Source: Haloplanus natans DSM 17983 (GTDB taxonomy: Archaea > Halobacteriota > Halobacteria > Halobacteriales > Haloferacaceae). Taken from it: a stretch of 64,000 nucleotides of DNA. The stretch covers positions 124,001 through 188,000 of the forward strand of contig NZ_KE386573.1 in the NCBI RefSeq assembly GCF_000427685.1, read 5' to 3'. Below, one piece after another: positions 1-64,000 of the stretch (its first letter is position 1; each line of letters opens with the position of its first letter). A program made the translations under genes and the position numbers. The notes beneath the pieces were generated by a model. That model made no database searches, had not been told where the DNA came from, and saw nothing but the letters and a program-made list of their open reading frames with translations.

Positions 1-1968
1 TCAGACCTCTTCTCCGACGCTGTCGCCGAACTGCTGGCGGGTGTGCGGGAGTTTCCCGCCGGCCGCGAGGAGTTCCCGCTGTCGCCCGTTGGCGTCGAGG
101 TGGGCCTCGGCTTCCCACTCGTCGTCGACGCGGATCGTGACCGTCTCTTGGCCGCTCTCGACCGCGTCGACCGCGTCATCGACGATTTCGATCCCGTCGC
201 CCTGTTCGATGCGGTCGTAGGTTTCGGCGTCGATGGTCAGCGGCAGGAGGCCGAAGTTGATGAGGTTGGACTTGTGGATGCGCGCAAAGGACTGTGCGAG
301 GACGCCGTGGATACCGAGATACATCGGACAGAGCGCGGCGTGTTCACGGGAGGAGCCCTGGCCGTAGTTCTCGCCCGCGACGAGGAAGCCCCCGTCGGCT
401 TCGGCCGCCCGCCGGGCGAAGGTTTCGTCGACCCGCTTGAGCGTGAACTCCGATAGCTTGGGGACGTTCGACCGGTAGACCGACACTTCCTGGGTCGCCG
501 GAATCACGTGGTCGGTCGTGATGTTGTCGGGCATTTTCAGAAGCGCCGGGCCGGCGAGGGAGGCGCCAAGCGGGTCTTTCAGCGGCACCTCGTCGATGTT
601 CGGCCCCTTGACGAGGCCGTCGTCGACCGCCTCGTCGGGCATGATGATGTCCGACTCGCTGGCGCCGATGTAGCGGTCGGGGTACTCGAAGCCCGGCGCC
701 GCCAGGTCGTCGAGTTCGTCGGCCAGGTCGCGGGGGTCGGTGATCTCGCCGGTCAGCGCCGTCGCCGCCGCCACCTCGGGCGAACAGAGATAGACCGCGT
801 CGTCTTCCATCCCCGACCGCCCCTCGAAGTTGCGGTTGAAGGTGCGCACGCTCACCGACTCGCTGGCGGGGACGTGGCCCGCGCCGATGCAGGCGCCACA
901 CGTCGCCTCGGAGATGTTGACGCCGGCGGCCATCAACTCGGCGGTGAGGCCGTTTCGCGCGGCCATCTCCGCGGCCTGTTTCGACCCCGGCGCGACGATT
1001 GTCTCCGTTCGCTTCGCCACCTCGCGGTCCCGAAGCATCTTCGCCACCGGGAGGATATCTTCGTAGGCGCCGTTGGTACAGGAGCCGACGAGCACCTGAT
1101 CCGTCTCGATGCCCGCCACCTCGCGGACCGGCACCACGTTGTCGGGCATCGACGGGCAGGCGATGAGGGGTTCGATCTCCGAGAGGTCGACGACGATTTC
1201 GTCGTCGTACTCCGCGTCGGGATCGGGTTGCACCTCGACGTAATCCTCCGGCCGCCCGAGTCGCTCGAAGAACTCCTTCGTCCGCTCGTCGGTGGGGAAA
1301 ACCGAGGTGGTCGCGCCGAGTTCCGTCCCCATGTTGGTGACGACGGTGCGTTCGTGCGCCGAGAGGCTCTCGACGCCGGGGCCGGTGTACTCGAATACCT
1401 TGCCGACGCCCTCCTTGACCGAGAACCGCCGCAGGAGTTCGAGGATCACGTCCTTCGCGGTCGACCACTCGGGGAGTTCGCCCTCCAGTCGGACGTTCAC
1501 GACTTCGGGCACGTCGAGGTAGAAGGGGGCACCGCCCATCGCGGTGGCCACGTCGAGGCCGCCGGTACCGATGCCGAGACAGCCCAGGCCGCCGGCGGTG
1601 GGGGTGTGTGAGTCGGCGCCGATGAGCGTCTTGCCCGGCGCCGTGAAGTTCTCCTTGTGGACCTGGTGGAGGATACCGGTCCCCGGCCGCGCGAAGTAGG
1701 CGCCGTACGTGCCCGCCGCCGACCGGAGAAATCGGTGGTCGTCGGAGACTTTGAAATCGGGCTGGTAGGTCTGGTGGTCGCAGTGCTGGCCGGCCACCTC
1801 GACCTGTACCTCGTCGAGGCCGAGCGCCTCGAACTGGAGCCACGCCATCGTCCCCGTCAGGTCGTGAGCGATGGTCTGATCCACCGCGATGCCGACCTCC
1901 GACCCCGTTTCGACCTCGCCGTCGACGAGATGATCCGCCAGAATCTTCTCCGTGAGAGTCCGTCCCAT
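1..1968 (-). CDS. acn: Aconitate hydratase, first paralog
   Basis: This 655-residue protein is a full-length aconitase of the monomeric four-domain type. It interconverts citrate and isocitrate in the TCA cycle in the cytoplasm. The N-terminus MGRTLTEKILADHLV and the motifs DSHTPTAGG, GSCTNGAYED and CGACIGAGH identify the family. The Cys of GSCTN and the two Cys of CGAC are the expected 4Fe-4S ligands. The swivelling domain carries the NYGQGSSREHAA active-site motif near residue 540. The stop codon lies at the very left edge of the window, so the gene is complete. A close paralog lies at 9847-11823 in the same orientation. The cluster motif here is CGAC rather than the usual CGPC seen in that paralog. 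A TATA-like box about 27 bp upstream suggests a leaderless transcript. Confidence 0.96.
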   Translation of the reverse strand: MGRTLTEKILADHLVDGEVETGSEVGIAVDQTIAHDLTGTMAWLQFEALGLDEVQVEVAGQHCDHQTYQPDFKVSDDHRFLRSAAGTYGAYFARPGTGILHQVHKENFTAPGKTLIGADSHTPTAGGLGCLGIGTGGLDVATAMGGAPFYLDVPEVVNVRLEGELPEWSTAKDVILELLRRFSVKEGVGKVFEYTGPGVESLSAHERTVVTNMGTELGATTSVFPTDERTKEFFERLGRPEDYVEVQPDPDAEYDDEIVVDLSEIEPLIACPSMPDNVVPVREVAGIETDQVLVGSCTNGAYEDILPVAKMLRDREVAKRTETIVAPGSKQAAEMAARNGLTAELMAAGVNISEATCGACIGAGHVPASESVSVRTFNRNFEGRSGMEDDAVYLCSPEVAAATALTGEITDPRDLADELDDLAAPGFEYPDRYIGASESDIIMPDEAVDDGLVKGPNIDEVPLKDPLGASLAGPALLKMPDNITTDHVIPATQEVSVYRSNVPKLSEFTLKRVDETFARRAAEADGGFLVAGENYGQGSSREHAALCPMYLGIHGVLAQSFARIHKSNLINFGLLPLTIDAETYDRIEQGDGIEIVDDAVDAVESGQETVTIRVDDEWEAEAHLDANGRQRELLAAGGKLPHTRQQFGDSVGEEV

Positions 1969-1992
1969 AACTACCGGGGCTTGCGCACTGGC

Positions 1993-2000
1993 TTACATAA
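1993..2000 (-). promoter_or_regulatory. Candidate TATA box of the first aconitase gene
   Basis: On the minus strand the sequence reads TTATGTAA, centred about 28 bp before the aconitase start codon. That spacing fits a haloarchaeal TATA box driving a leaderless transcript. The call rests on position and AT content only. Confidence 0.4.
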
Positions 2001-2016
2001 TCGTTTCCCACCGATG

Positions 2017-3141
2017 CTACCCCCGCAGCACCTCGACGGGGTTCGCCGTCGACGCCTTCCACGCGGGGTAGATCCCGCTGAGCGTGCTCGCGAGGACGGC
2101 GAAGCCGAATCCGAGCGCCAGGAACTCGAGATTGCGGGGCTGGAAGACGAGCATCGGCTGGCCGTTGAGTTGGCCGTTGACGGCCCAGCCGATCACGGTC
2201 GAGAGGGCAACGCCGACCGCTCCTCCGAGGACACCGAGGAGGGCGGCCTCCGCGACGATCATCCGCATCACCTCCCGCCGTCGGATGCCGACCGCCCGAA
2301 ACACCCCGATTTCGGCGCGTCGCTCGACGACGCTCATCAACATGACGTTCAGGATGCTGACGCCGGCGACGACCAGCGAGATCGAGCCGACGCCGAGGAG
2401 TGCGGCGTTGAGTGTCGCGAAGAAGCCGCTGACGCTCTCCTGGATGTCCGCAGGGGTAAACGTGCCCACGACCTCCTCGCGCTCGTTCAGTTCGGCCGGA
2501 ATCTCCTCGGCCAGTCGCTGTGCCTCCTCGCCGTCCGCGGCGACGACGGTCACCTGATCGTAGCCGTCCTGATCGACGTCGTCGAGCGGGATGACGACCG
2601 AGACGCCCTGCCCGAACCCACCGGGTTCGTCCAGGATGGCGATGATGCGGTACGAACGGCCGCCGATGGAGACGGTCTGTCCGAGTTCCACTCCGAGTTC
2701 CGCCGCGATGTCGGCGTTGAGCAGGGCGCCGCTCCGCATCGGCGACGGAACGGTTCCCTCGGCGACGTCGTAGAGCGCATCGGGGCGGGACACCGCTTGG
2801 ACGGTCACTCGTCGGCGCTCCGACCGGGAGGCGACCGCCATCGTCTCGGTGCGCTGGGGGGCGACCACGGCGCCGGTGGCCACCCGCTCGATCGAGTCGA
2901 CCTGCTGATCGGTGATGACGTTGTCCTCGTTTTCGTCGCCGGGGAACACCGTCACGGTGTTCGAGAGCCCGCCAAGTTCCTGGGTCGCGCCGTACTGGAG
3001 CGCCGTCCCCGTGATCCCGATCGCGGCGATGGCGACGACGCCGATGACGATACCCAGAGTCGCCAGCCCGGTCCGAAGCCGGTTTCGCTGGAGGTTGAGC
3101 CACGCCATCCGTAGCGCCGGCGCGTCGAGGGGATCGATCAC
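2017..3141 (-). CDS. MacB/FtsX-type ABC transporter permease
   Basis: This 374-residue permease belongs to the MacB/FtsX family. It has one N-terminal membrane segment (about residues 25-45), a large extracytoplasmic MacB_PCD-like domain (about 50-230) and three C-terminal membrane segments (about 250-360). The first of these continues into SVVERRAEIGVFRAVG, which is characteristic of FtsX domains. It overlaps the upstream ATPase gene by 4 bp, so the two are translationally coupled. The third gene of the operon encodes an exported CARDB-like protein. The family typically moves lipoproteins, peptides or drugs outward or acts mechanically on envelope proteins. The substrate here cannot be read from sequence. 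Confidence 0.9.
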   Translation of the reverse strand: MIDPLDAPALRMAWLNLQRNRLRTGLATLGIVIGVVAIAAIGITGTALQYGATQELGGLSNTVTVFPGDENEDNVITDQQVDSIERVATGAVVAPQRTETMAVASRSERRRVTVQAVSRPDALYDVAEGTVPSPMRSGALLNADIAAELGVELGQTVSIGGRSYRIIAILDEPGGFGQGVSVVIPLDDVDQDGYDQVTVVAADGEEAQRLAEEIPAELNEREEVVGTFTPADIQESVSGFFATLNAALLGVGSISLVVAGVSILNVMLMSVVERRAEIGVFRAVGIRRREVMRMIVAEAALLGVLGGAVGVALSTVIGWAVNGQLNGQPMLVFQPRNLEFLALGFGFAVLASTLSGIYPAWKASTANPVEVLRG

Positions 3142-3833
3142 TGGATCACCCCGTCGATTAGCTCGACCGTGCGGTCGGTGAACTCCGTCACCAGTTCGTC
3201 GTGGGTGACCGCCACCACGCCCACCTCCTCCTCGACGCTGATGCGCTCGAACTCCTCGAGGATGCGACGGCCGGTGTCGCGGTCCAGGTTCCCGGTCGGC
3301 TCGTCCGCGAGCACGAGGCGGGGCTCGTTCACCAGCGCCCGGGCGATGGCGACGCGCTGGCGCTGGCCACCGGAGAGTTGGTCCGGTCGGTGGTCGAGTC
3401 GATCACCGAGTCCCACCCGCTCCAGCAACTCTCGGGCCCGGCCCGTCCGATCCCCCGAGACGAACATCGTGGGGACGAGGACGTTCTCGACGGCGGTCAG
3501 CATGGGAACGAGGTGAAACGACTGGAAGACGAAGCCGATGGTCCGCCGACGCGCCATCGTTCGTGCCTCGTCGTCGTGGTCGGTCACGTCCTCGTCGTCG
3601 AGACGCACCGTTCCCGAGGTGGGCACGTCGAGGAGACCGAGGAGGTTGAGGAGCGTGCTCTTCCCGGAGCCGCTGGGTCCGATGACGGCGACCATCTCGC
3701 CCGGCTCGACGGCGAAATCGACGTGGGAGAGGGCGGCGATCGTTTCGCCGCCGCTTCGGTACTCCTTGCCCACATCGTCGAGTTCGGCCACCGGGTCGAC
3801 GCCGGCCACGGCGCCTCCGTCCGGATCGCTCAT
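3138..3833 (-). CDS. ABC transporter ATP-binding protein (MacB/LolD type)
   Basis: This 231-residue ATPase energises the neighbouring permease. Visible motifs in order are Walker A GPSGSGKST, the signature LSGGQRQRVAIARA, Walker B LVLADEPTGNLD and the switch histidine in VTHD. The length and the TGNLD motif place it in the LolD/MacB export ATPase group. An upstream in-frame ATG exists at 3860, but the start at 3833 (MSDPDGG) is preferred. It overlaps the stop codon of the exported-protein gene in the ATGA arrangement that is typical of coupled haloarchaeal operons. Confidence 0.93.
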   Translation of the reverse strand: MSDPDGGAVAGVDPVAELDDVGKEYRSGGETIAALSHVDFAVEPGEMVAVIGPSGSGKSTLLNLLGLLDVPTSGTVRLDDEDVTDHDDEARTMARRRTIGFVFQSFHLVPMLTAVENVLVPTMFVSGDRTGRARELLERVGLGDRLDHRPDQLSGGQRQRVAIARALVNEPRLVLADEPTGNLDRDTGRRILEEFERISVEEEVGVVAVTHDELVTEFTDRTVELIDGVIQ

Positions 3834-5362
3834 CCCTCCTCCTCGCCGCGGCGTTGCCACCAGTAGATCACCCCGCCACCTACGGCGACGACGGCGGCGA
3901 GGCGGAGCAGAATGCCGAGCACGTCGATACTCCCGAGTCCGAGGAAGCCGCCCCCACCGCTGCCGGGTGGACCGTCCGGCCCGTCGCCTCCGGTCGCCCC
4001 GGCCGGGACGCCCCCGACGTCGTTGATCGTCACGTCGACGACTCTGGAGTACTGCTCGCCGTCCGCGATGTAACTGACCCGAACCGGCACCGTGTCCGTC
4101 CGGTTGCCCGCCAGGCGTGCCGTCAGTTCGAACGAGGTGAACTCGCCCGCCGGGACGTTCCCGACGAAGTAGTCCTTCGCGGGCGACACCGGCGTCACGC
4201 GCTCGGTTCCGACGACGCTGACGACGGCGCCGGTCACGGCCGTCTCGCCGGTGTTCGAGGCGCTGCCGGCGAGCCGGATCGAGCCGCCGGTCGGGATCAC
4301 CTCGATCCCGGTCAGCGCAATCCGCCCGTCGGTCGTCGGTGCGAAGTCGACGGTCGTCACCGTCTCCCGGCGCTCGCCGGTGGCCTCGTACACCGCCCGC
4401 AGGGTGACGAGCCCGGCCGGGAGGCTCGACTCGCTGATCGAGACGCTCCGCGTCGACTCCGTCCGCACGTCCTCGACGAGTTTGCGAGCCACCGTCTCGC
4501 CGCCCGATTCGGCGCGCAACCGGACCTCCTCCAGCGGGACGTTGCCGAAGTTGGTGAGCGAGGCGTCGATTCGGGCCGTGCCGTTCTCTCGTACCACCTC
4601 CGCGTCGAGTTCGGCGTCGACGTTGGGCGGCTCGATGTCGAACGTTCGTGATTCGGTGACCGTCTTCCGGTCACCGTCGGCGTCGCGGTATTCGAGCGTC
4701 GCTGCGAGCGGGTGCCGGCCGGGACCGTCGAAAGTCACGTCGTACTCGACCCGTCGCTCGCTGCCGGCAGCGAGCGACGCGTTCACGCGGGTGGTGTCGT
4801 CGACGGTGGCGTTCGGCCCAGAGAGCGTCAGCCGGAGGTTGGAGACGTTGGTATCGGCCCCGTTGGCGGCGGTGACGGTAACCCGGCTCTCCGTCGACGG
4901 GCTATCGGTCGGCGTCTTCAGCGACAGTTGTACGTCGCCGTCACCCTCGTTGACCGACACCGTCACCGGATACTGGATGTTGAAGACGCCGCCCTCGGCG
5001 CTCTGTCCGTAGACGTAAAGCGTGAGGTCCTTCCGCCCCGGCGTCTCGAAGTCGGTCGTCAGCGGCACGTTGGCCGTGCCGCCGGCTCCGAGCGTCCCCA
5101 GATCCTCGGTGGTCGCGATCCTGTCGATGCCCGACCGAAGCGAGACCTGTGTGATCTCTGCGGACGCGGCGCTGCTCTCGAAGTTTTTGATCGTCGCGGT
5201 GATGGTTACGTCCTCGCCGACGTTCGGCGCTGACGGCTCGACCGTGACCGACTGGACGATAACCTGACTCTGGGCCGTCGCGACGCCGGCACCGAGCGTG
5301 ACGGCGCTCGCGGCGAGGACGGCGACGAGCGCGAGCGCGACGGCGGCGGACCGATCAGTCAT
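3830..5362 (-). CDS. Exported CARDB-like repeat protein with C-terminal anchor
   Basis: This protein of about 510 residues starts with a signal sequence (MTDRSAAVALALVAVLAASAV, cleavage probably near GVATAQS). The body consists of several immunoglobulin-like segments with CARDB or COG1361-type phrases, for example APNVGEDVTITATIKNFES near the N-terminus and AELDAEVVRENGTARIDASL in the middle. A glycine-rich linker (near residue 470) leads to a C-terminal membrane helix and a short basic tail, RRGEE. It is the first gene of an operon with the ABC ATPase and permease, so it is probably the envelope partner of that exporter. The partner role is inferred from context. The chosen ATG directly precedes the signal peptide. 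Confidence 0.82.
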   Translation of the reverse strand: MTDRSAAVALALVAVLAASAVTLGAGVATAQSQVIVQSVTVEPSAPNVGEDVTITATIKNFESSAASAEITQVSLRSGIDRIATTEDLGTLGAGGTANVPLTTDFETPGRKDLTLYVYGQSAEGGVFNIQYPVTVSVNEGDGDVQLSLKTPTDSPSTESRVTVTAANGADTNVSNLRLTLSGPNATVDDTTRVNASLAAGSERRVEYDVTFDGPGRHPLAATLEYRDADGDRKTVTESRTFDIEPPNVDAELDAEVVRENGTARIDASLTNFGNVPLEEVRLRAESGGETVARKLVEDVRTESTRSVSISESSLPAGLVTLRAVYEATGERRETVTTVDFAPTTDGRIALTGIEVIPTGGSIRLAGSASNTGETAVTGAVVSVVGTERVTPVSPAKDYFVGNVPAGEFTSFELTARLAGNRTDTVPVRVSYIADGEQYSRVVDVTINDVGGVPAGATGGDGPDGPPGSGGGGFLGLGSIDVLGILLRLAAVVAVGGGVIYWWQRRGEEEG

Positions 5363-5573
5363 GGCGTTGCCACCGCGGACCGATCGGCTGGGGAGAGGGC
5401 TCGCGGGCGGTTCGAGCGGGGAGGAACATCGGGGACCATCACCGGTCGGTCCGTTCCGATCGGACTTAGATTGTGTGGTGTCATCGTCGGCGTCCCCGGA
5501 CGCCCCGGCGCAGTCCCGCAACGACTCTCATCGGTCGGTGACGGGCCGTTACCGTGGCTGTTCACTGCTTTGC

Positions 5574-6116
5574 TTACAACAGCCCTTCCTCGTGCGCGAG
5601 CAGGATGCCCTCGATCGTGGCGTCGTTGGTCGGCGGGGTCCGGGCCACGTCGAGTGCCTCCGAGACGGGGACCGTCCGGACCGTCAGGAACTCGTTCGAG
5701 TCGAGTTCCCGCGCCCCGGGCGTCAACCCCTCGGCGAAGACGATGCCGCGACGGTGACGCAACAGCCCGGTACAGGTCGGAAACTCCTGGAGCAGCGCCG
5801 TCGAGTCGGGGGCAAAGCCCGTCTCCTCCTCGAGTTCCCGCGCCGCGGCCGTCGTGAACGACTCGCCGTCCTCGACGATGCCCGCCGGGAGTTCGAGCTG
5901 TGTCTCCCGTATCGTCGGCCGAAACTGCTCGACGAAGAGCACCCGGTCGTCGACGACGGCCACTACCACCGCCGCGGGTGGCAACTCCGCCCAGTAGTAG
6001 CGTTTCGTCGAGCCGTCGGGCTGTTCGACCAGGTCGTAGCCGCCGGTGTACCAGCCGGTTTCGTACGCCGTCACCGACTCGATCACCGGCCAGTCGTGGT
6101 CTCGTGGGTCGGTCAT
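5574..6116 (-). CDS. NUDIX hydrolase, ADP-ribose pyrophosphatase-like
   Basis: This 180-residue protein has a complete NUDIX box around residues 75-100. It reads GIVEDGESF followed by REL, EEETGF, matching GX5EX7REUXEEXGU. The segment ELPAGIVEDGE and the preceding DRVLFVEQFRP are typical of ADP-ribose/sugar-nucleotide pyrophosphatases. It probably hydrolyses a nucleoside diphosphate linked to a sugar. The start codon overlaps the stop of the upstream small membrane protein gene (ATGA), so the two are co-transcribed. Substrate specificity is not determinable here. Confidence 0.9.
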   Translation of the reverse strand: MTDPRDHDWPVIESVTAYETGWYTGGYDLVEQPDGSTKRYYWAELPPAAVVVAVVDDRVLFVEQFRPTIRETQLELPAGIVEDGESFTTAAARELEEETGFAPDSTALLQEFPTCTGLLRHRRGIVFAEGLTPGARELDSNEFLTVRTVPVSEALDVARTPPTNDATIEGILLAHEEGLL

Positions 6117-6496
6117 CCGCGCGTCACCGCCACGACGTACCGCTCGTCGCCGTGAGTCACGAGGACTCCGCTCTCGCGCCGGGCGTCGGGATTCCGGGCG
6201 ATCAGCCCGTCACGCTCGTCGAACGGCGAGTGGGCGAACGACTCTTTCAGACCGAGCGGTCCCCGCCGGTAGGGCTCGGACCGTCCCGATTCCGATTCGA
6301 TGGCCGCAGTGAGATACGGGTAGCGACGCTCGGAGAGGTTCGTGACGTTCACCGTCGGGCCGTCCGCCTCGGTGGGCGTGGCCGTCAGGTAGTACGGCTC
6401 GCCGGTCCCCAGGAGGGAGGGAAGGGCGCCGAGAGCGAGGAGGGCGAGACAGACGAGCGCGAACCCGAGGAGCGCGCGGCGGGTGATCGGTCGCAC
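6113..6496 (-). CDS. Small membrane-anchored protein, unknown function
   Basis: This protein of about 127 residues begins at a GTG (VRPITRRALLGF) and has one hydrophobic segment directly after the N-terminus (LLGFALVCLALLALGALPSLL). The soluble outer domain of about 90 residues contains VNVTNLSERRYPYLTAAI. The longer open frame reaching 6580 would overlap the neighbouring DUF gene, so the GTG at 6496 is preferred. It lies between a conserved haloarchaeal DUF gene and the NUDIX gene and overlaps the latter by 4 bp. I do not recognise a family. The pattern is that of a secreted or anchored accessory protein. Confidence 0.65.
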   Translation of the reverse strand: MRPITRRALLGFALVCLALLALGALPSLLGTGEPYYLTATPTEADGPTVNVTNLSERRYPYLTAAIESESGRSEPYRRGPLGLKESFAHSPFDERDGLIARNPDARRESGVLVTHGDERYVVAVTRG

Positions 6497-6534
6497 GGGG
6501 GCCGTTGGCGCGGCCGGCTCAAACGCCTTTCGCC

Positions 6535-6948
6535 CTACAGTTCGTCGCGGTAGAGCCGTCCGAACGCCCCCCGGCGACACGTCGCGACCGCCGCGTCGCG
6601 TTCCTCCTGGAACGTTGCGGCGACGGCGGCGTCCGCGAAGCGGGCGACGTGCCAGACGACGTGGTCGACTGCCTCGCTGCCGAGGAGGGTCACGTCGGCG
6701 TCGGCGTCGGCGCGCCAGTCCTCGAACGTTTCACGGTCCCCAACGTGGACGACGAGCAACGAGGCGAAGAGGGCGTCACGGGCCGTCTCCACCACGTCGC
6801 TCGTCACGCGGTCGTGGTACTCCTCGCGGTCGAACTCCATCGCCGTCGCCGTCTCGCGAACGACCGTCTGCGCCGCCGGGCCGACCGACTCGTAGGCCTC
6901 GCGGGCGTCCGCGAGCGTCTCGGGGTCGAACACGCCTTCGGTCTCCAT
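6535..6948 (-). CDS. Haloarchaeal conserved protein (DUF5809-like)
   Basis: This 137-residue soluble acidic protein is probably all-helical, judging from runs such as ADAREAYESVGPAAQTVVRE and AVDHVVWHVARFADAAVAAT. It has no recognisable catalytic motif. It resembles the haloarchaea-restricted family I know as DUF5809, though I could not check this. It lies directly downstream of the zinc-ribbon-like DUF5810-type gene on the same strand. The pair is likely an operon and the proteins may act together. Function unknown. Confidence 0.75.
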   Translation of the reverse strand: METEGVFDPETLADAREAYESVGPAAQTVVRETATAMEFDREEYHDRVTSDVVETARDALFASLLVVHVGDRETFEDWRADADADVTLLGSEAVDHVVWHVARFADAAVAATFQEERDAAVATCRRGAFGRLYRDEL

Positions 6949-6972
6949 ACGTTGCCTCCTGCCGGCGGCGGC

Positions 6973-7368
6973 TTAGGAGTTGGTATCGTCGTCGTCGCCG
7001 TCCGCGTCGAGCATCGCCTGCGTCATCTCGCGGGCCTCCGCGAGGACGCGCCGAACGTCGCCGTCGGCGGTGTCGGTCGGCCGTCGTCCGTGCGCGTGAT
7101 TGTGGTCGCCGGCCGCCCCCTCCGGCACCTCGCCGGCCGCCCCCTCCGGCACCCGCTCCTCGAACATCTCGTCGTAGTCGGCGTCCTTGGCGTACTCGAC
7201 GACGACCGGCGCCAGTTCGTCGACGCCCGCCTCGCCCCACCCCGGCGCGTGTTCGTCCAGCCACGTCTCGTGGGCGTCGCCGTGGAGCATGGCGGTGAAA
7301 GCGAGGTGGTTCGCGAGGTGGTCGGCGTCGCGCTGGGGCGTCGCACAGACCGGGCAGGCGTATCCCAT
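6973..7368 (-). CDS. Haloarchaeal zinc-finger-like protein (DUF5810-like)
   Basis: This 131-residue protein starts MGYACPVCATPQ and continues with DADHLANHLAFTAML. The CPVC pair plus two histidines (HLANH) form a C2H2-like metal site at residues about 5-24. The remainder is acidic. A histidine-bearing stretch near residue 95 (GDHNHAHG) could also bind metal. The start at 7368 is preferred to one three codons upstream because the zinc motif then follows immediately. The coding sequence contains two adjacent 24-bp copies encoding VPEGAAGE/VPEGAAGD. Function unknown; it pairs with the next DUF gene. Confidence 0.75.
   Translation of the reverse strand: MGYACPVCATPQRDADHLANHLAFTAMLHGDAHETWLDEHAPGWGEAGVDELAPVVVEYAKDADYDEMFEERVPEGAAGEVPEGAAGDHNHAHGRRPTDTADGDVRRVLAEAREMTQAMLDADGDDDDTNS
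7106..7153 (-). repeat. Two-copy 24-bp in-frame tandem repeat in the DUF5810-like gene
   Basis: Two adjacent 24-bp units differ at only two positions (they begin gtcgcc and ctcgcc). They encode the consecutive octapeptides VPEGAAGE and VPEGAAGD. The repeat keeps the frame and lies in a probable linker, so it looks like recent slippage. Confidence 0.75.
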
Positions 7369-7394
7369 GGTCGGCACACGGGGCCTGAGAGGTA

Positions 7395-7916
7395 TTAGGG
7401 TTCGGCCTCGCCGTCGCCGTCACGCCACTCGGCCACGCCCAGTACCATCACGAGGGCGTCCTCGCCGTCCCGGTAGTACCGTGGGACGCGCCGGGCGGTT
7501 TCGAAGCCAACGTCGCGGTACAGCGTTCGGGCGGCGTCGTTGCTCTCGCGCACCTCCAGTTTCACTACCTCCGCGCCGTCGACTTCGAGGGTGACGAGCG
7601 AACGGACGAGCAACGACCGGCCGATGCCGCGATGGCGGGCCGCGTCGGCGACGGCGAGGTCCTTCACGTGTCCGATGTCGCGCCCGAAGTTGGGCGTCAC
7701 GTCGCCGACGACGTAGCCGACCACTGCGTCCGGCCCGTCGTGTTCCACGCTCGACTCCACCGCGACCAGAAACCCCGGTTCGTCGAGAAACCGCTCGAAG
7801 GCCGTGTAGGGCCACGGCTGATCGAAGGCAGCGCGTTCGATGTCGACGATCGATCCTAGATCCGACTGCTCGGCGCCGCGGATGGTCACGCCGGCTGGCG
7901 TCGTGGGAGCGGCCAC
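7395..7916 (-). CDS. GNAT acetyltransferase, RimI-like
   Basis: This protein of about 173 residues is a GNAT-fold acetyltransferase. The segments IRGAEQSDLGSIVDIERAAF and PWPYTAFERFL resemble RimI/ArdI-type Nalpha-acetyltransferases. The acetyl-CoA-binding loop is DAARHRGIGRSLL, and ESNDAARTLYRDVGFE is the conserved C-terminal signature of RimI proteins. The start is taken as GTG at 7916 (VAAPTTPAGVTIRG). A TTG at 7943 would add nine residues. The archaeal homologues acetylate N-termini of proteins; the exact target is unknown. Confidence 0.85.
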   Translation of the reverse strand: MAAPTTPAGVTIRGAEQSDLGSIVDIERAAFDQPWPYTAFERFLDEPGFLVAVESSVEHDGPDAVVGYVVGDVTPNFGRDIGHVKDLAVADAARHRGIGRSLLVRSLVTLEVDGAEVVKLEVRESNDAARTLYRDVGFETARRVPRYYRDGEDALVMVLGVAEWRDGDGEAEP

Positions 7917-7957
7917 GCGAGACGGTACGACCGACGGCAGCAAAATACCTCGGACGG

Positions 7958-9136
7958 TCAGGGCGCGGTCCGCTCGGGGGCGCGGGGCGATACGGTCTCC
8001 GCGTCCGTTCTGGGCGGTCGATCGGTGGCGCTCGCCGATTCGAGCCGTAGCCGGAACACGGTGCCGTCGGGGCCGGTGGTTTCGAGGCGTAACCGTCCGC
8101 CGTACAGTTCGACGAGATGCTGGCTCAAAAACAGGCCGTAGCCGTGATCGCCGGATTCCGGGGGGTCGAACAGCGTCGCCCGCGCCGCGTCGGGGATACC
8201 CGGTCCGTCGTCACACACTCGGACGACGACGATGTCGTCGTCGGCCCGGATGCCGATCCGGACGGTCGGGTCGTCGCAGTGCAGGGTCGCGTTCTCGACG
8301 AGGTTGACGAACACCCGGTCGAGCAGGTCGCCGGCGGCAGCGTACACCGGACCGGACGCGTCCACGGTCACCGTCGCGCGCCCCTCGTCGACGTTCACCC
8401 GCTCGGCCGTCGCCTCGGCGATGGCGGTCACGTCCGTCGGCTGGATGCGCAGGTTCTCGCCGTCGGCGTTCATGATCGCCCGGATCGAGGAGACGAACGT
8501 CCCCACCTCGCTACTCGACCGGCCGATGATCCGCGCCCACTCGTTGGCTTCCCCGTTCGTCCGTGCCGCCAGCAGGTCGGCGTAGCCGTCGATCTTGTTG
8601 ATCTCGTTGAGCACCTCGTGGCGGAGATACTGGTTCAGATACTCCAGGCGCTGTTGCTCGTGTTTCCGGCGACGCGCCTCGACGGCCGCCCGTTCCTGTG
8701 CCCGACCGCGGTTGATCGACCGGGCTTCGACGACGCCCGTCACGGTACCCATCGACGCACCGAACCCGGTCGCCATCAACAGCAACAGCAGGTGTTCGCC
8801 CCGGTCGTACTGTGGCTCGAGGACGAACAGGGCCGTCGCCACGGCGATCAGAAAGAGTACGGCGACCCCGACAACCCAGACGACGACCCGGTAGTGGAGC
8901 GCCCGCTCCACGTCGGACTCCGACATCCAGACGAGGGAGCCAAAGAGGACGACGAGCGGCACGCCCAACAGGACGACTTCGAGGTAGCCGTCCACCTCCG
9001 CGTCCGCGATTTCCCGGGCGTCGTTGTAATGATAGAAAAAGAGCAGGTACGCACTCAGAAAGCCCGTCCACAGCACCCACATCCCGACACGTCCCGGATC
9101 GCGTCGCAGCCACCGACCGGGGAAGCGAGCACTCAT
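7958..9136 (-). CDS. Membrane-bound sensor histidine kinase
   Basis: This 392-residue protein has four predicted membrane helices in its first 150 residues (for example MWVLWTGFLSAYLLFFY, VVLLGVPLVVLFGSLVW and VVWVVGVAVLFLIAVATALF). A short coiled region (ERAAVEARRRKHEQQRLEY) leads into the phosphoacceptor box YLRHEVLNEINKIDGYADL. The HATPase domain follows, with an N box (NLVENATLH), G1 (DDGPGIP) and G2 (GDHGYGLFLSQHLV). It autophosphorylates on the histidine of LRHEV. No response regulator is adjacent, which is common for haloarchaeal kinases. The signal is unknown. Confidence 0.92.
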   Translation of the reverse strand: MSARFPGRWLRRDPGRVGMWVLWTGFLSAYLLFFYHYNDAREIADAEVDGYLEVVLLGVPLVVLFGSLVWMSESDVERALHYRVVVWVVGVAVLFLIAVATALFVLEPQYDRGEHLLLLLMATGFGASMGTVTGVVEARSINRGRAQERAAVEARRRKHEQQRLEYLNQYLRHEVLNEINKIDGYADLLAARTNGEANEWARIIGRSSSEVGTFVSSIRAIMNADGENLRIQPTDVTAIAEATAERVNVDEGRATVTVDASGPVYAAAGDLLDRVFVNLVENATLHCDDPTVRIGIRADDDIVVVRVCDDGPGIPDAARATLFDPPESGDHGYGLFLSQHLVELYGGRLRLETTGPDGTVFRLRLESASATDRPPRTDAETVSPRAPERTAP

Positions 9137-9261
9137 CGGGGTGACCGAGTCGGCGGCCGGTAAAGAACTCTCGTATGTGCTCTATATACCGCTCCCGTGC
9201 TGGTCTCTCGATTGATACTCGGGGAGTGAGGTTTTAGTTCGGAGTTGCGAAGCGACGACTA

Positions 9262-9840
9262 ATGGCTGCACAGCGAGCGGAACGGGGCGCGCGCGGTATC
9301 GATCCGCTCCACGTGGTCGGCGTCGGCGTACTGAGCGGGCTGTTGTTCACCGTTGGCCTTCTGGTCGCCGAGGCGCCGGGCGAGTTGGCCCTGGACGTGG
9401 ATCTGAAGCCGTTCTTTCTCCCCTACCTCCTGATCGCGGTCGTCCGATACGGCTTCCTGACGCTCTCGGCGGGCCTGGGCGCCGCGATCGGTGAAGGGGC
9501 CCTCGATGTCGCGGAGGGCTACGAACTCGACGATCCCGTCGGCTTCATCGGCTACGTCGTCGGGTTCACGCTTTTCGGCTGGTATCTCCATCGCGTCGCT
9601 AACGATCCGACCGCGCGGCGCGCACAGACCGTCGCCGCGATCCTCGGCGCGTTCGGACAGGCCGTCTTCGAGGGGCTGGCGTTTCTGGTGTTCGCGACCG
9701 ATGCCAGTCCGCTCGATGCCGGCGCGAGCGTCGTGGGCAATACGGTCACACACGGCGTGGTACTCGGCGCGATTCCGCTCGTCGTCCTGTACCCGTGGCT
9801 CGAACCGCTAGTTGAAAAAGAATCGGGCGAGAGCGACTGA
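9262..9840 (+). CDS. Polytopic membrane protein, unknown
   Basis: This 192-residue protein has about five hydrophobic segments (VVGVGVLSGLLFTVGLLVA, FFLPYLLIAVVRYGFLTLSAGL, FIGYVVGFTLFGWYL, VAAILGAFGQAVFEGLAFLVF, VVLGAIPLVVLYPWL). Charged loops carry conserved-looking phrases such as AIGEGALDVAEGYELDD. The overall look is reminiscent of small substrate-binding membrane subunits, but I cannot support a family assignment. An AT-rich ggttttagt about 30 bp upstream of the ATG could be its TATA box. It is transcribed toward the second aconitase gene, whose stop lies only 6 bp away. Confidence 0.75.
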   Translation: MAAQRAERGARGIDPLHVVGVGVLSGLLFTVGLLVAEAPGELALDVDLKPFFLPYLLIAVVRYGFLTLSAGLGAAIGEGALDVAEGYELDDPVGFIGYVVGFTLFGWYLHRVANDPTARRAQTVAAILGAFGQAVFEGLAFLVFATDASPLDAGASVVGNTVTHGVVLGAIPLVVLYPWLEPLVEKESGESD

Positions 9841-9846
9841 GTGCGG

Positions 9847-11823
9847 TCAGTCGTCGGCGGGCGTCGCGCCGCCGGCACCCTCTTCGTACTGCTGTTTCGT
9901 GAGGGTGAGTTTGCCGCCGGCCGCGAGGATTTCACGCTCGCGTTCGGAGGCGTCGAACTGGGCGGTCGCCTCCCAGTCGTCGTTGACGCGGATGGTGAAC
10001 TCCTCCGCGCCCGACGCCACCGCGTCGGCCACGTCGTCGACGACCTCGATGTGGTCGCCCTGTTCGATGCGGTCGTAGGTCGCCTCGTCGATGGTCAGGG
10101 GTAGGAGGCCGAAGTTGAACAGGTTCGCCTTGTGGATGCGGGCGAAAGACTGCGCGAGGACGGCCTCGACGCCGAGATACATCGGACACATCGCCGCGTG
10201 TTCGCGGGAGGAGCCCTGGCCGTAGTTCTCGCCGGCCACGAGGATGCCGTGATCGGAGGCCCTGGCGCGCTCCGCGAACGTCTCGTCGACACGCGAGAGC
10301 GTGAACTCCGAGAGTTTGTCGATGTTCGAGCGGAACTTGAGGATGTCCGAGGTGGCGGGGATGATGTGATCGGTGGTGATGTTGTCCTCCATCTTGAGGA
10401 GGGTCTCGCCGCCGATGTCGGCCCCGAGCGGGTCCTTCAGCGGCACGTCACCGATGTTCGGACCCTTGATAAGGTCGTCGTCGACCGCCTCGTCGGGTTC
10501 GATGATGTCGGCTTTCGAGCCGTCGTACTGGTCCGGGAGTTCGACGCCGGGTGACTCCAGATCGCCGAGTTCCTCGGCCAGATCGCGCGGATCGACGATT
10601 TCGCCGGCCAACGCCGCCGCTGCGGCCACCTGTGGCGAACAGAGGTAGACCGAGTCGTTCTCGATGCCCGACCGACCCTCGAAGTTCCGATTGAAAGTCC
10701 GGAGGGAGACGGAGTCGGAGGCGGGGACGTGGCCGATGCCGATACAGGGGCCACACGTCGCTTCGGAGACGTTGACGCCGGCGGCCATCATCTCGGCCGT
10801 CCAGCCCTCGCGGGCGAGGAGTTCGCCGGCCTGCTTCGAGCCGGGGGCGACGATCATCTCGAGGTCCTTCTTGATTTCGCGACCCTTGAGCATCTTCGCG
10901 GCGGGGAGGATGTCCTCGTAGCCGCCGTTGGTACAGGAGCCGACGATGACCTGCTCCACGTCGGTGCCGGCAACATCGCGGACCGGCACCACGTTGTCGG
11001 GCATCGACGGACAGGAGATGAGCGGTTCGAGTTCCGAGAGGTCGACGACGATTTCGTCGGCGTACTCCGCGTCCTCGTCCGCCGAGAGTTCGACGTACTC
11101 GTCGCCGCGGCCCTGGCGTTCGAGGTACTCTTTCGTGTGCTCGTCGGTGGGGAAGATGGAGGTGGTCGCGCCGAGTTCCGTCCCCATGTTCGTGATCGTC
11201 GTTCGCTCGGGCACCGAGAGGCTCTCCACGCCGGGGCCGGTGTACTCGAACACTTTGCCGACGCCGCCCTTGACCGAGAGGCGACGCAGCATCTCGAGGA
11301 TGAGGTCCTTCGCGGACGCCCAGTCGGGGAGTTCGCCCTCCAGTCGGACGTTCACGACTTCGGGCATCTCGACGAAGTAGGGGCCGCCGCCCATCGCGAC
11401 GGCCACGTCGAGGCCACCGGCGCCGATGGCGAGTTCGCCGAGGCCGCCGGGCGTCGGCGTGTGGGAGTCCGACCCGAGCATCGTCTTGCCGGGGGCGGCG
11501 AAGTTCTCCTTGTGGACGTTGTGGCAGATGCCGTTGCCCGGGCGGGAGAAGTACGCGCCGTAGGTTCCCGCGGCCGACCGCAGGAACCGGTGGTCGTCGG
11601 TGTTTTTAAAGTCGAACTGATACGTCTGGTGATCACAGTACTGCGCGGCGAGTTCCGTCTGCACTTCGTCGAGTTCGAGCGCCTCGAACTGCAGCCAGAC
11701 CATCGTGCCGGTGGTGTCCTGTGTGAGTACCTGGTCGATCTCGATCCCGATCTCCTCGCCGGGTTCGAGATCCCCCTCGACGAGGTGGTCGTCGAGGATC
11801 TTCTCCGTGAGCGTCTGTCCCAT
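9847..11823 (-). CDS. acn: Aconitate hydratase, second paralog
   Basis: This 658-residue aconitase is colinear with the one at 1-1968 and highly similar throughout. It has DSHTPTPGG, GSCTNGGYED and CGPCIGIGH with the three cluster cysteines, and the same NYGQGSSREHAA active-site segment. The canonical CGPC motif makes this copy the more standard enzyme. It converts citrate to isocitrate in the cytoplasm. A TATA-like box (TTTATA on the minus strand) sits about 30 bp before the start codon, consistent with leaderless expression. Redundancy, differential regulation or a methylcitrate-type substrate for one copy are possible. Confidence 0.96.
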   Translation of the reverse strand: MGQTLTEKILDDHLVEGDLEPGEEIGIEIDQVLTQDTTGTMVWLQFEALELDEVQTELAAQYCDHQTYQFDFKNTDDHRFLRSAAGTYGAYFSRPGNGICHNVHKENFAAPGKTMLGSDSHTPTPGGLGELAIGAGGLDVAVAMGGGPYFVEMPEVVNVRLEGELPDWASAKDLILEMLRRLSVKGGVGKVFEYTGPGVESLSVPERTTITNMGTELGATTSIFPTDEHTKEYLERQGRGDEYVELSADEDAEYADEIVVDLSELEPLISCPSMPDNVVPVRDVAGTDVEQVIVGSCTNGGYEDILPAAKMLKGREIKKDLEMIVAPGSKQAGELLAREGWTAEMMAAGVNVSEATCGPCIGIGHVPASDSVSLRTFNRNFEGRSGIENDSVYLCSPQVAAAAALAGEIVDPRDLAEELGDLESPGVELPDQYDGSKADIIEPDEAVDDDLIKGPNIGDVPLKDPLGADIGGETLLKMEDNITTDHIIPATSDILKFRSNIDKLSEFTLSRVDETFAERARASDHGILVAGENYGQGSSREHAAMCPMYLGVEAVLAQSFARIHKANLFNFGLLPLTIDEATYDRIEQGDHIEVVDDVADAVASGAEEFTIRVNDDWEATAQFDASEREREILAAGGKLTLTKQQYEEGAGGATPADD

Positions 11824-11849
11824 AACGTCCGGCCATCGACCGCCGACGG

Positions 11850-11857
11850 ATATAAAT
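11850..11857 (-). promoter_or_regulatory. Candidate TATA box of the second aconitase gene
   Basis: The plus strand reads atataaat, that is ATTTATAT on the minus strand, centred about 30 bp before the aconitase ATG at 11823. The spacing is right for a leaderless haloarchaeal transcript. Confidence 0.55.
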
Positions 11858-11971
11858 CCCGCGTTGAAGCGCGTTAACTCCTCCCGCGGCGGTTTTCACT
11901 ACGAACGTACCCCGCTTCGACACACGCCGAACGACCGCCACGGTTTTGTCCCGTCTCGGCGACCCCCCGGT

Positions 11972-12445
11972 ATGTTTCGCGCCGGTTCGTTCGTCGCCGA
12001 TCACGTCTCGCCCGTCGCGCCCGAACAGGTCCAGCCAAACGGCGTCGACCTGACCGTCGACGCCATCTTCGAGACACGAGAGCGTGGACGCATCGGCCGC
12101 GACGGCAAGCGGATCGGCGACCGGGCGACGCTCGATCCCGATCCCGACGCCGGTGCCTACGTCCTTCCCGCCGGTGGCTACGTCGCCCAGTACGGGGAGA
12201 CGATCCGGATCCCCGAGGGCCACGTCGGCTTCGTCTACCCCCGCTCGTCGCTCATGCGAAACGGCTGTATGCTCCACACGGCCGTCTGGGACGCGGGCTA
12301 CGAGGGCCGCGGCGAGGGGTTGCTCGCCGTCCACCGCGACGTGGAGATCGAACCCGGCGCCCGGATCGCCCAACTCGTCTTCGCCGAGGCGAACCACGAC
12401 GGCACCTACGACGGCAGCTACCAGGGCGAGCGAATAGACGATTAA
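11972..12445 (+). CDS. dCTP deaminase/dUTPase-family protein
   Basis: This 157-residue protein belongs to the trimeric dUTPase/dCTP deaminase superfamily, which keeps dUTP low. The start is the ATG of MFRAGSFVADHV. The signatures are YPRSSLMRNG near residue 90 (phosphate-binding SSL motif) and WDAGYEGRGEG (with the Asp that positions catalytic water in dUTPases). Next comes IEPGARIAQLVF. In E. coli dCTP deaminase a catalytic Glu lies in LEFYNSG. The corresponding stretch here reads LAVHRDVE, so that Glu appears replaced. A dUTP diphosphatase role is therefore more likely than deamination, although the alignment was made by eye. Confidence 0.85.
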   Translation: MFRAGSFVADHVSPVAPEQVQPNGVDLTVDAIFETRERGRIGRDGKRIGDRATLDPDPDAGAYVLPAGGYVAQYGETIRIPEGHVGFVYPRSSLMRNGCMLHTAVWDAGYEGRGEGLLAVHRDVEIEPGARIAQLVFAEANHDGTYDGSYQGERIDD

Positions 12446-12506
12446 CCCCCGATTAGCCGCCGATACGCACCGATTACTCAAGGCACTCGGCGGCGAGGAC
12501 TCCTCC

Positions 12507-13070
12507 GTGTCACCTCGCCGACCGCGCCCGCCCCGGGCGGTACTCGAACGGCTCGTTGCCCAGTTCCCCCCACGGCTCCGGGACCGTACCCTCGACGCCC
12601 CGCCGTCGGATGCGACCGCCGTCCCGCCGCCACGATCCGCCATCGTCGAGGTGGCGTGCTGGGCGCCGGTGGCCGGTCCGGACGGTCCGTCGGCCGACCC
12701 CGAGCCGCGGACGACGCTCCTTGCGGACCCCGCGGCGCCGGGTGGAACGGACGCCCCTGTCTCGCACACGCTCGTCCTCGAAGTCGACGCGCCGACGCGC
12801 TCCGTCGCCGTTGATTACCGCTCGCTCGACTCCTCGGTAGTGGCGGCACACGGCGTCCGCGTGCGGACCGACGACGGCAACCCCGTCCCCGTCAGCGAGA
12901 CGCGTACCGACGGCGGCGCGTTCGTCGTGACGCTCGCCGAACCACGGACCGACGGCGCGCTGTTCGTCGAGTACGACGTGACCCGGAATCCGAGCGGCGG
13001 TCGCCACACCGTCGGCGTCGTCGTCGACGGCGAACGCGAGACCGAGGCGCGGTTGGTGGTGGTCGGGTAG
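12507..13070 (+). CDS. Hypothetical acidic protein
   Basis: This open frame of 187 residues starts at GTG (MSPRRPRPPRAVLERLV). The second half has an amphipathic beta-strand character (HTLVLEVDAPTRSVAVDYRSL, GALFVEYDVTRNPSGGRHTVG). Asp and Glu use is typical of haloarchaeal proteins. It has no signal peptide, membrane segment or known motif. An overlapping antisense frame (12510-13223) is longer but has a less protein-like composition. The gene follows the deoxynucleotide enzyme by 61 bp and precedes the tRNA-derived repeats. Existence is likely but not certain, and the function is unknown. Confidence 0.5.
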   Translation: MSPRRPRPPRAVLERLVAQFPPRLRDRTLDAPPSDATAVPPPRSAIVEVACWAPVAGPDGPSADPEPRTTLLADPAAPGGTDAPVSHTLVLEVDAPTRSVAVDYRSLDSSVVAAHGVRVRTDDGNPVPVSETRTDGGAFVVTLAEPRTDGALFVEYDVTRNPSGGRHTVGVVVDGERETEARLVVVG

Positions 13071-13092
13071 GGACCCGTCGGTCGCCGGAACA

Positions 13093-13114
13093 CGGACCGG
13101 GAGGGAGTTGAACC
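13093..13114 (-). repeat. Detached copy 1 of the tRNA-Lys 3' end
   Basis: These 22 bases match the 3' acceptor strand and T-arm of the tRNA-Lys gene at 13321-13431 with a single mismatch (ggaccgg for ggccgg). No 5' half of a tRNA accompanies them. Such partial copies are what integration or excision at a tRNA attachment site leaves behind. Recombination between tRNA ends is the alternative. Confidence 0.7.
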
Positions 13115-13199
13115 ACGCGACTGCATCGCTACCGCTTGGCGGTCTCTCATTCAACACCCTCGTAACCGCTTCGCTCGTCACGTTCGTTCCTCGCAGAAG

Positions 13200-13221
13200 C
13201 GGGCCGGGAGGGAGTTGAACC
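13200..13221 (-). repeat. Detached copy 2 of the tRNA-Lys 3' end
   Basis: These 22 bases are identical to the 3' end of the tRNA-Lys gene (13321-13342), in the same orientation, 121 bp away. The 107-bp segment between copies 1 and 2 and the segment between copy 2 and the tRNA do not encode an obvious gene. They look like remnants of successive insertions. Confidence 0.75.
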
Positions 13222-13320
13222 ACGGTCGGACGTGCTCGCTTCGCTGTGCTCGACCTCTCTGGTTCGACTCCTTCCTGCCGGTTCCCTCACCGCCTCGTTG
13301 TCACTCGGCGGTTCAGTGCA

Positions 13321-13431
13321 CGGGCCGGGAGGGAGTTGAACCCCCGACCGTCTGGTCACTTCCGCACCCGCCCGTTCGACCGAGCGACCACGTTAAAAGC
13401 CAGACGCTCTGCCTGACTGAGCTACCGGCCC
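13321..13431 (-). tRNA. trnK: tRNA-Lys (anticodon TTT) with intron
   Basis: The minus strand folds as a standard tRNA. The acceptor GGGCCGG pairs with CCGGCCC and is followed by discriminator G. The D-arm is GCTC/GAGC. The anticodon stem TCTGG/CCAGA encloses the loop CTTTTAA, giving anticodon TTT. The T-stem and loop are GGGGG-TTCAACT-CCCTC. The acceptor and D-arm match haloarchaeal tRNA-Lys. About 37 nt (13357-13393) interrupt the gene at the canonical position 37/38. The CCA end is not encoded. A TATA-like box lies 25-31 bp upstream. Confidence 0.92.
13357..13393 (-). other. tRNA-Lys intron
   Basis: This 37-nt insert lies immediately 3' of the anticodon loop base 37. It contains an internal hairpin (CGCTCG, loop GTCGAA, CGGGCG), as expected for an archaeal intron removed by the splicing endonuclease at a bulge-helix-bulge. 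The exact ends could shift by one base because an A is present at both junctions. Confidence 0.8.
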
Positions 13432-13453
13432 CGAATTGACGAATGTGAGCAGG

Positions 13454-13462
13454 GGTATAAAC
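13454..13462 (-). promoter_or_regulatory. Candidate TATA box of tRNA-Lys
   Basis: The minus strand reads GTTTATACC, centred about 27 bp upstream of the mature tRNA 5' end. This spacing is expected for an archaeal tRNA promoter. Confidence 0.6.
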
Positions 13463-13527
13463 GCTTACGATGAGCCGTTATTCGATCGACGAGAGTCAGC
13501 AATCGATCCCGAACTTCTCTGCTCATA

Positions 13528-13603
13528 CTGCCGGCTGTAAGTCAATCAAGATATTCGCCATCCTGGGATGGCGAATATCTTGAAACAGTTACAGCCGACA
13601 GCA
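13528..13603. repeat. Type C palindromic element
   Basis: This is a long near-perfect inverted repeat in the 300-bp gap upstream of the tRNA. The inner arms CAAGATATTCGCCATCC and GGATGGCGAATATCTTG are exact complements separated by two bases. The outer arms are CTGCCGGCTGTAAGTCA and CAGTTACAGCCGACAG. The outer TGTAAGTCA and CAGTTACA halves match those of the family A elements, while the inner palindrome is different. The rest of the gap (13463-13731) holds no recognisable gene. Confidence 0.85.
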
Positions 13604-13731
13604 TCAGTTGATGTTTGGCGACCGCTTCGCTGAGTTGGCCTCTCCCTCTTTTCGATGGTCTGGTGCACTCATATCGAGTTCGTATCGAACTGTACCGATA
13701 AAACCGGAGATATGGCCGACGGAACCGATCC

Positions 13732-14403
13732 TCACAGCTCCAGATACTCGTCCAGCGCGTCCGCGACCAGCCCGTCGGGGTCGCGGTTCTCGACCGACGC
13801 CCGGCGCCGAAGCTCGATGTACTGATCCGGCGGGAGGGTCACGCCGAGGCGGCCGAACGTGAGGTCACGCTCCGACAGCGCGCTCTCGACGTCGGTGCCG
13901 TTGCCGACTTCGCTGGCGAGGCGGCGAATCTCACGGACGGTAAGGTCGTGTTCGAGCGTCGCCCACGCCAGCGCGTAGCGGTCGTCGCCGGCGACGCGCG
14001 CGATGTGTTTCGCGGCGGTCGGGGCGATGGTGCCGCGCGCGACGTGCCGACGGATGGCCCGCGGCAGGTCGTGGACCCGCGCCCACTTCCGGATGAAGGC
14101 GACGGAGACGTCGCCGCCGGCGCGTTCCGCGGCCGTCTTATAGGAGCCGACGCCCCGAACCAGCGCGGCACACGCCGCCGCCCCGCGTAACATGTAGACG
14201 TGGTCCTCGGAGCCGACGGTGTTCTCGGCGAAAGAGCGCACGGTGTCGGCGGCGAGCTGGACGCTCTCGGGGTCGTCGGGGTCGAAGCCGACGGCCTCGG
14301 TCGCCCGCTCGCCAGTCACCGCCGGGTCGGCCCGGACGACGGGCGCGCCGACCGGCGACTCGCGGTCGGCGGGGCGGTCCGGGACGTCCGGATCCTCGCT
14401 CAT
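13732..14403 (-). CDS. ParB-HTH-like haloarchaeal protein (DUF7119-like)
   Basis: This 223-residue protein has an acidic N-terminal tail (about 40 residues). Its core resembles the helix-turn-helix of ParB/Spo0J-type proteins. LPRAIRRHVARGTIAPTAA is followed by KHIARVAGDDRYALAWATL and DLTVREIRRLASEV, matching in order the ParB pattern 'V.eGkLs..hAr.L......ALA.......LsVRe.erL'. The C-terminal helix YIELRRRASVENRDPDGLV could be a ribbon-helix-helix-like or dimerisation segment. I recall the haloarchaeal family as DUF7119. A DNA-binding role is inferred. No partner ATPase is adjacent. Confidence 0.75.
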   Translation of the reverse strand: MSEDPDVPDRPADRESPVGAPVVRADPAVTGERATEAVGFDPDDPESVQLAADTVRSFAENTVGSEDHVYMLRGAAACAALVRGVGSYKTAAERAGGDVSVAFIRKWARVHDLPRAIRRHVARGTIAPTAAKHIARVAGDDRYALAWATLEHDLTVREIRRLASEVGNGTDVESALSERDLTFGRLGVTLPPDQYIELRRRASVENRDPDGLVADALDEYLEL

Positions 14404-14474
14404 CGCCCCCTCCTTGGAGAAGGGGATTCAAAAGCCCCCGGTGGGTGTGTGCGGTCGCCACCGGACTAAACAGT

Positions 14475-15290
14475 TCACTCGGAGGACACCGACACAGTAA
14501 CGCGATCCCCGACCGCGAAGTCGTGGTCCGGATGGACCAGTTTCGCGCCGAAGTCGGCGTCGCGGGCGACGAACAGCGACAGCCCGGTGATCGACGCCCC
14601 GTTCGCCGAGAGCGATACGTCGTCCCACGTCACGTGACGCCCGTCGGCGACGCCGGCGCGCGCGCCGACGACCGACACCGGCCCGTCGGCGCCCGGTAGG
14701 ACGCCCCCGCCGTCGTAGTGGGGGTAGCCCCCGTCGAGGACGACGCCCCGACCGCCGGCCAGCCCCGCCCACGTCCCCGGCTTCGGATGCACCGGCTCGT
14801 CGAGGACGACGTACGTCTCGCCGGCCTCGCGAACGACGCCGGTACCGTCCCAGTCCAGCGGTCGCACGTCGATGTCGATGTCGACGGGGAGCGACCCCGC
14901 GGCCCGGTAGGGGTTCGCGCCCGGCTCGCGAAAGCCCAGGTGGACGTGGTTGTCGACCCACGGGGCAAAGAAGCCCGACCGGACCATCTCGCCCAGCGAG
15001 TCGCCGACAACGACGGTGTCCCCGGGGATGACGGCCGGATCGACGTGGAGGATTCGCGCGATATGCTCGCCGGTGTCGACCAGGACGAGGTGATCCTCGG
15101 GAACGGCGTAGGGTCGCGACGGCGCGCCCACGGTGCGGGTGTCGAGCACCTCGCCGGCGACGGGCGAGATGCCGCGGTTGCTCTCCGGATAGAGGTCGAT
15201 GGCACACCCCCGGTCGTGGGCGGGGTACGGGGAGTTGTAGCGGGAGAACCGTCGGTAGTGGTCGAGCGTCGACGCCGGAACCGTGACCAT
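14475..15290 (-). CDS. M23/LytM-like protein
   Basis: This protein of about 271 residues has a layout reminiscent of LytM/M23 metallopeptidases. AHDRGCAIDLYP gives an H-(x)n-D pair. SPVAGEVLD and GDTVVVGDSLGEM are the usual 'G.V' and 'G..IG..G' strands, and DNHVHLGFREP supplies the HxH motif. The three zinc ligands could be H and D of the first motif and the second H of HVH. There is no signal peptide, so cleavage of an envelope polymer is doubtful. The start is the ATG at 15290. A TATATAAG box about 25 bp upstream coincides with the edge of a family B repeat. Confidence 0.65.
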   Translation of the reverse strand: MVTVPASTLDHYRRFSRYNSPYPAHDRGCAIDLYPESNRGISPVAGEVLDTRTVGAPSRPYAVPEDHLVLVDTGEHIARILHVDPAVIPGDTVVVGDSLGEMVRSGFFAPWVDNHVHLGFREPGANPYRAAGSLPVDIDIDVRPLDWDGTGVVREAGETYVVLDEPVHPKPGTWAGLAGGRGVVLDGGYPHYDGGGVLPGADGPVSVVGARAGVADGRHVTWDDVSLSANGASITGLSLFVARDADFGAKLVHPDHDFAVGDRVTVSVSSE

Positions 15291-15312
15291 ACCGGGAGTT
15301 GGGCCGGGTGGG

Positions 15313-15320
15313 CTTATATA
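15313..15320 (-). promoter_or_regulatory. Candidate TATA box of the M23-like gene
   Basis: The minus strand reads TATATAAG, 23-30 bp before the start codon at 15290. It overlaps the terminus of the family B palindromic element, so that element may have supplied part of the promoter. Confidence 0.5.
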
Positions 15321-15400
15321 GTGGCGCTTGTAAGTCATCTCACATCTGATCCCACGCAGTCTGGCGATCAGGTGTGCAAACAGTTCCAAACGCTACTATA
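15317..15400. repeat. Family B palindromic element, copy B1
   Basis: This 84-bp imperfect palindrome runs from tatagtggcgcttgtaagtc to cagttccaaacgctactata. The inner arms are ACATCTGATC and GATCAGGTGT. It closely matches copies at 28453-28536 and 31525-31605. It lies between two divergent genes. Confidence 0.9.
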
Positions 15401-15455
15401 CTGACGGTCGTGAGCGTGGGGTGTGCCTATACGTCTCGACGCCCTCCACCGGACT

Positions 15456-16145
15456 ATGCGTGTCCTCAGGGGCCGGGTGGAGACGGTGGCGGCCGACCGG
15501 GAGCGAACCCGCGCGATGCTCGACCGGACGGCGGAGACGGGCGAGCCGGCGGTGCGGGTGTGGACGCCACATCGCCAGGTGGCGTTCGGCCGCCGTGACG
15601 CGGCGGAGCCGGGCTACGACCGCGCCGCCGATGCCGCTCGCGAACGCGGCTTCGAAGCGGTCGAGCGGTCGGTCGGCGGGCGGGCCGTCGCCTACACGGG
15701 CTCGACCGTCGCCTTCGCCCACACGGTGCCCGTCGAGGGCCACCGGACCGGCCTCGACGACCGCTACGACGCAGCGACCGAACGACTCCGGCGGGCGCTC
15801 GCGGCCCTCGGCGTCGACGCCACACCCGGCGAACCGCCCGAATCCTTCTGTCCGGGGAGTCACTCGTTGCAGTGTGACGGGAAGGTCGTCGGCGTCGCCC
15901 AGCGGGTGCGGACCGACGCCGCGCTGGTCGCCGGCTGTGTCGTCGTCGCCGACCGCGACGGCCTCGCGGGCGTTCTGGCGGCGGTGTACGACGCCCTCGA
16001 CCACCCCTTCGACCCCGAGAGCGTCGGGAGCGTCGCGGCGGCGGGCGGGCCGAGCGATCCGGCGTCGGTGATCTCGGCGGTCGAACGGGAACTCGTCGGC
16101 GACGAGCCGACGACCATCCACCGGCTCGGAAACGGGGGAACTTAG
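15456..16145 (+). CDS. Lipoate-protein ligase A-like protein
   Basis: This protein of about 229 residues carries a BPL/LplA/LipB catalytic domain. VWTPHRQVAFGRRDAAEPGY and ERSVGGRAVAYTGSTVAFA correspond to the lipoyl-AMP-binding strands (the RR/SVGG motif). CDGKVVGVAQRVRTDAALVAG contains the conserved KvvG.aq.r lysine. The family attaches lipoate or octanoate to a carrier-protein lysine. Haloarchaea use lipoylated dehydrogenase complexes, though none is adjacent. The ATG at 15456 is preferred over an upstream GTG at 15423. Confidence 0.85.
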   Translation: MRVLRGRVETVAADRERTRAMLDRTAETGEPAVRVWTPHRQVAFGRRDAAEPGYDRAADAARERGFEAVERSVGGRAVAYTGSTVAFAHTVPVEGHRTGLDDRYDAATERLRRALAALGVDATPGEPPESFCPGSHSLQCDGKVVGVAQRVRTDAALVAGCVVVADRDGLAGVLAAVYDALDHPFDPESVGSVAAAGGPSDPASVISAVERELVGDEPTTIHRLGNGGT

Positions 16146-16169
16146 GACGGTACGGGCGAACGGAAAGAC

Positions 16170-17471
16170 ATGCTCGTACGGAACGCGACCCTTCCCGACG
16201 GTCGCGTGCGCGACGTTCGCATCGAGGGAGAGCGCATCGAGGCGGTCGGCACCGGTCTGGAGTCGGGGAGTGAGGTCGTCGACGCCGCCGACCGACTCCT
16301 CCTCCCCGGCGCCGTCGACGCCCACGTCCACTTCCGGGAGCCCGGCGCCCCGCACAAGGAGACGTGGCGAACCGGCTCCCGGAGCGCCGCCGCGGGCGGC
16401 GTCACGACCGTCGTCGACCAGCCCAACACCGACCCGCCGACGACGACCGGCGCCGCCTACGACCAGAAGGAACTCTGCGCCCGGCACTCGCTGGTGGATT
16501 ACGGCATCAACGGCGGCGTCACGCCCGACTGGGACCCCGAGACGCTGTTCGACCGCCCCCTCTTCGCACTCGGGGAGGTCTTTCTCGCCGACTCCACGGG
16601 CGAGATGGGTATCGACGGCGACCTGTTCGAGGACGCGGTCCACCGGGCGAGCGAGGCGGGCGTCCCCGTCACCGTCCACGCCGAGGACGCGACGCTGTTC
16701 GACGAGCACGCGCGCGACCGAGCGGGCGAGGGGACGGGTCGGGAGGCGAACGCCGACGCCTGGAGCGCCTACCGCGCTGCCGAGGCCGAAATCGCCGCCG
16801 TCGAGCGCGCCGTCGAGATCGGCGTCGGCGCCGGCGCACGCCTCCACATCGCCCACACCAGCACGCCCGAGGCGGTCGATATCGTCGCCGACGCGCCCGA
16901 CACTGTGACCTGCGAGGTGTCGCCGCATCACTGCCTGCTCTCGCGCGACGACCTCGCCGATCTCGGCACGCTCGGACGAATGAACCCGCCGCTCCGGAGC
17001 GAGCGGCGCCGGGAAGCGCTCTACGATCGCGTGGTCCGTGGCCGGGTCGACATGCTCGCTACGGACCACGCCCCGCACACGCGCGAGGAGAAGGACGCGA
17101 CGCTGCTTTCGGCCCCGAGCGGCGTTCCCGGCGTCGAGACGTTGGTGCCGCTCCTCCTTGCCGAGACGCTTTCGGGGCCGCTGACGGTCGAACGCGTCAG
17201 GGACCTGACGGCGGCGAACCCGGCGTCGACGTTCGACCTGCCGCGGAAAGGCCGGATCGAGGCCGGGATGGACGCCGATCTGGCGCTGTACGACCTCGAT
17301 CGGGTGCGACCGATCAGGGGGAACCGACTCCACTCGAAATGTGGGTGGACGCCGTTCGAGGGGCGGACGGGCGTCTTCCCGGAGTGGACGCTGCGACGCG
17401 GCGAGCGCGTCTACGACGGGACGATGGATACGTTCGGCTCGGCGAACGGCGAGAACGTGCGGTCGGCATAG
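16170..17471 (+). CDS. pyrC: Dihydroorotase
   Basis: This 433-residue amidohydrolase catalyses cyclisation of carbamoyl aspartate in pyrimidine synthesis. The metal-binding motif DAHVHFREPG occurs near residue 50. VHAED and HIAHTST supply further histidine ligands, and ATDHAPHT holds the catalytic aspartate. The C-terminal WTPFEG is typical of class I dihydroorotases. It starts 24 bp after the LplA-like gene and probably shares its transcript. It ends 3 bp from a convergent gene. Confidence 0.95.
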   Translation: MLVRNATLPDGRVRDVRIEGERIEAVGTGLESGSEVVDAADRLLLPGAVDAHVHFREPGAPHKETWRTGSRSAAAGGVTTVVDQPNTDPPTTTGAAYDQKELCARHSLVDYGINGGVTPDWDPETLFDRPLFALGEVFLADSTGEMGIDGDLFEDAVHRASEAGVPVTVHAEDATLFDEHARDRAGEGTGREANADAWSAYRAAEAEIAAVERAVEIGVGAGARLHIAHTSTPEAVDIVADAPDTVTCEVSPHHCLLSRDDLADLGTLGRMNPPLRSERRREALYDRVVRGRVDMLATDHAPHTREEKDATLLSAPSGVPGVETLVPLLLAETLSGPLTVERVRDLTAANPASTFDLPRKGRIEAGMDADLALYDLDRVRPIRGNRLHSKCGWTPFEGRTGVFPEWTLRRGERVYDGTMDTFGSANGENVRSA

Positions 17472-17474
17472 GCG

Positions 17475-18074
17475 CTACAGGTCGTCCCGGAGCGTCTGGC
17501 TCGACTCGCGCACCTCGCGCATCACCTCGGAGACCCGATCCTCGGCGTCGAGTTCCTCGGCGACCGAGAGGTCGACCCCCTCGACTTCCAACAGGAACTT
17601 CGCCACCTCGGTCACCTCGTACATCATCTCGTCCAGCTCTTCGGCGGTGAAGAAGCCGGACATGGCGCCGTAGAGGAAGGTGGCACCGGCTTTCTGGACT
17701 TTCTCCTCGAAGCTCGCCCGCGCCTGGTTGACCGCCTGTGGCGAGTAGGTGTCGGTCATGAAGGGGACGAGTTCGGGCAGGTTCTCGCCGATTTTCGTCA
17801 TCTCGACCCCGGTCTCGGTGCGGAAGTCGACACAGAGGCGGGCGATGGCCCACTCGCGGGCGGTGACGTACGTCCGGTCCCGGAGGAAGTCGTTGACACG
17901 GTCGTACTGGGCGCCGTCCATCTTCTTGAAGCGTTCGTACTTGTGCACGTCGGAGGGCACGGCGTCGCCGTCGGCGTCGGTCGGGGGCGACGGCGAGGTT
18001 CCGGTCGCCGACGACCCGGTGGAGGCGGCCGCGGGGTCGTCGTCGGGTCCGTCAGCCTGCGAGTCGTCGCTCAT
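17475..18074 (-). CDS. Haloarchaeal conserved protein (DUF5806-like)
   Basis: This 199-residue protein has a disordered acidic and Ser/Thr-rich N-terminal 40 residues. A helical domain of about 150 residues follows, with HKYERFKKMDGAQYDRVNDF, REWAIARLCVDFRTETGVEM and FMTDTYSPQAVNQARASF. The segment TAREWAIARLCVDF could be a helix-turn-helix. I recall this haloarchaeal family as DUF5806. No function is established. It stands alone on its strand. Confidence 0.75.
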   Translation of the reverse strand: MSDDSQADGPDDDPAAASTGSSATGTSPSPPTDADGDAVPSDVHKYERFKKMDGAQYDRVNDFLRDRTYVTAREWAIARLCVDFRTETGVEMTKIGENLPELVPFMTDTYSPQAVNQARASFEEKVQKAGATFLYGAMSGFFTAEELDEMMYEVTEVAKFLLEVEGVDLSVAEELDAEDRVSEVMREVRESSQTLRDDL

Positions 18075-18179
18075 ACGCCGGAGTTCCGCGCGGCGGTGGA
18101 AAAGGGTTCCGTCGGTGTCTGCCGGCCGTCAGACGGCGTGGCGCGTACCTTTTTCACTCGCGCCCCCGAGCCAACGGGC

Positions 18180-18548
18180 ATGAAGCTACTGCTGGGCATC
18201 GGCGGGAGCGACGACTCGATCCGCGCTCTGGAACGGGCGGTCGACCGCGTCGCCGAGACGGGCGACGATCTGACCGTCGCGATCCTCCGAAACCCGGCGA
18301 CTGAGGCGGAACCGGCGGCCATCGAGGACCGGGTGCAGGCGGTCCTCGACGACGCGGGGGTATCGGCAGCCGTCCGACATCTGGAGGGCGACCCCGGAAG
18401 CCAACTGGTGGATCTGGCCGAGCGCGAGTCGTTCGACCGGATCGTCCTCGGCGGCGGCGAGACCAGTCCAATGGGCAAGATCAAACTCGGGGGGATCGCC
18501 GAGTTCGTCCTCTTGAACTCCCACGTCTCGGTGACGCTCGTCCGATGA
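18180..18548 (+). CDS. Universal stress protein (UspA family), short
   Basis: This 122-residue single-domain Usp begins MKLLLGIGGSDDS. The C-terminal GGGETSPMGKIKLGGIAEFV corresponds to the ATP-binding G-2X-G-9X-G-(S/T) motif, in a modified form. It has the usual alternating beta/alpha pattern and is shorter than most UspA proteins. The following acetyltransferase gene overlaps its stop codon by 4 bp (ATGA), so the two are coupled. Usp proteins bind nucleotides and help under stress; the partner acetyltransferase might modify a protein in that response (inference). Confidence 0.85.
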   Translation: MKLLLGIGGSDDSIRALERAVDRVAETGDDLTVAILRNPATEAEPAAIEDRVQAVLDDAGVSAAVRHLEGDPGSQLVDLAERESFDRIVLGGGETSPMGKIKLGGIAEFVLLNSHVSVTLVR

Positions 18549-19075
18549 GCAGCGACAAATACCCCGACGAGCCGGCGGGACCGTTCCCCGACCCGCCGAC
18601 GACGGTCGAGGACCGCGAGGGTCGGTCGATCACGGTTCGCCGCTACGACGAGCAACGGGACCGGGCGGCGCTGGAGGCCATGTACGACGCGTTCGACCCC
18701 GCGGACCGGGCCCAGGGCATCCCGCCGACGGGCGCGGACCGCATCGCCGACTGGCTGGACAGCATCACCGACGAGGGGACGGTGAACGTCGTCGCGACCC
18801 ACCACGAGACGGTGGTGGGCCACGCGACGCTCGTTCCCGACGAACCGGAGGCGACCGCCGAACTCGCCATCTTCGTCCTGCAGGACTACCAGGGCGCGGG
18901 CATCGGCACGCACCTCATCGAAACGCTTCTCGGCGTCGGCCGGGCGGCGGGGGTCGAACGCGTCTGGCTCTCGGTCGAGCGCTGGAACGAACCGGCCATC
19001 TCCCTGTACGAGAAGGTGGGCTTCGTCCCCAGCGACACCGAGAGCTTCGAACACGAGATGGCGATTCGGTTGTAA
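18545..19075 (+). CDS. GNAT N-acetyltransferase
   Basis: This 176-residue protein contains a GNAT domain. ITVRRYDEQRDRAALEAMYD opens the fold. LQDYQGAGIGTHLIETLL is the acetyl-CoA pyrophosphate loop (Q/RxxGxG/A), and SLYEKVGFVPS is the C-terminal signature. Homologues are often fused to or paired with acyl-CoA synthetase/Pat-like systems. Here it is translationally coupled to a UspA gene. The substrate is unknown. Confidence 0.88.
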   Translation: MSSDKYPDEPAGPFPDPPTTVEDREGRSITVRRYDEQRDRAALEAMYDAFDPADRAQGIPPTGADRIADWLDSITDEGTVNVVATHHETVVGHATLVPDEPEATAELAIFVLQDYQGAGIGTHLIETLLGVGRAAGVERVWLSVERWNEPAISLYEKVGFVPSDTESFEHEMAIRL

Positions 19076-19105
19076 CCGGCACACCGGCTGGCTTCCGAGA
19101 CCCTC

Positions 19106-19558
19106 CTACACCGACAGGACCGGCTGGCTCGCGTAGAGAAGGACGTACTCGGCGGCCTTCGCGAGCACCTCGTCGGGGTCGCCGGAGACGGGTTCGCGCG
19201 GGACGACCACGAAGTCGGCGCCGAGTTCCTCCGCGGTGTCGAGGACGACGCTGCCCGGATGCCGGGAGAGCTGTCGGGTCGAGAAGCCGTAGGCCATCGA
19301 CGTCGAGAGCGGGACACCCGCGCCGTCGACGATATCGACGACGGCCCGGAGGAAGGCCTCGGTGTCGGCGGCGAGGGACGCGTCGTCGACGGCGCCAGTG
19401 TCGATGGCGCGGGCGAGGTCCTCGCTGACGACGTAGAGCGCGTGGACCGCGGCGTCGTACTCGGCGGCGATAGCGGCGGCGTACTCGACGGCCGAGAGCG
19501 ACTCCTCGCTCCCGTCGACGGGGACGAGTACGAGCGAGGGCGAGAGCGGATCGGTCAT
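19106..19558 (-). CDS. Universal stress protein (UspA family)
   Basis: This 150-residue Usp starts MTDPLSPSLVLVPVDGSEES. It has the usual beta-alpha fold with VHALYVVSEDLARAI in the middle. The glycine-rich ATP motif is degenerate (VVVPREPVSGDPDEVLAKA and EYVLLYASQPVLSV), so it may be of the non-ATP-binding UspA type. It is transcribed divergently from the UspA gene at 19638, 79 bp away, so the two may share a control region. Confidence 0.85.
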   Translation of the reverse strand: MTDPLSPSLVLVPVDGSEESLSAVEYAAAIAAEYDAAVHALYVVSEDLARAIDTGAVDDASLAADTEAFLRAVVDIVDGAGVPLSTSMAYGFSTRQLSRHPGSVVLDTAEELGADFVVVPREPVSGDPDEVLAKAAEYVLLYASQPVLSV

Positions 19559-19605
19559 GCCGGGGCCTGCGCGGGCCACGGTCAAAAACGCTCCCCCATC
19601 GGGAC

Positions 19606-19614
19606 GTTTTATAC
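19606..19614 (+). promoter_or_regulatory. Candidate TATA box of the UspA gene at 19638
   Basis: The sequence gttttatac is centred about 27-28 bp before the ATG at 19638. This fits a leaderless transcript. Confidence 0.6.
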
Positions 19615-19637
19615 ACCGACCGGCCGAACCTCGGGTT

Positions 19638-20117
19638 ATGAACCCCGAGTTCGACACGATCGTCATCGCGACCGACGGTTCGGAGAGCGTCCGCCGGGCC
19701 GTGAGCGTCGCCCTCGACCTCGCCGACCGATTCGACGCGACGGTCCACGCGCTCTACGTCGTCGACGAGAGCGAGGTAGCGTCCTCGCCCGAACAGGTGC
19801 GCGAGGAGATGCGCGACGCCCTCGACGAGTCGGGTGCGGCGGCGCTGGAGACGGTTGCCGACGCCACCGACCGCCCCGTGACGACCGCCGTCCGCGAGGG
19901 ACGGCCGGCCACGGTGATCCGGGAGTACGCGGTCGACCACGACGCCGACATGGTTGCGATGGGGACCCGCGGCCGCCACGGCGAGAACCGCTTTCTCATC
20001 GGAAGCGTCGCCGAACGCGTCGTCCGAACCTGCCCAGTCCCCGTGCTGACGGTGCGGCAACTCGACGAGAGCGAACGCGACGGGGCCGACGGCGTCGGGG
20101 ACGCCGCGACCGCCTGA
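19638..20117 (+). CDS. Universal stress protein (UspA family)
   Basis: This 159-residue Usp begins MNPEFDTIVIATDGSESVRR. It has the full ATP-binding motif MGTRGRHGENRFLIGSVAE (G-2X-G-9X-G-S pattern) near residue 105, followed by VVRTCPVPVLTV. That complete motif distinguishes it from the divergent UspA at 19106. The stop codon TGA directly abuts palindromic element A1. Confidence 0.92.
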   Translation: MNPEFDTIVIATDGSESVRRAVSVALDLADRFDATVHALYVVDESEVASSPEQVREEMRDALDESGAAALETVADATDRPVTTAVREGRPATVIREYAVDHDADMVAMGTRGRHGENRFLIGSVAERVVRTCPVPVLTVRQLDESERDGADGVGDAATA

Positions 20118-20197
20118 TAGTGATTATTGTAAGTCAGTACCGGTGGTTCGCTGACTCGTTCTGGCGACCCACCGGTAACCAGTTACGATAAACACTG
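20118..20197. repeat. Family A palindromic element, copy A1
   Basis: This 80-bp imperfect palindrome starts directly after the TGA stop of the UspA gene. The left arm contains tagtgattattgtaagtc and accggtgg. The right arm contains ggcgacccaccggtaacc and agttacgataaacactg. TGA occurs on both sides of the element. Confidence 0.9.
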
Positions 20198-20275
20198 TGA
20201 GACGGATCGTCCGAAGCCGCGCCCGTGGATCCGGCGAACCGCGGCATACTTCCCACCGGCCCGCTTCCGACCGGT

Positions 20276-21475
20276 ATGGACGACGATCTGATCGATTCGG
20301 ACGCGCTCTCGCTCTCGCGGAAGTCCCGACTCCCCGGTGCCGGCTTCTTCTACCCCGACTCGCTCGACGAGGAGTACGCCGACCGCCGCGCCCGCGAGGC
20401 TATCGAGGGCGCCGACGTGGTGGTCGTGGCCGACGGCGACGCCGACGGCCTCGGCTGTGCGGCGCTGCTCCGCGAGGCTCACGACGCCGCCCTCGACGTG
20501 GCGCCGTTCGAGGCGTCGCTCGCGGCACGGACGGACCCGACGCTTTCGGCCGACGACGACGAGGACGAGGACCGCGAGGAGTCGCCCGTCGGCCTCGTCA
20601 CCGCCAGCCCGCACTCCCTGGCCGACGCCCTCGAACGCGTCGCCGAGTATGCCGACCCCGGCGTCGGCGTCTTCGTCTGTGACCTCTGTCCGGACGACGA
20701 GTCGGTCGTCGAGGCCGTCGAGAGCGTGGTCGACCGCGACGGGACCGTCCGCTGGTTCGACCACCACCAGTGGGACGACGACGTGGCGGCGGCGGTCCGC
20801 GAGGCCGGCGTCGACCTGGTCGTCGGCGAGTCCGACGAGGAGTGTACGGCCGACGTGACGCTTCGATCCCTCGACTACGACTTCCCGGACGATCTCGTCG
20901 ACCTCGCGGCGGTCACCCGGGATCACGACCTCTGGATCAAAGAGGACCCCCGGAGCGACGACCTGTCCGACTACGCCCACTGGGCGAGCATCGAGGAGTA
21001 CGTGACCATGGTGGGACAGTACGGCCCCGACCTCCCCAGCCCGGTCGTCGACTACCTCGAAGACCGCCGCGTCGAGAAAGAGCAGTTGATCGGGGCGGCA
21101 GTCGACCGCGCGGAGATGGAGTCGGTCGGCCCGTGGACCGTCGGCGTCACCTACGGCCGGTGCTCACAGAACGAGGTTGCCGAGGCGCTCCGCGAACGGG
21201 GCGCCGACGCCGCGGTGATCGTCAAACCCGCCGGGAGCGCCAGCATCCGGGGAACCGAGGGGTTCGAGCGCGCTCACGAGGTGGCGGGACTGGTCAACGG
21301 CGGCGGACATCCCCGCGCCGCGGGCTGTAAACCCGACATATACGACGACATGCTCGACTACGCCCACCACTGGACGACGGAGGGGTCGGCGGCGAAACAG
21401 GTGATCCTGGCGGCGTTCCAACGCATCGCGGCCGACGAAGCCAAAGCGGACGCCGACTCCGGAACGGACGAGTAG
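20276..21475 (+). CDS. DHH-family phosphoesterase
   Basis: This 399-residue protein belongs to the DHH/DHHA1 superfamily (RecJ/nanoRNase-like). Motif I is VVVADGDADGLGCAALL with the DxDxD metal ligands. The DHH motif is RWFDHHQWDD (near residue 165). The C-terminal DHHA1 signature is VNGGGHPRAAGCK. It is expected to be a manganese-dependent exonuclease or phosphodiesterase acting on small oligonucleotides or single-stranded nucleic acid. The ATG at 20276 is preferred over a GTG at 20225. Confidence 0.9.
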   Translation: MDDDLIDSDALSLSRKSRLPGAGFFYPDSLDEEYADRRAREAIEGADVVVVADGDADGLGCAALLREAHDAALDVAPFEASLAARTDPTLSADDDEDEDREESPVGLVTASPHSLADALERVAEYADPGVGVFVCDLCPDDESVVEAVESVVDRDGTVRWFDHHQWDDDVAAAVREAGVDLVVGESDEECTADVTLRSLDYDFPDDLVDLAAVTRDHDLWIKEDPRSDDLSDYAHWASIEEYVTMVGQYGPDLPSPVVDYLEDRRVEKEQLIGAAVDRAEMESVGPWTVGVTYGRCSQNEVAEALRERGADAAVIVKPAGSASIRGTEGFERAHEVAGLVNGGGHPRAAGCKPDIYDDMLDYAHHWTTEGSAAKQVILAAFQRIAADEAKADADSGTDE

Positions 21476-21898
21476 CTACGCCTCGCCGACGATCCACCGA
21501 TCCGAGAACGCGGTGCCGTCCGGGCAGGCGGCGTAGGCGTGGATCACGTCGCCCTCGGCGTAGATGCCGCCCACGTCCTCGTTCCGTGCTTCCGCGAACG
21601 CGAGGACGTAGGCCACGCCCTCGCCGCAGTCGGGGCAGGTTCCACCCCGCAGGTCGCGGTCGATGTCGCCCTCGGTGCCCATCGCCCGCTTGGCGAACTC
21701 CATCGCGTCCATGCCCGTCCCGGCCGAGAAGAGCTTTCGACCCGTCTCGCCGGGGACGACGAGGACGACGCCGCCGTCGACGGCGGCGCCGTAGTCGGCG
21801 AGTTGTCCCTCGTCGTCGAGGTAGTCGTCGGTGAGAAAGAGGACGACGTGGTCGAGCCGGTCGCCTGCGAGGAACGCGTCGAGGTCGGTGTCGCTCAT
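21476..21898 (-). CDS. Haloarchaeal conserved protein (DUF5807-like)
   Basis: This 140-residue protein has an N-terminal alpha/beta half (RLDHVVLFLTDDYLDDEGQL, GGVVLVVPGETGRKLFSAG). A possible metal site follows in the second half: TCPDCGEGVAYVL with CPDC and a later cysteine in YAACPDGTAF. I recall this as haloarchaeal DUF5807. Its stop codon abuts that of the convergent DHH gene. Function unknown. Confidence 0.75.
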   Translation of the reverse strand: MSDTDLDAFLAGDRLDHVVLFLTDDYLDDEGQLADYGAAVDGGVVLVVPGETGRKLFSAGTGMDAMEFAKRAMGTEGDIDRDLRGGTCPDCGEGVAYVLAFAEARNEDVGGIYAEGDVIHAYAACPDGTAFSDRWIVGEA

Positions 21899-21973
21899 AC
21901 CGGGCGATGGCGGTCGAGGGGTAAAGAACGGTCGTTTCCGACGGAGAGCGACGGGGTTTTGCCCCCGGTCGCC

Positions 21974-22264
21974 GTGTCATCCGGCGTGGATCGAACGCGT
22001 TTCACCCGGCTGACGTACGTCGTCTTCGGCCTCGCGTTGCTCGTCAGCAACGCCCTCTCGCTACGATCCTCGGTCGAGGTCCTGCCGGTCGTCGCCGTCG
22101 TTCTGAGTTTCCTGGTCGTCGTCGCGGCGATCACAGGGCTCCTGTGGCCCGATGCGACGCCGCTCGGCGTCTCCGTCGACATCGGCGCCCAACCGACGTG
22201 GGTGCTGGCCCTGCTGTGGATCGGGAGCGCGCTGTTGCTCGTCGGAACGGCCCTACAGCTTTAG
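21974..22264 (+). CDS. Small membrane protein
   Basis: This protein of about 96 residues starts at GTG (MSSGVDRTRFTRLTYVVFG). It has three hydrophobic segments: LTYVVFGLALLVSNALSL, VLPVVAVVLSFLVVVAAITGLL and WVLALLWIGSALLLVGTAL. A second GTG four codons later is possible. It overlaps the end of the convergent DUF7112-like gene by 4 bp. No family is recognised. Confidence 0.7.
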   Translation: MSSGVDRTRFTRLTYVVFGLALLVSNALSLRSSVEVLPVVAVVLSFLVVVAAITGLLWPDATPLGVSVDIGAQPTWVLALLWIGSALLLVGTALQL

Positions 22265-22692
22265 CGGTCGTCCAGACGCTCGGCGATGGCCGACAGCGAC
22301 GAGTCGGGCGCCTCGGTGACGGTGTAGACGGCCCGCCGGCCGGGGACGCGAAGCCCGTAAAGATAGCCCGGCGTCACCTCGTCGAGGTCGACGCTCTCCC
22401 CGGCCTCGCGGTCGGTGTCGCGGACCCACGCGACGAGGCGGTTCTCGCCCTCGCCGTCGGCCCGCGCGAGGCGGCGGTTGTCGTAGGCGCCGCGGACGAC
22501 CGTGCCGTCGGCGTCGCCCTCGACTGTCGCGTGATACTCGGTGCCGTCGAGAACGAGACGGACGATGTCGCCGGGGGTGACTGCCACGTCCTCGGGGAGG
22601 CGGAGACAGGGGCGACGAGTGCCGCCGCTCCGTGCGAGTCGGGCGCGGTACGTGGTCACCGCCTCACCGTCGCTGGCGACGCGGTCGGGCAC
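22261..22692 (-). CDS. Haloarchaeal conserved protein (DUF7112-like)
   Basis: This 143-residue protein is beta-rich (RPCLRLPEDVAVTPGDIVRL, ATVEGDADGTVVRGAYDNRRLA, GYLYGLRVPGRRAVYTVTE). The VAVTPGDIVRL phrase recalls swapped-hairpin or AbrB-like barrels, but this is only a resemblance. I recall the haloarchaeal family as DUF7112. It lies 2 bp downstream of the S6e gene on the same strand, so it is probably co-transcribed with it. Confidence 0.75.
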   Translation of the reverse strand: MPDRVASDGEAVTTYRARLARSGGTRRPCLRLPEDVAVTPGDIVRLVLDGTEYHATVEGDADGTVVRGAYDNRRLARADGEGENRLVAWVRDTDREAGESVDLDEVTPGYLYGLRVPGRRAVYTVTEAPDSSLSAIAERLDDR

Positions 22693-22694
22693 GG

Positions 22695-23075
22695 TTACTC
22701 GTCGTCGGTCAGGGCGTCGAAGTCGGCGTCGCCGTCGACGACCGTGACGTTGATCTGGGCGACTTCGTCGCTCACCTCTCGGCCGCGGACAGTCACGCGC
22801 TTGCGCTCGCCGTCGCGGGAGGGGTCGAAGCCGACGCCGCCTTCGAGGAGGAGTTCCTTCAACGCGGGGCCGGACACGTCGGCGCGCAGGGGGCGCCCGG
22901 CGTTGTCGGAGCCACCCGTCAGTTCGAGCGTGGTGCCGTCGAGTCCGACGGCGCCGCCGTCGACCTCGTCACCGAGTTCGCGTCCGAGGAATCGGTTCGC
23001 GTCCTGTCCGTCGACCTCGACCTGCGCGGTCCGGCCCGTCTCGGGGTCCGAAACCACGACCTTGAAGTCTGCCAT
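22695..23075 (-). CDS. rps6e: 30S ribosomal protein S6e
   Basis: This protein of about 126 residues starts [20 protein letters not shown]. The S6e signatures are [29 protein letters not shown] and [19 protein letters not shown]. It is the short archaeal form without the eukaryotic phosphorylated tail. It binds the small ribosomal subunit. The ATG at 23075 is preferred over an upstream in-frame one because it matches the conserved N-terminus. Confidence 0.95.
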
Positions 23076-23165
23076 GCCCGGATTCAGACGGCCGCCGATA
23101 AAAAGCACGTCGAAACCGAGCGTCGGTAGGGAACGGTTTTTGAGTGCCGGTCACGGAGTGTGGAT

Positions 23166-24221
23166 ATGGCGACTCGTCCGCTCGTTCTCGCCGTTCTTCT
23201 GGTTCTTGCGGGCTGTACGACACCGTTCGCCCCGACGACGCCGACGGCGGTGCCGGCCGACGCGCCGACGACCGCGACGCCAGCCGACACGACGGGAACG
23301 GAGACGCCCCGACACACGACCACCCACCCGCCGCTGGCGACGCCGAGCGCGAACCCCTGGGGGGCAGACCCCATCGTCGTCGCAATCGACTCGACGGCGG
23401 CGCCCGACCGCGAGTTCGCCCCGCTCGTCCGCGAGGCGACGGCCTTCTGGGAGGCGAACGGGGAGTATCTCGGGTTCGAAGTGCGCTACGAGGTGCGTCC
23501 CGACGCGACGGACCCGGACATCGTGCTCTCGTTCGTCGATCGGGTCCCCGACTGTGGCGACGTGGCCGACGCGGTGGGATGTGCGCCGCTGGTGACCGAC
23601 CCCAGACAGCTCGACCGCCCGGAGACGGTGTGGGTGAAGACCGGCCTCTCGGACGCCTCGACGACGCTCGTCGTGGAGCACGAACTCGGGCACACGCTGG
23701 GGCTGACCCACGACGACCCTCCGCGGTCGGTGATGCGGGCGCGGTCGGTGCTGTACACCGAACCACAGCCGAACGCGACGGAGCGCGCGTTCCCGTGGGA
23801 CGACGCCGATTTCACCGTGCGCGTCGACGCGACGAACGCCTCGGACCCGACGGGTGCGCGCACACAGACCGACCACGCGCTGACCTACTACGAGGACGGC
23901 GCGGCCGGGATGCCGGATACCATCACGTTCGAGCGCGCCGACGGTGACGCCGAGATCCTGGTTCGTTTCGGGGCGACCGACACCTGCCGGGCGTCGAGCG
24001 GGTCGTGTATCAGCACCTTCGGCACCGATCCGGACGGCGACGGCGCCATCGAGACGTACAGACGGGTCGAAATCACCCTCGTCGGCCTCGACACCGACGC
24101 GGTGGGCTGGCACGTGGGCTACTGGCTGGCACACGCGTTCGGGGCCGAAGCGGACGGCGAGAAACCGCCGCCGTTCCGCGACGCGAGCGGCCGGGAGCGG
24201 CGGAGCGAGTGGTGGGCGTAG
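23166..24221 (+). CDS. Lipoprotein zinc metalloprotease
   Basis: This 351-residue protein starts with a lipoprotein signal (MATRPLVLAVLLVLAGCT, lipobox LAGC). A Thr/Pro/Ala-rich linker of about 45 residues follows. The catalytic domain carries EHELGHTLGLTHDD, an HExxHxxGxxHD zinc-binding motif of metzincin or archaemetzincin-like proteases (near residue 177). Cysteines in VPDCGDVADAVGC and TCRASSGSC could form disulfides outside the cell. It is probably a membrane-tethered extracellular protease. A GTG at 23160 would add two residues. Confidence 0.85.
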   Translation: MATRPLVLAVLLVLAGCTTPFAPTTPTAVPADAPTTATPADTTGTETPRHTTTHPPLATPSANPWGADPIVVAIDSTAAPDREFAPLVREATAFWEANGEYLGFEVRYEVRPDATDPDIVLSFVDRVPDCGDVADAVGCAPLVTDPRQLDRPETVWVKTGLSDASTTLVVEHELGHTLGLTHDDPPRSVMRARSVLYTEPQPNATERAFPWDDADFTVRVDATNASDPTGARTQTDHALTYYEDGAAGMPDTITFERADGDAEILVRFGATDTCRASSGSCISTFGTDPDGDGAIETYRRVEITLVGLDTDAVGWHVGYWLAHAFGAEADGEKPPPFRDASGRERRSEWWA

Positions 24222-24509
24222 ATGGCCGGTATCGACCGCGAGCGTCTCGATCACGCGCTCGAACGCGCCTTCGGTGGGGGGGAGGGGGAACGCCGCGCCG
24301 TGGTCCGGGCAGCGGGCGATCTGGCCGACAGCGGCCGTCTCGCCGCCGATCGGGGGTCCGCACTCACCGTCTCGACGGTGGTAGCGGAACTGGCCGACGC
24401 GCCCGACGACTCGTCGGTCTCCGAGCGGTGGAACTGGTGGATCGGCGCCCTGGCGGTCGCCTACGGCGACGCGTACACCCAGTTCGGCGTGCGGCGGTAC
24501 GAGGAGTGA
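24222..24509 (+). CDS. Haloarchaeal hypothetical protein
   Basis: This 95-residue protein begins immediately after the protease stop codon, so the two are co-transcribed. It is helical and acidic, with DHALERAFGGGEGERRAVVR and SERWNWWIGALAVAYGD as the most distinctive parts. There is no signal peptide or motif. I do not recognise a family. Confidence 0.7.
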   Translation: MAGIDRERLDHALERAFGGGEGERRAVVRAAGDLADSGRLAADRGSALTVSTVVAELADAPDDSSVSERWNWWIGALAVAYGDAYTQFGVRRYEE

Positions 24510-24545
24510 GCCGCGTGGGATCGTGTCCCGACCGATGTGTCCCGA

Positions 24546-25073
24546 TCAGTCGAGCGGAGCGCCGTTCAGCACCGTCGTGCCGTCGAGGTCGACCGCCTTC
24601 GAGAGCGTGCCGTGGACGTAACAGCGGGCTTCGGCGGCCGCGATCAGATCGCGTACGTCGGATTCGGGGGCGTCGGTTCTGAGCGTCGTCGTGTAGGCGA
24701 TGGACTCGAAGTCGGCGGGGGCGTCGCGGAAGCCGAGGCCGCCGAGACGGTCGATTTCGCTCTCCACGTCGACGGCGAGTTCGTCGAGTTCGATCCCCAT
24801 GCGGATGGCGTTGCGGACATACTGGGCCTGCAGGCAGAACGCGAAGCCGGCGAGGAAATACCGAAGCGGCCGCGGGGCGACGCCGGTGCCGCCGACCTTC
24901 GAAGCGGGTTCGTCGGCGTCGAAGACGAAGCCGTCCGCGTGCGCCCGGGCGTGGTAGTTTCGAAGCGTCTCCGTCTCGACGCTCGGGTGACCCGGCTTGA
25001 GTTCGCGCGCCGACCGAAGCCCATCGATTCGGCGGTTCAATCGCGTTTGCAGCGTCGTGTCGACGAGTGACAT
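24546..25073 (-). CDS. OsmC-family protein
   Basis: This 175-residue protein has the OsmC/Ohr fold. A basic N-terminal helix leads to ADEPASKVGGTGVAPRPLRYF, then the helix AGFAFCLQAQYVRNAIRMGI, and finally RCYVHGTLSKAVDLDGTTV. The Cys in AGFAFCLQ and the Cys in EARCYVHGTL match the two redox cysteine positions of OsmC. It probably reduces organic hydroperoxides using thiols. It stands alone. Confidence 0.88.
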   Translation of the reverse strand: MSLVDTTLQTRLNRRIDGLRSARELKPGHPSVETETLRNYHARAHADGFVFDADEPASKVGGTGVAPRPLRYFLAGFAFCLQAQYVRNAIRMGIELDELAVDVESEIDRLGGLGFRDAPADFESIAYTTTLRTDAPESDVRDLIAAAEARCYVHGTLSKAVDLDGTTVLNGAPLD

Positions 25074-25269
25074 GGGGCGTGAGAGGACCGTCGCCCAGTT
25101 AGGGGTTGTGACGCCGACCGCGGGGGACCGGCCGACGACACAACCGACGTAGTCCCGAGAACAACCGAAGATGACTTAAGACAACTGTATTTTACACTCT
25201 CTGCTAGCAACCACAACCGCACCCGGGCTATGGCAAAATTACTTGACTGACCGCCCCGGAGTCGTGACG

Positions 25270-26070
25270 ATGGCAGGGACCGACGACGAGGGCGTCCTCC
25301 GGAGCAAGCGCTCGGCGACCCGATATCAGATTCTGGTGGGCATCGCGGAGCGACAGCCGGCGGTCAGTCAACGCGAAATCGCCGACGACATCGGTATCAC
25401 GGCACAGGCCGTGAGCGACTACCTCCAGGGTCTCATCGAGGAGGGGTACGTCCGGAGTCCCGGACGGGGGCGATACGAGGTGACCAAGGAGGGCGTCGAC
25501 TGGCTCATCGGTCGTACCGACGAACTCCGGGAGTTCGTGGCCCACGTCTCGGAGGACGTTATCGGGCAGGTCGAGATCGAAACCGCCATCGCGGCCGCCG
25601 ATATCGACGAGGGCGACGCCGTCTCGCTGTCGATGCAAGACGGCGTGCTCCGCGCCACCCCGGGCACCGCCGGGAGCACAACCGCGATTGCGGTCACCGC
25701 CGCCACCGCTGGCCGGGACGTGGGCGTCACCGACTTCGAGGGCGTCCTCGACTACGATTTGGGCCGGGTGACCGCCGTCTCGATCCCCCGGGTCCAGGAC
25801 GGCGGGAGCGCCGCCGTCGCGAACGGGACGGTCCTCGACGGCGTCGCCGACGCGGATCTGGTGGCGACGGCCGGGACCGAGGCGCTGGTTGCCGCGCGGG
25901 CCGCCGGCCTCGATCCGGACGTGCGCTTTGGCACCCCACAGGCCGTGAGCGAGGCGGCAGTCCGCGGCCTCGACGTGCTCTTGCTCGCCGTGGCGGACGA
26001 ACTCTCGACGCATCTCGACCGCCTCCGCGAGCACAACGTCAACTACGAAGTCGTCGATCCGGCGGAGTGA
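25270..26070 (+). CDS. Winged-helix transcriptional regulator
   Basis: This protein of about 266 residues opens with a MarR/TrmB-like winged helix. SATRYQILVGIAERQPAVSQ, REIADDIGITAQAVSDYLQG and LIEEGYVRSPGRGRYEVT show the helix-turn-helix and wing. A C-terminal domain of about 170 residues contains IGQVEIETAIAAADIDEGDA and TAIAVTAATAGRDVGVTDFE, probably a ligand-binding or oligomerisation domain. The ATG at 25270 is preferred over a TTG at 25243. Its stop codon abuts palindromic element A2. The target genes are unknown. Confidence 0.8.
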   Translation: MAGTDDEGVLRSKRSATRYQILVGIAERQPAVSQREIADDIGITAQAVSDYLQGLIEEGYVRSPGRGRYEVTKEGVDWLIGRTDELREFVAHVSEDVIGQVEIETAIAAADIDEGDAVSLSMQDGVLRATPGTAGSTTAIAVTAATAGRDVGVTDFEGVLDYDLGRVTAVSIPRVQDGGSAAVANGTVLDGVADADLVATAGTEALVAARAAGLDPDVRFGTPQAVSEAAVRGLDVLLLAVADELSTHLDRLREHNVNYEVVDPAE

Positions 26071-26151
26071 TAGTGTTTATTGTAAGTTATTACCGGTGGG
26101 TCGACGGACCGTCTTGACGACCTACCGGTAGCCAGTTACAATAAACAGTAT
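26071..26151. repeat. Family A palindromic element, copy A2
   Basis: This 81-bp palindrome follows the TGA stop of the winged-helix gene without a gap. It runs tagtgtttattgtaagtt, accggtgggtcg, then cgacctaccggtagcc and agttacaataaacagta. A TGA follows the right end, so TGA flanks both sides. Confidence 0.9.
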
Positions 26152-26237
26152 GAGACGGGTCGGTGCATCCGGTGACGACGGACACCGATCGGTACGAATC
26201 GACGGACCCAAACCGTCGGGCTGGATATGATCTTCGA

Positions 26238-27470
26238 ATGCAGCTTCGGTTCCTCGGCGGGGCACGCGAGGTCGGACGGAGCGCGATCCTCGTGAACGAA
26301 CGCCTCCTCCTCGATTTCGGGATGCTGACCGGCAACCCCCCACAGTTCCCGGTGGCGACGCCCACGCCCGAGGCGGTCGTCGTCTCGCACGGCCACCTCG
26401 ACCACGTCGGCGCGATTCCCTCGTTGCTCTCCGGATCGGCCCGGCCGTCGATCCACTGGACGCCGCCGACAGCCGAACTCGCACACACGCTCGCGACGGA
26501 CACGCTCAAGCTCCACGGCGGGACGCTTGCGTGTCCGTTCACGGAGAACGACCGCAAGCGCGTGACGGAGGTGTCGGAGACCCACGGCTATCGCGAGCCG
26601 TTCGAGGCCGCGGGACACGAGGTCACCTTCTACAACGCCGGCCACATCCCCGGAAGCGCACACGTCCTCGTCGACGACGGCGACACCCGGCTGCTGTATA
26701 CGGGCGATTTCCACACCGACGATCAGCGCCTCGTCGCGGGGACGACCGCCCGTCCCGACGCCGACGCCGTGCTCTGTGAGAGCACGTACGCCGACGTGGA
26801 CCACGAGGACCGAAACGAGGTGGAGCGGCGCTTCGTCGAGAGCGTCGAGACGACGCTCTGGGAGGGCGGTACGGTGGTCGTTCCGGCTTTTGCCATCGGC
26901 CGGACCCAGGAGATACTCATGATCTGTGCCGCCCACGACGTTCCCTGTTACGTCGATGGGATGGGCAAGCAAGTGACGGAGATGCTGCGGCGGTATCCGT
27001 CCTATCTCCGTGATCCCGAGGCGTTCCGCCGGGCGAAATCGCACGCGCGGTTCGTCACCGGCCGGGACGGCCAGCGACGGCGGATCATCGACCAGCGGGC
27101 GGCGATCATCACGACCAGCGGGATGCTCTCGGGCGGCCCCGCGATGAGCTACATCCCCGAGATTCGGGCGAACCCGACGAACAAGATCACGATGACGGGG
27201 TATCAGGTCGAGGGGACGCCGGGCCGTGACTTACTGGAGACCGGCCGTGCCGACATCGGTGGCCGGATCATGGCGGTCAGCGCGGGTGTCGAGCAGTACG
27301 ACTTCTCGGCCCACGCCGACGCGGACGGACTCCGTACCTTCCTCGACGACTACGCCGGCTGCGAAGTGCTGGTGAACCACGGCGATCGGTGTGAGTGGTT
27401 CGCCGACCGGCTCCGGGCGGACGGCTTCGACGCGCGAGCGCCCGAACGGGCGGCGACGGTAGTCGTCTGA
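26238..27470 (+). CDS. Metallo-beta-lactamase/beta-CASP RNase (aCPSF2-like)
   Basis: This 410-residue protein begins MQLRFLGGAREVGRSAILV. Metal ligands are in VVSHGHLDHVGAIP (HxHxDH), NAGHIPGSAH and LLYTGDFH. The beta-CASP domain carries VVPAFAIGRTQEIL, ITTSGMLSGG (motif B) and SAHADADGL with the last histidine (motif C). It has no N-terminal KH domains, as in the aCPSF2/RNase J-related group. It should be an endo- or 5'-3' exoribonuclease in RNA processing. A degenerate family A-like palindrome follows its stop. Confidence 0.93.
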   Translation: MQLRFLGGAREVGRSAILVNERLLLDFGMLTGNPPQFPVATPTPEAVVVSHGHLDHVGAIPSLLSGSARPSIHWTPPTAELAHTLATDTLKLHGGTLACPFTENDRKRVTEVSETHGYREPFEAAGHEVTFYNAGHIPGSAHVLVDDGDTRLLYTGDFHTDDQRLVAGTTARPDADAVLCESTYADVDHEDRNEVERRFVESVETTLWEGGTVVVPAFAIGRTQEILMICAAHDVPCYVDGMGKQVTEMLRRYPSYLRDPEAFRRAKSHARFVTGRDGQRRRIIDQRAAIITTSGMLSGGPAMSYIPEIRANPTNKITMTGYQVEGTPGRDLLETGRADIGGRIMAVSAGVEQYDFSAHADADGLRTFLDDYAGCEVLVNHGDRCEWFADRLRADGFDARAPERAATVVV

Positions 27471-27545
27471 TACCGATCGTCGGTCCCGTGTTCCCGGCGA
27501 GTCGTCGGGACGGCCCCGCGAACCGTCGGTACTGACGGAGCCTGA
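27471..27545. repeat. Possible decayed family A element
   Basis: Immediately after the TGA stop of the RNase gene the sequence resembles a diverged family A copy. The right half gacggccccgcgaacc, cggtactgac matches about 22 of 30 bases of the A4 right arm. The left arm is poorly preserved. The position right after a stop codon matches the intact copies. Confidence 0.4.
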
Positions 27546-27627
27546 ACCGTATCGCACGAGGTGGCGTGACCGCGTGCCCGCCGCCTCCGGAGGCGACGGC
27601 CAATACCGATCCGGCCACCCGTGGGCG

Positions 27628-28335
27628 TCACGCCGTCACGTCGAACTCGATCCGTTCGACGCCGTTCTCGGACGACACCGCGGTGATCCGGACCGTCCCG
27701 AGTTCGCCGAGGCGATCGACGTGTGTGCCGCCGCAGGGACAGACGTCGAAGTCGTCGATTTCGACGACGCGCATCGGATCGACGTGGTCGGGTATCCGAT
27801 CGAGCTGCGCCCGTCCCTCGGGAACCGCGTCCTCGACGGCGTCACGCGGCCGTTCGGCCTTGTGAACGGGGAGGTCGCGGTCGACGGCGGCGTTCGTCAG
27901 GCGGTCGATCCTCCCCGTGTCCAGATCGGCGCCCTCGAACTCGACCCACCCGCCGTCGAGGGTCAGGCCGTTGCCGACCGTCGCCGCCCCGAACTCGTCG
28001 AGGACGATCCGCGAGAGGACGTGCTGGGCGGTGTGGAGGCGGGTGAGTCGGCCGCGTCGCTCGGCGTCGATCCGGCCGTCGACGGTCGTGCCGACCTCGG
28101 GAAGCGACGCCGCCCCGTCGACGTAGTGGCGCACGTCGCCGTGGTTCTTCCGCGCATCGACGACGGTCACCTCACCGCCCGACCACGAGAGCGTCCCGCG
28201 GTCGGCGGGTTGCCCCCCGCCGCCGGGGTAGAAGTACGTCCCGTCGAGGATCACGTAGTCGTCGCCCGTTCCCGTGACGGTCGCCTCGAACTCGGTCACG
28301 TCGTCGTCGTCGGGGAGATAGCGGAGGTCGGTCAC
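27628..28335 (-). CDS. alaX: AlaX-type alanyl-tRNA editing protein
   Basis: This 235-residue free-standing editing domain removes serine or glycine mischarged onto tRNA-Ala. The zinc site is HTAQHVLSR (HxxxH) plus DFDVCPCGGTHV (CxxxH). GTYFYPGGGGQPADRGTL is the conserved N-terminal glycine-rich motif of AlaX/AlaRS editing domains. The length fits the AlaX-M type. The start is a GTG at 28335 (MTDLRYLPDDDD). Upstream in-frame sequence runs into a family B element and is not expected to be coding. Confidence 0.9.
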   Translation of the reverse strand: MTDLRYLPDDDDVTEFEATVTGTGDDYVILDGTYFYPGGGGQPADRGTLSWSGGEVTVVDARKNHGDVRHYVDGAASLPEVGTTVDGRIDAERRGRLTRLHTAQHVLSRIVLDEFGAATVGNGLTLDGGWVEFEGADLDTGRIDRLTNAAVDRDLPVHKAERPRDAVEDAVPEGRAQLDRIPDHVDPMRVVEIDDFDVCPCGGTHVDRLGELGTVRITAVSSENGVERIEFDVTA

Positions 28336-28452
28336 ACGGGGTCGATGGCGGTGGGCACACAAAAACCGACCGAGGGCCGTTTCGGCGATTCCATGATTCC
28401 GGGAGCGCGGGGATGCATTCGTCAGTGCGGACCAATCCGGGAGAAGGTGTGT

Positions 28453-28536
28453 TATAGTAGCGTTTGGAACTGTTTGCACAGCCGATCGCAAGACTGCGTC
28501 CGATCGGCTGTGCAATAACTTACGAACGCTACTGTA
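28453..28536. repeat. Family B palindromic element, copy B2
   Basis: This 84-bp palindrome reads tatagtagcgtttggaactg on the left and aacttacgaacgctactgta on the right. The inner arms are GCACAGCCGATCG and CGATCGGCTGTGC. The inner sequence differs from B1 in compensated positions on both arms, which preserves pairing. It lies between alaX and the NikR-like gene. Confidence 0.9.
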
Positions 28537-28560
28537 GCTATCGTCGTGGCGTAGCCCCCG

Positions 28561-28989
28561 CTACTCGGGCGACGCGAACGGTCCGAACTCGTCGACCGGC
28601 ATCACCGAGTAGTCGACGCTGAGGGTGTCTTTCGTCGCCCGAATCTTGCCGACGAACGTCGAGATGCTCTCCAGTTGACCTTCGAGAACGAACAGTTCCA
28701 TGCAGTAGTGGGTGCCGACGTGGCTGTGGAAGTTGGCGACGACGAGGCCCTCGTAGTCGTGCCGGAGGCCCATCATCCGCTCCTCGACGCTCGTCGTCTC
28801 GTAGTCGAAGATGACGGTCACGACGGCCATCAGTTCGCGGTCCTCCAGTCGCTTGTCCTCGAACTCCCCGAGGAGGTTCCGGGACGCCTCGCGGACGACT
28901 TCGCTCCGGCCGGTGTAACCGTGCTCCGACGCGAACGCGTCGATTCGCTCGACCAACTCCTCGGGCATCGAGACACTGACGACGGTCAT
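28561..28989 (-). CDS. nikR: NikR-family nickel-responsive regulator
   Basis: This 142-residue protein has an N-terminal ribbon-helix-helix ([18 protein letters not shown]). Its C-terminal ACT-like domain carries the NikR metal site: H in GLRHDYEG, then [13 protein letters not shown] with H-x-H and Cys. All four classical nickel ligands appear present. It should repress or control metal uptake genes when nickel is bound. Its promoter region carries a short palindrome between two direct repeats that could be its own operator. No nickel transporter lies in the window. Confidence 0.9.
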
Positions 28990-28990
28990 G

Positions 28991-29021
28991 TATTAATCCA
29001 TCCGCGTTCGGATATTAATCC
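28991..29021 (-). promoter_or_regulatory. Candidate operator/TATA region of the NikR-like gene
   Basis: The 31-bp stretch consists of tattaatcc, then atccg-cgtt-cggat as a short palindrome, then tattaatcc again. The upstream tattaat lies about 24-30 bp before the start codon, so it overlaps the expected TATA box. The arrangement suggests that a regulator, possibly NikR itself, occludes the promoter. Confidence 0.5.
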
Positions 29022-29033
29022 TTACTAAACTGA

Positions 29034-29615
29034 TCAACAGGTCGGGAGGAACTCCACCGCGTCCCGGGTCGTCGTCTCCCCGAACAGCCAGTCGGCGTGG
29101 TCGAGGGCGTACTCGCGGTCCGCCGTTTCGAGGTAGCCGATGGCGTCCTCGACGAGGACGGGACGGTAGTCACGGAGCCCCGCGCTGCCGGCGGTGTGGA
29201 GGACACAGACGTTGGCGAGCGTGCCACAGATGAGCAGGTCGTCGATTCCCCTCGCCGAGAGCCAGCCGTCGAGTTCCGTGTCGTGGAAGGCGTCGTAGGT
29301 GTGCTTCTCGACGACGTGGTCGCCCGGTTCGACGGGAAGGTCGTCGACGAGACGGCTCTCCCACGAGCCTTCGAGGACGTGTTCGCCCCACCGATCGAAC
29401 TCGTCGTAGTAGTGGTTGTTCTCGAACTGCTCGGGTGGGTGGACATCGCGGGTGTAGACGACGCGGGCGCCGGCGTCGTGGGCGCGGTCGACGAGCGTCG
29501 CCACGTCGTCGACGGCGGCCTCGCTCGCCGGGGCGTAGAGGCTGCCGTCCGGGTGACAGAACCCGTTCTGCATGTCGACGACGACGAGCGCCGTGGTGTC
29601 GGGATCGTACGGCAT
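29034..29615 (-). CDS. Isochorismatase-family cysteine hydrolase, nicotinamidase-like
   Basis: This 193-residue protein begins MPYDPDTTALVVVDMQNGFC. The catalytic triad is visible as D in VVVDMQN, K in VVEKHTYDAF and C in GTLANVCVLHTA. The metal-binding D-x-H pattern of nicotinamidases is seen in TRDVHPPEQF. It probably hydrolyses nicotinamide or a related amide in NAD salvage. The stop codon lies 45 bp from the NikR-like start on the same strand. Substrate assignment is by family only. Confidence 0.87.
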   Translation of the reverse strand: MPYDPDTTALVVVDMQNGFCHPDGSLYAPASEAAVDDVATLVDRAHDAGARVVYTRDVHPPEQFENNHYYDEFDRWGEHVLEGSWESRLVDDLPVEPGDHVVEKHTYDAFHDTELDGWLSARGIDDLLICGTLANVCVLHTAGSAGLRDYRPVLVEDAIGYLETADREYALDHADWLFGETTTRDAVEFLPTC

Positions 29616-29705
29616 GGGCGCCGGTATGGGTGCGAGGTAAGTAAACGGTCGCTTCGATCCGTACCGACGGCTTTTCACGCCTCGGGGACGATTTCCCGAC
29701 AACGA

Positions 29706-30701
29706 ATGATCTCGAAGGGCTGTGAACAGTGCGCCAAGGGTGGCAAGATGGTGCTGTTCGTCTACGGTTACTGTGACCAGCGCGACTGTTTCTACTGCCC
29801 GCTCGGCGAGAACCGCAAGAACGTCGACACCGTCTACGCCAACGAGCGAAAGGTCGAGAGCGACGAAGACGTGTTGACGGAGGCCCACCGGATGGACGCG
29901 CTGGGCACCTCGATCACCGGCGGCGAACCGCAGGAGGCCCTCGACCGGACCTGTCACTACCTCTCGCTTCTGAAAGAGGAGTTCGGCGAGGACCACCACA
30001 CTCACCTCTATACGGGCATCACGGGCGGCCGCGAGAACATGCGCCGCCTCTCCGAGGCGGGACTGGACGAGATTCGCTTCCACCCGCCGCTCGATCTGTG
30101 GGGCGACCTCCACGGCACCGAGTGGGAAGAGATCCTCCATATCGCCCGTGAAGAGGGGCTGAAACCCGCGTTCGAGATTCCCGGCATCCGCGCCGAACCC
30201 GAATTCCTCGAGTTCTTAGACGAGGGCGCCGCCGACTTCTGTAACGTAAACGAGTTCGAGATGTCCGACGGCAACTACCGGCGGATGCAGGCGGAGGGGT
30301 ACGACCTCCGCGAGGGCCACATGAGCGCGGTGGAGTCGCCCAAAGAGGAGATTCTCTCCGTGATGGGCGACCACGACCGGGTATACTTCTGTACTTCGGT
30401 GTTCAAGGACGCCGCCCAGCACCGCCGTCGGCTGAAGCGGATGGCCCGGACGATCCGCCGGGAGTTCGACGAGGTGACCGACGACGGCACGCTCGTCTAC
30501 GGCAAGACGTGGGTGACCGAGGAGCGTCTGCGCGAACTCGGCGTCCCCGAGGAGTTCTACACCGTCAAGACCGACCACGTCGAACTCGCGTGGTGGCTCT
30601 TAGAGGAGATGGTCGACGAGGGCGACGTGGGCGAAGGGGAAATCGTCGAGCAGTACCCCACCGTGGACGGGACGGTGGTGGAGCGGACGCCGTTGGCCTG
30701 A
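29706..30701 (+). CDS. Radical SAM protein (COG2108-like) with atypical cysteine spacing
   Basis: This 331-residue protein starts MISKGCEQCAKGGKMVLFVY. The cluster motif is YCDQRDCFYCP, which is CX4CX2C rather than the usual CX3CX2C. The SAM-binding segment TSITGGEP (GGE motif) occurs near residue 78. An additional CxxC (GCEQC) precedes the cluster motif. The architecture resembles pyruvate formate-lyase activating enzyme-related archaeal proteins. Haloarchaeal paralogs exist, but the reaction is unknown. The 3' end of the gene is partly duplicated 92 bp downstream. Confidence 0.85.
   Translation: MISKGCEQCAKGGKMVLFVYGYCDQRDCFYCPLGENRKNVDTVYANERKVESDEDVLTEAHRMDALGTSITGGEPQEALDRTCHYLSLLKEEFGEDHHTHLYTGITGGRENMRRLSEAGLDEIRFHPPLDLWGDLHGTEWEEILHIAREEGLKPAFEIPGIRAEPEFLEFLDEGAADFCNVNEFEMSDGNYRRMQAEGYDLREGHMSAVESPKEEILSVMGDHDRVYFCTSVFKDAAQHRRRLKRMARTIRREFDEVTDDGTLVYGKTWVTEERLRELGVPEEFYTVKTDHVELAWWLLEEMVDEGDVGEGEIVEQYPTVDGTVVERTPLA
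30669..30697 (+). repeat. 29-bp direct repeat, copy 1 (end of radical SAM gene)
   Basis: These 29 bases encode the last residues of the radical SAM protein (TVVERTPLA). They recur identically at 30761-30789. The 63 bp between them include a gcgagcgagcgaagcgaggg stretch, a common haloarchaeal intergenic motif. Confidence 0.85.
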
Positions 30702-30760
30702 TGCGGAGTTTTGGTCCAGCTTTTGCGAGCGAGCGAAGCGAGGGAGTAAAAGGTGGGACT

Positions 30761-30789
30761 GGGACGGTGGTGGAGCGGACGCCGTTGGC
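30761..30789 (+). repeat. 29-bp direct repeat, copy 2
   Basis: This is an exact second copy of the 3' end of the radical SAM gene, 92 bp after the first. It probably arose by tandem duplication, or by insertion of the intervening segment with duplication of the target. Confidence 0.85.
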
Positions 30790-30813
30790 GTAAGCTGTGT
30801 CCCCGTCGTCCGT

Positions 30814-31065
30814 TCAGTCCGCCAACTGTCGCCGCACTGCCGCCAGTTTCGGTCGGAACTTGTCGGTGCTCATGAGGTAGGCGAAGTAGAACGCCATCGC
30901 GCCCATGAAGCCCATCCACGCTCCGAGTTTGACGTTGCCGCTCTCGATGGTGGCGAGTGCAAACTGTTCGATGTAGATGCCGGCCACGGAGAGGCCAACG
31001 CTCCCGACGCCGAACAGCAGTAGCTCGAGGAGTTCGGGCAGGAGGCCGAGGAGTGCGGTGCTCAT
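30814..31065 (-). CDS. Small membrane protein
   Basis: This 83-residue protein has two hydrophobic segments: LLELLLFGVGSVGLSVAGIYI and LGAWMGFMGAMAFYFAYLM. The C-terminus is charged (TDKFRPKLAAVRRQLAD). It has no signal motif beyond membrane helices and no recognised family. It is divergent from the small membrane protein at 31155. Confidence 0.7.
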   Translation of the reverse strand: MSTALLGLLPELLELLLFGVGSVGLSVAGIYIEQFALATIESGNVKLGAWMGFMGAMAFYFAYLMSTDKFRPKLAAVRRQLAD

Positions 31066-31154
31066 ATCTCGGGACTGGTGGGTGCCCGTTGTGGCTCTTT
31101 CGGTCCGTCGAAGCGAAACGCTCTTTGGCCGACTGGGCGGAGTCGGAGTCGATT

Positions 31155-31385
31155 ATGACCGGACGATACGGTGACCTCGACTATCCGACGCTGGCGAAAC
31201 GCGGGACGCTTCTCGGCCTGTGTCTGTTCGCACTCGGCGCACTCGGCGAACTCGGCACCCACGCCATCGGGATGTCGATTCCGGCGTGGGAGGCGACGCT
31301 CCTGTTCGACGCCGAAGTCCTCGGCGTGGCTCTCTTCTTGTTTTCCCCCATCGTGTTCGGTGTCGTCCTCCCGTTGACGGAGTGA
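31155..31385 (+). CDS. Small haloarchaeal membrane protein
   Basis: This 76-residue protein begins MTGRYGDLDYPTLAKRGTLL. It has two membrane segments (LLGLCLFALGALGELGTHAIG and VLGVALFLFSPIVFGVVLPL). The short N-terminal RYGDLDYPTLAKRG motif looks conserved among haloarchaeal small membrane proteins. The function is unknown. It is followed by two adjacent palindromic elements. Confidence 0.7.
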   Translation: MTGRYGDLDYPTLAKRGTLLGLCLFALGALGELGTHAIGMSIPAWEATLLFDAEVLGVALFLFSPIVFGVVLPLTE

Positions 31386-31444
31386 TGCCGACGGCGGCTC
31401 GCAGAGACGGTTCGACGACCTATCGATCCCGGTCGACGATATAG

Positions 31445-31528
31445 TATAGTGTTTACTGTAAGTCATTACCGGTGGGTCGCCAAGACGGTCCGGCGACTCA
31501 CCGGTAACCAGTCACAGTAAACACTATA
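31445..31528. repeat. Family A palindromic element, copy A3
   Basis: This 84-bp palindrome runs from tatagtgtttactgtaagtc through accggtgggtcgcc and ggcgactcaccggt to cacagtaaacactata. Its right end shares four bases with the left end of element B3. Unlike most A copies it does not begin at a stop codon. Confidence 0.9.
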
Positions 31529-31605
31529 GCGTTTGGAACTGTTTACACACCTGATCGCCAGATTGCGTGCAATCAGGTGTGCTCTGACTTACAAACGCTA
31601 CGATA
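31525..31605. repeat. Family B palindromic element, copy B3
   Basis: This 81-bp palindrome overlaps the end of A3 by the bases tata. It reads tatagcgtttggaactgttt, cacacctgatcg, then aatcaggtgtg and acttacaaacgctacgata. A3 and B3 together form a 160-bp double hairpin upstream of the ATP synthase promoter. Confidence 0.9.
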
Positions 31606-31645
31606 GTTCGCGAGAGCCGCCGGCAGCGGCCCCGTTCCGCAAACA

Positions 31646-31654
31646 CCTTATACG
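31646..31654 (+). promoter_or_regulatory. Candidate TATA box of the ATP synthase operon
   Basis: The sequence ccttatacg lies 33-41 bp before the atpH start codon. A short leader of about 10 nt would result. It lies just downstream of the A3-B3 double palindrome. Confidence 0.5.
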
Positions 31655-31686
31655 CCGATTGCGCACATTCCCAACGATCAGTAGTT

Positions 31687-32019
31687 ATGCCGAGACCAGA
31701 GGTTCTCGAACGGATCAAGGCGGCCGAGGAGGAGGCCGAAGAGATCGTCGCGGAGGCGGAGCAGGACCGCGACGATCGGATCGCGGAGGCGCGAGAGCGC
31801 GCCGACGAGATTCGCGCCGAGGCCGAGGCGGAGGCCGAGGAGATGGCCGAACGTCGCCTTGCGGAAGCCGAATCGGAGATCGAGGCCGAGGCGACTGAGA
31901 TTCGGGAGGAGGGCCAGGCGGCCCGCGAGGAACTCATCGCCCAGGCCGACGCACAGATGGACGAGGCGGTCGAGTACGCCATCACACAGTTCGAGGAGGC
32001 GGTGCATGCTCAGACCTGA
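31687..32019 (+). CDS. atpH: A-type ATP synthase subunit H
   Basis: This 110-residue protein is almost entirely coiled-coil and very rich in Glu and Ala (IKAAEEEAEEIVAEAEQDRD, ERADEIRAEAEAEAEEMAER). This is typical of the peripheral-stalk subunit H (AhaH) that pairs with subunit E. It is the first gene of the A-ATPase cluster. The atpI start codon overlaps its last codons. Confidence 0.9.
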   Translation: MPRPEVLERIKAAEEEAEEIVAEAEQDRDDRIAEARERADEIRAEAEAEAEEMAERRLAEAESEIEAEATEIREEGQAAREELIAQADAQMDEAVEYAITQFEEAVHAQT

Positions 32020-34246
32020 GCAAATGAGCAAGGTCTCGGTGACGGGATCGAAGGGCGTCATGGACGACGTCGTCGAGGCAGTCCACGACTGCAACCTGCT
32101 TCACGTCACCGAGTACGACGGGTCCTGGGAGGGGTTCCAACCGGGCAACCCGATCGACGGTGCCGAGGACGCCTCGGAGAAGTTGGTGACGGTCCGCTCC
32201 ATCGAGAGCATTCTCGACGTCGACGCCGAGGACGCGGGGCCGACCCGCATCGTCACCGACGAAGCCCTCGAGGCGGAGCTCGACGAACTCCGCGAGCGCG
32301 TCAACGAACTCGAGGATCGACGCGACGACATTCGGTCGGAGCTCGGGAGCGTCGAGGAGAGCCTCGCAGCTGTCGAGCCCTTCGCCACGCTCGGCATCGA
32401 CCTCGACTTGCTCTCGGGCTACGACAGTCTCGACGTGATCGTCGGCGAGGGCGATATCGAGGACGTGAAACGTGCGGTCGTCGACGCCGACGGCATCGAC
32501 GCCGTCGAAACCTTCGCGGAGGGTGACGTCGTCGCCGTGTTCGCGCGCCCGACCGAGGGCGCCGACGACGACGTGCTCACCGACGCGCTGGTCGGCGTCG
32601 ACTTCACCGCGGTCGAGGTGCCCGACGCCGAAGGCTCTCCCGAGGAGTACGTCTCGGAGCTCGAACACCGGCAACAGCAGCTCGAATCCCGACTCCGGAC
32701 CGTCGAGGACGAACTGAACGAGGTGAAACTCGACGCGGCCGGCTTCCTGCTGGCCGCCGAGGAGAAACTCTCGATCGACGTCCAGAAGCGGGAGGCGCCG
32801 CTCTCTTTCGCGACGACGGACAACGCGTTCGTCGCGGAGGGGTGGATTCCGACCGAGGAGTACACCGACTTCGCGGCGGCGATCACGGACGCCGTCGGCG
32901 ACCACGCGGAAGTCGAGGAGTTGGAGCGTGCGGCGTTCAAATCCGACGGAACCGAGGTCCACGAGGACGTCGCCGCCGGGACGCCCGAGGGCGCCACGGC
33001 CGCCGACGGCGGGGAAGAAGTCCGCGCCGACGGCGGCGGCAACGTGGTCATGCGCGCCGACTCGCCGCCGGTCATCGCGAACAATCCGGGTGTCGTCAAG
33101 CCCTTCGAAATCCTCACCCAGGCCGTAAGCCGGCCGAAATACGACGAGTTCGATCCGACGGTCGTCCTTTTTCTCACGTTCCCGGCCTTCTTCGGGTTCA
33201 TGATCGGTGACCTCGGCTACGGGGCGCTCTATACCCTGATCGGGTACTATCTCTACTCGAACTTCGACAGTGACGCGTTCCAGAGTATGGGCGGAGTCAC
33301 GATCTTCGCCGGACTGTTTACGATGCTCTTTGGCGTCCTCTACGGCGAGATTTTCGGCCTGCACCTGATCGCGACGTACTTCTGGGAGGGCGCGCTCGGT
33401 CTGGCGCACCCGCCGATGGAGAAGGGCCTCTCGCCCGCGGGACAGTCCTACGCCCTGACGTGGCTCGTCGTGAGCATCCTGGTGGGCATCCTCCACCTCA
33501 ACGTGGGCTACGTCTTCGACTTCGTCGAGAACCTCGAGCACCACGACGCGAAACACGCCCTCTACGAGAGCGGCTCGTGGATTCTGATGCTCAACGGGCT
33601 CTGGATCGCCATCCTCTCGCCCGAGGTCATCAGCGCCACGCCCGAGTTCATGTTCACCATCTTCGACGGATCGGGCGTCGCGCCCGAGGGCGCCGAAGCG
33701 ATTCACGCCACCTACGCGCTCGGGTTCAACGGCTTCCCGGGGATCATCGGGTTCCTGGGCCTCGCAGCCTTCTTCGTGGGGCTCATCCTGCTCGTCGTGG
33801 GTGAACCCGTCGAGGCCATCGAGTTCCTGAACGTGCTGGTGAACGCGCTGTCCTATACACGGATCGCGGCCGTGTTGCTGGCGAAGGCGGGGATGGCCTT
33901 CACGGTCAACCTGCTTTTTTTCGGCGTGTACGTCACCGGCGAAGGGTCGGAAGCGGCGTTCCACTTCGGACTCGGGCACATGCCTGCGGTCGGTGATATG
34001 GCCCACGGTCACGAGGTGACGGAGATCATGTTCGGCGGGCTGGTTCACTCCGGCCCGGCGATGCTGATCGTCGGCCTCCTCGTACTCGTGTTGGGCCACG
34101 CGCTCGTTCTCGCACTCGGCGTGACGAGCGCCGGCCTGCAGGCGGTGCGTCTCGAGTACGTGGAGTTCTTCGGGAAGTTCTACGGCGGCGGCGGCAAGGA
34201 GTACGAGCCGTTCGGGTACGAGCGGCGGTACACCACGGAGGACTGA
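32006..34246 (+). CDS. atpI: A-type ATP synthase subunit I (a subunit)
   Basis: This 746-residue protein has a soluble N-terminal half with two coiled-coil segments (EAELDELRERVNELEDRRDD and EYVSELEHRQQQLESRLRTV). A C-terminal membrane half of about eight helices begins near residue 380 (VVLFLTFPAFFGFMIGDLGY). Within it LNVLVNALSYTRIAAVLLAK contains the conserved arginine that contacts the rotor. It forms the stator ion path. It overlaps atpH by 14 bp and ends exactly at palindromic element A4. Confidence 0.95.
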   Translation: MLRPEQMSKVSVTGSKGVMDDVVEAVHDCNLLHVTEYDGSWEGFQPGNPIDGAEDASEKLVTVRSIESILDVDAEDAGPTRIVTDEALEAELDELRERVNELEDRRDDIRSELGSVEESLAAVEPFATLGIDLDLLSGYDSLDVIVGEGDIEDVKRAVVDADGIDAVETFAEGDVVAVFARPTEGADDDVLTDALVGVDFTAVEVPDAEGSPEEYVSELEHRQQQLESRLRTVEDELNEVKLDAAGFLLAAEEKLSIDVQKREAPLSFATTDNAFVAEGWIPTEEYTDFAAAITDAVGDHAEVEELERAAFKSDGTEVHEDVAAGTPEGATAADGGEEVRADGGGNVVMRADSPPVIANNPGVVKPFEILTQAVSRPKYDEFDPTVVLFLTFPAFFGFMIGDLGYGALYTLIGYYLYSNFDSDAFQSMGGVTIFAGLFTMLFGVLYGEIFGLHLIATYFWEGALGLAHPPMEKGLSPAGQSYALTWLVVSILVGILHLNVGYVFDFVENLEHHDAKHALYESGSWILMLNGLWIAILSPEVISATPEFMFTIFDGSGVAPEGAEAIHATYALGFNGFPGIIGFLGLAAFFVGLILLVVGEPVEAIEFLNVLVNALSYTRIAAVLLAKAGMAFTVNLLFFGVYVTGEGSEAAFHFGLGHMPAVGDMAHGHEVTEIMFGGLVHSGPAMLIVGLLVLVLGHALVLALGVTSAGLQAVRLEYVEFFGKFYGGGGKEYEPFGYERRYTTED

Positions 34247-34327
34247 TAGTGTTTACTGTAACTGGTTACCGGTGAGTCGCCAAGACGGTCCGGCGACCCA
34301 CCGGTAATGACTCACAGTAAACACTAT
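34247..34327. repeat. Family A palindromic element, copy A4 (inside the atp cluster)
   Basis: This 81-bp palindrome directly follows the TGA stop of atpI. It is in the opposite orientation to A3 (tagtgtttactgtaactgg on the left, taatgactcacagtaaacactat on the right). TGA flanks both ends. It separates atpI from atpK. Confidence 0.92.
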
Positions 34328-34438
34328 GAGCGCCACGGGGGTTGCCCCTCTCTCTCCGTGTCACGCTGTAACGGACGACAACCCAATAGAAGCGGGTTTC
34401 GCACCGGTATTCGGCAATTTTCGCGGATCGGTTTGGGA

Positions 34439-34447
34439 AGCTTTATG
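34439..34447 (+). promoter_or_regulatory. Candidate internal promoter upstream of atpK
   Basis: The sequence agctttatg lies about 65 bp before atpK in a 182-bp gap. It resembles a TATA box and would allow separate transcription of the rotor-ring subunit. Confidence 0.4.
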
Positions 34448-34509
34448 GCAATCGTAGAGGCAACTACGGGATGTTCGGAGACTAAACGGACTCCACACCA
34501 CTACACACA

Positions 34510-34770
34510 ATGTACGAACTCGCAACGCAGCTGGCATCCGTCGTACTGCAGGCAGAAGGGGCAGCGGCACCGGCCATTCCGCCCACCGCCGCCGCGGCAC
34601 TGGCCGTCGGTCTGGCCGCGTTCGGCGCGGGATACGCCGAGCGTGGCATCGGCGCGGCCGCCGTCGGCGCCGTCGCCGAGGACCAGGACCTCTTCGTGCA
34701 GGGGCTGATTTTCACAGTCCTGCCGGAGACCCTCGTGATTCTCGCGCTGGTCGTCGTGTTCCTGGTCTGA
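34510..34770 (+). CDS. atpK: A-type ATP synthase subunit K (c ring)
   Basis: This 86-residue proteolipid has a hydrophobic helical hairpin. The first helix is AAALAVGLAAFGAGYAERGIG with the usual glycine-rich pattern. The second is LIFTVLPETLVILALVVVFLV with the ion-carrying glutamate in LPET. It forms the rotor ring for proton translocation. The 182-bp upstream gap after element A4 holds a TATA-like box, so its expression may be raised independently of atpHI. Confidence 0.95.
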   Translation: MYELATQLASVVLQAEGAAAPAIPPTAAAALAVGLAAFGAGYAERGIGAAAVGAVAEDQDLFVQGLIFTVLPETLVILALVVVFLV

Positions 34771-34789
34771 ACACCTCCTCTCGCTTATC

Positions 34790-35371
34790 ATGAGTTTGGA
34801 CACAGTTGCCGAGGACATTCGAGACGAGGCCCGCGCGCGTGCGGAGGAAATCCGCGAAGAAGGCGAAGCGCGCGCCGAGGAGATCATCGCCGACGCCGAG
34901 GCCGACGCGGAGTCGATCCGCGAGGACCGCGAGGCCGAGGTCGAGCGCGAGATTACACAGCGGCGTGAACAGGCGATCTCCAGCGCGAAACTCGAGGCCA
35001 AGCAGGCCCGACTGGAGGCTCGCCGCGACGCCCTGGCGGAGGTTCGCGAGGAAGTCGAGGCGGCCATCGAGGACATCGACGGCGAGCGCCGTCGCTCGCT
35101 GACCGAGACGCTCCTCGACGTGGCCGCCGAGGAGTTCGAGGACGAGGAGTCGGTTTCCGTCTACGGTCGCGCGGACGATCGAGAACTGCTCGAAGACCTG
35201 CTCGAGGCGTACGAGGGCTTCAGCGTCGCCGGGGAACACGACTGCCTCGGCGGCGTCGTCGTCGAGAGCGAGGAGTCGCGGGTCCGTGTGAACAACACCT
35301 TCGACTCCCTTCTCGAGACGGTCTGGGAGGACAACTTGAAGGAACTGAGTAACCGACTGTTCGAGCGATGA
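34790..35371 (+). CDS. atpE: A-type ATP synthase subunit E
   Basis: This 193-residue peripheral-stalk subunit has an N-terminal coiled coil of about 100 residues (ARARAEEIREEGEARAEEII, REITQRREQAISSAKLEAKQ). A globular C-terminal domain ends FDSLLETVWEDNLKELSNRLF. It begins 20 bp after atpK. The following atpC start overlaps its stop by 4 bp. Confidence 0.94.
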   Translation: MSLDTVAEDIRDEARARAEEIREEGEARAEEIIADAEADAESIREDREAEVEREITQRREQAISSAKLEAKQARLEARRDALAEVREEVEAAIEDIDGERRRSLTETLLDVAAEEFEDEESVSVYGRADDRELLEDLLEAYEGFSVAGEHDCLGGVVVESEESRVRVNNTFDSLLETVWEDNLKELSNRLFER

Positions 35372-36417
35372 GCGCGAGCCCCGGCAGTTCGAACCCGGAG
35401 TACGTCACCGCCCGTGTGCGGTCACGCCGTGCGGCGCTCTTTAGCGACGACGACTACCGGAAGCTCGTCCGCATGGGGCCGGCCGAAATCGCCCGCTTCA
35501 TGGAGGAGTCGGAGTACGAACGCGAGATCAACGCACTCGGCGCGCGCCACTCGGGGGTCGACCTCATCGAGTACGCGCTCAACCGGAACCTGGCGAAGCA
35601 TTTCAACGACCTGCTGGCGTGGGCGGACGGCCGCCTCTACGACCTGATCGCCCGCTATCTCCGAAAGTTCGACGCGTGGAACGTCAAGACGGTCCTGCGC
35701 GGGATCTACTCCGACGCGGACCGCGACGACGTGGAGACGGACCTCATCCGCGCGGGCGAACTGGACGACCGTCTGCTCGACCGCCTGCTCGATGCGGGTA
35801 CCATCGAGGAGGCCATCGACCTGCTCGACCGGACGACCTTCGGGGACCCGCTCCGTGAGGCGTTCGACGACTACGAGGACAGCGGTGTGCTCGTTCCGCT
35901 GGAGAACGCGGTCGACCGCGTGTTCTACGAACGACTCCTGTCGGGACTGGTCGTCAACGAGGCGACCGAGACGTACCGCGAGTTCCTGCAGGCGGAGATC
36001 GACTTCCGAAACGCCCGGAACGCGCTTCGCCTGGCCCGAAGCGGGGCCGACATCGACCCAGGGGAGTACTTCATCGAGGGCGGTCGGCTCTTTTCGGCGA
36101 GCGAGATGAACGCGCTGGCGTCGAGTGTGGACGAACTCGTCGCGGCGATCCGCGAGAGCACGTACGGTGACGCCCTCGACGACGCGCTGGCGGAGTTCGA
36201 ACGGGCAGACAGCCTCATCTCGTTCGAACGGGCACTCGACGCGGCACTGCTCGAATACTCGGACCGACTCGGCTTCGTCCACCCGCTGTCGGTGGCGCCG
36301 GTCATCTCCTACATCCTCGCCAAGGAGCGCGAGGTGGACAACATCCGCGCCATCGCCCGCGGTCGCGAGGCCGGTCTGTCCGAGGAGGAGATCGAGGAGG
36401 AACTGGTGATCCTATGA
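35368..36417 (+). CDS. atpC: A-type ATP synthase subunit C
   Basis: This 349-residue subunit (V-type d subunit homologue) caps the rotor ring and connects it to the central stalk. It is mainly helical, with EYVTARVRSRRAALFSDDDY near the N-terminus and HPLSVAPVISYILAKEREV, DNIRAIARGREAGLS near the C-terminus. The latter is the conserved ending of the family. It overlaps the neighbouring atpE and atpF genes by 4 bp each. Confidence 0.95.
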   Translation: MSASPGSSNPEYVTARVRSRRAALFSDDDYRKLVRMGPAEIARFMEESEYEREINALGARHSGVDLIEYALNRNLAKHFNDLLAWADGRLYDLIARYLRKFDAWNVKTVLRGIYSDADRDDVETDLIRAGELDDRLLDRLLDAGTIEEAIDLLDRTTFGDPLREAFDDYEDSGVLVPLENAVDRVFYERLLSGLVVNEATETYREFLQAEIDFRNARNALRLARSGADIDPGEYFIEGGRLFSASEMNALASSVDELVAAIRESTYGDALDDALAEFERADSLISFERALDAALLEYSDRLGFVHPLSVAPVISYILAKEREVDNIRAIARGREAGLSEEEIEEELVIL

Positions 36418-36737
36418 GCCAGGAGATAGCCGTCATCGGCAGCCCGGATTTCACGACGGGCTTCCGACTCGCGGGCGTACGGAAGTTCGAGAACGTACCG
36501 GACGAGGAGAAAGAGGAGGCGCTCGACGACGCCGTCATGCGGACGCTCGACGACGACGACGTCGGCATCGTCGTGATGCACGACGATGACATGGCGTATC
36601 TCTCCCGGTCGGCCCGGGAGGCCGTCGAGGGTAGCATCGAACCGGTGCTGGTCACCCTCGGTGGCGGCGCCGGCAGCGGCGGCCTGCGCGAGCAGATCAA
36701 GCGAGCCATCGGTATCGATCTGATGGAGGAAGACTAA
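36414..36737 (+). CDS. atpF: A-type ATP synthase subunit F
   Basis: This 107-residue central-stalk subunit has a Rossmann-like fold. [20 protein letters not shown] and [20 protein letters not shown] are typical, and the sequence ends in the conserved C-terminal helix [15 protein letters not shown]. It overlaps atpC by 4 bp and ends one base before atpA. Confidence 0.94.
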
Positions 36738-36738
36738 T

Positions 36739-38508
36739 ATGAGTCAGGCAGACACGACCGTCCGAGAGGACGGCATCATCGACAGCGTGAGTGGTCCGGT
36801 CGTGACCGCCGTCGATCTCGACGCCCGAATGAACGACGTCGTCTACGTGGGCGACGAAGGGCTGATGGGCGAAGTCATCGAGATCGAAGGCGATATCACG
36901 ACCATTCAGGTGTACGAAGAGACCTCGGGCGTCGGTCCGGGCGAACCCGTCGAGAACACGGGCGACCCGCTGACCGTCGACCTCGGGCCGGGGCTGCTGG
37001 ACACCATCTACGACGGCGTCCAGCGCCCTCTCGACGTGCTCGAGAGCAAGATGAACAGCCCGTATCTCGACCGCGGGGTCGACGCGCCCGGCATCGACCT
37101 CGAAAAAGAGTGGGAGTTCACTCCCGAGGTCGAGGAGGGCAACGAGGTCGGCCGCGGCGACATCATCGGCACCGTCCCCGAGACGGTGACCATCGAGCAC
37201 AAGGTGCTCGTCCCGCCGGACGCCCTCGAGGAGGGCGAGACGGCGGAAGTCGTCTCGATCGAATCGGGCGAGTTCAACGTCGACGAGACGGTGGCCGAAC
37301 TCGACAACGGCGAGGAGATCCGGATGCGCCAGGAGTGGCCGGTACGCGAGGCGCGCCCCGCCGGCGATAAGCAGACGCCGACGGAGCCGCTCCTGACCGG
37401 CCAGCGGGTGCAGGACGGCCTGTTCCCCATCGCCAAGGGCGGTACGGCGGCGATTCCGGGGCCCTTCGGCTCCGGGAAGACCGTCACCCAACAGCAGTTG
37501 GCGAAATGGTCCGACGCGGACATCGTCGTCTACATCGGCTGTGGCGAGCGCGGTAACGAGATGACCGAGGTCATCGAGGACTTCCCGGAACTGCCCGACC
37601 CGCAGACCGGGAACCCGCTGATGGCCCGGACGACGCTCATCGCCAACACGTCGAACATGCCCGTCGCGGCACGCGAATCCTGCGTGTATACGGGCATCAC
37701 CATCGCGGAGTACTACCGCGACATGGGCTACGACGTGGCGCTGATGGCCGACTCCACCTCGCGGTGGGCGGAGGCCATGCGCGAGATCAGTTCGCGTCTG
37801 GAGGAGATGCCGGGCGAGGAGGGCTATCCCGCCTACCTCGCCGCGCGGCTCTCCCAGTTCTACGAGCGCGCGGGCTACTTCGCTAACATCAACGGCACGG
37901 AGGGCTCCATCTCGGTCGTCGGCGCCGTCTCGCCGCCGGGTGGCGACTTCTCCGAGCCGGTCACGCAGAACACGCTCCGCATCGTGAAATGCTTCTGGGC
38001 GCTCGACGCCGACCTGGCCGAACGCCGACACTTCCCCTCGATCAACTGGAACGAGTCGTACTCCCTCTACCGGGACCAGCTCGACCCGTGGTTCGAGGAG
38101 AACGTCGCGGAGGACTACGCCGAGGTCCGCCAGTGGGCGATCGACACGCTCGACGAGGAGGGCGAACTGCAGGAGATCGTCCAGCTCGTCGGCAAGGACG
38201 CGCTGCCGGAGGATCAACAGCTCACCCTCGAGATCGCGCGGTACATCCGCGAGGCGTGGCTCCAGCAGAACGCGTTCCACGACGTCGACACCTACTGCGA
38301 ACCCGACAAGACGTATCTCATCCTCACGACGATCAAGACGTTCAACGACGAAGCCTTCGACGCGCTCGAAGCGGGCGTCCCCGTCGAGGAGATCACGGCC
38401 GTCGAGGCCCTGCCGCGCATCAACCGCATCGGCGTGCAGGAGGAGTACGAGGCGTACATGGACGAGCTGAAAGACGACATCACCGAGCAGATTCGGGAGC
38501 TGTACTGA
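36739..38508 (+). CDS. atpA: A-type ATP synthase catalytic subunit A
   Basis: This 589-residue catalytic subunit has the P-loop GPFGSGKT near residue 235, preceded by the archaeal non-homologous insert region. [12 protein letters not shown] and [14 protein letters not shown] are conserved ATPase motifs. No intein interrupts the P-loop, although inteins occur there in some archaea. It forms the catalytic hexamer with AtpB. It is followed by atpB after one base. Confidence 0.97.
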
Positions 38509-38509
38509 G

Positions 38510-39919
38510 ATGAAAGAGTACAAAACGATCACCGAGATCAGCGGTCCGCTGGTGTTCGCCGAGGTCGACAAACCCATCGGCTACGACGAGATGGTGGAAA
38601 TCGAGACGGCCGACGGCGAGATTCGCCGGGGGCAGGTGCTCGAATCCGAGGACGGCCTCGTCGCCATCCAGGTGTTCGAAGGCACCTCGGGAATCGACAA
38701 GAACGCGTTCGTCCGCTTCCAGGGCGAGACGCTGAAGATGAAGCTGACCGAGGACCTCCTCGGTCGCGTCCTCTCCGGGTCGGGCGAACCCATCGACGAC
38801 GGGCCGGCGATCGAACCCGAGAAGCGCGAGGACATCGTCGGCGCGGCGATCAACCCGTACTCCCGCGAGTATCCCGAGGAGTTCATCCAGACCGGCGTCT
38901 CCGCCATCGACGGCATGAACACCCTCGTTCGCGGGCAGAAGCTCCCCATCTTCTCCGGATCGGGCCTGCCGCACAACGAACTCGCGCTCCAGATTGCGCG
39001 ACAGGCGAGTGTCCCCGAGGAAGAGGAGGGCGGTGAGGGCTCCGAGTTCGCCGTCATCTTCGGCGCGATGGGAATCACGGCCGAGGAGGCCAACGAGTTC
39101 ATGGACGACTTCGAGCGCACCGGCGCGCTAGAGCGGTCGGTCGTCTTCATGAACCTCGCGGACGACCCCGCCGTCGAGCGGACGGTCACGCCGCGGATGG
39201 CCCTGACGACCGCCGAATATCTCGCCTTCGAGAAGGATTACCACGTGCTGGTGATCCTGACGGACATGACGAACTACTGCGAGGCGCTGCGTGAGATCGG
39301 TGCCGCCCGCGAGGAGGTGCCGGGTCGTCGTGGCTACCCCGGCTACATGTACACCGACCTGGCCCAGCTCTACGAGCGCGCCGGTCGGATTCAGGGTCGT
39401 GACGGGTCGGTCACGCAGATTCCGATCCTCACCATGCCCGGCGACGACGACACGCACCCGATTCCGGACCTGACGGGTTACATCACGGAAGGACAGATCT
39501 ACGTCGACCGCGACCTCAACAGTCAGGGCGTCCAGCCCCCGGTCAACGTGCTTCCCTCCCTCTCCCGTCTGATGGACGACGGGATCGGCGAAGGCCTCAC
39601 CCGCGAGGACCACGCCGACGTCTCCGACCAGATGTACGCCGCGTACGCGGAGGGTGAGGACCTGCGCGACCTGGTGAACATCGTCGGCCGCGAGGCCCTG
39701 TCGGACCGCGACAACAAGTACCTGGACTTCGCCGACGAGTTCGAACGCGAGTTCGTCGACCAGGGCTTCGACACGAATCGCGACATCGACGAGACCCTCG
39801 ACATCGGCTGGGACCTCCTCTCGAACCTCCCGAAAGAGGAGCTCAACCGGATCGACGAGGAGCTCATCGCGGAGCACTACCGCGAGGACGCGGTCGAAGA
39901 AGAGGCGACGGCCGACTAG
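38510..39919 (+). CDS. atpB: A-type ATP synthase subunit B
   Basis: This 469-residue non-catalytic subunit lacks a classical P-loop. It has [19 protein letters not shown] at the equivalent site. Other conserved segments are [16 protein letters not shown] and [20 protein letters not shown]. It closes the eight-gene run atpHIKECFAB. The next atp gene, atpD, is 4.7 kb further on, beyond the bacteriorhodopsin genes. Confidence 0.97.
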
Positions 39920-39979
39920 CTCGGCGCCGGTTTCGGCCACCTCCTTTTTGCGACTGATCTCGCCGTTCGGGCGGACGCG

Positions 39980-39996
39980 CCCAAACTCATTTGTGG
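39980..39996 (+). promoter_or_regulatory. Possible Bat-type activating site upstream of bat
   Basis: The sequence cccaaactcatttgtgg resembles the bop activating site (11 of 15 positions against the copy at 41688). It lies about 21-37 bp before the bat start codon. The match is weak and could be chance. Confidence 0.25.
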
Positions 39997-40016
39997 CTTC
40001 GCTCCCGCTTACGGTC

Positions 40017-41687
40017 ATGACGGAAGGCCTCTCCCCCGACACCGATCCGGGCGTCGCGTCGGGGGCGGAATCGGCCGAGTCGACCGCGACGGCGGCGAGC
40101 ACCGACGCCGTCGACGAGGCGCTGAAAACGCGGACGATGGACGAGGCGCCGGTGGGCATCACCATCGCCGACGCGACGATGCCGGATATGCCGCTGGTGT
40201 ACGCCAACGCCGCCTTCGAACGGATCACGGGGTATCCGCCGGCGTACGCGGTTGGGCGTAACTGCCGGTTTCTACAGGGCGAGGCGACCCGGGAGGAACC
40301 GGTGGCGAAGATGCGCGAAGCCATCGAGAACGAGGCGGCGACGACGGTCGAACTCCGCAACTACCGGCGGAACGGCGACCTGTTCTGGAACGAGGTGACC
40401 ATCGCGCCGCTCCGCGACGACGAGGGGCGTCTCACCCACTACGTCGGGTTCCAGCAGGAGGTGACCCGCCGCAAGCGAGCGGAGCAAGCGGCGGCCCGCC
40501 GGTCGGCCCGGGTCGAACAGGAGCGGGCGGCCCAGGAACTGCTGTTGGAGCGACTCGACGGCGTCGTCGCCGAGGTGTCGAGCGCGGTGGCGGAGGCCCG
40601 GTCGCGGTCGGATCTCGAACGGAGCGTCGTCGACGGGTTGGCGGCGACGTACGCCGGCGCGTGGATCGGGTCGTACGAACCCGCAGCCGAGGCGGTGATT
40701 CGGCGGGCCGCCGCGGGGTGGCCCGGCGACCACGGGGAGGGGACGGCCGACGGGTCGATCCCCGTCGACGGCGACCACGACGACATCCTCGAAACGGCCG
40801 TCGCCCGGGCCATCACCGACCGTCGGGTGACGATCCGGGCGTGTGACGACGGGACCTTGCCACCGACGGCCGTCGCCGCGGTGCCGCTTCACTACGGCGA
40901 CGCGCTCTACGGCGTCGTCGGGGTGTACACCGAGAACAACAGCGAGTTCGATGAACACGAACGCGCCGTCCTGACGGCGTTGGGACGGACGGTCGCGACG
41001 GGGCTCAACACCCTCGAGAGCCAGCGGACGCTTCGTGGCGAGGAGACCATCGAACTGCAGTTCACCGTCATGCGACACCCGCTGGTCGATCTGTCCGGCG
41101 CGCTCGACTGTCGGCTGTCGTACCGGGGAAGCGTCGCCGACCGCGACCGGCCGACGAGCCTGTTCGAACTGTCGGACGCGACGGGCGAGGCGGTTCGGGC
41201 CGCGAGCGACGGGACGCCCGTCGAGATTCACGCCGTGCTCTTCGAGGGCGAGGCGGGCTGTCTCGTCGAACTGTCGGTCACGGACGACGACTTTCGATCC
41301 CTGCTCGCGGACTACGGCGCCGAACTCCGGGACGTGCGCGTCGAGGGCGGCGTTGCACGGTTCACCGTCGAGGTGGCCCGGGAGTCGCTGGCGCGGTCGA
41401 TGACCGACGCCGTGATGGAGCGGTACGAGGGTGGGGATCTGGTCAGCTACCGACACGGCGACAGCCGCGTCGAGACCCGACAGGAGTTCGTCGCCCGCCT
41501 GCGCGAGGAGTTGACCGACCGCCAGCATGCGGCGCTGGTGCGGGCGTACACCGGCGGCTTCTTCGAGTGGCCCCACGAGGCGACGGGCGACGACCTCGCC
41601 GAGGCGATGGGGGTCTGTCGGTCGACGTTCCACGAGCACCTGCGAGCGGCCCAGCGGAAGCTCATCGGCGCTATTCTGGACCGCTAG
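40017..41687 (+). CDS. bat: Bacterioopsin transcriptional activator with LOV domain
   Basis: This 556-residue regulator has a LOV-type PAS domain at about residues 40-155. It carries GRNCRFLQGEATRE with the photoactive cysteine, ELRNYRRNGDLFWNEVTIAP and HYVGFQQEVT. These are the standard flavin-binding LOV signatures. A GAF-like domain follows (about 185-345), then a Bat-family domain, then a C-terminal HTH_10 (LTDRQHAALVRAYTGGFFEW and DDLAEAMGVCRSTFHEHLRA). It should activate bop under low oxygen and light. It is placed directly upstream of bop. A blue-light input is inferred from the LOV motif. Confidence 0.95.
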   Translation: MTEGLSPDTDPGVASGAESAESTATAASTDAVDEALKTRTMDEAPVGITIADATMPDMPLVYANAAFERITGYPPAYAVGRNCRFLQGEATREEPVAKMREAIENEAATTVELRNYRRNGDLFWNEVTIAPLRDDEGRLTHYVGFQQEVTRRKRAEQAAARRSARVEQERAAQELLLERLDGVVAEVSSAVAEARSRSDLERSVVDGLAATYAGAWIGSYEPAAEAVIRRAAAGWPGDHGEGTADGSIPVDGDHDDILETAVARAITDRRVTIRACDDGTLPPTAVAAVPLHYGDALYGVVGVYTENNSEFDEHERAVLTALGRTVATGLNTLESQRTLRGEETIELQFTVMRHPLVDLSGALDCRLSYRGSVADRDRPTSLFELSDATGEAVRAASDGTPVEIHAVLFEGEAGCLVELSVTDDDFRSLLADYGAELRDVRVEGGVARFTVEVARESLARSMTDAVMERYEGGDLVSYRHGDSRVETRQEFVARLREELTDRQHAALVRAYTGGFFEWPHEATGDDLAEAMGVCRSTFHEHLRAAQRKLIGAILDR

Positions 41688-41702
41688 CCAAACTAGTTGG
41701 GG
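41688..41702 (+). promoter_or_regulatory. bop upstream activating sequence (Bat site)
   Basis: The sequence ccaaactagttgggg begins at the base after the bat stop codon. It contains the core ACTAGTT with flanking CC and GG, matching the Halobacterium bop UAS consensus (ACC, ACTAGTT, GG). It lies 42-56 bp before the bop ATG, the same spacing as reported for Halobacterium. Bat is expected to bind it. Confidence 0.8.
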
Positions 41703-41743
41703 ACGGCGCTTAGGCCGATCGCCCGTCAAATATTGCCTGCATT

Positions 41744-42493
41744 ATGCCACAACCTGGTAGCGAAGGAATTTGGCTGTGGATCGGCACGCTCGGCATGTTC
41801 CTGGGGATGTTGTACTTCATCGCTAGGGGCTGGGGCGAAACTGACGAACGGCGACAGGAGTTCTACATCGTCACCATATTCATCACCGCCATCGCGTTCG
41901 TGAACTATCTCGCGATGGCGCTTGGATTCGGGTTGACGATGGTGACGGTCGGTGGCGAGGAGCTACCGATCTACTGGGCCCGGTACACGGACTGGTTTTT
42001 CACCACGCCGTTGCTGTTGATCGACCTCGGCTTGCTGGCCGGGGCGACCCGGAACGAGCTGTCGTCGCTCGTCGGCCTGGATATGCTGATGATCGGGACG
42101 GGCGTCGTGGCGACGCTCTCGGCCGGTCCCGGCGTGCTCACCGAGGGCGCGCGGCGACTGGTCTGGTGGGGCGTCTCGACCGGCTTCCTGCTCGTCCTGC
42201 TGTACATGCTGTACGGCTCGCTCGACGAAAAGGCAAGCCGACTCTCGGGTGACGCGGCGTCGACGTTCAGCACCTTGCGGACGCTGATCGTCGTCGTCTG
42301 GCTCGTCTACCCGGTGTGGTGGATCGTCGGCACCGAGGGCCTCGGGGTCATCTCGCTGTACATCGAGACGGCCGGGTTCATGGTGCTCGACCTGGTGGCG
42401 AAGGTCGGCTTCGGTATCATCCTGCTGTCGAGCCGCGAAGTGCTCGACGCCGCCGGCACGACGTCGCCGACGGCCGAACCGGCCGACGACTGA
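41744..42493 (+). CDS. bop: Bacteriorhodopsin
   Basis: This 249-residue retinal protein has seven helices. The retinal Schiff-base lysine is in [11 protein letters not shown]. The proton acceptor and donor positions are both Asp: [20 protein letters not shown] matches D85 and D96 of Halobacterium bacteriorhodopsin, so it should pump protons outward. The release-group glutamates fit [14 protein letters not shown]. It is preceded by bat and a Bat activating site. It is followed by genes that make its retinal. Proton export would feed the ATP synthase genes around it. Confidence 0.97.
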
Positions 42494-42677
42494 TCGGGAG
42501 TATCGGGAGTCTTCAGAGGTCCCCGCCGCCGCGGTGGCGGCACTCGGCGCGCCGCGCTCGACGCCGGCGGCCGGACGGGATCACCAGCCGGGATTCCCGT
42601 TCGCGATAACGGGTCCCGGTGGATTTTAGTAACGGACGACGAACCTGCGCTCGACCCCGCGACGACAACAGATACCG

Positions 42678-43475
42678 ATGACCGGACCAACGTACCTGCA
42701 GTTCCACCTCGCCTTCCTGCTCCCGGCCGCGATGCTCATGATCGCCACGGCGTTCGTGAGTCGGTCGCGGATGAGCGCCGCCGTCCGCCCCCTCGGCGTC
42801 GGGCGGACGTACTGGACGGGCGTCGCCGTCATCACCGCCGTCGCGCTGGCGTACACGATACCCTGGGACAACTACCTCATCGCCCGAGGTGTCTGGTGGT
42901 ACGGCGACGGGAGCACGCTCGCCAACCTCGGCCACGCGCCGATCGGGGAGTACCTCTTCATCCTCGTCCAGCCCTGGCTGACGGCGCTCTGGCTCTCCCA
43001 TCTCTCGCTCCCGAGCGAGTGGCCGACGGTCGCCCACCCGATCCGGTCGCGGGTGGCCGCGACGGCGCTCGCCGTCGGCCTCGGCGTCGCCGGCTGGCTC
43101 ATGCTCGGTACCGACGCCACGTTCTATCTCGGGGCGATCACCGCGTGGGCGGCGCCGGTGCTCGCGCTCCAGTGGGCCGTGGGGGCGCCACAGCTCTGGG
43201 CACGGCGGCGACTCGTCGCGCTCGGGACGCTCGTCCCCACGACGTACCTCTGTGTCGCCGACCGGATCGCCATCGAGTACGGCATCTGGATCCTCTCGGA
43301 GCAGTACACGACGGGGCTCACCGTCGCTGGCCTCCCCGTCGAGGAGGCGACGTTTTTCCTCGTGACGAACCTCTTTGTCGTGCAGGGACTCGTCCTCTAC
43401 CGATGGGTGCTCGACCGGTGGACGGTCGACGAACCGGACGTGGTGCCGAAGGGCGCCGATCCGGACACGGCGTAG
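42678..43475 (+). CDS. crtY: Lycopene beta-cyclase (CrtYcd fusion type)
   Basis: This 265-residue membrane protein consists of two homologous CrtYc/CrtYd-type halves with about seven helices. Conserved signatures are PWDNYLIARGVWWYGDG in the first half and YGIWILSEQYTTGLTVAGLP, VEEATFFLVTNLFV in the second. It converts lycopene to beta-carotene, the precursor of retinal. It is followed by brp with no gap. A 184-bp gap separates it from bop, so it may have its own promoter. Confidence 0.93.
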   Translation: MTGPTYLQFHLAFLLPAAMLMIATAFVSRSRMSAAVRPLGVGRTYWTGVAVITAVALAYTIPWDNYLIARGVWWYGDGSTLANLGHAPIGEYLFILVQPWLTALWLSHLSLPSEWPTVAHPIRSRVAATALAVGLGVAGWLMLGTDATFYLGAITAWAAPVLALQWAVGAPQLWARRRLVALGTLVPTTYLCVADRIAIEYGIWILSEQYTTGLTVAGLPVEEATFFLVTNLFVVQGLVLYRWVLDRWTVDEPDVVPKGADPDTA

Positions 43476-44564
43476 ATGGGTCGAACCGCCCGCGGGACGG
43501 CGACGAGCGGCCGCGACGCCGCCCCCGTCGTCGGGGCCGACCCCGAACTGGCGACGCTCGTGCGCGCCGTCGGCTGTCGCCCCGCGTGGCTCACCGTCGC
43601 CGCCGTCGGGCTGGGATCGGTCGTCGTGACGGTGACCGGTCTCGCTCCCGACCTCCCGCTGTGGGTTCGGTATCTGCCCTTGGCGGCGAGTCTCCTCCTG
43701 TTCGGTCTCCCGCACGGTGCCGTGGACCACCTCGCGCCGACCCGCGCCGCTGGCCGGCCGACCACGCTTCGATCGATGGCGGTCGTCGGCCTCGTCTACC
43801 TCACACTCGGTGGCGCGTACGCGGCGCTGTGGGTCGTCGCGCCCGTCGCGTCGGCGGCGTTGTTCGTCGCGCTGACCTGGCTTCACTGGGGGCAAGGTGA
43901 TCTGTACGCGCTCGACGCGCTGGGGAGTTCACATCTCGATAGCGCGGGCGTGCGCGCGAGCACGGTACTGGTCCGGGGTGGGCTGCCGATGCTCGTCCCG
44001 CTCCTGCGGTATCCCGAGCGATACCGGGCCGTCGTCGACGCGTGGGTGGCGCTGTTCGGGCGGGACCTGACCGCGGCATGGCTCGTCGCCCCCGATACCC
44101 GTCTGGCGCTGTGTGCGGGTTTTGCGGCGCTGACGGTCGGCACGCTCGCCGCGGGCTACCGCGCCGGCGACGCGGGCTGGCGACTCGACGCCGCCGAGAC
44201 GCTTCTGCTCTGGGCGTACTTCCTCGTCGTTCCGCCGCTCGTCGCCGTCGGCGTCTACTTTTGTGTCTGGCATTCGCTCCGGCACGTCGGACGGCTGATG
44301 GGCGTCGACGGCGGCGCCCGGGCGGCGTTCCGGGACCGGGGGACGCTCGCGGCGCTGCTCCGAACGGGCGCGGACGCGACGCCGCTGACCGCCGTTTCGG
44401 TCCTCGTGATCGGGGGCGTCGCCGTCGTCGCCGGCGTCGACACCGCGCCGCGGGTGCTGGCGGCGCTGTATCTCGTCTTCATCGCCGTGTTGACCCTGCC
44501 CCACGTCGCGATCGTGACGTGGATGGACCGAGTCGAGGGGGCGGGGCTGGGACGGAAACAGTAA
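43476..44564 (+). CDS. brp: Brp/Blh-family beta-carotene 15,15'-dioxygenase
   Basis: This 362-residue membrane protein belongs to the Brp/Blh family, which cleaves beta-carotene to retinal. The conserved histidines occur in [34 protein letters not shown] and [14 protein letters not shown], consistent with iron ligands. It has about ten membrane segments. Its start directly follows the crtY stop, so the two are co-transcribed. It completes the bop-retinal cluster. Confidence 0.92.
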
Positions 44565-44598
44565 AAGGATAAGAGGCTCGGTCCACAACCCTCCGGCA

Positions 44599-45282
44599 AT
44601 GGCCGAGGACGTCAAACCGACCCGCAAGAACCTCATGGCGATCGAGGATCGGATCGAACTCTCCGAGCGGGGGCACGACACGCTGGAACAGAAACGCGAC
44701 GGCCTCATCATGGAGTTCATGGACATCCTGGATCAGGCCCAGGACATCCGTGCGGACCTCGACGACAACTACCGGACGGCTCAGCGCAAGATCAACATGG
44801 CGCGGGCGATGGAGGGCGACGTGGCCGTCCGCGGCGCCGCCGCCGCGCTCAAGGAGCATCCGGAGATCACCACCCAGTCGAAAAACATCATGGGTGTGGT
44901 CGTCCCGCAGATCGAGTCCTCCCGGGTCCGGAAGAGCCTCGATCAGCGCGGCTACGGCCTGCTCGGCTCCTCCGGCCGGATCGACGAGGCCGCCGACGCC
45001 TACGAGGAACTTCTCGAATCGATCATCCTCGCCGCCGAGGTGGAGACGGCGATGAAGAAGATGCTGACCGAGATCGAGACGACCAAGCGCCGCGTCAACG
45101 CCCTCGAGTTCAAGCTCCTCCCCGACCTCAACGAGAACAAGGAGTACATCGAGCAGAAACTGGAGGAACAGGAGCGCGAGGAGATCTTCCGACTGAAGAA
45201 GATCAAGGCGAAAAAGGAAGAAGAGGAGAAGGCGGAAGCCGAAGCCGAGCGCGAAGCGGAAGTCGCCACCGCCGACGACTAG
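44599..45282 (+). CDS. atpD: A-type ATP synthase subunit D
   Basis: This 227-residue central-stalk subunit is largely two long helices. It has the conserved [20 protein letters not shown] start and [15 protein letters not shown] near residue 175. The C-terminal tail is strongly charged ([14 protein letters not shown]). It is normally encoded next to atpB, but here bat, bop, crtY and brp intervene. A TATA-like agtaaaaggat lies about 30 bp upstream, so it may have its own promoter. Confidence 0.95.
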
Positions 45283-45349
45283 TGGTCGCCGTGAACCACG
45301 ACGGACGTCCGTCGGCTCGTGACCCCGGCCGTTCGTGGGGAGTCGTCCG

Positions 45350-45748
45350 ATGACCTGTCCGGTCTGTGGCGGGCCGACGGTCGCCTTCGCCGTCCCGACC
45401 GACCTTCGCGACCACGCCCCCGAAGGGCGCGCGTACGCGACGCTCTGTTCTCACTGTCTTCGCACGCATCCCGCCGGCGGGGGGCCCGCGGACCCGACGT
45501 TCGACGCCGTTCACGAGTCGTTTCCGAGCGGCGAGGCGGGCGCGGCACTGGCGCTCGCGCTCGGCCTTCTCGACTCGCTCGCGCTCCGCCGTGACGACAT
45601 CGACGACTGCTGTTCGTACGCCGAACGGGCGGGCGCGGACGTGTTGTTGACCCTCGATCGGTTGGCGGCGCCCGCCGAGGCCGACGATCTCGACCCGCAC
45701 GCCGACATCGAGCGCCGCAGACACCAGTTGGCGGAGATGCTCCGCTAG
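45350..45748 (+). CDS. Zinc-ribbon-like haloarchaeal protein (DUF6276-like)
   Basis: This protein of about 132 residues begins MTCPVCGGPTVAFAVPTD and has LCSHCLRTHP about 30 residues later. The two CxxC pairs (CPVC and CSHC) probably bind zinc. The rest is helical and acidic, including IERRRHQLAEMLR at the end. I recall it as DUF6276. It overlaps the convergent GT87-like gene by 4 bp. Function unknown. Confidence 0.75.
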   Translation: MTCPVCGGPTVAFAVPTDLRDHAPEGRAYATLCSHCLRTHPAGGGPADPTFDAVHESFPSGEAGAALALALGLLDSLALRRDDIDDCCSYAERAGADVLLTLDRLAAPAEADDLDPHADIERRRHQLAEMLR

Positions 45749-46962
45749 TCGTCGCGGCGGCCGACCGAAACGGCGTCGCGCACGGACCGCTCGCGACCGG
45801 CGGCGACGCGGACGCCCGCGAGGCCGACGAGCAGGAGGTTGCCGTAGAGGCCGGGCTGCAGGAGGACGCCCGGCACCCACTCGGGGGCGACCATCCCGAT
45901 CCAGCGGAGGCCGTACGAGTGGACCTGCAAGAAGAGGAGGCCGACCACTGGCAGCGCCGGCCGGCCGGCCGGGCGGTCGAGTTCGGCGGCGACGAGGAGG
46001 ACGACGGTAGGGACGGCGGCGGCGAAGTAGTAGGCGTAGGTGAGCGGCGCGAGCAGGGGGACGGCCGCGAAGCCGAGGGCGATCACCTCGCGGACGGCGC
46101 CGTCGGCCCGGAGGACGCCGACGACGATGGCGAGGCTGGCGGCGAGTCGGATGACGAGCGAGTGGGGCACGTCGTAGAACGGCCGGTAGTACGGCGGGAG
46201 CCAGATTCTCGGCGAGCGGGCGGCGCTCCCCTCGTCGATCCCCCACGCGAGCACGTCGAGGAAGGTACGGTGGGCGTCGACGCCGAACAGAAGGAGGGAA
46301 CAGAGGAGGAGTGCAACGCCGCCGGCGACGGCGCCGACGAAGCGGTCCCGATCCTCGAGCAGGTGGGCGCCCGCGGGGGCGTACGGGAGTTTGACGACGC
46401 CACAGCAGGCGGTGAGCGCTCCGCTCAGATATCCACGACCGCGGAGCGACGCCGACGCGGCGAACGTGAGGAGGGCGCCCAGCGCGGCCGCGGTCTGGCC
46501 GAGTTTCACCGAGAGGAGAACGGGGTGAAAGCCGACGACGAGCGGGAGGGCAGCGAGCCGTTCGAGCGGGTGGAGGGTGGCGCCGAGGGCGGTCGCGAGA
46601 CGCTGGACCGCGAGCCAGAGGAGCCCGAGGGTGACGGCCGTCCACAGGAGGACCGCGGGACGGAAGGGGAGCGTGAGGAGAAACGGGGCGAACGCGAGCA
46701 GGGCAACGGGCGGGTAGAGGTAGCTGCCGTGGTAGCCGCCGTCGTCGTTCGGGACGTAGAGCGACTCGCCCGCGGCCCACCGGTCGACGGCAGCGGAGTA
46801 GGCGCCGAAGTCCCAGAAGCCAAAGCGGGGGGCGATGTCGGCGGCGCGAAGGTACCAGTCGACGGCGGGGTAGGTGGCGAGGACGAGGCTGGCGAGGAGG
46901 GCAACGGCGACGAAGCCGGGACGTTCGTCGCGGGCGGCGAGGAGCCGGCGGATGAGGGCCAT
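45745..46962 (-). CDS. GT87/DUF2029-like membrane glycosyltransferase
   Basis: This 405-residue polytopic protein has about ten membrane helices. An early loop, FWDFGAYSAAVDRWAAGESLY, ends with HGSYLYPPVALLAFAPFLL. The D-F-x-x-Y and YPP pattern matches GT-C fold DUF2029/GT87 mannosyltransferases. They use polyprenyl-phosphate sugars at the outer membrane face. The function in glycoprotein or glycolipid synthesis is inferred from the family. Confidence 0.8.
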   Translation of the reverse strand: MALIRRLLAARDERPGFVAVALLASLVLATYPAVDWYLRAADIAPRFGFWDFGAYSAAVDRWAAGESLYVPNDDGGYHGSYLYPPVALLAFAPFLLTLPFRPAVLLWTAVTLGLLWLAVQRLATALGATLHPLERLAALPLVVGFHPVLLSVKLGQTAAALGALLTFAASASLRGRGYLSGALTACCGVVKLPYAPAGAHLLEDRDRFVGAVAGGVALLLCSLLLFGVDAHRTFLDVLAWGIDEGSAARSPRIWLPPYYRPFYDVPHSLVIRLAASLAIVVGVLRADGAVREVIALGFAAVPLLAPLTYAYYFAAAVPTVVLLVAAELDRPAGRPALPVVGLLFLQVHSYGLRWIGMVAPEWVPGVLLQPGLYGNLLLVGLAGVRVAAGRERSVRDAVSVGRRDD

Positions 46963-47004
46963 AGCGACGTTGACTCCACGACGACGCCCGAAAAAACTAT
47001 CAGA

Positions 47005-48249
47005 TCAGATTCCGGTCGAGTAGCGCAGGATGCCCGCGACGCCGCCGAAGGCGTCGTAGAGCTGTTCGCCTTTCTCGAAGTCGGTGCTGATGAATTTCGT
47101 CTCGGTGCCGCGCTGTTCGGCGATGGTGATGAGGTGTTCGATCACGTCCTCCCGTTCCTGCATCTCGGCTTCGCCCCCGTCCGAACACTGGTGGTCGGGC
47201 GTGGCGTGTCGGCGGTCGATTACCTCGAACTCCTCCCCTCCGTCGCAGTCGTAGATCACCACGTCCTTGCGGAGGTCCTCGCTGATGAGCAGGCGGTCGA
47301 CGGAACCCATGACGAGGTTCCGGCGGGTCTGCTCGAAGCCGTAGGTGGCGAGGTCCCCGGTGTGGAGGTTCTCGAAGAACTCCTCCATCTGCACCTTGTC
47401 CTTCATGACCTCTTGGTCCGCGAGCACGTCCTGGGCGGCGTCGACCAGGTCGTAGAGGCCGGATTCGTCGGTGTAGGACACGTCGAACTTGCCGACGACG
47501 AGGTCCCTCAGTTCGTGGTGGAGATAGTCACCGTCGAGGAATTCGTCTTTGGTCGGCGAGGGACCACCGACGAGGATGCCGTCCAGATCGTGGCGTTCGG
47601 GGACGAACAGGTCGTTTGCCATCTCCGCGACCTCCTGATAGAAGTTGTCGATGGCTTCCAGGCGCAGACGGGCGAACCGCTGGGCGGACTGGCCCCCTTT
47701 CCGCTGCTTGCCGGGGACGAGCGACGACGCGGATTTGACGGGTTCGACGCGTTTGCCCTTGAGCCAGCCGACGTTTGCCTCGCGGCGGTCGAGAACGATC
47801 AGACCGAACAGCCCCTTATCGGACAGCATCTCCTCCAGTGGCTCGGTGAGGAAGTCGGAGTCACAGTGGTAGCGAAAGGACTGGATGGGGTCGGGCGGGC
47901 TCTCAAGCACTTTCGTCACCATGTCGGTTTGTCCGCCGCCGGCGTCGACGGCGCCGCTGAAGACGACGATGCCGTTGTCGGGCGGGTAGGTGTCGTAGTA
48001 GCGGAGGCGGTCCTTGATGCTCGTCAGCGCGTCCTGGACGTTCGTCCGGGTCTGCTTGGACTTGATGTTGCTCGCTTCCGAGTGTTCTTGGGTGACGTGG
48101 GCGACGACGTCCGAAACCTGCTTGTCCGGCGGGATGTAGATAGTGACGAGTTGGGTGCCGGAGCCCTCGTACTCCTTCAGGTCCTCGATGACCTTCCGGA
48201 ACTCGTATTTCCGACGGTCGTCGTCGGCGTCCTGCGTGTCGGTACTCAT
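47005..48249 (-). CDS. prf1: Peptide chain release factor aRF1
   Basis: This 414-residue protein is the archaeal class I release factor. It has the stop-codon recognition motif SNIKSKQTRTNV (NIKS) near residue 60 and the catalytic KGGQSAQRFAR (GGQ) near residue 180. A C-terminal domain follows. It hydrolyses peptidyl-tRNA at all three stop codons. An internal cysteine-bearing loop DHQCSDGGEAEMQ is a normal feature. It is divergent from minD. Confidence 0.97.
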   Translation of the reverse strand: MSTDTQDADDDRRKYEFRKVIEDLKEYEGSGTQLVTIYIPPDKQVSDVVAHVTQEHSEASNIKSKQTRTNVQDALTSIKDRLRYYDTYPPDNGIVVFSGAVDAGGGQTDMVTKVLESPPDPIQSFRYHCDSDFLTEPLEEMLSDKGLFGLIVLDRREANVGWLKGKRVEPVKSASSLVPGKQRKGGQSAQRFARLRLEAIDNFYQEVAEMANDLFVPERHDLDGILVGGPSPTKDEFLDGDYLHHELRDLVVGKFDVSYTDESGLYDLVDAAQDVLADQEVMKDKVQMEEFFENLHTGDLATYGFEQTRRNLVMGSVDRLLISEDLRKDVVIYDCDGGEEFEVIDRRHATPDHQCSDGGEAEMQEREDVIEHLITIAEQRGTETKFISTDFEKGEQLYDAFGGVAGILRYSTGI

Positions 48250-48346
48250 TGGTAGCTCTAGCGCCGGCAGCGCTGAAGTAACCTTTGACTGGCCACGGTT
48301 CGGGGAGCAGAGTTATATGCTCCCCGGCGGAGAGTTTTGACGATCC

Positions 48347-49156
48347 ATGCGCGTGTACGCGGTCGCCAGCGGGAAAGGCGGCGTCGGCAAGACCACGACG
48401 GTGGCGAACCTCGGCGCCGTCCTCGCCGCGGGCGGACACGAGACGGTCGTCGTCGACGCCGACCTCGGGATGGGCAACCTCGCCGGGGCGCTCGGCGTCG
48501 ACGCCGACGACGGCCCGACCGTCCACGACGTACTCGCGGGTCGGGTGACGGCCACCGACGCCTGTCGCGAGGGGCCGGTCGGCCTCGAAGTGTTGCCGGC
48601 GTCGGACGCCCTCGACGACTTCGGCGCGGCCAACCCGTCGAACCTGGCGGCGCTGCTCGACGGCCTCGACGCGGAGGTGGTCCTCGTCGACACCTCGGCG
48701 GGGCTGAGCCACGACAGCGTCGAACCGCTCCGGGTCGCCGACGAAGTGTTGCTCGTGTCGACGCCCGAACGCGGCGCCCTGAACGACACGGCGAAGACCC
48801 GCGACGTGACCGGACGCTTCGACACGCCGGTTGCGGGGGCAGTGGTGACACGGGTCACGCCGGATACCGATCCGGATACGGTCGCCGACCACCTCGGCGT
48901 CCCCGTCCGGGGGACCATCCCCGACGATCCGGCGGTGTCGGCCGCGGCCGACGCCGGTGACCCGCTCGTCGTCGCGGCCCCCGACGCCCCGGCGACGGAC
49001 GCTTACCGACGGCTCGCGGCCGATCTGACGGGCGACGAGTCCCTGAAGCCGGCCGACGACGACGCGGATGCGGAGACGGAAGATGAGGGCGACGACGCGG
49101 TGGCCGACGACGGGAGCGAGCAGCGAACCGGATTCCTGCGCTGGCTCCTGCGGTGA
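48347..49156 (+). CDS. minD: MinD/ParA-like ATPase
   Basis: This 269-residue P-loop ATPase begins MRVYAVASGKGGVGKTTTVA with the deviant Walker A motif KGGVGKT. DADLGMGNLAGAL and VVLVDTSAGLSHDSV are the switch regions. The C-terminal 50 residues are acidic and end GFLRWLLR, which could be an amphipathic membrane-targeting helix as in MinD. Haloarchaea have several MinD paralogs. This one lacks a MinE or ParB partner nearby. Confidence 0.9.
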   Translation: MRVYAVASGKGGVGKTTTVANLGAVLAAGGHETVVVDADLGMGNLAGALGVDADDGPTVHDVLAGRVTATDACREGPVGLEVLPASDALDDFGAANPSNLAALLDGLDAEVVLVDTSAGLSHDSVEPLRVADEVLLVSTPERGALNDTAKTRDVTGRFDTPVAGAVVTRVTPDTDPDTVADHLGVPVRGTIPDDPAVSAAADAGDPLVVAAPDAPATDAYRRLAADLTGDESLKPADDDADAETEDEGDDAVADDGSEQRTGFLRWLLR

Positions 49157-49195
49157 ACGGGAAGTTCTTTGGGGCCTCCCCGACGACGGGGAGTT

Positions 49196-49324
49196 ATGGC
49201 CGAGTCGAACGCGGTTCCGCTCTGGTGGATACTGGTGTTTCTGGTGTTGGCACTCGGAATCGGAGCTCTCGCGGTGTCGGCGGTCGGCGGGTCGCTGATC
49301 GCCGGGGTCATCCTGCCGGCGTAA
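49196..49324 (+). CDS. 42-residue single-pass membrane peptide
   Basis: This short open frame begins ATG (MAESNAVPLWWILVFLVLAL) and ends at TAA. It has one long hydrophobic helix (WWILVFLVLALGIGALAVSAV) continuing into GGSLIAGVILPA. It lies 40 bp after minD in the same direction and may be a partner of the MinD membrane helix. This is inference from composition and position only. Confidence 0.55.
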   Translation: MAESNAVPLWWILVFLVLALGIGALAVSAVGGSLIAGVILPA

Positions 49325-49398
49325 GCCCCCGCCGACGCGTTCGGAGACCAGCGTCGCCAGGGCGTTCTCGCCTCTCCCAAGTATAACGATTTTGTTAT

Positions 49399-49418
49399 GC
49401 ATACCGTATTCGGTATGC
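49399..49418 (+). promoter_or_regulatory. Candidate RbkR operator
   Basis: The 20-bp site gcataccg-tatt-cggtatgc is a perfect 8-bp inverted repeat around four bases. It lies 29-48 bp before the rbkR start and touches the TATA-like cttatag (49416-49422). Binding there should block transcription initiation of the riboflavin genes. Autoregulation by RbkR is inferred. Confidence 0.6.
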
Positions 49419-49446
49419 TTATAGGCGACGAGTCGTAACTTCGAAC

Positions 49447-50157
49447 ATGCCAGAGACCGCAGCGGCGTCGACGGTCGGTCCCGACGAACTCGCCGCCCTG
49501 AAGCGGGTGGCGCTCGCCGGCGGCCTCGACGACCGAACGAAGCTATCCTGTTCGAGCCTGGCCGAGCAACTGGACGCGTCGGCACAGACGGCGTCCCGGC
49601 GACTCCAGCGCCTCGACGACGCGGGGCTCCTCGACCGAGAGGTGTTGGCCGACGGCCAGCGAGTCACCGTCACCGACGCGGGCGTGGCGTGGCTTCGGCG
49701 CGAGTACGCCGACTACCGCCGGCTGTTCGAGGCCGACGCCAGCCTGTCGCTTACCGGCACGGTAACCAGCGGAATGGGCGAGGGAAAACATTACATCTCG
49801 CTGTCGGGCTACATGCGACAGTTCCGCGACCGCCTCGGCTACGAACCGTTCGCGGGGACGCTCAACGTCGAACTCACCGCCGAGAGCGTTCGCGCCCGTG
49901 CCGAACTCGAGGGGCTCGCGACCGAGGCGACGCCCATCGACGGCTGGGAGGACGGCGACCGGACGTTCGGCCCCGCGACGTGTTATGCGGCCCGCGTCGA
50001 GAGCGACGCCGGAACGTACGAGGGCGCACACGTCATCGTCCCCGAGCGAACCCACCACGACGCCACGCAACTCGAACTCATCGCGCCCGTGAAACTCCGG
50101 AACGAACTCGCCCTCGGCGACGGCGACGAACTCACCGTCCATCTGGGGGAGCGGTGA
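49447..50157 (+). CDS. rbkR: CTP-dependent riboflavin kinase/transcriptional regulator RbkR
   Basis: This 236-residue bifunctional protein has an N-terminal winged helix ([20 protein letters not shown] and [20 protein letters not shown]). The C-terminal DUF120 riboflavin kinase domain starts near residue 100. It reads [19 protein letters not shown] and [10 protein letters not shown] and ends [20 protein letters not shown]. It phosphorylates riboflavin to FMN with CTP and regulates riboflavin genes. The stop overlaps the ribB start (ATG within TGATG), so the two are coupled. Confidence 0.93.
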
Positions 50158-50825
50158 TGCGGGGGGAATCCACCGGCGCCTTGGAGCGTGCGACCGCTGC
50201 CTTCCGGGCCGGCGACCCGGTGCTCGTCCACGACGCCGACGACCGCGAGGGCGAGACCGACATCCTCTATCCCGCCCACGCCGTGACGCCCGCCGCCGTT
50301 GCCCGGATGCGAAACGACGGTGGCGGCCTCATCTTCGTCGCGCTGACCGCCGCCGTCGCCGATCGGTTCGACCTCCCTTTCCTCCACGAGTCGGTCGACC
50401 ACCCGGCGAACGACCACAGTGACCTCGGCTACGACGCCCATCCCTCCTTCTCACTGACGGTGAACCACCGCGACGGCTTCACGGGCGTCACCGACGACGA
50501 CCGGGCGCTGACCATCCGCCGACTGGGCGAGGTGAGCGGCGACGAGACCTACGGCGTCGACGCCTTCGCCGGCGAGTTCCGAACGCCCGGCCACGTCCAC
50601 ATCCTCCGGGGGGCGCCCGGACTGCTCGACGACCGTCGCGGACACACCGAACTCGGCCTGGCCCTCGCCCACGCGGCCGGCGCCGCCCCCGCCGTCGCTG
50701 GCTGTGAGATGCTCGACGACGAGACGGGCGGCGCGCTCTCGACGGCCAGTGCGCAGGCGTACGCTCGCCGGCACGACCTGCCGTTCGTCGAAGGGGCGGC
50801 GCTGATCCGGGCGCTGACCGAGTAG
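50157..50825 (+). CDS. ribB: 3,4-dihydroxy-2-butanone 4-phosphate synthase
   Basis: This 222-residue enzyme makes the four-carbon unit of riboflavin from ribulose 5-phosphate. Characteristic segments are VHDADDREGETDILYPA (acidic loop, metal ligands), FTGVTDDDRALTIRRL, EFRTPGHVHILRG and RRGHTELGLALAHAAGAAPA. It overlaps the RbkR stop codon by one base. The start is fixed by the overlap. Confidence 0.94.
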   Translation: MRGESTGALERATAAFRAGDPVLVHDADDREGETDILYPAHAVTPAAVARMRNDGGGLIFVALTAAVADRFDLPFLHESVDHPANDHSDLGYDAHPSFSLTVNHRDGFTGVTDDDRALTIRRLGEVSGDETYGVDAFAGEFRTPGHVHILRGAPGLLDDRRGHTELGLALAHAAGAAPAVAGCEMLDDETGGALSTASAQAYARRHDLPFVEGAALIRALTE

Positions 50826-50887
50826 CACGGCTCCGACCCCACGAGGGGTCCGCCTGAAAGTACTCTACTGGAGGCCGCCGAGGTCGT

Positions 50888-51160
50888 CTACTCCCGATAC
50901 GACTCCACGTCGACCACCGCCCGCGTCTCCGAATGCGTGAGGTCGGCGTCGTTCGTGACGACTCTCATCCGTCGGTCCGCTCGACGGTCTTTCGTGCCCC
51001 CGCTCGTGTGTCTCGCGGGCCTCGGCGGCGGCGTCGGAGTCCGACAAGAACCCCATCCCATCCGTGAGATCACGTTCCCCGCCGAGGATGCGCTCCAGCG
51101 TGTCGTTGTGAACACGAAGACGGGCGCCGAGGGCCGACCGTTGTCCGGCACGGAAACTGT
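50888..51160 (-). pseudogene. Possible remnant of a PIN-domain (VapC-like) toxin
   Basis: No intact gene occupies 50826-51269. On the minus strand the pieces VHNDTLERILGGERDLTDGM, SDSDAAAEARETHERG and RMRVVTNDADLTHSETRAVV, DVESY lie in order in shifted frames. These resemble the N-terminal and C-terminal parts of haloarchaeal PIN toxins. It looks like a decayed toxin gene with a central deletion. The assignment rests on visual resemblance. Confidence 0.35.
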
Positions 51161-51269
51161 TAAGACTGGATTGGGCTAAAAAAGAAGCAACTCATGTCGC
51201 TCGATACGATGACTTCTACCGACGCGACTCGGACGGGAAGCGCACGCCTCGCTCTGGGGGGTGTGTGAG

Positions 51270-52217
51270 ATGGGCTTCGACGAGATGCGGGAGGCCGGCG
51301 ACGTCGACACCATCTGGCTCGACGGCGAGTTCGTCGACTGGGACGACGCGCAGATTCACGTCCTCACCCACGGCCTCCACTACGGGACGGGCATCTTCGA
51401 GGGCGTCCGCTGTTACGACACCGAGGAGGGCCCGGCCATCTTCCGGTGGGAAGAGCATCTGGATCGGTTCTACCAGTCCGGGAAACCCTACAATTTGGAC
51501 ATCCCCTTCGACCGCGAGGAGCTGACCGAGGCGACCAAGGAGCTCATCCGCCGCCAAGAGATCGAGTCGTGTTACATCCGTCCCATCGCCTACTACGGCT
51601 ACGACATGCTCGGCCTGAACCCCGAGAGCTGCCCGGTGCAGGTCGCCATCGCCGTCTGGCCGTGGGGGGCGTATCTCGGCGAGGACGCACTGGAGGAGGG
51701 CGTCGAAGTCACCATCGCCTCGTGGCAAAAGTACGCCTCCTCGCAGATTCCGACCAACGCGAAGACGACGGGGCCGTACGTCAACAGCGTGCTGGCCAGT
51801 CTGGAGGCGAAACGGGAGGGGTACGTCGAGGCGCTGCTCCTGAACCAGGCGGGCAACGTCGCGGAGGGGCCGGGCGAGAACCTCTTTCTCGTCCGCGACG
51901 GCGAAATCTACACGCCGGGGCTCGCCGAGGGCATCCTCGACGGCATCACCCGCAACACCGTGATCACGCTCGCCGAAGAACTGGGCTACACCGTCCACGA
52001 CGACGCGACGATCAGCCGGGGCGAACTCAACACGGCCGACGAACTGTTCTTCTCGGGCACGGCGGCCGAGGTGACCCCGATCCGCAAGGTCGACAACGTC
52101 GTCGTCGGCGAAGGGACGCGTGGTCCGGTCACGGCCGACATTCAGGGGGCCTTCTTCGATCTGGTCGAGCGCCGGACCGACGACCACGCCGAGTGGTTCG
52201 AGTACGTCGACGTCTGA
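51270..52217 (+). CDS. ilvE: Branched-chain amino acid aminotransferase
   Basis: This 315-residue class IV PLP enzyme transaminates Leu, Ile and Val. The catalytic lysine lies in QIPTNAKTTGPYVNSVLA near residue 155. HVLTHGLHYGTGIFEGVRCY, GNVAEGPGENLFLV and ELFFSGTAAEVTPI are conserved substrate and phosphate-binding parts. The ATG at 51270 is preferred over a GTG at 51261. The stop abuts palindromic element A5. Confidence 0.95.
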   Translation: MGFDEMREAGDVDTIWLDGEFVDWDDAQIHVLTHGLHYGTGIFEGVRCYDTEEGPAIFRWEEHLDRFYQSGKPYNLDIPFDREELTEATKELIRRQEIESCYIRPIAYYGYDMLGLNPESCPVQVAIAVWPWGAYLGEDALEEGVEVTIASWQKYASSQIPTNAKTTGPYVNSVLASLEAKREGYVEALLLNQAGNVAEGPGENLFLVRDGEIYTPGLAEGILDGITRNTVITLAEELGYTVHDDATISRGELNTADELFFSGTAAEVTPIRKVDNVVVGEGTRGPVTADIQGAFFDLVERRTDDHAEWFEYVDV

Positions 52218-52298
52218 TAGTGTTTATTGTAACTGGTTACCGGTGAGTCGCCGACCAGTTCTGGCGACCCACCGGTACTGAGTTACAATGACCACTAT
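52218..52298. repeat. Family A palindromic element, copy A5
   Basis: This 81-bp palindrome follows the ilvE TGA stop directly. It reads tagtgtttattgtaactgg, accggtgagtcgcc, then ggcgacccaccggtactg and accactat. The orientation matches A4. TGA flanks both ends. Confidence 0.92.
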
Positions 52299-52381
52299 GA
52301 GAGAGCCCCTTCGACGGCCTCGTGGATTCTCGCCGGACCGTCCCCGGAGGATGCATCGACCGGGACGATGTGCCCGCTGAA

Positions 52382-52996
52382 CTAGTCGGCCGACTCCTCG
52401 CCGCCGGTCGGTACGTCGTCGACGTCGTCGACCTCGATGTCGATGGCGCGCTCGTCCTCGGCGAACCCGGCGCTGAGGATGCGCGTCAGCGCCTCTTCGA
52501 CGCTCTCGCCGGTTTCCTCGATCCGATCGGGGCTGACCTCGATGACGAACCCCGTGGTGATGTTGGGTGCGGTTGGCATGAATAGGACCTCGTCGCCGTC
52601 GGCGGTCTGCTGCCCCGTCTTGAACGCCGTCATGTGGATGCCGGGCCAGGTCTCCAGCCGAACCGGCTTCTGGAGGTCCTCGGTCCCGGTGAGTGCCGTC
52701 TCGACGGCGAGTTTCGAGGCGTTGTAAAGCACCCGAATGAGCGGCACGCGGTTCATCGCGCTGTCGAGTCCCGTCTCGAACAGTCGTCCGACCGTCGTCC
52801 GCATGAGGTAGCCGACCGACAGCACCAGCATGGCGAAGACCACGAGCGCCACGGGCACGCCGTAGTACGGTGGCAGCGTGTCGACGATGGGAAGGTCGGC
52901 TACCCGCGAGTAGAGCCAGTTGAGAACGATCAGGATGACGAGGACGGGCACGACGACCACCAGTCCGCTGGCCACGTCGCGTCTCCACGAGGACAT
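52382..52996 (-). CDS. DUF502-family membrane protein
   Basis: This 204-residue protein has two membrane segments in its first 90 residues (GLVVVVPVLVILIVLNWLY and GVPVALVVFAMLVLSVGYLM). A soluble part follows with DSAMNRVPLIRVLYNASKLA and KPVRLETWPGIHMTAFKTG, typical of DUF502. NITTGFVIEVSPDRIEET is also a DUF502 signature. The C-terminal 35 residues are acidic. The function of the family is unknown. Confidence 0.88.
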   Translation of the reverse strand: MSSWRRDVASGLVVVVPVLVILIVLNWLYSRVADLPIVDTLPPYYGVPVALVVFAMLVLSVGYLMRTTVGRLFETGLDSAMNRVPLIRVLYNASKLAVETALTGTEDLQKPVRLETWPGIHMTAFKTGQQTADGDEVLFMPTAPNITTGFVIEVSPDRIEETGESVEEALTRILSAGFAEDERAIDIEVDDVDDVPTGGEESAD

Positions 52997-53092
52997 TATC
53001 GGATGGTGGGCGGCGGGGGTCTTCAGCGTGTTCCACCGACGGACCGATCACCCGCGTTTAACATCCTTCGGTGACCTACTCGACCGATACCG

Positions 53093-53632
53093 ATGATTTC
53101 GCTCGTTGCGGGGGCGCTCTGGGCAATGCTGCCGGCGTACGTGCCGAACAACGCCGCCGTCCTCGCCGGCGGGGGACGCCCCATCGACGGCGGACGGACG
53201 CTCGACGGCCGCCGACTACTCGGCGACGGCAAGACGTGGCGGGGCACGGCCGTGGGCACGCTCGTCGGCATCGCCCTCGCCGTCGCGCTCAACGTCGCCC
53301 GCCCGACTGTCGTCGCCGCACTCGGGGCCGACCTCCCGGCTTTCCCGCTCCGGGCGGCCGTCGGCCTCGCGCTCGGCGCGATGCTCGGCGATGTCGGCGC
53401 CTCGTTTCTGAAACGCCGCCTCGGCCGGCAGCGCGGCGCCGCGGTCCCCGGCCTCGACCAACTCGACTTCGTGGTCGGGGCGCTCGCCCTCGCTGCGCTC
53501 CTCGCGCCCGCGTGGACCGTCTCGACGTTCTCGCTTGCCCGCCTCGCCGTCGTCGTCGTCGCCACCCCACTCTTGCATCTGACGACGAACGCCGGGGCGT
53601 ATCTGCTGGGGCTCAAAACGGAGCCGTGGTAG
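53093..53632 (+). CDS. carS: CDP-archaeol synthase
   Basis: This 179-residue membrane enzyme has the CarS/DUF46 pattern. [22 protein letters not shown] (conserved DGKTxRG) and GALLGDVG-type loops ([18 protein letters not shown]) are visible. [15 protein letters not shown] matches the family's cytidylyltransferase site. It activates digeranylgeranyl glycerol phosphate with CTP in archaeal lipid synthesis. pyrE follows 111 bp later. Confidence 0.94.
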
Positions 53633-53743
53633 GCGGCGCCCGCGTCGTGGGCGATTTGTCTCCGACGAACCGCCCCTCGATTCCGGCGGTTCGCCTCCGA
53701 CGAACCGCCCCGTTTATGTCGGTTCGCGGCCCCGAACACGCCA

Positions 53744-54268
53744 ATGACGAACCAGGCACTCATCGCGGCGCTCCGCGCGGCCGAGGCCGTGAAGTTCGGC
53801 GAGTTCGAACTCTCCCACGGCGGCACGAGCGACTACTACGTCGACAAGTACCTCTTCGAGACCGATCCGGAGTGTCTCTCCCTCATCGCCGACGCGTTCG
53901 CCGACCGCCTCGGCGACGACGAGAAACTCGCCGGCGTCGCGCTCGGCGCGGTGCCCCTCGTCGCCGTCACGAGCGCCGAAACCGGCCGGCCGTACGTCAT
54001 CGCGCGCAAGCAGGCCAAGGAGTACGGCACCGGCAACCGGATCGAGGGCCGCCTCGACGAGGGCGACCACGTGGTCGTCCTCGAGGACATCGCCACGACG
54101 GGCAAGAGCGCACTCGACGCCGTCGAGGCGCTGCGCGAGGCGGGCGCCGTCGTCGACCGGGTTCTCGTCGTCGTGGACCGGGAAGACGGAGCGAACGACC
54201 TGCTGGCGGACCACGGCATCGAACTCGAATCGCTTCTCACGGCGAGCGACCTGCTGGCCGAGGAGTAA
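53744..54268 (+). CDS. pyrE: Orotate phosphoribosyltransferase
   Basis: This 174-residue enzyme converts orotate and PRPP to [24 protein letters not shown] is the PRPP-binding loop. [18 protein letters not shown] contains the catalytic basic loop. Its length and sequence match the standard haloarchaeal PyrE. The next gene on the plus strand is an NCS2-family nucleobase permease. Confidence 0.96.
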
Positions 54269-54283
54269 CCGCCGCTCGCCGTT

Positions 54284-54418
54284 TTAAAAGAGCGAGAGGT
54301 AGACGACCCCACCGAAGCCGAGGGCGATCAGAACGGCACCGGGGATCTGGTAGACCCAGTCGGGGAACATCTCCACGTACTCGCCGTCGTCGGGCTGCGG
54401 TCTGGTTTTGGTTGCCAT
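54284..54418 (-). CDS. 44-residue membrane peptide
   Basis: This short protein begins MATKTRPQPDDGEYVEMFPD and has one C-terminal membrane helix (WVYQIPGAVLIALGFGGVVY). The ATG at 54418 fits an AT-rich TATA-like region 22-35 bp upstream. I do not recognise the family. Similar small single-pass proteins are common in haloarchaea. Confidence 0.6.
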   Translation of the reverse strand: MATKTRPQPDDGEYVEMFPDWVYQIPGAVLIALGFGGVVYLSLF

Positions 54419-54439
54419 GCTAGGATACGAATCCGCAGC

Positions 54440-54453
54440 TACATATAAATATA
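54440..54453 (-). promoter_or_regulatory. AT-rich promoter of the 44-residue gene
   Basis: The stretch acatataaatatat lies about 22-35 bp before the start codon at 54418. It is unusually AT-rich for this genome and should act as the TATA box. Confidence 0.5.
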
Positions 54454-54620
54454 TTAATTGTTTATGATATATTTGCACTGACTCCGCCAGCCGCGTCCCT
54501 CACCGGTCGAGCAGTGCTCCCGTGCAGCCCCAGCGTACGGATTTTCTGACGGATCGAAACGGGGACCCCGACCAGCATGCCAACTGTTAAGTTCGACATT
54601 AGTGATACGACCAGTCGTAC

Positions 54621-56024
54621 ATGGGACTCAGCGACTCCCTGGCGAACTACTTCGGATTCGAGGAACACGGCACGACGCTCCGGACGGAGGCGCTCGCGGG
54701 ACTCACCACCTTCCTCACGATGTCGTACATCGTCGTGGTGAACCCGAGTATCCTCGCCGGGATTCCGGGCGAGAAACCGGGCATCGTCGTGTCGGGGTAC
54801 GGCCCCGGTGAGGTACAGTCGATGCTCGCCGTCGTCACCATCATCGCGGCGGCGGTGGCGACGCTCATCATGGCACTGTACGCGAACCGGCCGTTCGGAC
54901 AGGCACCCGGGCTCGGCCTGAACGCCTTCTTCGCGTTCACCGTCGTCGGCGCACTCGGCATCCCGTGGCAGACGGCGCTCGCCGCCGTCGTCGTCGAGGG
55001 GATCATCTTCATCGTGCTGACGGCCGTCGGGGCCCGCGAGTACATCATCCGGGCGTTTCCGGAACCGGTCAAGTTCGCCGTCGGCACCGGTATCGGCCTG
55101 TTTCTGGCGATCATCGGGCTGCAGGCCATGGGCATCGTCGTCGACGATCCGGCGACGCTGATCACGCTCGGCGCCGTCGCCTCCGATCCGGTCGCTATCG
55201 TCTCCGTCGTTGGCCTCCTCTTTACTTTCGCGCTCTATGCCCGTGGCATCCGTGGATCGATCATCGTCGGCATCCTCGCCACGACGGCGCTTGGCTGGGG
55301 GGTCGTCGAGGCGGGCCTCGTGAGCGGCGAGGCGGCCAACAGCCTCGTCGCCGGTGCCCCCGGCGCCACCTACGACATCACGCCCCTCGCCGGCGCCTTC
55401 GTCACCGGCGTCGCCGACATCGAGGCGTTCACCTTCGCGCTCGTCGTGTTCACCTTCTTTTTCGTCGACTTCTTCGACACCGCGGGGACGCTCACCGGCG
55501 TCTCCCAGATCGCGGGCTTTCTCGACGAGGACGGGAACCTCCCCGACATCGACAGGCCGCTGATGGCCGACGCGGTCGGCACCACGGTCGGTGGGATGCT
55601 CGGCACCTCGACCGTGACGACCTACATCGAGTCGGCCTCCGGCGTCGAGGAGGGTGGCCGGACGGGTATGACCGCCCTCGTCGTTGCCCTGCTCTTTCTC
55701 GCGTCGCTGGCGGTCGTCCCGCTCGCGGCCGCCATCCCGCTGTACGCCTCCCATATCGCTCTCGTCGTCATCGGCGTCGTCATGCTCGGCAACGTCGTCG
55801 ACATCGCGTGGGACGACCTGAGTTACGCGATTCCGGCCGGCATGACCATCCTCGTAATGCCCCTGACTTACTCCATCGCGACGGGCATCGCGGCGGGCAT
55901 CGTCACCTACCCCATCGTGAAGGCCGCACGCGGCGAGTGGGACGACGTGCGCCTCGGTCACTGGGTCCTCGCCGGCGCGTTCGTCTTCTACTACGTCGTG
56001 CGGACGAACACGCTGGCGGCGTAG
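54621..56024 (+). CDS. NCS2-family nucleobase permease (AzgA-like)
   Basis: This 467-residue permease has about twelve helices. The signatures TLRTEALAGLTTFLTMSYI and NPSILAGIPG at the N-terminus and GQAPGLGLNAFFAFTVV are typical of AzgA-like hypoxanthine/guanine/adenine transporters. FFFVDFFDTAGTLTGVSQIA (helix 8) and GTSTVTTYIESASGVEEGGR (helix 10) carry the substrate-binding residues. It probably imports purines or related bases. Confidence 0.92.
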   Translation: MGLSDSLANYFGFEEHGTTLRTEALAGLTTFLTMSYIVVVNPSILAGIPGEKPGIVVSGYGPGEVQSMLAVVTIIAAAVATLIMALYANRPFGQAPGLGLNAFFAFTVVGALGIPWQTALAAVVVEGIIFIVLTAVGAREYIIRAFPEPVKFAVGTGIGLFLAIIGLQAMGIVVDDPATLITLGAVASDPVAIVSVVGLLFTFALYARGIRGSIIVGILATTALGWGVVEAGLVSGEAANSLVAGAPGATYDITPLAGAFVTGVADIEAFTFALVVFTFFFVDFFDTAGTLTGVSQIAGFLDEDGNLPDIDRPLMADAVGTTVGGMLGTSTVTTYIESASGVEEGGRTGMTALVVALLFLASLAVVPLAAAIPLYASHIALVVIGVVMLGNVVDIAWDDLSYAIPAGMTILVMPLTYSIATGIAAGIVTYPIVKAARGEWDDVRLGHWVLAGAFVFYYVVRTNTLAA

Positions 56025-56088
56025 CGCCGTCGCGTCCGCGGCACACACGTCCGTCGGCCTCAAGTTCACGGAGCCTGTACTGTCACCG

Positions 56089-56337
56089 ATGCCATCGCTG
56101 GAACTCTACGAACTCCCCGGCTGCCCCTACTGCGCGAAGGTAAAGACAAAACTCGACGAACTCGGTCTGGAGTACGTCTCCCACGAGGTACCCCGGTCGC
56201 ACTCCGAGCGGACGGAAGTGAAGGAGGTGAGCGGCCAGACGGGCGTCCCCGTTCTGATCGACCCCGACCACGACGTCGAGGGAATGGCCGAGAGCGACGA
56301 CATCGTCGCCTACCTCGACGAGACCTACGGCGCCTGA
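56089..56337 (+). CDS. Glutaredoxin-like protein
   Basis: This 82-residue protein has the thioredoxin fold. LYELPGCPYCAKVKTKLDE contains the CPYC active site, and SGQTGVPVLIDPD has the cis-proline loop (TGVPVL). The C-terminal half resembles glutathione S-transferase N-terminal domains, as in GrxB-like proteins. It reduces disulfides with a low-molecular-weight thiol. It overlaps the convergent cupin gene by 13 bp. Confidence 0.92.
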   Translation: MPSLELYELPGCPYCAKVKTKLDELGLEYVSHEVPRSHSERTEVKEVSGQTGVPVLIDPDHDVEGMAESDDIVAYLDETYGA

Positions 56338-56714
56338 TCCTCGACGACGTACGATCCGAAGCCGTCGACGGTCCCGACCGGCGGCGCGCCGAACGCCAAC
56401 CAGACGTGTCGCTCCTCAGTGTGGTTACACAGGTTTCTGACCGTCTCCGGCGCAACGCGGACGATTCCGCCGGCCGGCACGTCGTGCACCTCGTCCGCGA
56501 GAGATATCTGCCCGCCGTCCATCGAGACGAACACCTCTTCCTGTCCCTCGTGGGTGTGGGGGGTCGTCACCTCGCCGGGGTCGACGATCACCTGGTTCAC
56601 CCGGAGTTCGGCCGCCCCGAGCGGTTCGGTTAGCTTTCGTACGGCAGTCTCGCAGGTGTTGAACTCCCCGGCCGGCACGTCGTCGGGGTCGACGATGCTG
56701 TAGCCGTCCGGCAT
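56325..56714 (-). CDS. Cupin-domain protein
   Basis: This 129-residue single cupin has motif 1 TPHTHEGQEEVFVSMDGG (H-x-H-x(n)-E) and motif 2 VAPETVRNLCNHTEERHVWL. Metal binding is likely through the two histidines and glutamate of motif 1 and a histidine in motif 2. The substrate is unknown. Its 3' end overlaps the glutaredoxin gene. Confidence 0.85.
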   Translation of the reverse strand: MPDGYSIVDPDDVPAGEFNTCETAVRKLTEPLGAAELRVNQVIVDPGEVTTPHTHEGQEEVFVSMDGGQISLADEVHDVPAGGIVRVAPETVRNLCNHTEERHVWLAFGAPPVGTVDGFGSYVVEDQAP

Positions 56715-56761
56715 ACCTAGACGAGCGGTCGGTGGGCGGATAGTTTTTCGCCCCGATCCGA

Positions 56762-57733
56762 TCAGCTCTCGACGGGCGACCGCGCGCGTTCGAGAATCAG
56801 GTCCCGAAGGTCGTCGGCGTCCCGAAGCGCCGCCAGTTCCTCCTGGCTCACCAGCGCGGTGCCCTCGACGGCGTCGCGCTTCTCGCGTTCCTCGGTGACG
56901 TACACCGCGCGGGTGCGGGTCACCTCGCCGAGCGAGGACATAATTCGGGCGCGCTTCTCCGCGCTTCGGGTGAACGCGGAGTGGCCCGTCAGCAGATTCT
57001 CGATTTCGCGGTCGCCGTCCTCGCTGACGGCGGTGAACGGCGCTCGGGTCGTCGGGTGGACGGTGAACCCGACGCGGGCGAGGACCGCGAGGACGTGATC
57101 TTCCTCCGGGTCGAGCGCGGGGTCCTGTGGCGTTGGATCGGCGTCCCGGACCTCGTCGGCGCCGTCGAGTACGTCGACGGGATTGCTAAACGGCTGGTCG
57201 AACAGGTCCTCCAGCTTGATCGCCACGTCGATACTGGCGTTCATGCCGTCCTCGTACTTCGAGACGGTGCGTCGCGAGACGCCGAGTTCGGTCGCCAGAC
57301 GACCGAGGCTCCAGCCGCGTTCCTCGCGTTCGTCCGCGAGCAGGTCGCCGTCGATGTTGACGTAGAGACCGCCGGGCGCCGCGTAGATGAGCGGCGGGAC
57401 GTTCTCGACGAACAGGTCGAAGGCGGTGTCGGGGTTGATCGCGGGCACGCCGTGGCGGAAGTAGACCACCTCGGGTTTCAACTCCTCGTCGCGGGTCCGC
57501 AAGCCGATGACCAGCGGTGTCGCCGACAGATACGAGCCGAGTCGGCGCATCTCCACGCCCGTCTCGGCGTCGAGGCCGTCCACGTTGGCGAGAATCTTCA
57601 CCAATAGCAGGTCGTCACCGCGCCGGGCCGCCAGATCGAAGCTCTTCGGGCGGATCGAACACCGGTCGCTCACCGCGAACCCCGCGTCCCCAAGCATCGC
57701 AGTGATGTTTCCGACCAGTGCTGACCGTGACAT
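56762..57733 (-). CDS. HTH transcriptional regulator (COG1395)
   Basis: This 323-residue protein has an N-terminal domain resembling a degenerate endonuclease-like fold ([20 protein letters not shown]). A central XRE-type helix-turn-helix ([19 protein letters not shown] and RTVSKYEDG, about residues 135-165) is followed by a C-terminal helical domain. It corresponds to the archaeal family COG1395. Its start lies about 28 bp below an atatat box, consistent with a leaderless transcript. Targets are unknown. Confidence 0.88.
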
Positions 57734-57756
57734 AACGAATGGTAAGCGCTCCGTGA

Positions 57757-57766
57757 CATATATATG
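57757..57766 (-). promoter_or_regulatory. Candidate TATA box of the COG1395 gene
   Basis: The palindromic catatatatg is centred about 28 bp before the start codon at 57733. It is the strongest TATA-like signal in this region. Confidence 0.6.
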
Positions 57767-57848
57767 TTGTGTCGGGTATCCGGCTCACGTCCGTCGATTG
57801 GTTCGCCGACGCGAAACCGCTTTGACCGCCGGCGGCCCTACACAGTCC

Positions 57849-59108
57849 GTGACCCTCGTCGGCCTCGACGACACCGACTCCCGCGAGCGCGGGATGTGCA
57901 CGACGTACGTGGCGGCCCGCGTGGCCGACGCCATCGAGGCGGCCGGCGGGTCGGTCGAGCGCCACCTCCTGATCCGACTCAACCCCGCCATCGAGTTCAA
58001 GACGCGGGGCAACGCCGCCCTTTGTCTCGACACCGACTGCGATCCGGCCCGCGCGTTCGACTTGGCGACCGCCGAAGTCGACCGCCTCGCCGAAGTCGCG
58101 GACCCGCGGACGGACCCGGGGGTCGTCGTCGCTGACACCACGCTCGACGCCATCCCCGACGCAGTCGTCGACTTCGCCGGTCGCGCGCTCCGCGAGCGAC
58201 TCTCGGTCGAGGAAGCGGGGGGCCTGCTGGACCGCCTCGGCTATCGCCACGACGGCGGCCGGGGGCGGATCGGCGCCCTCGCCGCCCTCGGCGCCCGGCG
58301 CGCCTTCGACGACTGGACGCACGAACACATCGCGTACCGACGGCTGGAGCGGTGTGGGACCCCTCGCGATATCGACGCCGAGAGCGTCTTCGCGGCGGCC
58401 GAGGCGGCCTATCCCGACGCTTGGGACACGGTGGACCGGGTCGAGGGCGAACTCGTCTGCGTGCCGGCGGCGCCGGGACCCATCCTCTACGGCATCCGCG
58501 GCGACGACGCGGAGACGGTCCGCGAGGTGGCAGACGCCATCGAGAGCGAACCCGTCGAGCGGACGGTCACGTACCTGACCAACCAGGGGACGGACGCCCA
58601 CCTCCGGGGGGGAACGATCGGTGCGGTGCAGGACGGGCGTGCCTACCGCGTCGACGGCGTCGTCGACGACGGCCCCGAGACGCGGCTGGGGGGACACGTC
58701 CACCTGACTATCCGGGACGGGGCGGCGACTCTCCCCTGTGTCGCCTTCGAGCCGACGAAACGCTTCCGCGACCGGGTGCGGCGCCTCAGAGCCGGCGACC
58801 GCGTCACCGTCTGTGGCGAAGTCGGGGGCGGAACGCTCAAACTCGAGAAGTTCGCTCTCCGGGACCCCGTGACGACCGAACGCGTCGTGCCCCGGTGTCC
58901 CGACTGCGGCCGATCGATGGAGAGCGCCGGGCGCGACCAGGGCTATCGGTGCCGGGACTGCGACACGACCGCCCCCGGCCGGGTGGAGCGACCGCTCGAC
59001 CGCGCCCTCGATCCGGGGTGGTACGAGGTGCCACCCTGTGCCCGCCGTCACGTCGCCAAACCGCTCGTTCGCGGGGGGTTCGACGCGCCGACCCACCCCG
59101 AACGGTGA
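57849..59108 (+). CDS. tiaS: tRNA(Ile2) 2-agmatinylcytidine synthetase
   Basis: This 419-residue enzyme attaches agmatine to the wobble cytidine of tRNA-Ile2 so that it reads AUA codons. It opens VGLDDTDSRERGMCTTYVAA with the kinase-like DDTDS motif. An OB-fold follows in the region around LRAGDRVTVCGEVGGGTLKL. The C-terminus has a zinc ribbon (CPDCGRSMESAG and RCRDCDT). The start is a GTG at 57849. Its stop abuts palindromic element A6. Confidence 0.93.
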   Translation: MTLVGLDDTDSRERGMCTTYVAARVADAIEAAGGSVERHLLIRLNPAIEFKTRGNAALCLDTDCDPARAFDLATAEVDRLAEVADPRTDPGVVVADTTLDAIPDAVVDFAGRALRERLSVEEAGGLLDRLGYRHDGGRGRIGALAALGARRAFDDWTHEHIAYRRLERCGTPRDIDAESVFAAAEAAYPDAWDTVDRVEGELVCVPAAPGPILYGIRGDDAETVREVADAIESEPVERTVTYLTNQGTDAHLRGGTIGAVQDGRAYRVDGVVDDGPETRLGGHVHLTIRDGAATLPCVAFEPTKRFRDRVRRLRAGDRVTVCGEVGGGTLKLEKFALRDPVTTERVVPRCPDCGRSMESAGRDQGYRCRDCDTTAPGRVERPLDRALDPGWYEVPPCARRHVAKPLVRGGFDAPTHPER

Positions 59109-59189
59109 TACGGTTTGTTGTCGGTCGGTCTTGGTGGGTCGCCGACCCGTCCTGGCGACCCACCGGAATCCAGTTACAGCAATCCCCAT
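59109..59189. repeat. Family A palindromic element, copy A6 (diverged)
   Basis: This diverged 81-bp copy follows the tiaS TGA stop. The inner arms are ggtgggtcgcc and ggcgacccacc, still perfectly complementary, while the outer arms are degraded. A TGA follows the right end, as in the intact copies. Confidence 0.8.
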
Positions 59190-59317
59190 GAGGGTAATCC
59201 TCCCTTTCGCCCGTTCAACGGGTCGTTAAGCAACGGTAATCGGTGAATAGCCAAGCCCGATGCGGACCGTCGGTCGACTGTGATGTGTGATCGATCCACA
59301 GTTCGGGGTGGACCGCC

Positions 59318-59527
59318 GTGAGTTCGGTCGACGAGGGTGGGGGACTGCTGGATAGCCCTGCCCTCGACCGCTGGCCGACGTACACGCTCGAACACACCGT
59401 CGAGGCCGTCGGGAGCGACGGCGAACAGTGTACGATCTACCCCCCGACGGTCGACGACGACGAGCAACTCACGGCGTGGATCACGGCCGACTGCGACGCG
59501 TTCGTCGCGATTGACGAGATTCGGTAA
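59318..59527 (+). CDS. Small haloarchaeal protein (DUF7511-like)
   Basis: This 69-residue protein starts at GTG (MSSVDEGGGLLDS). The core YTLEHTVEAVGSDGEQCTIY and LTAWITADCDAFVAIDEIR is a beta-rich pattern I associate with the haloarchaeal DUF7511 family. Many haloarchaeal genomes carry several copies. The function is unknown. Confidence 0.7.
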   Translation: MSSVDEGGGLLDSPALDRWPTYTLEHTVEAVGSDGEQCTIYPPTVDDDEQLTAWITADCDAFVAIDEIR

Positions 59528-59532
59528 GGAGC

Positions 59533-60591
59533 TTACTTCCCCCGGCCGGTGAGCGGCACGACGATGTCGTCGCCGTCGAGCGTCCCCCGGTCACGATACC
59601 CCCGGAGCCCCGCAACCGCCGCGGCGGCGGTCGGTTCCACGTCGAAGCCACTCGCCCGGAGCGACTCGTGAGCCCGCCGCACCGCCTCGGCCGACACCGC
59701 GATAGCGTCGCCGTCGGTCGCCTCGATGGCGTCGACGATGGCCGCGCGGCGGACCGGTTTCCGGACCTGAATGCCGTCCGCGAGATCGTTCGTCCCCGCC
59801 GTCTCCCCCGCGATGGGCGCGTAGCCTGCCGCCTGCACCGCGAGCAGTCGGGGGATTCGGTCGATCCATCCCGCCTCGGCGAGCGCCCGGAACCCCCGGT
59901 GGGCGCCGAGGAGGAGCGTCCCGTGGCCGAGGGGGACGACCACGGCGTCGGGCACCGACCAGTCGCGCTGGGCGGCGAGTTCGATTCCGAACGTGGCCGT
60001 GCCGGCGAAGAAGGCGGGGTTCCAGGCGTGACTGGCGTACCAGCCATCGCCCGCTTCGACGACGTTCCGACACGCGGCGGCCACCGTCTCGCGGTCTCCC
60101 GCTATTTCGATCACCCGTGCGCCGACGGCTTCGATGGCCCGCCGTTTCGCCGCCGCGGCGGCCGCCGGGACGTAGATGTCGGCGTCGAGTCCCGCGCGGG
60201 CGGCGTAGGCGGCGATGGCCGCGCCGGCGTTGCCCGAGGAGTCCTCGATCACCCGGTCGGCACCGAGTTCGACCGCCCGTGAGACGACCGTCGCCGCGCC
60301 ACGATCCTTGAAACTCCCCGTCGGCGAGACGTACTCCAGTTTGAACGAGACGTTCGGGTCGGGTGCCTCGACCAGCGGCGTGAACCCCTCGCCGAGCGTG
60401 ACGCGGCGTTCGACGGGGAGAAAGTCCGAAAACGCCCACAGGCCTCGCCGGGAGTCGAACGCGGCGAACTCCGGCGCCGGCCCGTCCGGCCGCGGCGCCG
60501 ACGCGAACTCGAGGGGCGCGCCGCAGGAACAGCGCCAGCGGTCGGCGAACGTGCGGCCGCAGTCGGGACAGACGAGGTCGGCGGGGGGCAT
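59533..60591 (-). CDS. Threonine synthase-like PLP enzyme
   Basis: This 352-residue enzyme has an N-terminal zinc-ribbon-like segment (CPDCGRTFADRWRCSCGAP). The fold-II PLP domain carries the lysine of SPTGSFKDRGAA near residue 85. A glycine-rich loop (DSSGNAGAAIAAYAARAG) binds the cofactor phosphate. It converts O-phosphohomoserine to threonine, or is a paralog with a related role. The ATG at 60591 lies 2 bp from element A7. Confidence 0.87.
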   Translation of the reverse strand: MPPADLVCPDCGRTFADRWRCSCGAPLEFASAPRPDGPAPEFAAFDSRRGLWAFSDFLPVERRVTLGEGFTPLVEAPDPNVSFKLEYVSPTGSFKDRGAATVVSRAVELGADRVIEDSSGNAGAAIAAYAARAGLDADIYVPAAAAAAKRRAIEAVGARVIEIAGDRETVAAACRNVVEAGDGWYASHAWNPAFFAGTATFGIELAAQRDWSVPDAVVVPLGHGTLLLGAHRGFRALAEAGWIDRIPRLLAVQAAGYAPIAGETAGTNDLADGIQVRKPVRRAAIVDAIEATDGDAIAVSAEAVRRAHESLRASGFDVEPTAAAAVAGLRGYRDRGTLDGDDIVVPLTGRGK

Positions 60592-60593
60592 GA

Positions 60594-60673
60594 TCGTCTT
60601 TATCCTCACTGTGTGCCGGTGGGTCGCCAGAACGGATCGGCGACCCACCGGGAACGACGTACAGTACGCACTA
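60594..60673. repeat. Family A palindromic element, copy A7
   Basis: This 80-bp copy lies on the 3' side of the aspartoacylase-like gene. Read on the minus strand it starts immediately after that gene's TGA with tagtgcgtactgta. The inner arms are ccggtgggtcgcc and ggcgacccaccgg, perfectly complementary. The distal arm is diverged and abuts the threonine synthase-like start. Confidence 0.88.
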
Positions 60674-61630
60674 TCAGTACGTGTCGACGTTTTTCCCCAC
60701 CGAGCAGACGTACTCGCCGGTGGCGACCTGCGGGAGGCGCCGACTCCGCCAGAATATGCCGTCGTTGTCGGCGGTGATCCGGGCTTTCAACTCGCCGAAG
60801 ATGTCGGTCACCTCGAACAGCGTCTCGTCGGCGCTCACGCGGTCGCCGAGTTCGTGTTCGAGGTTGACGAGGCCGCCGACCGGCGAGCCGTACTGGTCGA
60901 ACGCCTTCGCCCGTGTCTGGGCTTCGACCGCCGGATCACCGGGCAGGAAGCCGTACCCCCGAAGGACGTTGAAGACGCCTTGGACGCCCTTGGCGATGCT
61001 CCCCTCGTCCCAGCCGACGGCGCCGCCGAGTTCGGGATCGATCGCCGGTACGCCGTCCGAGGGGGCGACGCGGGCGAGTTGACCGTCCGGCCCCTTCTGG
61101 TCGAGGACGTAGCCACAGCCGAACGTCTTCGCGAGTTCGAGACACTCGGAGTGGAGACGGTGGCGCCGGCCACACCTGACACGCACCTCGTCGATCATCC
61201 GACTGGTCGACCCCTGGTGGAGGTCAAGGACGATGTCGGCGGTCCGGGCCACGTCGTAGGTGGCGGCGGCGATGCGCTCGCTCGACGTGCCGCTCTCGTC
61301 GCCGGGGTAGGCCCGGTTCATCTTCGTGTCGTCGATGGGATTGCGGTGTTCGGCCACCTGAAAGGCGTGGTAGTTGACGATGCCGATCAGGATCACGGTC
61401 CCCGCGAGTTCGTCGGGATCGATCCGCGGGACGACGCGCTGAATCACGCCGACGCCGTTGAGCTCGTCGCCGTCGCTGGCCGCCTGAACGTAGAGGGTCT
61501 GCCCGTCGCGCGCGCCCTCGACGACGGCGACGGGGAGTCCGAACGTGCTGCCATCGCGGGTCTCGCCGACCTCGAGACGGCCCGTATCGACCGTCCCCGG
61601 CGACGCGTCCGCGGTTCCCACCGAAGTCAT
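60674..61630 (-). CDS. Succinylglutamate desuccinylase/aspartoacylase-like protein
   Basis: This 318-residue protein has the M14-like fold of the AstE/AspA family. The usual first zinc motif 'HGDE' appears here as ASDGDELNG, so the His seems replaced by Asp. The third ligand is present in ADIVLDLHQGS. RNPIDDTKMNRAYPGDESGT is typical of the family. A C-terminal beta domain of about 80 residues follows. It may hydrolyse an N-acyl amino acid, though the ligand change leaves this uncertain. Confidence 0.82.
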   Translation of the reverse strand: MTSVGTADASPGTVDTGRLEVGETRDGSTFGLPVAVVEGARDGQTLYVQAASDGDELNGVGVIQRVVPRIDPDELAGTVILIGIVNYHAFQVAEHRNPIDDTKMNRAYPGDESGTSSERIAAATYDVARTADIVLDLHQGSTSRMIDEVRVRCGRRHRLHSECLELAKTFGCGYVLDQKGPDGQLARVAPSDGVPAIDPELGGAVGWDEGSIAKGVQGVFNVLRGYGFLPGDPAVEAQTRAKAFDQYGSPVGGLVNLEHELGDRVSADETLFEVTDIFGELKARITADNDGIFWRSRRLPQVATGEYVCSVGKNVDTY

Positions 61631-61768
61631 TGTTCGACCCAGGAACTCGTACCCTTTGAGCGATTCGGTCGCGAGCGGCGGCGTATTCGGCCGCGGGCGG
61701 GCAATCGGCACACGTGGCGACGCCGGCACAACGACGGGCCTTTGATCGTGGGTGTCTAACTCCCTCCC

Positions 61769-62059
61769 GTGAGCGACGAGCCCCCAGCGCGGCCGCCGTC
61801 GGCCGGACTCATCGACGCCCTGCAGGTGCGACGCAACGCCCTCGTCGGCGTCGCCGCTGGCGTCGCCCTCGCCGTCCTCGTCTACCTCGTGCGTGTGTTC
61901 GAACTCGTCGGTCCGGTTCCCGGGACCCAACGGTATCCAGTGCTCGGCCCCGAGGGGTGGTTTCTCGTCCTCGGGTTCGTCCTCGCGTCGGCGACGGCGT
62001 TTCTCGTGGCCGGCCTCCTGACGCTCGCGACGGCCTACCGGCTCACCCGAGAGCTGTGA
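61769..62059 (+). CDS. Small membrane protein (DUF7536-like)
   Basis: This 96-residue protein starts at GTG (MSDEPPARPPSAGLIDALQV). It has two membrane segments (LVGVAAGVALAVLVYLVRVF and GWFLVLGFVLASATAFLVAG). I associate it with a small haloarchaeal family, DUF7536, without certainty. The MATE gene follows after 43 bp. Confidence 0.7.
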   Translation: MSDEPPARPPSAGLIDALQVRRNALVGVAAGVALAVLVYLVRVFELVGPVPGTQRYPVLGPEGWFLVLGFVLASATAFLVAGLLTLATAYRLTREL

Positions 62060-62102
62060 GGAACCCACAACCTCCAAGACGTCCCCACCGTTACGACGCC
62101 CG

Positions 62103-63518
62103 ATGGGTGTCCGACCGTTCGACCGACTCGCCGGCACACTGGACCGCGCCGGCGTCATCGACACCCGCCGCTTCCGCGAGACGTTCGATCTGTCGTGGCC
62201 CCGGATCGTCACCGGCCTCGCCATCATGTCCAAATCCACGGTCGACCTCGCGATGGTCGGGTGGGACGTGGGGACGGCGGCCGTCGCCGGACTCGCCTTC
62301 GCCAACGCCTACTGGCAGGTGGGGAAGTTCCTCGGCATCGGCCTCGCCGGTGGCACCGTCTCGCTCGTCTCGCAGGCCTACGGCGCCCGGAACTCGACGC
62401 GGGCGAGCGCCGCCGTCGCCGTCTCCCTGGTCGTCACGCTCCTGATCGCGTCACCGATCGCCCTGCTCTATGCCACCGCCGCGCCCGAACTCGTCGCCGT
62501 CCTCGGCTCCGAACCCGACCCCCTCCGTCACGCCGCCACCTACCTCGCCCTGGTTGCCCCCGCGCTCCTGTTCGAGTTTCCGAACCTGATCGCCAGTCGC
62601 ACCTACGCCGGCGTCGGCGACACCGTGACGCCCATGCTGGTTCGTGCCGGCGGCGCGCTACTGAACGTCGTGTTCTCCGCGGCCCTGATCTTCGGCTACG
62701 GCCTCGGCGTCGCCGGCGCCGCCATCGGCACCTCGCTCGCGACGGGGCTCGTCGCCCTCGTCTTCGCGTGGGGCCTGTCCGGTCGGTCGTATCTCGGCCA
62801 CGGGGCGTGTCCCGTCGCGGTCACCTGTGACACACTCGGATTCGACGGCTTCGTCCCGCTCACTCGGCGGCTTCTGGTCGTCTCCGCGCCGCTGATGGCC
62901 CGTCGGACCGCCGAGATGCTCGTCGCCTTCCCCCTCGTCGCCATCGCGGCCACCTTCGGTCCGGCCGTCGTCGCCGCCTACGAGGTGGCTCGTCGCGTTC
63001 GCACCCTGACCGACAGCTTCTCATGGGGCTTCTCCATCGCCGCGAGCACGCTCGTCGGCCAGCGACTCGGCGCGGGCGACGACGCCGACGCCGAGGCGTA
63101 CGCCCTGGCAATCCTCCGCCTCTCCGCGACGGTGTACGTCGTCGCCGCGACGATACTCGTGGCGCTGTCGCCGTGGGTCGCGGGCGCGTTCGTCTCAGAC
63201 CCCGCCGTCGTCGCCGTCGCCGCACCCTTCGTCGCCGCCGCCGCGGTCAGCGTCGTCTTCCTCGGCATCGACGGCTCCGCGACGGGAACGCTCCGCGGCG
63301 CCGGCGACACGCAGTACCCCTTCGTCACGTCGCTCGTCGGCCGCTACGGCTGTGCGCTCCCCCTCGCCGCTCTCGGTCTCGTCACGCCGCTCGGCGCCAC
63401 CGCGTTGCTGGTGGCGATGGTCACCGAAACCGTCGTTCCCGCCGTGTTGAACGTCCGCCGCGTGCGCTCGAACCGCTGGAAGGCGATCGGTCGGGCACAC
63501 GTCGCGGCCGGGGAGTAA
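62103..63518 (+). CDS. MATE-family efflux transporter
   Basis: This 471-residue transporter has twelve helices in two halves. SWPRIVTGLAIMSKSTVDLA and GIGLAGGTVSLVSQAYGARN are typical of NorM/DinF-type proteins. The second-half equivalent is SWGFSIAASTLVGQRLGAGD. It exports cationic compounds in exchange for sodium or protons. The substrate is unknown. Confidence 0.93.
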   Translation: MGVRPFDRLAGTLDRAGVIDTRRFRETFDLSWPRIVTGLAIMSKSTVDLAMVGWDVGTAAVAGLAFANAYWQVGKFLGIGLAGGTVSLVSQAYGARNSTRASAAVAVSLVVTLLIASPIALLYATAAPELVAVLGSEPDPLRHAATYLALVAPALLFEFPNLIASRTYAGVGDTVTPMLVRAGGALLNVVFSAALIFGYGLGVAGAAIGTSLATGLVALVFAWGLSGRSYLGHGACPVAVTCDTLGFDGFVPLTRRLLVVSAPLMARRTAEMLVAFPLVAIAATFGPAVVAAYEVARRVRTLTDSFSWGFSIAASTLVGQRLGAGDDADAEAYALAILRLSATVYVVAATILVALSPWVAGAFVSDPAVVAVAAPFVAAAAVSVVFLGIDGSATGTLRGAGDTQYPFVTSLVGRYGCALPLAALGLVTPLGATALLVAMVTETVVPAVLNVRRVRSNRWKAIGRAHVAAGE

Positions 63519-63590
63519 CGCGGCGTTACGTCCTGTGGCCCCCGACAAGCGTATCATCTCACGTACCGTCTGGTCCGTAGGTTTCGTCCG

Positions 63591-64000
63591 ATGAACGTCA
63601 CAGCCGACCCCATTCACCTCCTGCACGTCGACGACGACCCCCACATCGTCGAGTTGACGGCAACCTTTCTGGAACGCGAGGACGATCGGATCACGGTCAC
63701 GACGGCGATGGACGCCGACGAAGGACTCGACGTTCTGGCGACCGGCGGTGTCGACTGTGTCGTCTCGGATTACAACATGCCGGGCCTGAACGGCATCGAG
63801 TTCCTCGAGACCGTCCGTGCGGACCACCCGAACCTCCCGTTCGTCCTCTTTACCGGCAAGGGGAGCGAGGACGTGGCGAGCGAAGCCATCTCCGCCGGCG
63901 TCAGCGACTACCTCCAGAAGGGCGGCGGTGCCGACGCGTACGCCCTGTTGGCGAACCGGGTCGGAAACCTCGTCGAGAAACATCGGGCAGAACGGGCCCG
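63591..64000 (+). CDS. Response regulator/sensor protein, partial
   Basis: The first 136 codons are inside the window and the gene runs off the right edge. It begins with a receiver domain (IHLLHVDDDPHIVEL). The phosphoacceptor aspartate lies in SDYNMPGLNGIEFL. LFTGKGSEDVASEAI gives the conserved Thr and DYLQKGGG the conserved Lys. The ending LVEKHRAERAR is typical of haloarchaeal receivers fused to PAS or kinase domains, so the full protein is probably a hybrid regulator. Confidence 0.88.
   Translation, partial: MNVTADPIHLLHVDDDPHIVELTATFLEREDDRITVTTAMDADEGLDVLATGGVDCVVSDYNMPGLNGIEFLETVRADHPNLPFVLFTGKGSEDVASEAISAGVSDYLQKGGGADAYALLANRVGNLVEKHRAERA

Follow-up and report, generated by a model that had tools for sequence, protein, structure and literature searches.

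A canonical LOV domain with a predicted photoactive cysteine in the Bat regulator of a haloarchaeal bat-bop locus

The bat gene of Haloplanus natans DSM 17983 that precedes a bacteriorhodopsin gene (bop) encodes a protein whose N-terminal domain is, by every test applied to its sequence and predicted fold, a canonical LOV domain. This Bat probably acts as a one-component receptor for blue light that activates transcription of the adjacent bop. The DNA analyzed (hereafter the window) is a stretch of 64,000 nucleotides, for which an earlier note had proposed a LOV photosensor at 40130–40480, recognized by three amino acid strings. All three were found in frame within a 556-aa ORF, and the proposed span is a good fit to the position of the LOV domain (Table 1). 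That this is a LOV domain with a (predicted) photoactive cysteine has strong support from its sequence, its conservation and the fold predicted for it.

Table 1. Features of the bat-bop locus (window positions) and of the second bat-bop locus of the same genome (positions within that locus).
Feature	Position	Strand	Basis or remark
bat, 556-aa LOV-GAF-BAT-HTH_10 one-component regulator	40017..41687	+	ORF and domain search
LOV domain (PAS_9, aa 45-150)	40149..40466	+	Pfam, 1.4e-20
GRNCRFLQG	40254-40280	+	in frame in bat
TGC codon, predicted flavin-adduct cysteine C83 (AsLOV2 C450)	40263..40265	+	alignment
ELRNYRRNGDLFWNE	40350-40394	+	in frame in bat
HYVGFQQEVT	40437-40466	+	in frame in bat
Single long helix from LOV to GAF (aa 150-193; J-alpha / signalling helix)	40464..40595	+	predicted
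GAF_2 (aa 196-330 of Bat)	40602..41006	+	Pfam
BAT domain (PF15915; aa 343-492 of Bat)	41043..41492	+	Pfam
Putative HTH_10 DNA-binding domain (aa 499-550 of Bat)	41511..41666	+	Pfam
bop-type UAS palindrome CCAAACTAGTTGGG, directly after bat stop codon	41688..41701	+	motif scan; -56 from bop start codon
bop, bacteriorhodopsin, 56 bp downstream of bat	41744..42493	+	D85/T89/D96, K216
Lycopene cyclase (CrtY/CarR type)	42678..43475	+	domain/family search
brp/blh, beta-carotene 15,15'-dioxygenase (retinal synthesis)	43476..44564	+	domain/family search
Second locus (L218, G000:C7:500500-520400), bop	7345-8220	-	
Second locus (L218), bat	8357-10765	+	

In an alignment with AsLOV2, residues N82, C83, R84, Q87, N115, N125 and Q146 of Bat correspond to N449, C450, R451, Q454, N482, N492 and Q513, respectively. 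The GxNCRFLQ motif with its adduct cysteine and the flavin contacts N115, N125 and Q146 are thus present, and all six diagnostic flavin residues accompany C83. Conservation is higher in the flavin-contact columns than elsewhere in the domain (entropy 0.63 vs 1.24, permutation p 0.002), and a chance occurrence of the LOV motifs is, judged by the sequence, excluded. The top NCBIfam match of Bat was the LOV part of YtvA (2.9e-41); with 141.6 bits against a curated whole-protein cut-off of 250, Bat is not a member of the YtvA family (NF052652), the LOV part alone being matched. The top phmmer matches in the PDB were LOV proteins (6hmj_A, 3.5e-35; 9vf7_A, 1.4e-33), and the nearest sequences belong to an RNA-binding LOV receptor (6hmj), a Meiothermus LOV domain and phototropin LOV domains. 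This Bat has the LOV core, the signature residues and the predicted fold in common with YtvA and other LOV photoreceptors (NF052652, 9vf7, 6hmj, phototropin LOV1), whose output domains are different.

Structural comparison to LOV domains, one of the checks that the earlier note had set, was made on a predicted model. When AlphaFold was run on the isolated LOV domain (43 sequences, mean pLDDT 84, model without flavin), the 50 best PDB fold matches were all LOV structures, with TM up to 0.94 by target length. A full-length AlphaFold model was set aside, as its N-terminal LOV part had poor confidence and gave loose fold matches. An HMM score by itself was not accepted as evidence of photochemistry, since Bats devoid of the cysteine match LOV models equally well.

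The start codon of bat is the ATG at 40017, the TTG at 39948 being only a mechanical ORF start. Four domains (PAS, GAF, BAT and HTH_10) each scored above the Pfam cut-off, which is the domain set of the Bat family; of these, GAF and HTH_10 had been named correctly in the earlier note, but the BAT domain had been overlooked. The distance between LOV and GAF is 65, 70 or 72 aa in almost every member of the family (single alignment), and this near-fixed spacing is no more than suggestive of rigid coupling. Among the closest known systems is Bat of Halobacterium salinarum, a known bop activator: PAS/LOV-like, GAF, BAT and HTH_10 domains, a UAS and a nearby bacteriorhodopsin gene occur in both. Unlike the present Bat, which has the cysteine and no receiver domain, H. 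salinarum Bat has a histidine (GANHRFLQG) and, at its N-terminus, a receiver-like domain of weak score.

By its D85-T89-D96 motif and K216 the bop product is a predicted canonical proton pump, and the order bat-bop-crtY-brp appears to group pump, regulator and retinal pathway together. These four genes are located inside an A-type ATP synthase gene cluster (window 35368–45282, same strand), with atpB (38510–39919) and atpD (44599–45282) on either side. The same two genes flank the bat-bop module in 34/75 Cys-type loci from many genera, and a bop gene adjoining H+-ATPase genes was reported earlier for Haloarcula (PMC1885257).

The UAS palindrome is the sole exact match in the 3.8-Mb genome to a pattern in which any base is allowed at one more position. 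In most Cys-type bat-bop loci a palindrome CCNAACTAGTTNGG is found at about -56 of bop, and usually 0–1% of shuffles equal it. The consensus used for the scan was built from the site in the window and from what we take to be the UAS of H. salinarum; what counts as independent evidence is that the position is constant from locus to locus. One-mismatch matches were no commoner genome-wide than those of a reversed control pattern and are no evidence by themselves; one of them lies 106 bases upstream of the second bop gene. Other weak UAS-like sites, including the one at window position 54642, were rejected as being at chance level.

The residue at the LOV cysteine was then compared with the nearest rhodopsin gene in 126 distinct full-length Bat-type proteins, obtained from 307 fetched loci. 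Cysteine was present in 75/75 distinct Bats adjoining a bacteriorhodopsin of this locus's type. In the H. salinarum Bat clade histidine was found in 11/11 proteins, nine of which have an H. salinarum-type bacteriorhodopsin gene within 4 kb; for the other two no rhodopsin gene was present within 4 kb in the fetched stretch. The assembly that we take to be H. salinarum (its bacterio-opsin is 100% identical to the query sequence used for the H. salinarum protein) carries bat and bop on two separate contigs. Proline occupies the position in all seven Bats of Halorubrum-type loci with an archaerhodopsin-like pump, and Bats adjoining halorhodopsin have Pro (4), Ala (1), His (1) or Cys (1). Bat-family genes adjoin halorhodopsin genes (TS motif) at loci L224, L227, L229, L231, L232, L234 and L235. 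The His, Pro and Ala forms keep the remaining flavin contacts. Part of the earlier interpretation has to be narrowed: the proposed blue-light control cannot be carried over to Bat in general, as the best-studied Bat, that of H. salinarum, has His for Cys, and Bat is not universally a LOV sensor.

An unrooted IQ-TREE phylogeny of the Bats, computed with the trait column excluded, supported the His clade (100/100) and its Cys-bearing sisters (100/97). Five changes of state are enough to explain the residues on it, compared with 22.7 in shuffles. The Bat of the window, having neither the His nor the receiver domain of the H. salinarum-type clade, was placed outside it. Cysteine may be the ancestral state; this is suggested by its presence in outside LOV domains and not by the tree. 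Two observations concern individual groups. In a Halosimplex-like group (loci L073, L060, L078, L077, L061, L056, L087, L141 and L142) the cysteine is kept and the position of R451, a flavin phosphate contact, is Asn, Asp or Ser, a replacement that might alter flavin affinity. In Halolamina pelagica, bat (L080, 7835–9939) is split into two overlapping frames, as are its crtY and brp neighbours, which probably reflects sequencing errors in the draft genome.

The genome of the window carries a second pair, consisting of a bacteriorhodopsin gene closest to the H. salinarum protein (bop2, C7:507871-508566) and, beside it, bat2 (C7:509693-511261), whose product has GANHRFLQG, i.e. His at the LOV cysteine. 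The LOV domains of the two Bats are 55% identical. Cys- and His-type Bats also occur together in three other genomes (G001, G005 and G167) and, by motif, in G311 and G176. An N-terminal receiver domain is present in the relatives of the bat2 product and in all Cys-less (H/P/A) Bats and absent in 32/32 Bats of the window Bat's own clade, which leaves LOV and GAF as inputs there. Of the receiver-less Bats, 54/55 have the cysteine; a link between cysteine loss and presence of the receiver was rejected as not significant after allowing for relatedness (only three independent pairs). Three more rhodopsin genes are found in this genome (G000:C7:362550-363206, 96561-97241 and 2681430-2681990), one with a halorhodopsin-like T-S-A motif and two with D-T-F and D-T-Y, the latter two probably encoding sensory rhodopsins.

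Direct blue-light control of bop by Bat is likely, and is favoured by the gene order, the conserved bop-type UAS at -56 and the cysteine in every Bat of this locus type. In the proposed mechanism FMN would be bound in the LOV pocket and, on absorbing blue light, would form an adduct between C83 and flavin C4a. The signal would pass through Q146, which is conserved, and along the long helix to the GAF and DNA-binding domains, and dimerized HTH_10 domains would bind the UAS and raise bop transcription. Only the sequence features are shown; that flavin is bound, the photochemistry, the contact with DNA and the direction of the response are inferred. Oxygen or redox input would probably enter by way of the GAF domain or through the redox state of the flavin itself, combining light with low oxygen. 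In H. salinarum-type Bats, including the bat2 product, the change from Cys to His would remove the adduct step, and such proteins more likely read the flavin redox state, with light causing at most photoreduction. Two results from other systems qualify the role of the cysteine: bop of H. salinarum is reported to be light-induced despite His in its Bat, and so a light response need not depend on an adduct; and when the Pro of a Pro-type Bat LOV was mutated to Cys, no traditional adduct formed (PMC4682037), and so the residue by itself is no proof.

A less probable explanation, though the strongest of the rivals, is that the LOV domain is a flavin redox or oxygen sensor like NifL or Aer, with the cysteine kept for stability or redox chemistry and little direct effect of light. 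Induction of bop in H. salinarum is linked to low oxygen (PMC3184054, PMC2253796), a complete pocket is retained in the Cys-less His and Pro Bats, and the Pro form shifts its conformation when its flavin is chemically reduced (PMC4682037). NifL gives weak matches to this Bat and to His-form Bats, but LOV models score far above NifL for this Bat. Moreover, a pure redox role leaves unexplained why the cysteine, which is lost in related clades, is invariant at this locus type. It is rather unlikely that the domain is photoactive with an output other than bop, the linkage being historical and Bat controlling other genes or itself. Such an output would fit the 24 matches to Bat-like proteins in the same genome and the many Haloarcula-type loci with bop but no Bat in the fetched 10-kb flanks, which imply that an adjacent Bat is dispensable; against it stand the conserved bat-bop adjacency, the UAS at a set distance from the start of bop in most loci and the single exact genome-wide match to the UAS motif, at 41688–41701. 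That bat encodes a decayed, non-functional photoreceptor, its motif kept through recent ancestry only, is very improbable: no point in its favour was found, the 556-aa frame is intact, contact columns are conserved above background in distant genera and linker lengths are nearly confined to three values. Blue-light activation of bop is the preferred reading. Its extension, in which one cell would have a blue-light bat-bop module (Cys adduct) and a redox/oxygen bat2-bop2 module (His), and the family would be split into light- and redox-reading members by the rhodopsin controlled, is put forward tentatively, as possible but doubtful.

Part of this picture was known. A 2014 survey (PMC4844311) listed 167 archaeal LOV proteins, and 30% of the halobacterial ones have HTH domains; as far as its accessible part goes, these LOV-HTH proteins have LOV and a C-terminal HTH as here, one arrangement resembles Bat, H. 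salinarum Bat is given as being without the cysteine, function was untried, and the catalogue makes no Cys/His/Pro split by rhodopsin locus. The LOV domain of a Pro-type Bat of the same family (BAT-LOV*) was shown in 2015 to bind flavin, to be slowly photoreduced without forming an adduct and to change shape on reduction (PMC4682037); it differs from the present Bat in having Pro for Cys and a receiver domain. The same authors describe a direct light response by Bat as suggested and not definitively established. In H. salinarum Bat activates bop, and light induction of a bop reporter requires Bat, Brz and Brb (PMC3184054). In the open-licence literature, a weak guide to novelty, no report was found of a Cys-containing bop-linked Bat, of a Cys/His/Pro division that follows the rhodopsin locus or of a genome with both forms. 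Already known, then, are archaeal Bat-like LOV-HTH proteins, the Cys-less H. salinarum Bat and the biochemistry of the Pro-type LOV; new, as far as found, is that the Cys, His and Pro forms divide by rhodopsin locus and that Cys and His Bats coexist in one genome.

Earlier work bearing on the question whether Bat senses light directly was done, as far as found, with H. salinarum Bat or the Pro-type Bat LOV, both of which are without the light-reactive cysteine that is kept by Bats at most of the bop loci surveyed. The Cys and His pair of this genome makes the question testable, as genomes in which each of the two Bats adjoins a bacteriorhodopsin gene of its own provide an internal control by which light and redox inputs can be told apart. 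An activator of the LOV-HTH_10 type whose target is a short palindrome would also be a candidate haloarchaeal optogenetic switch.
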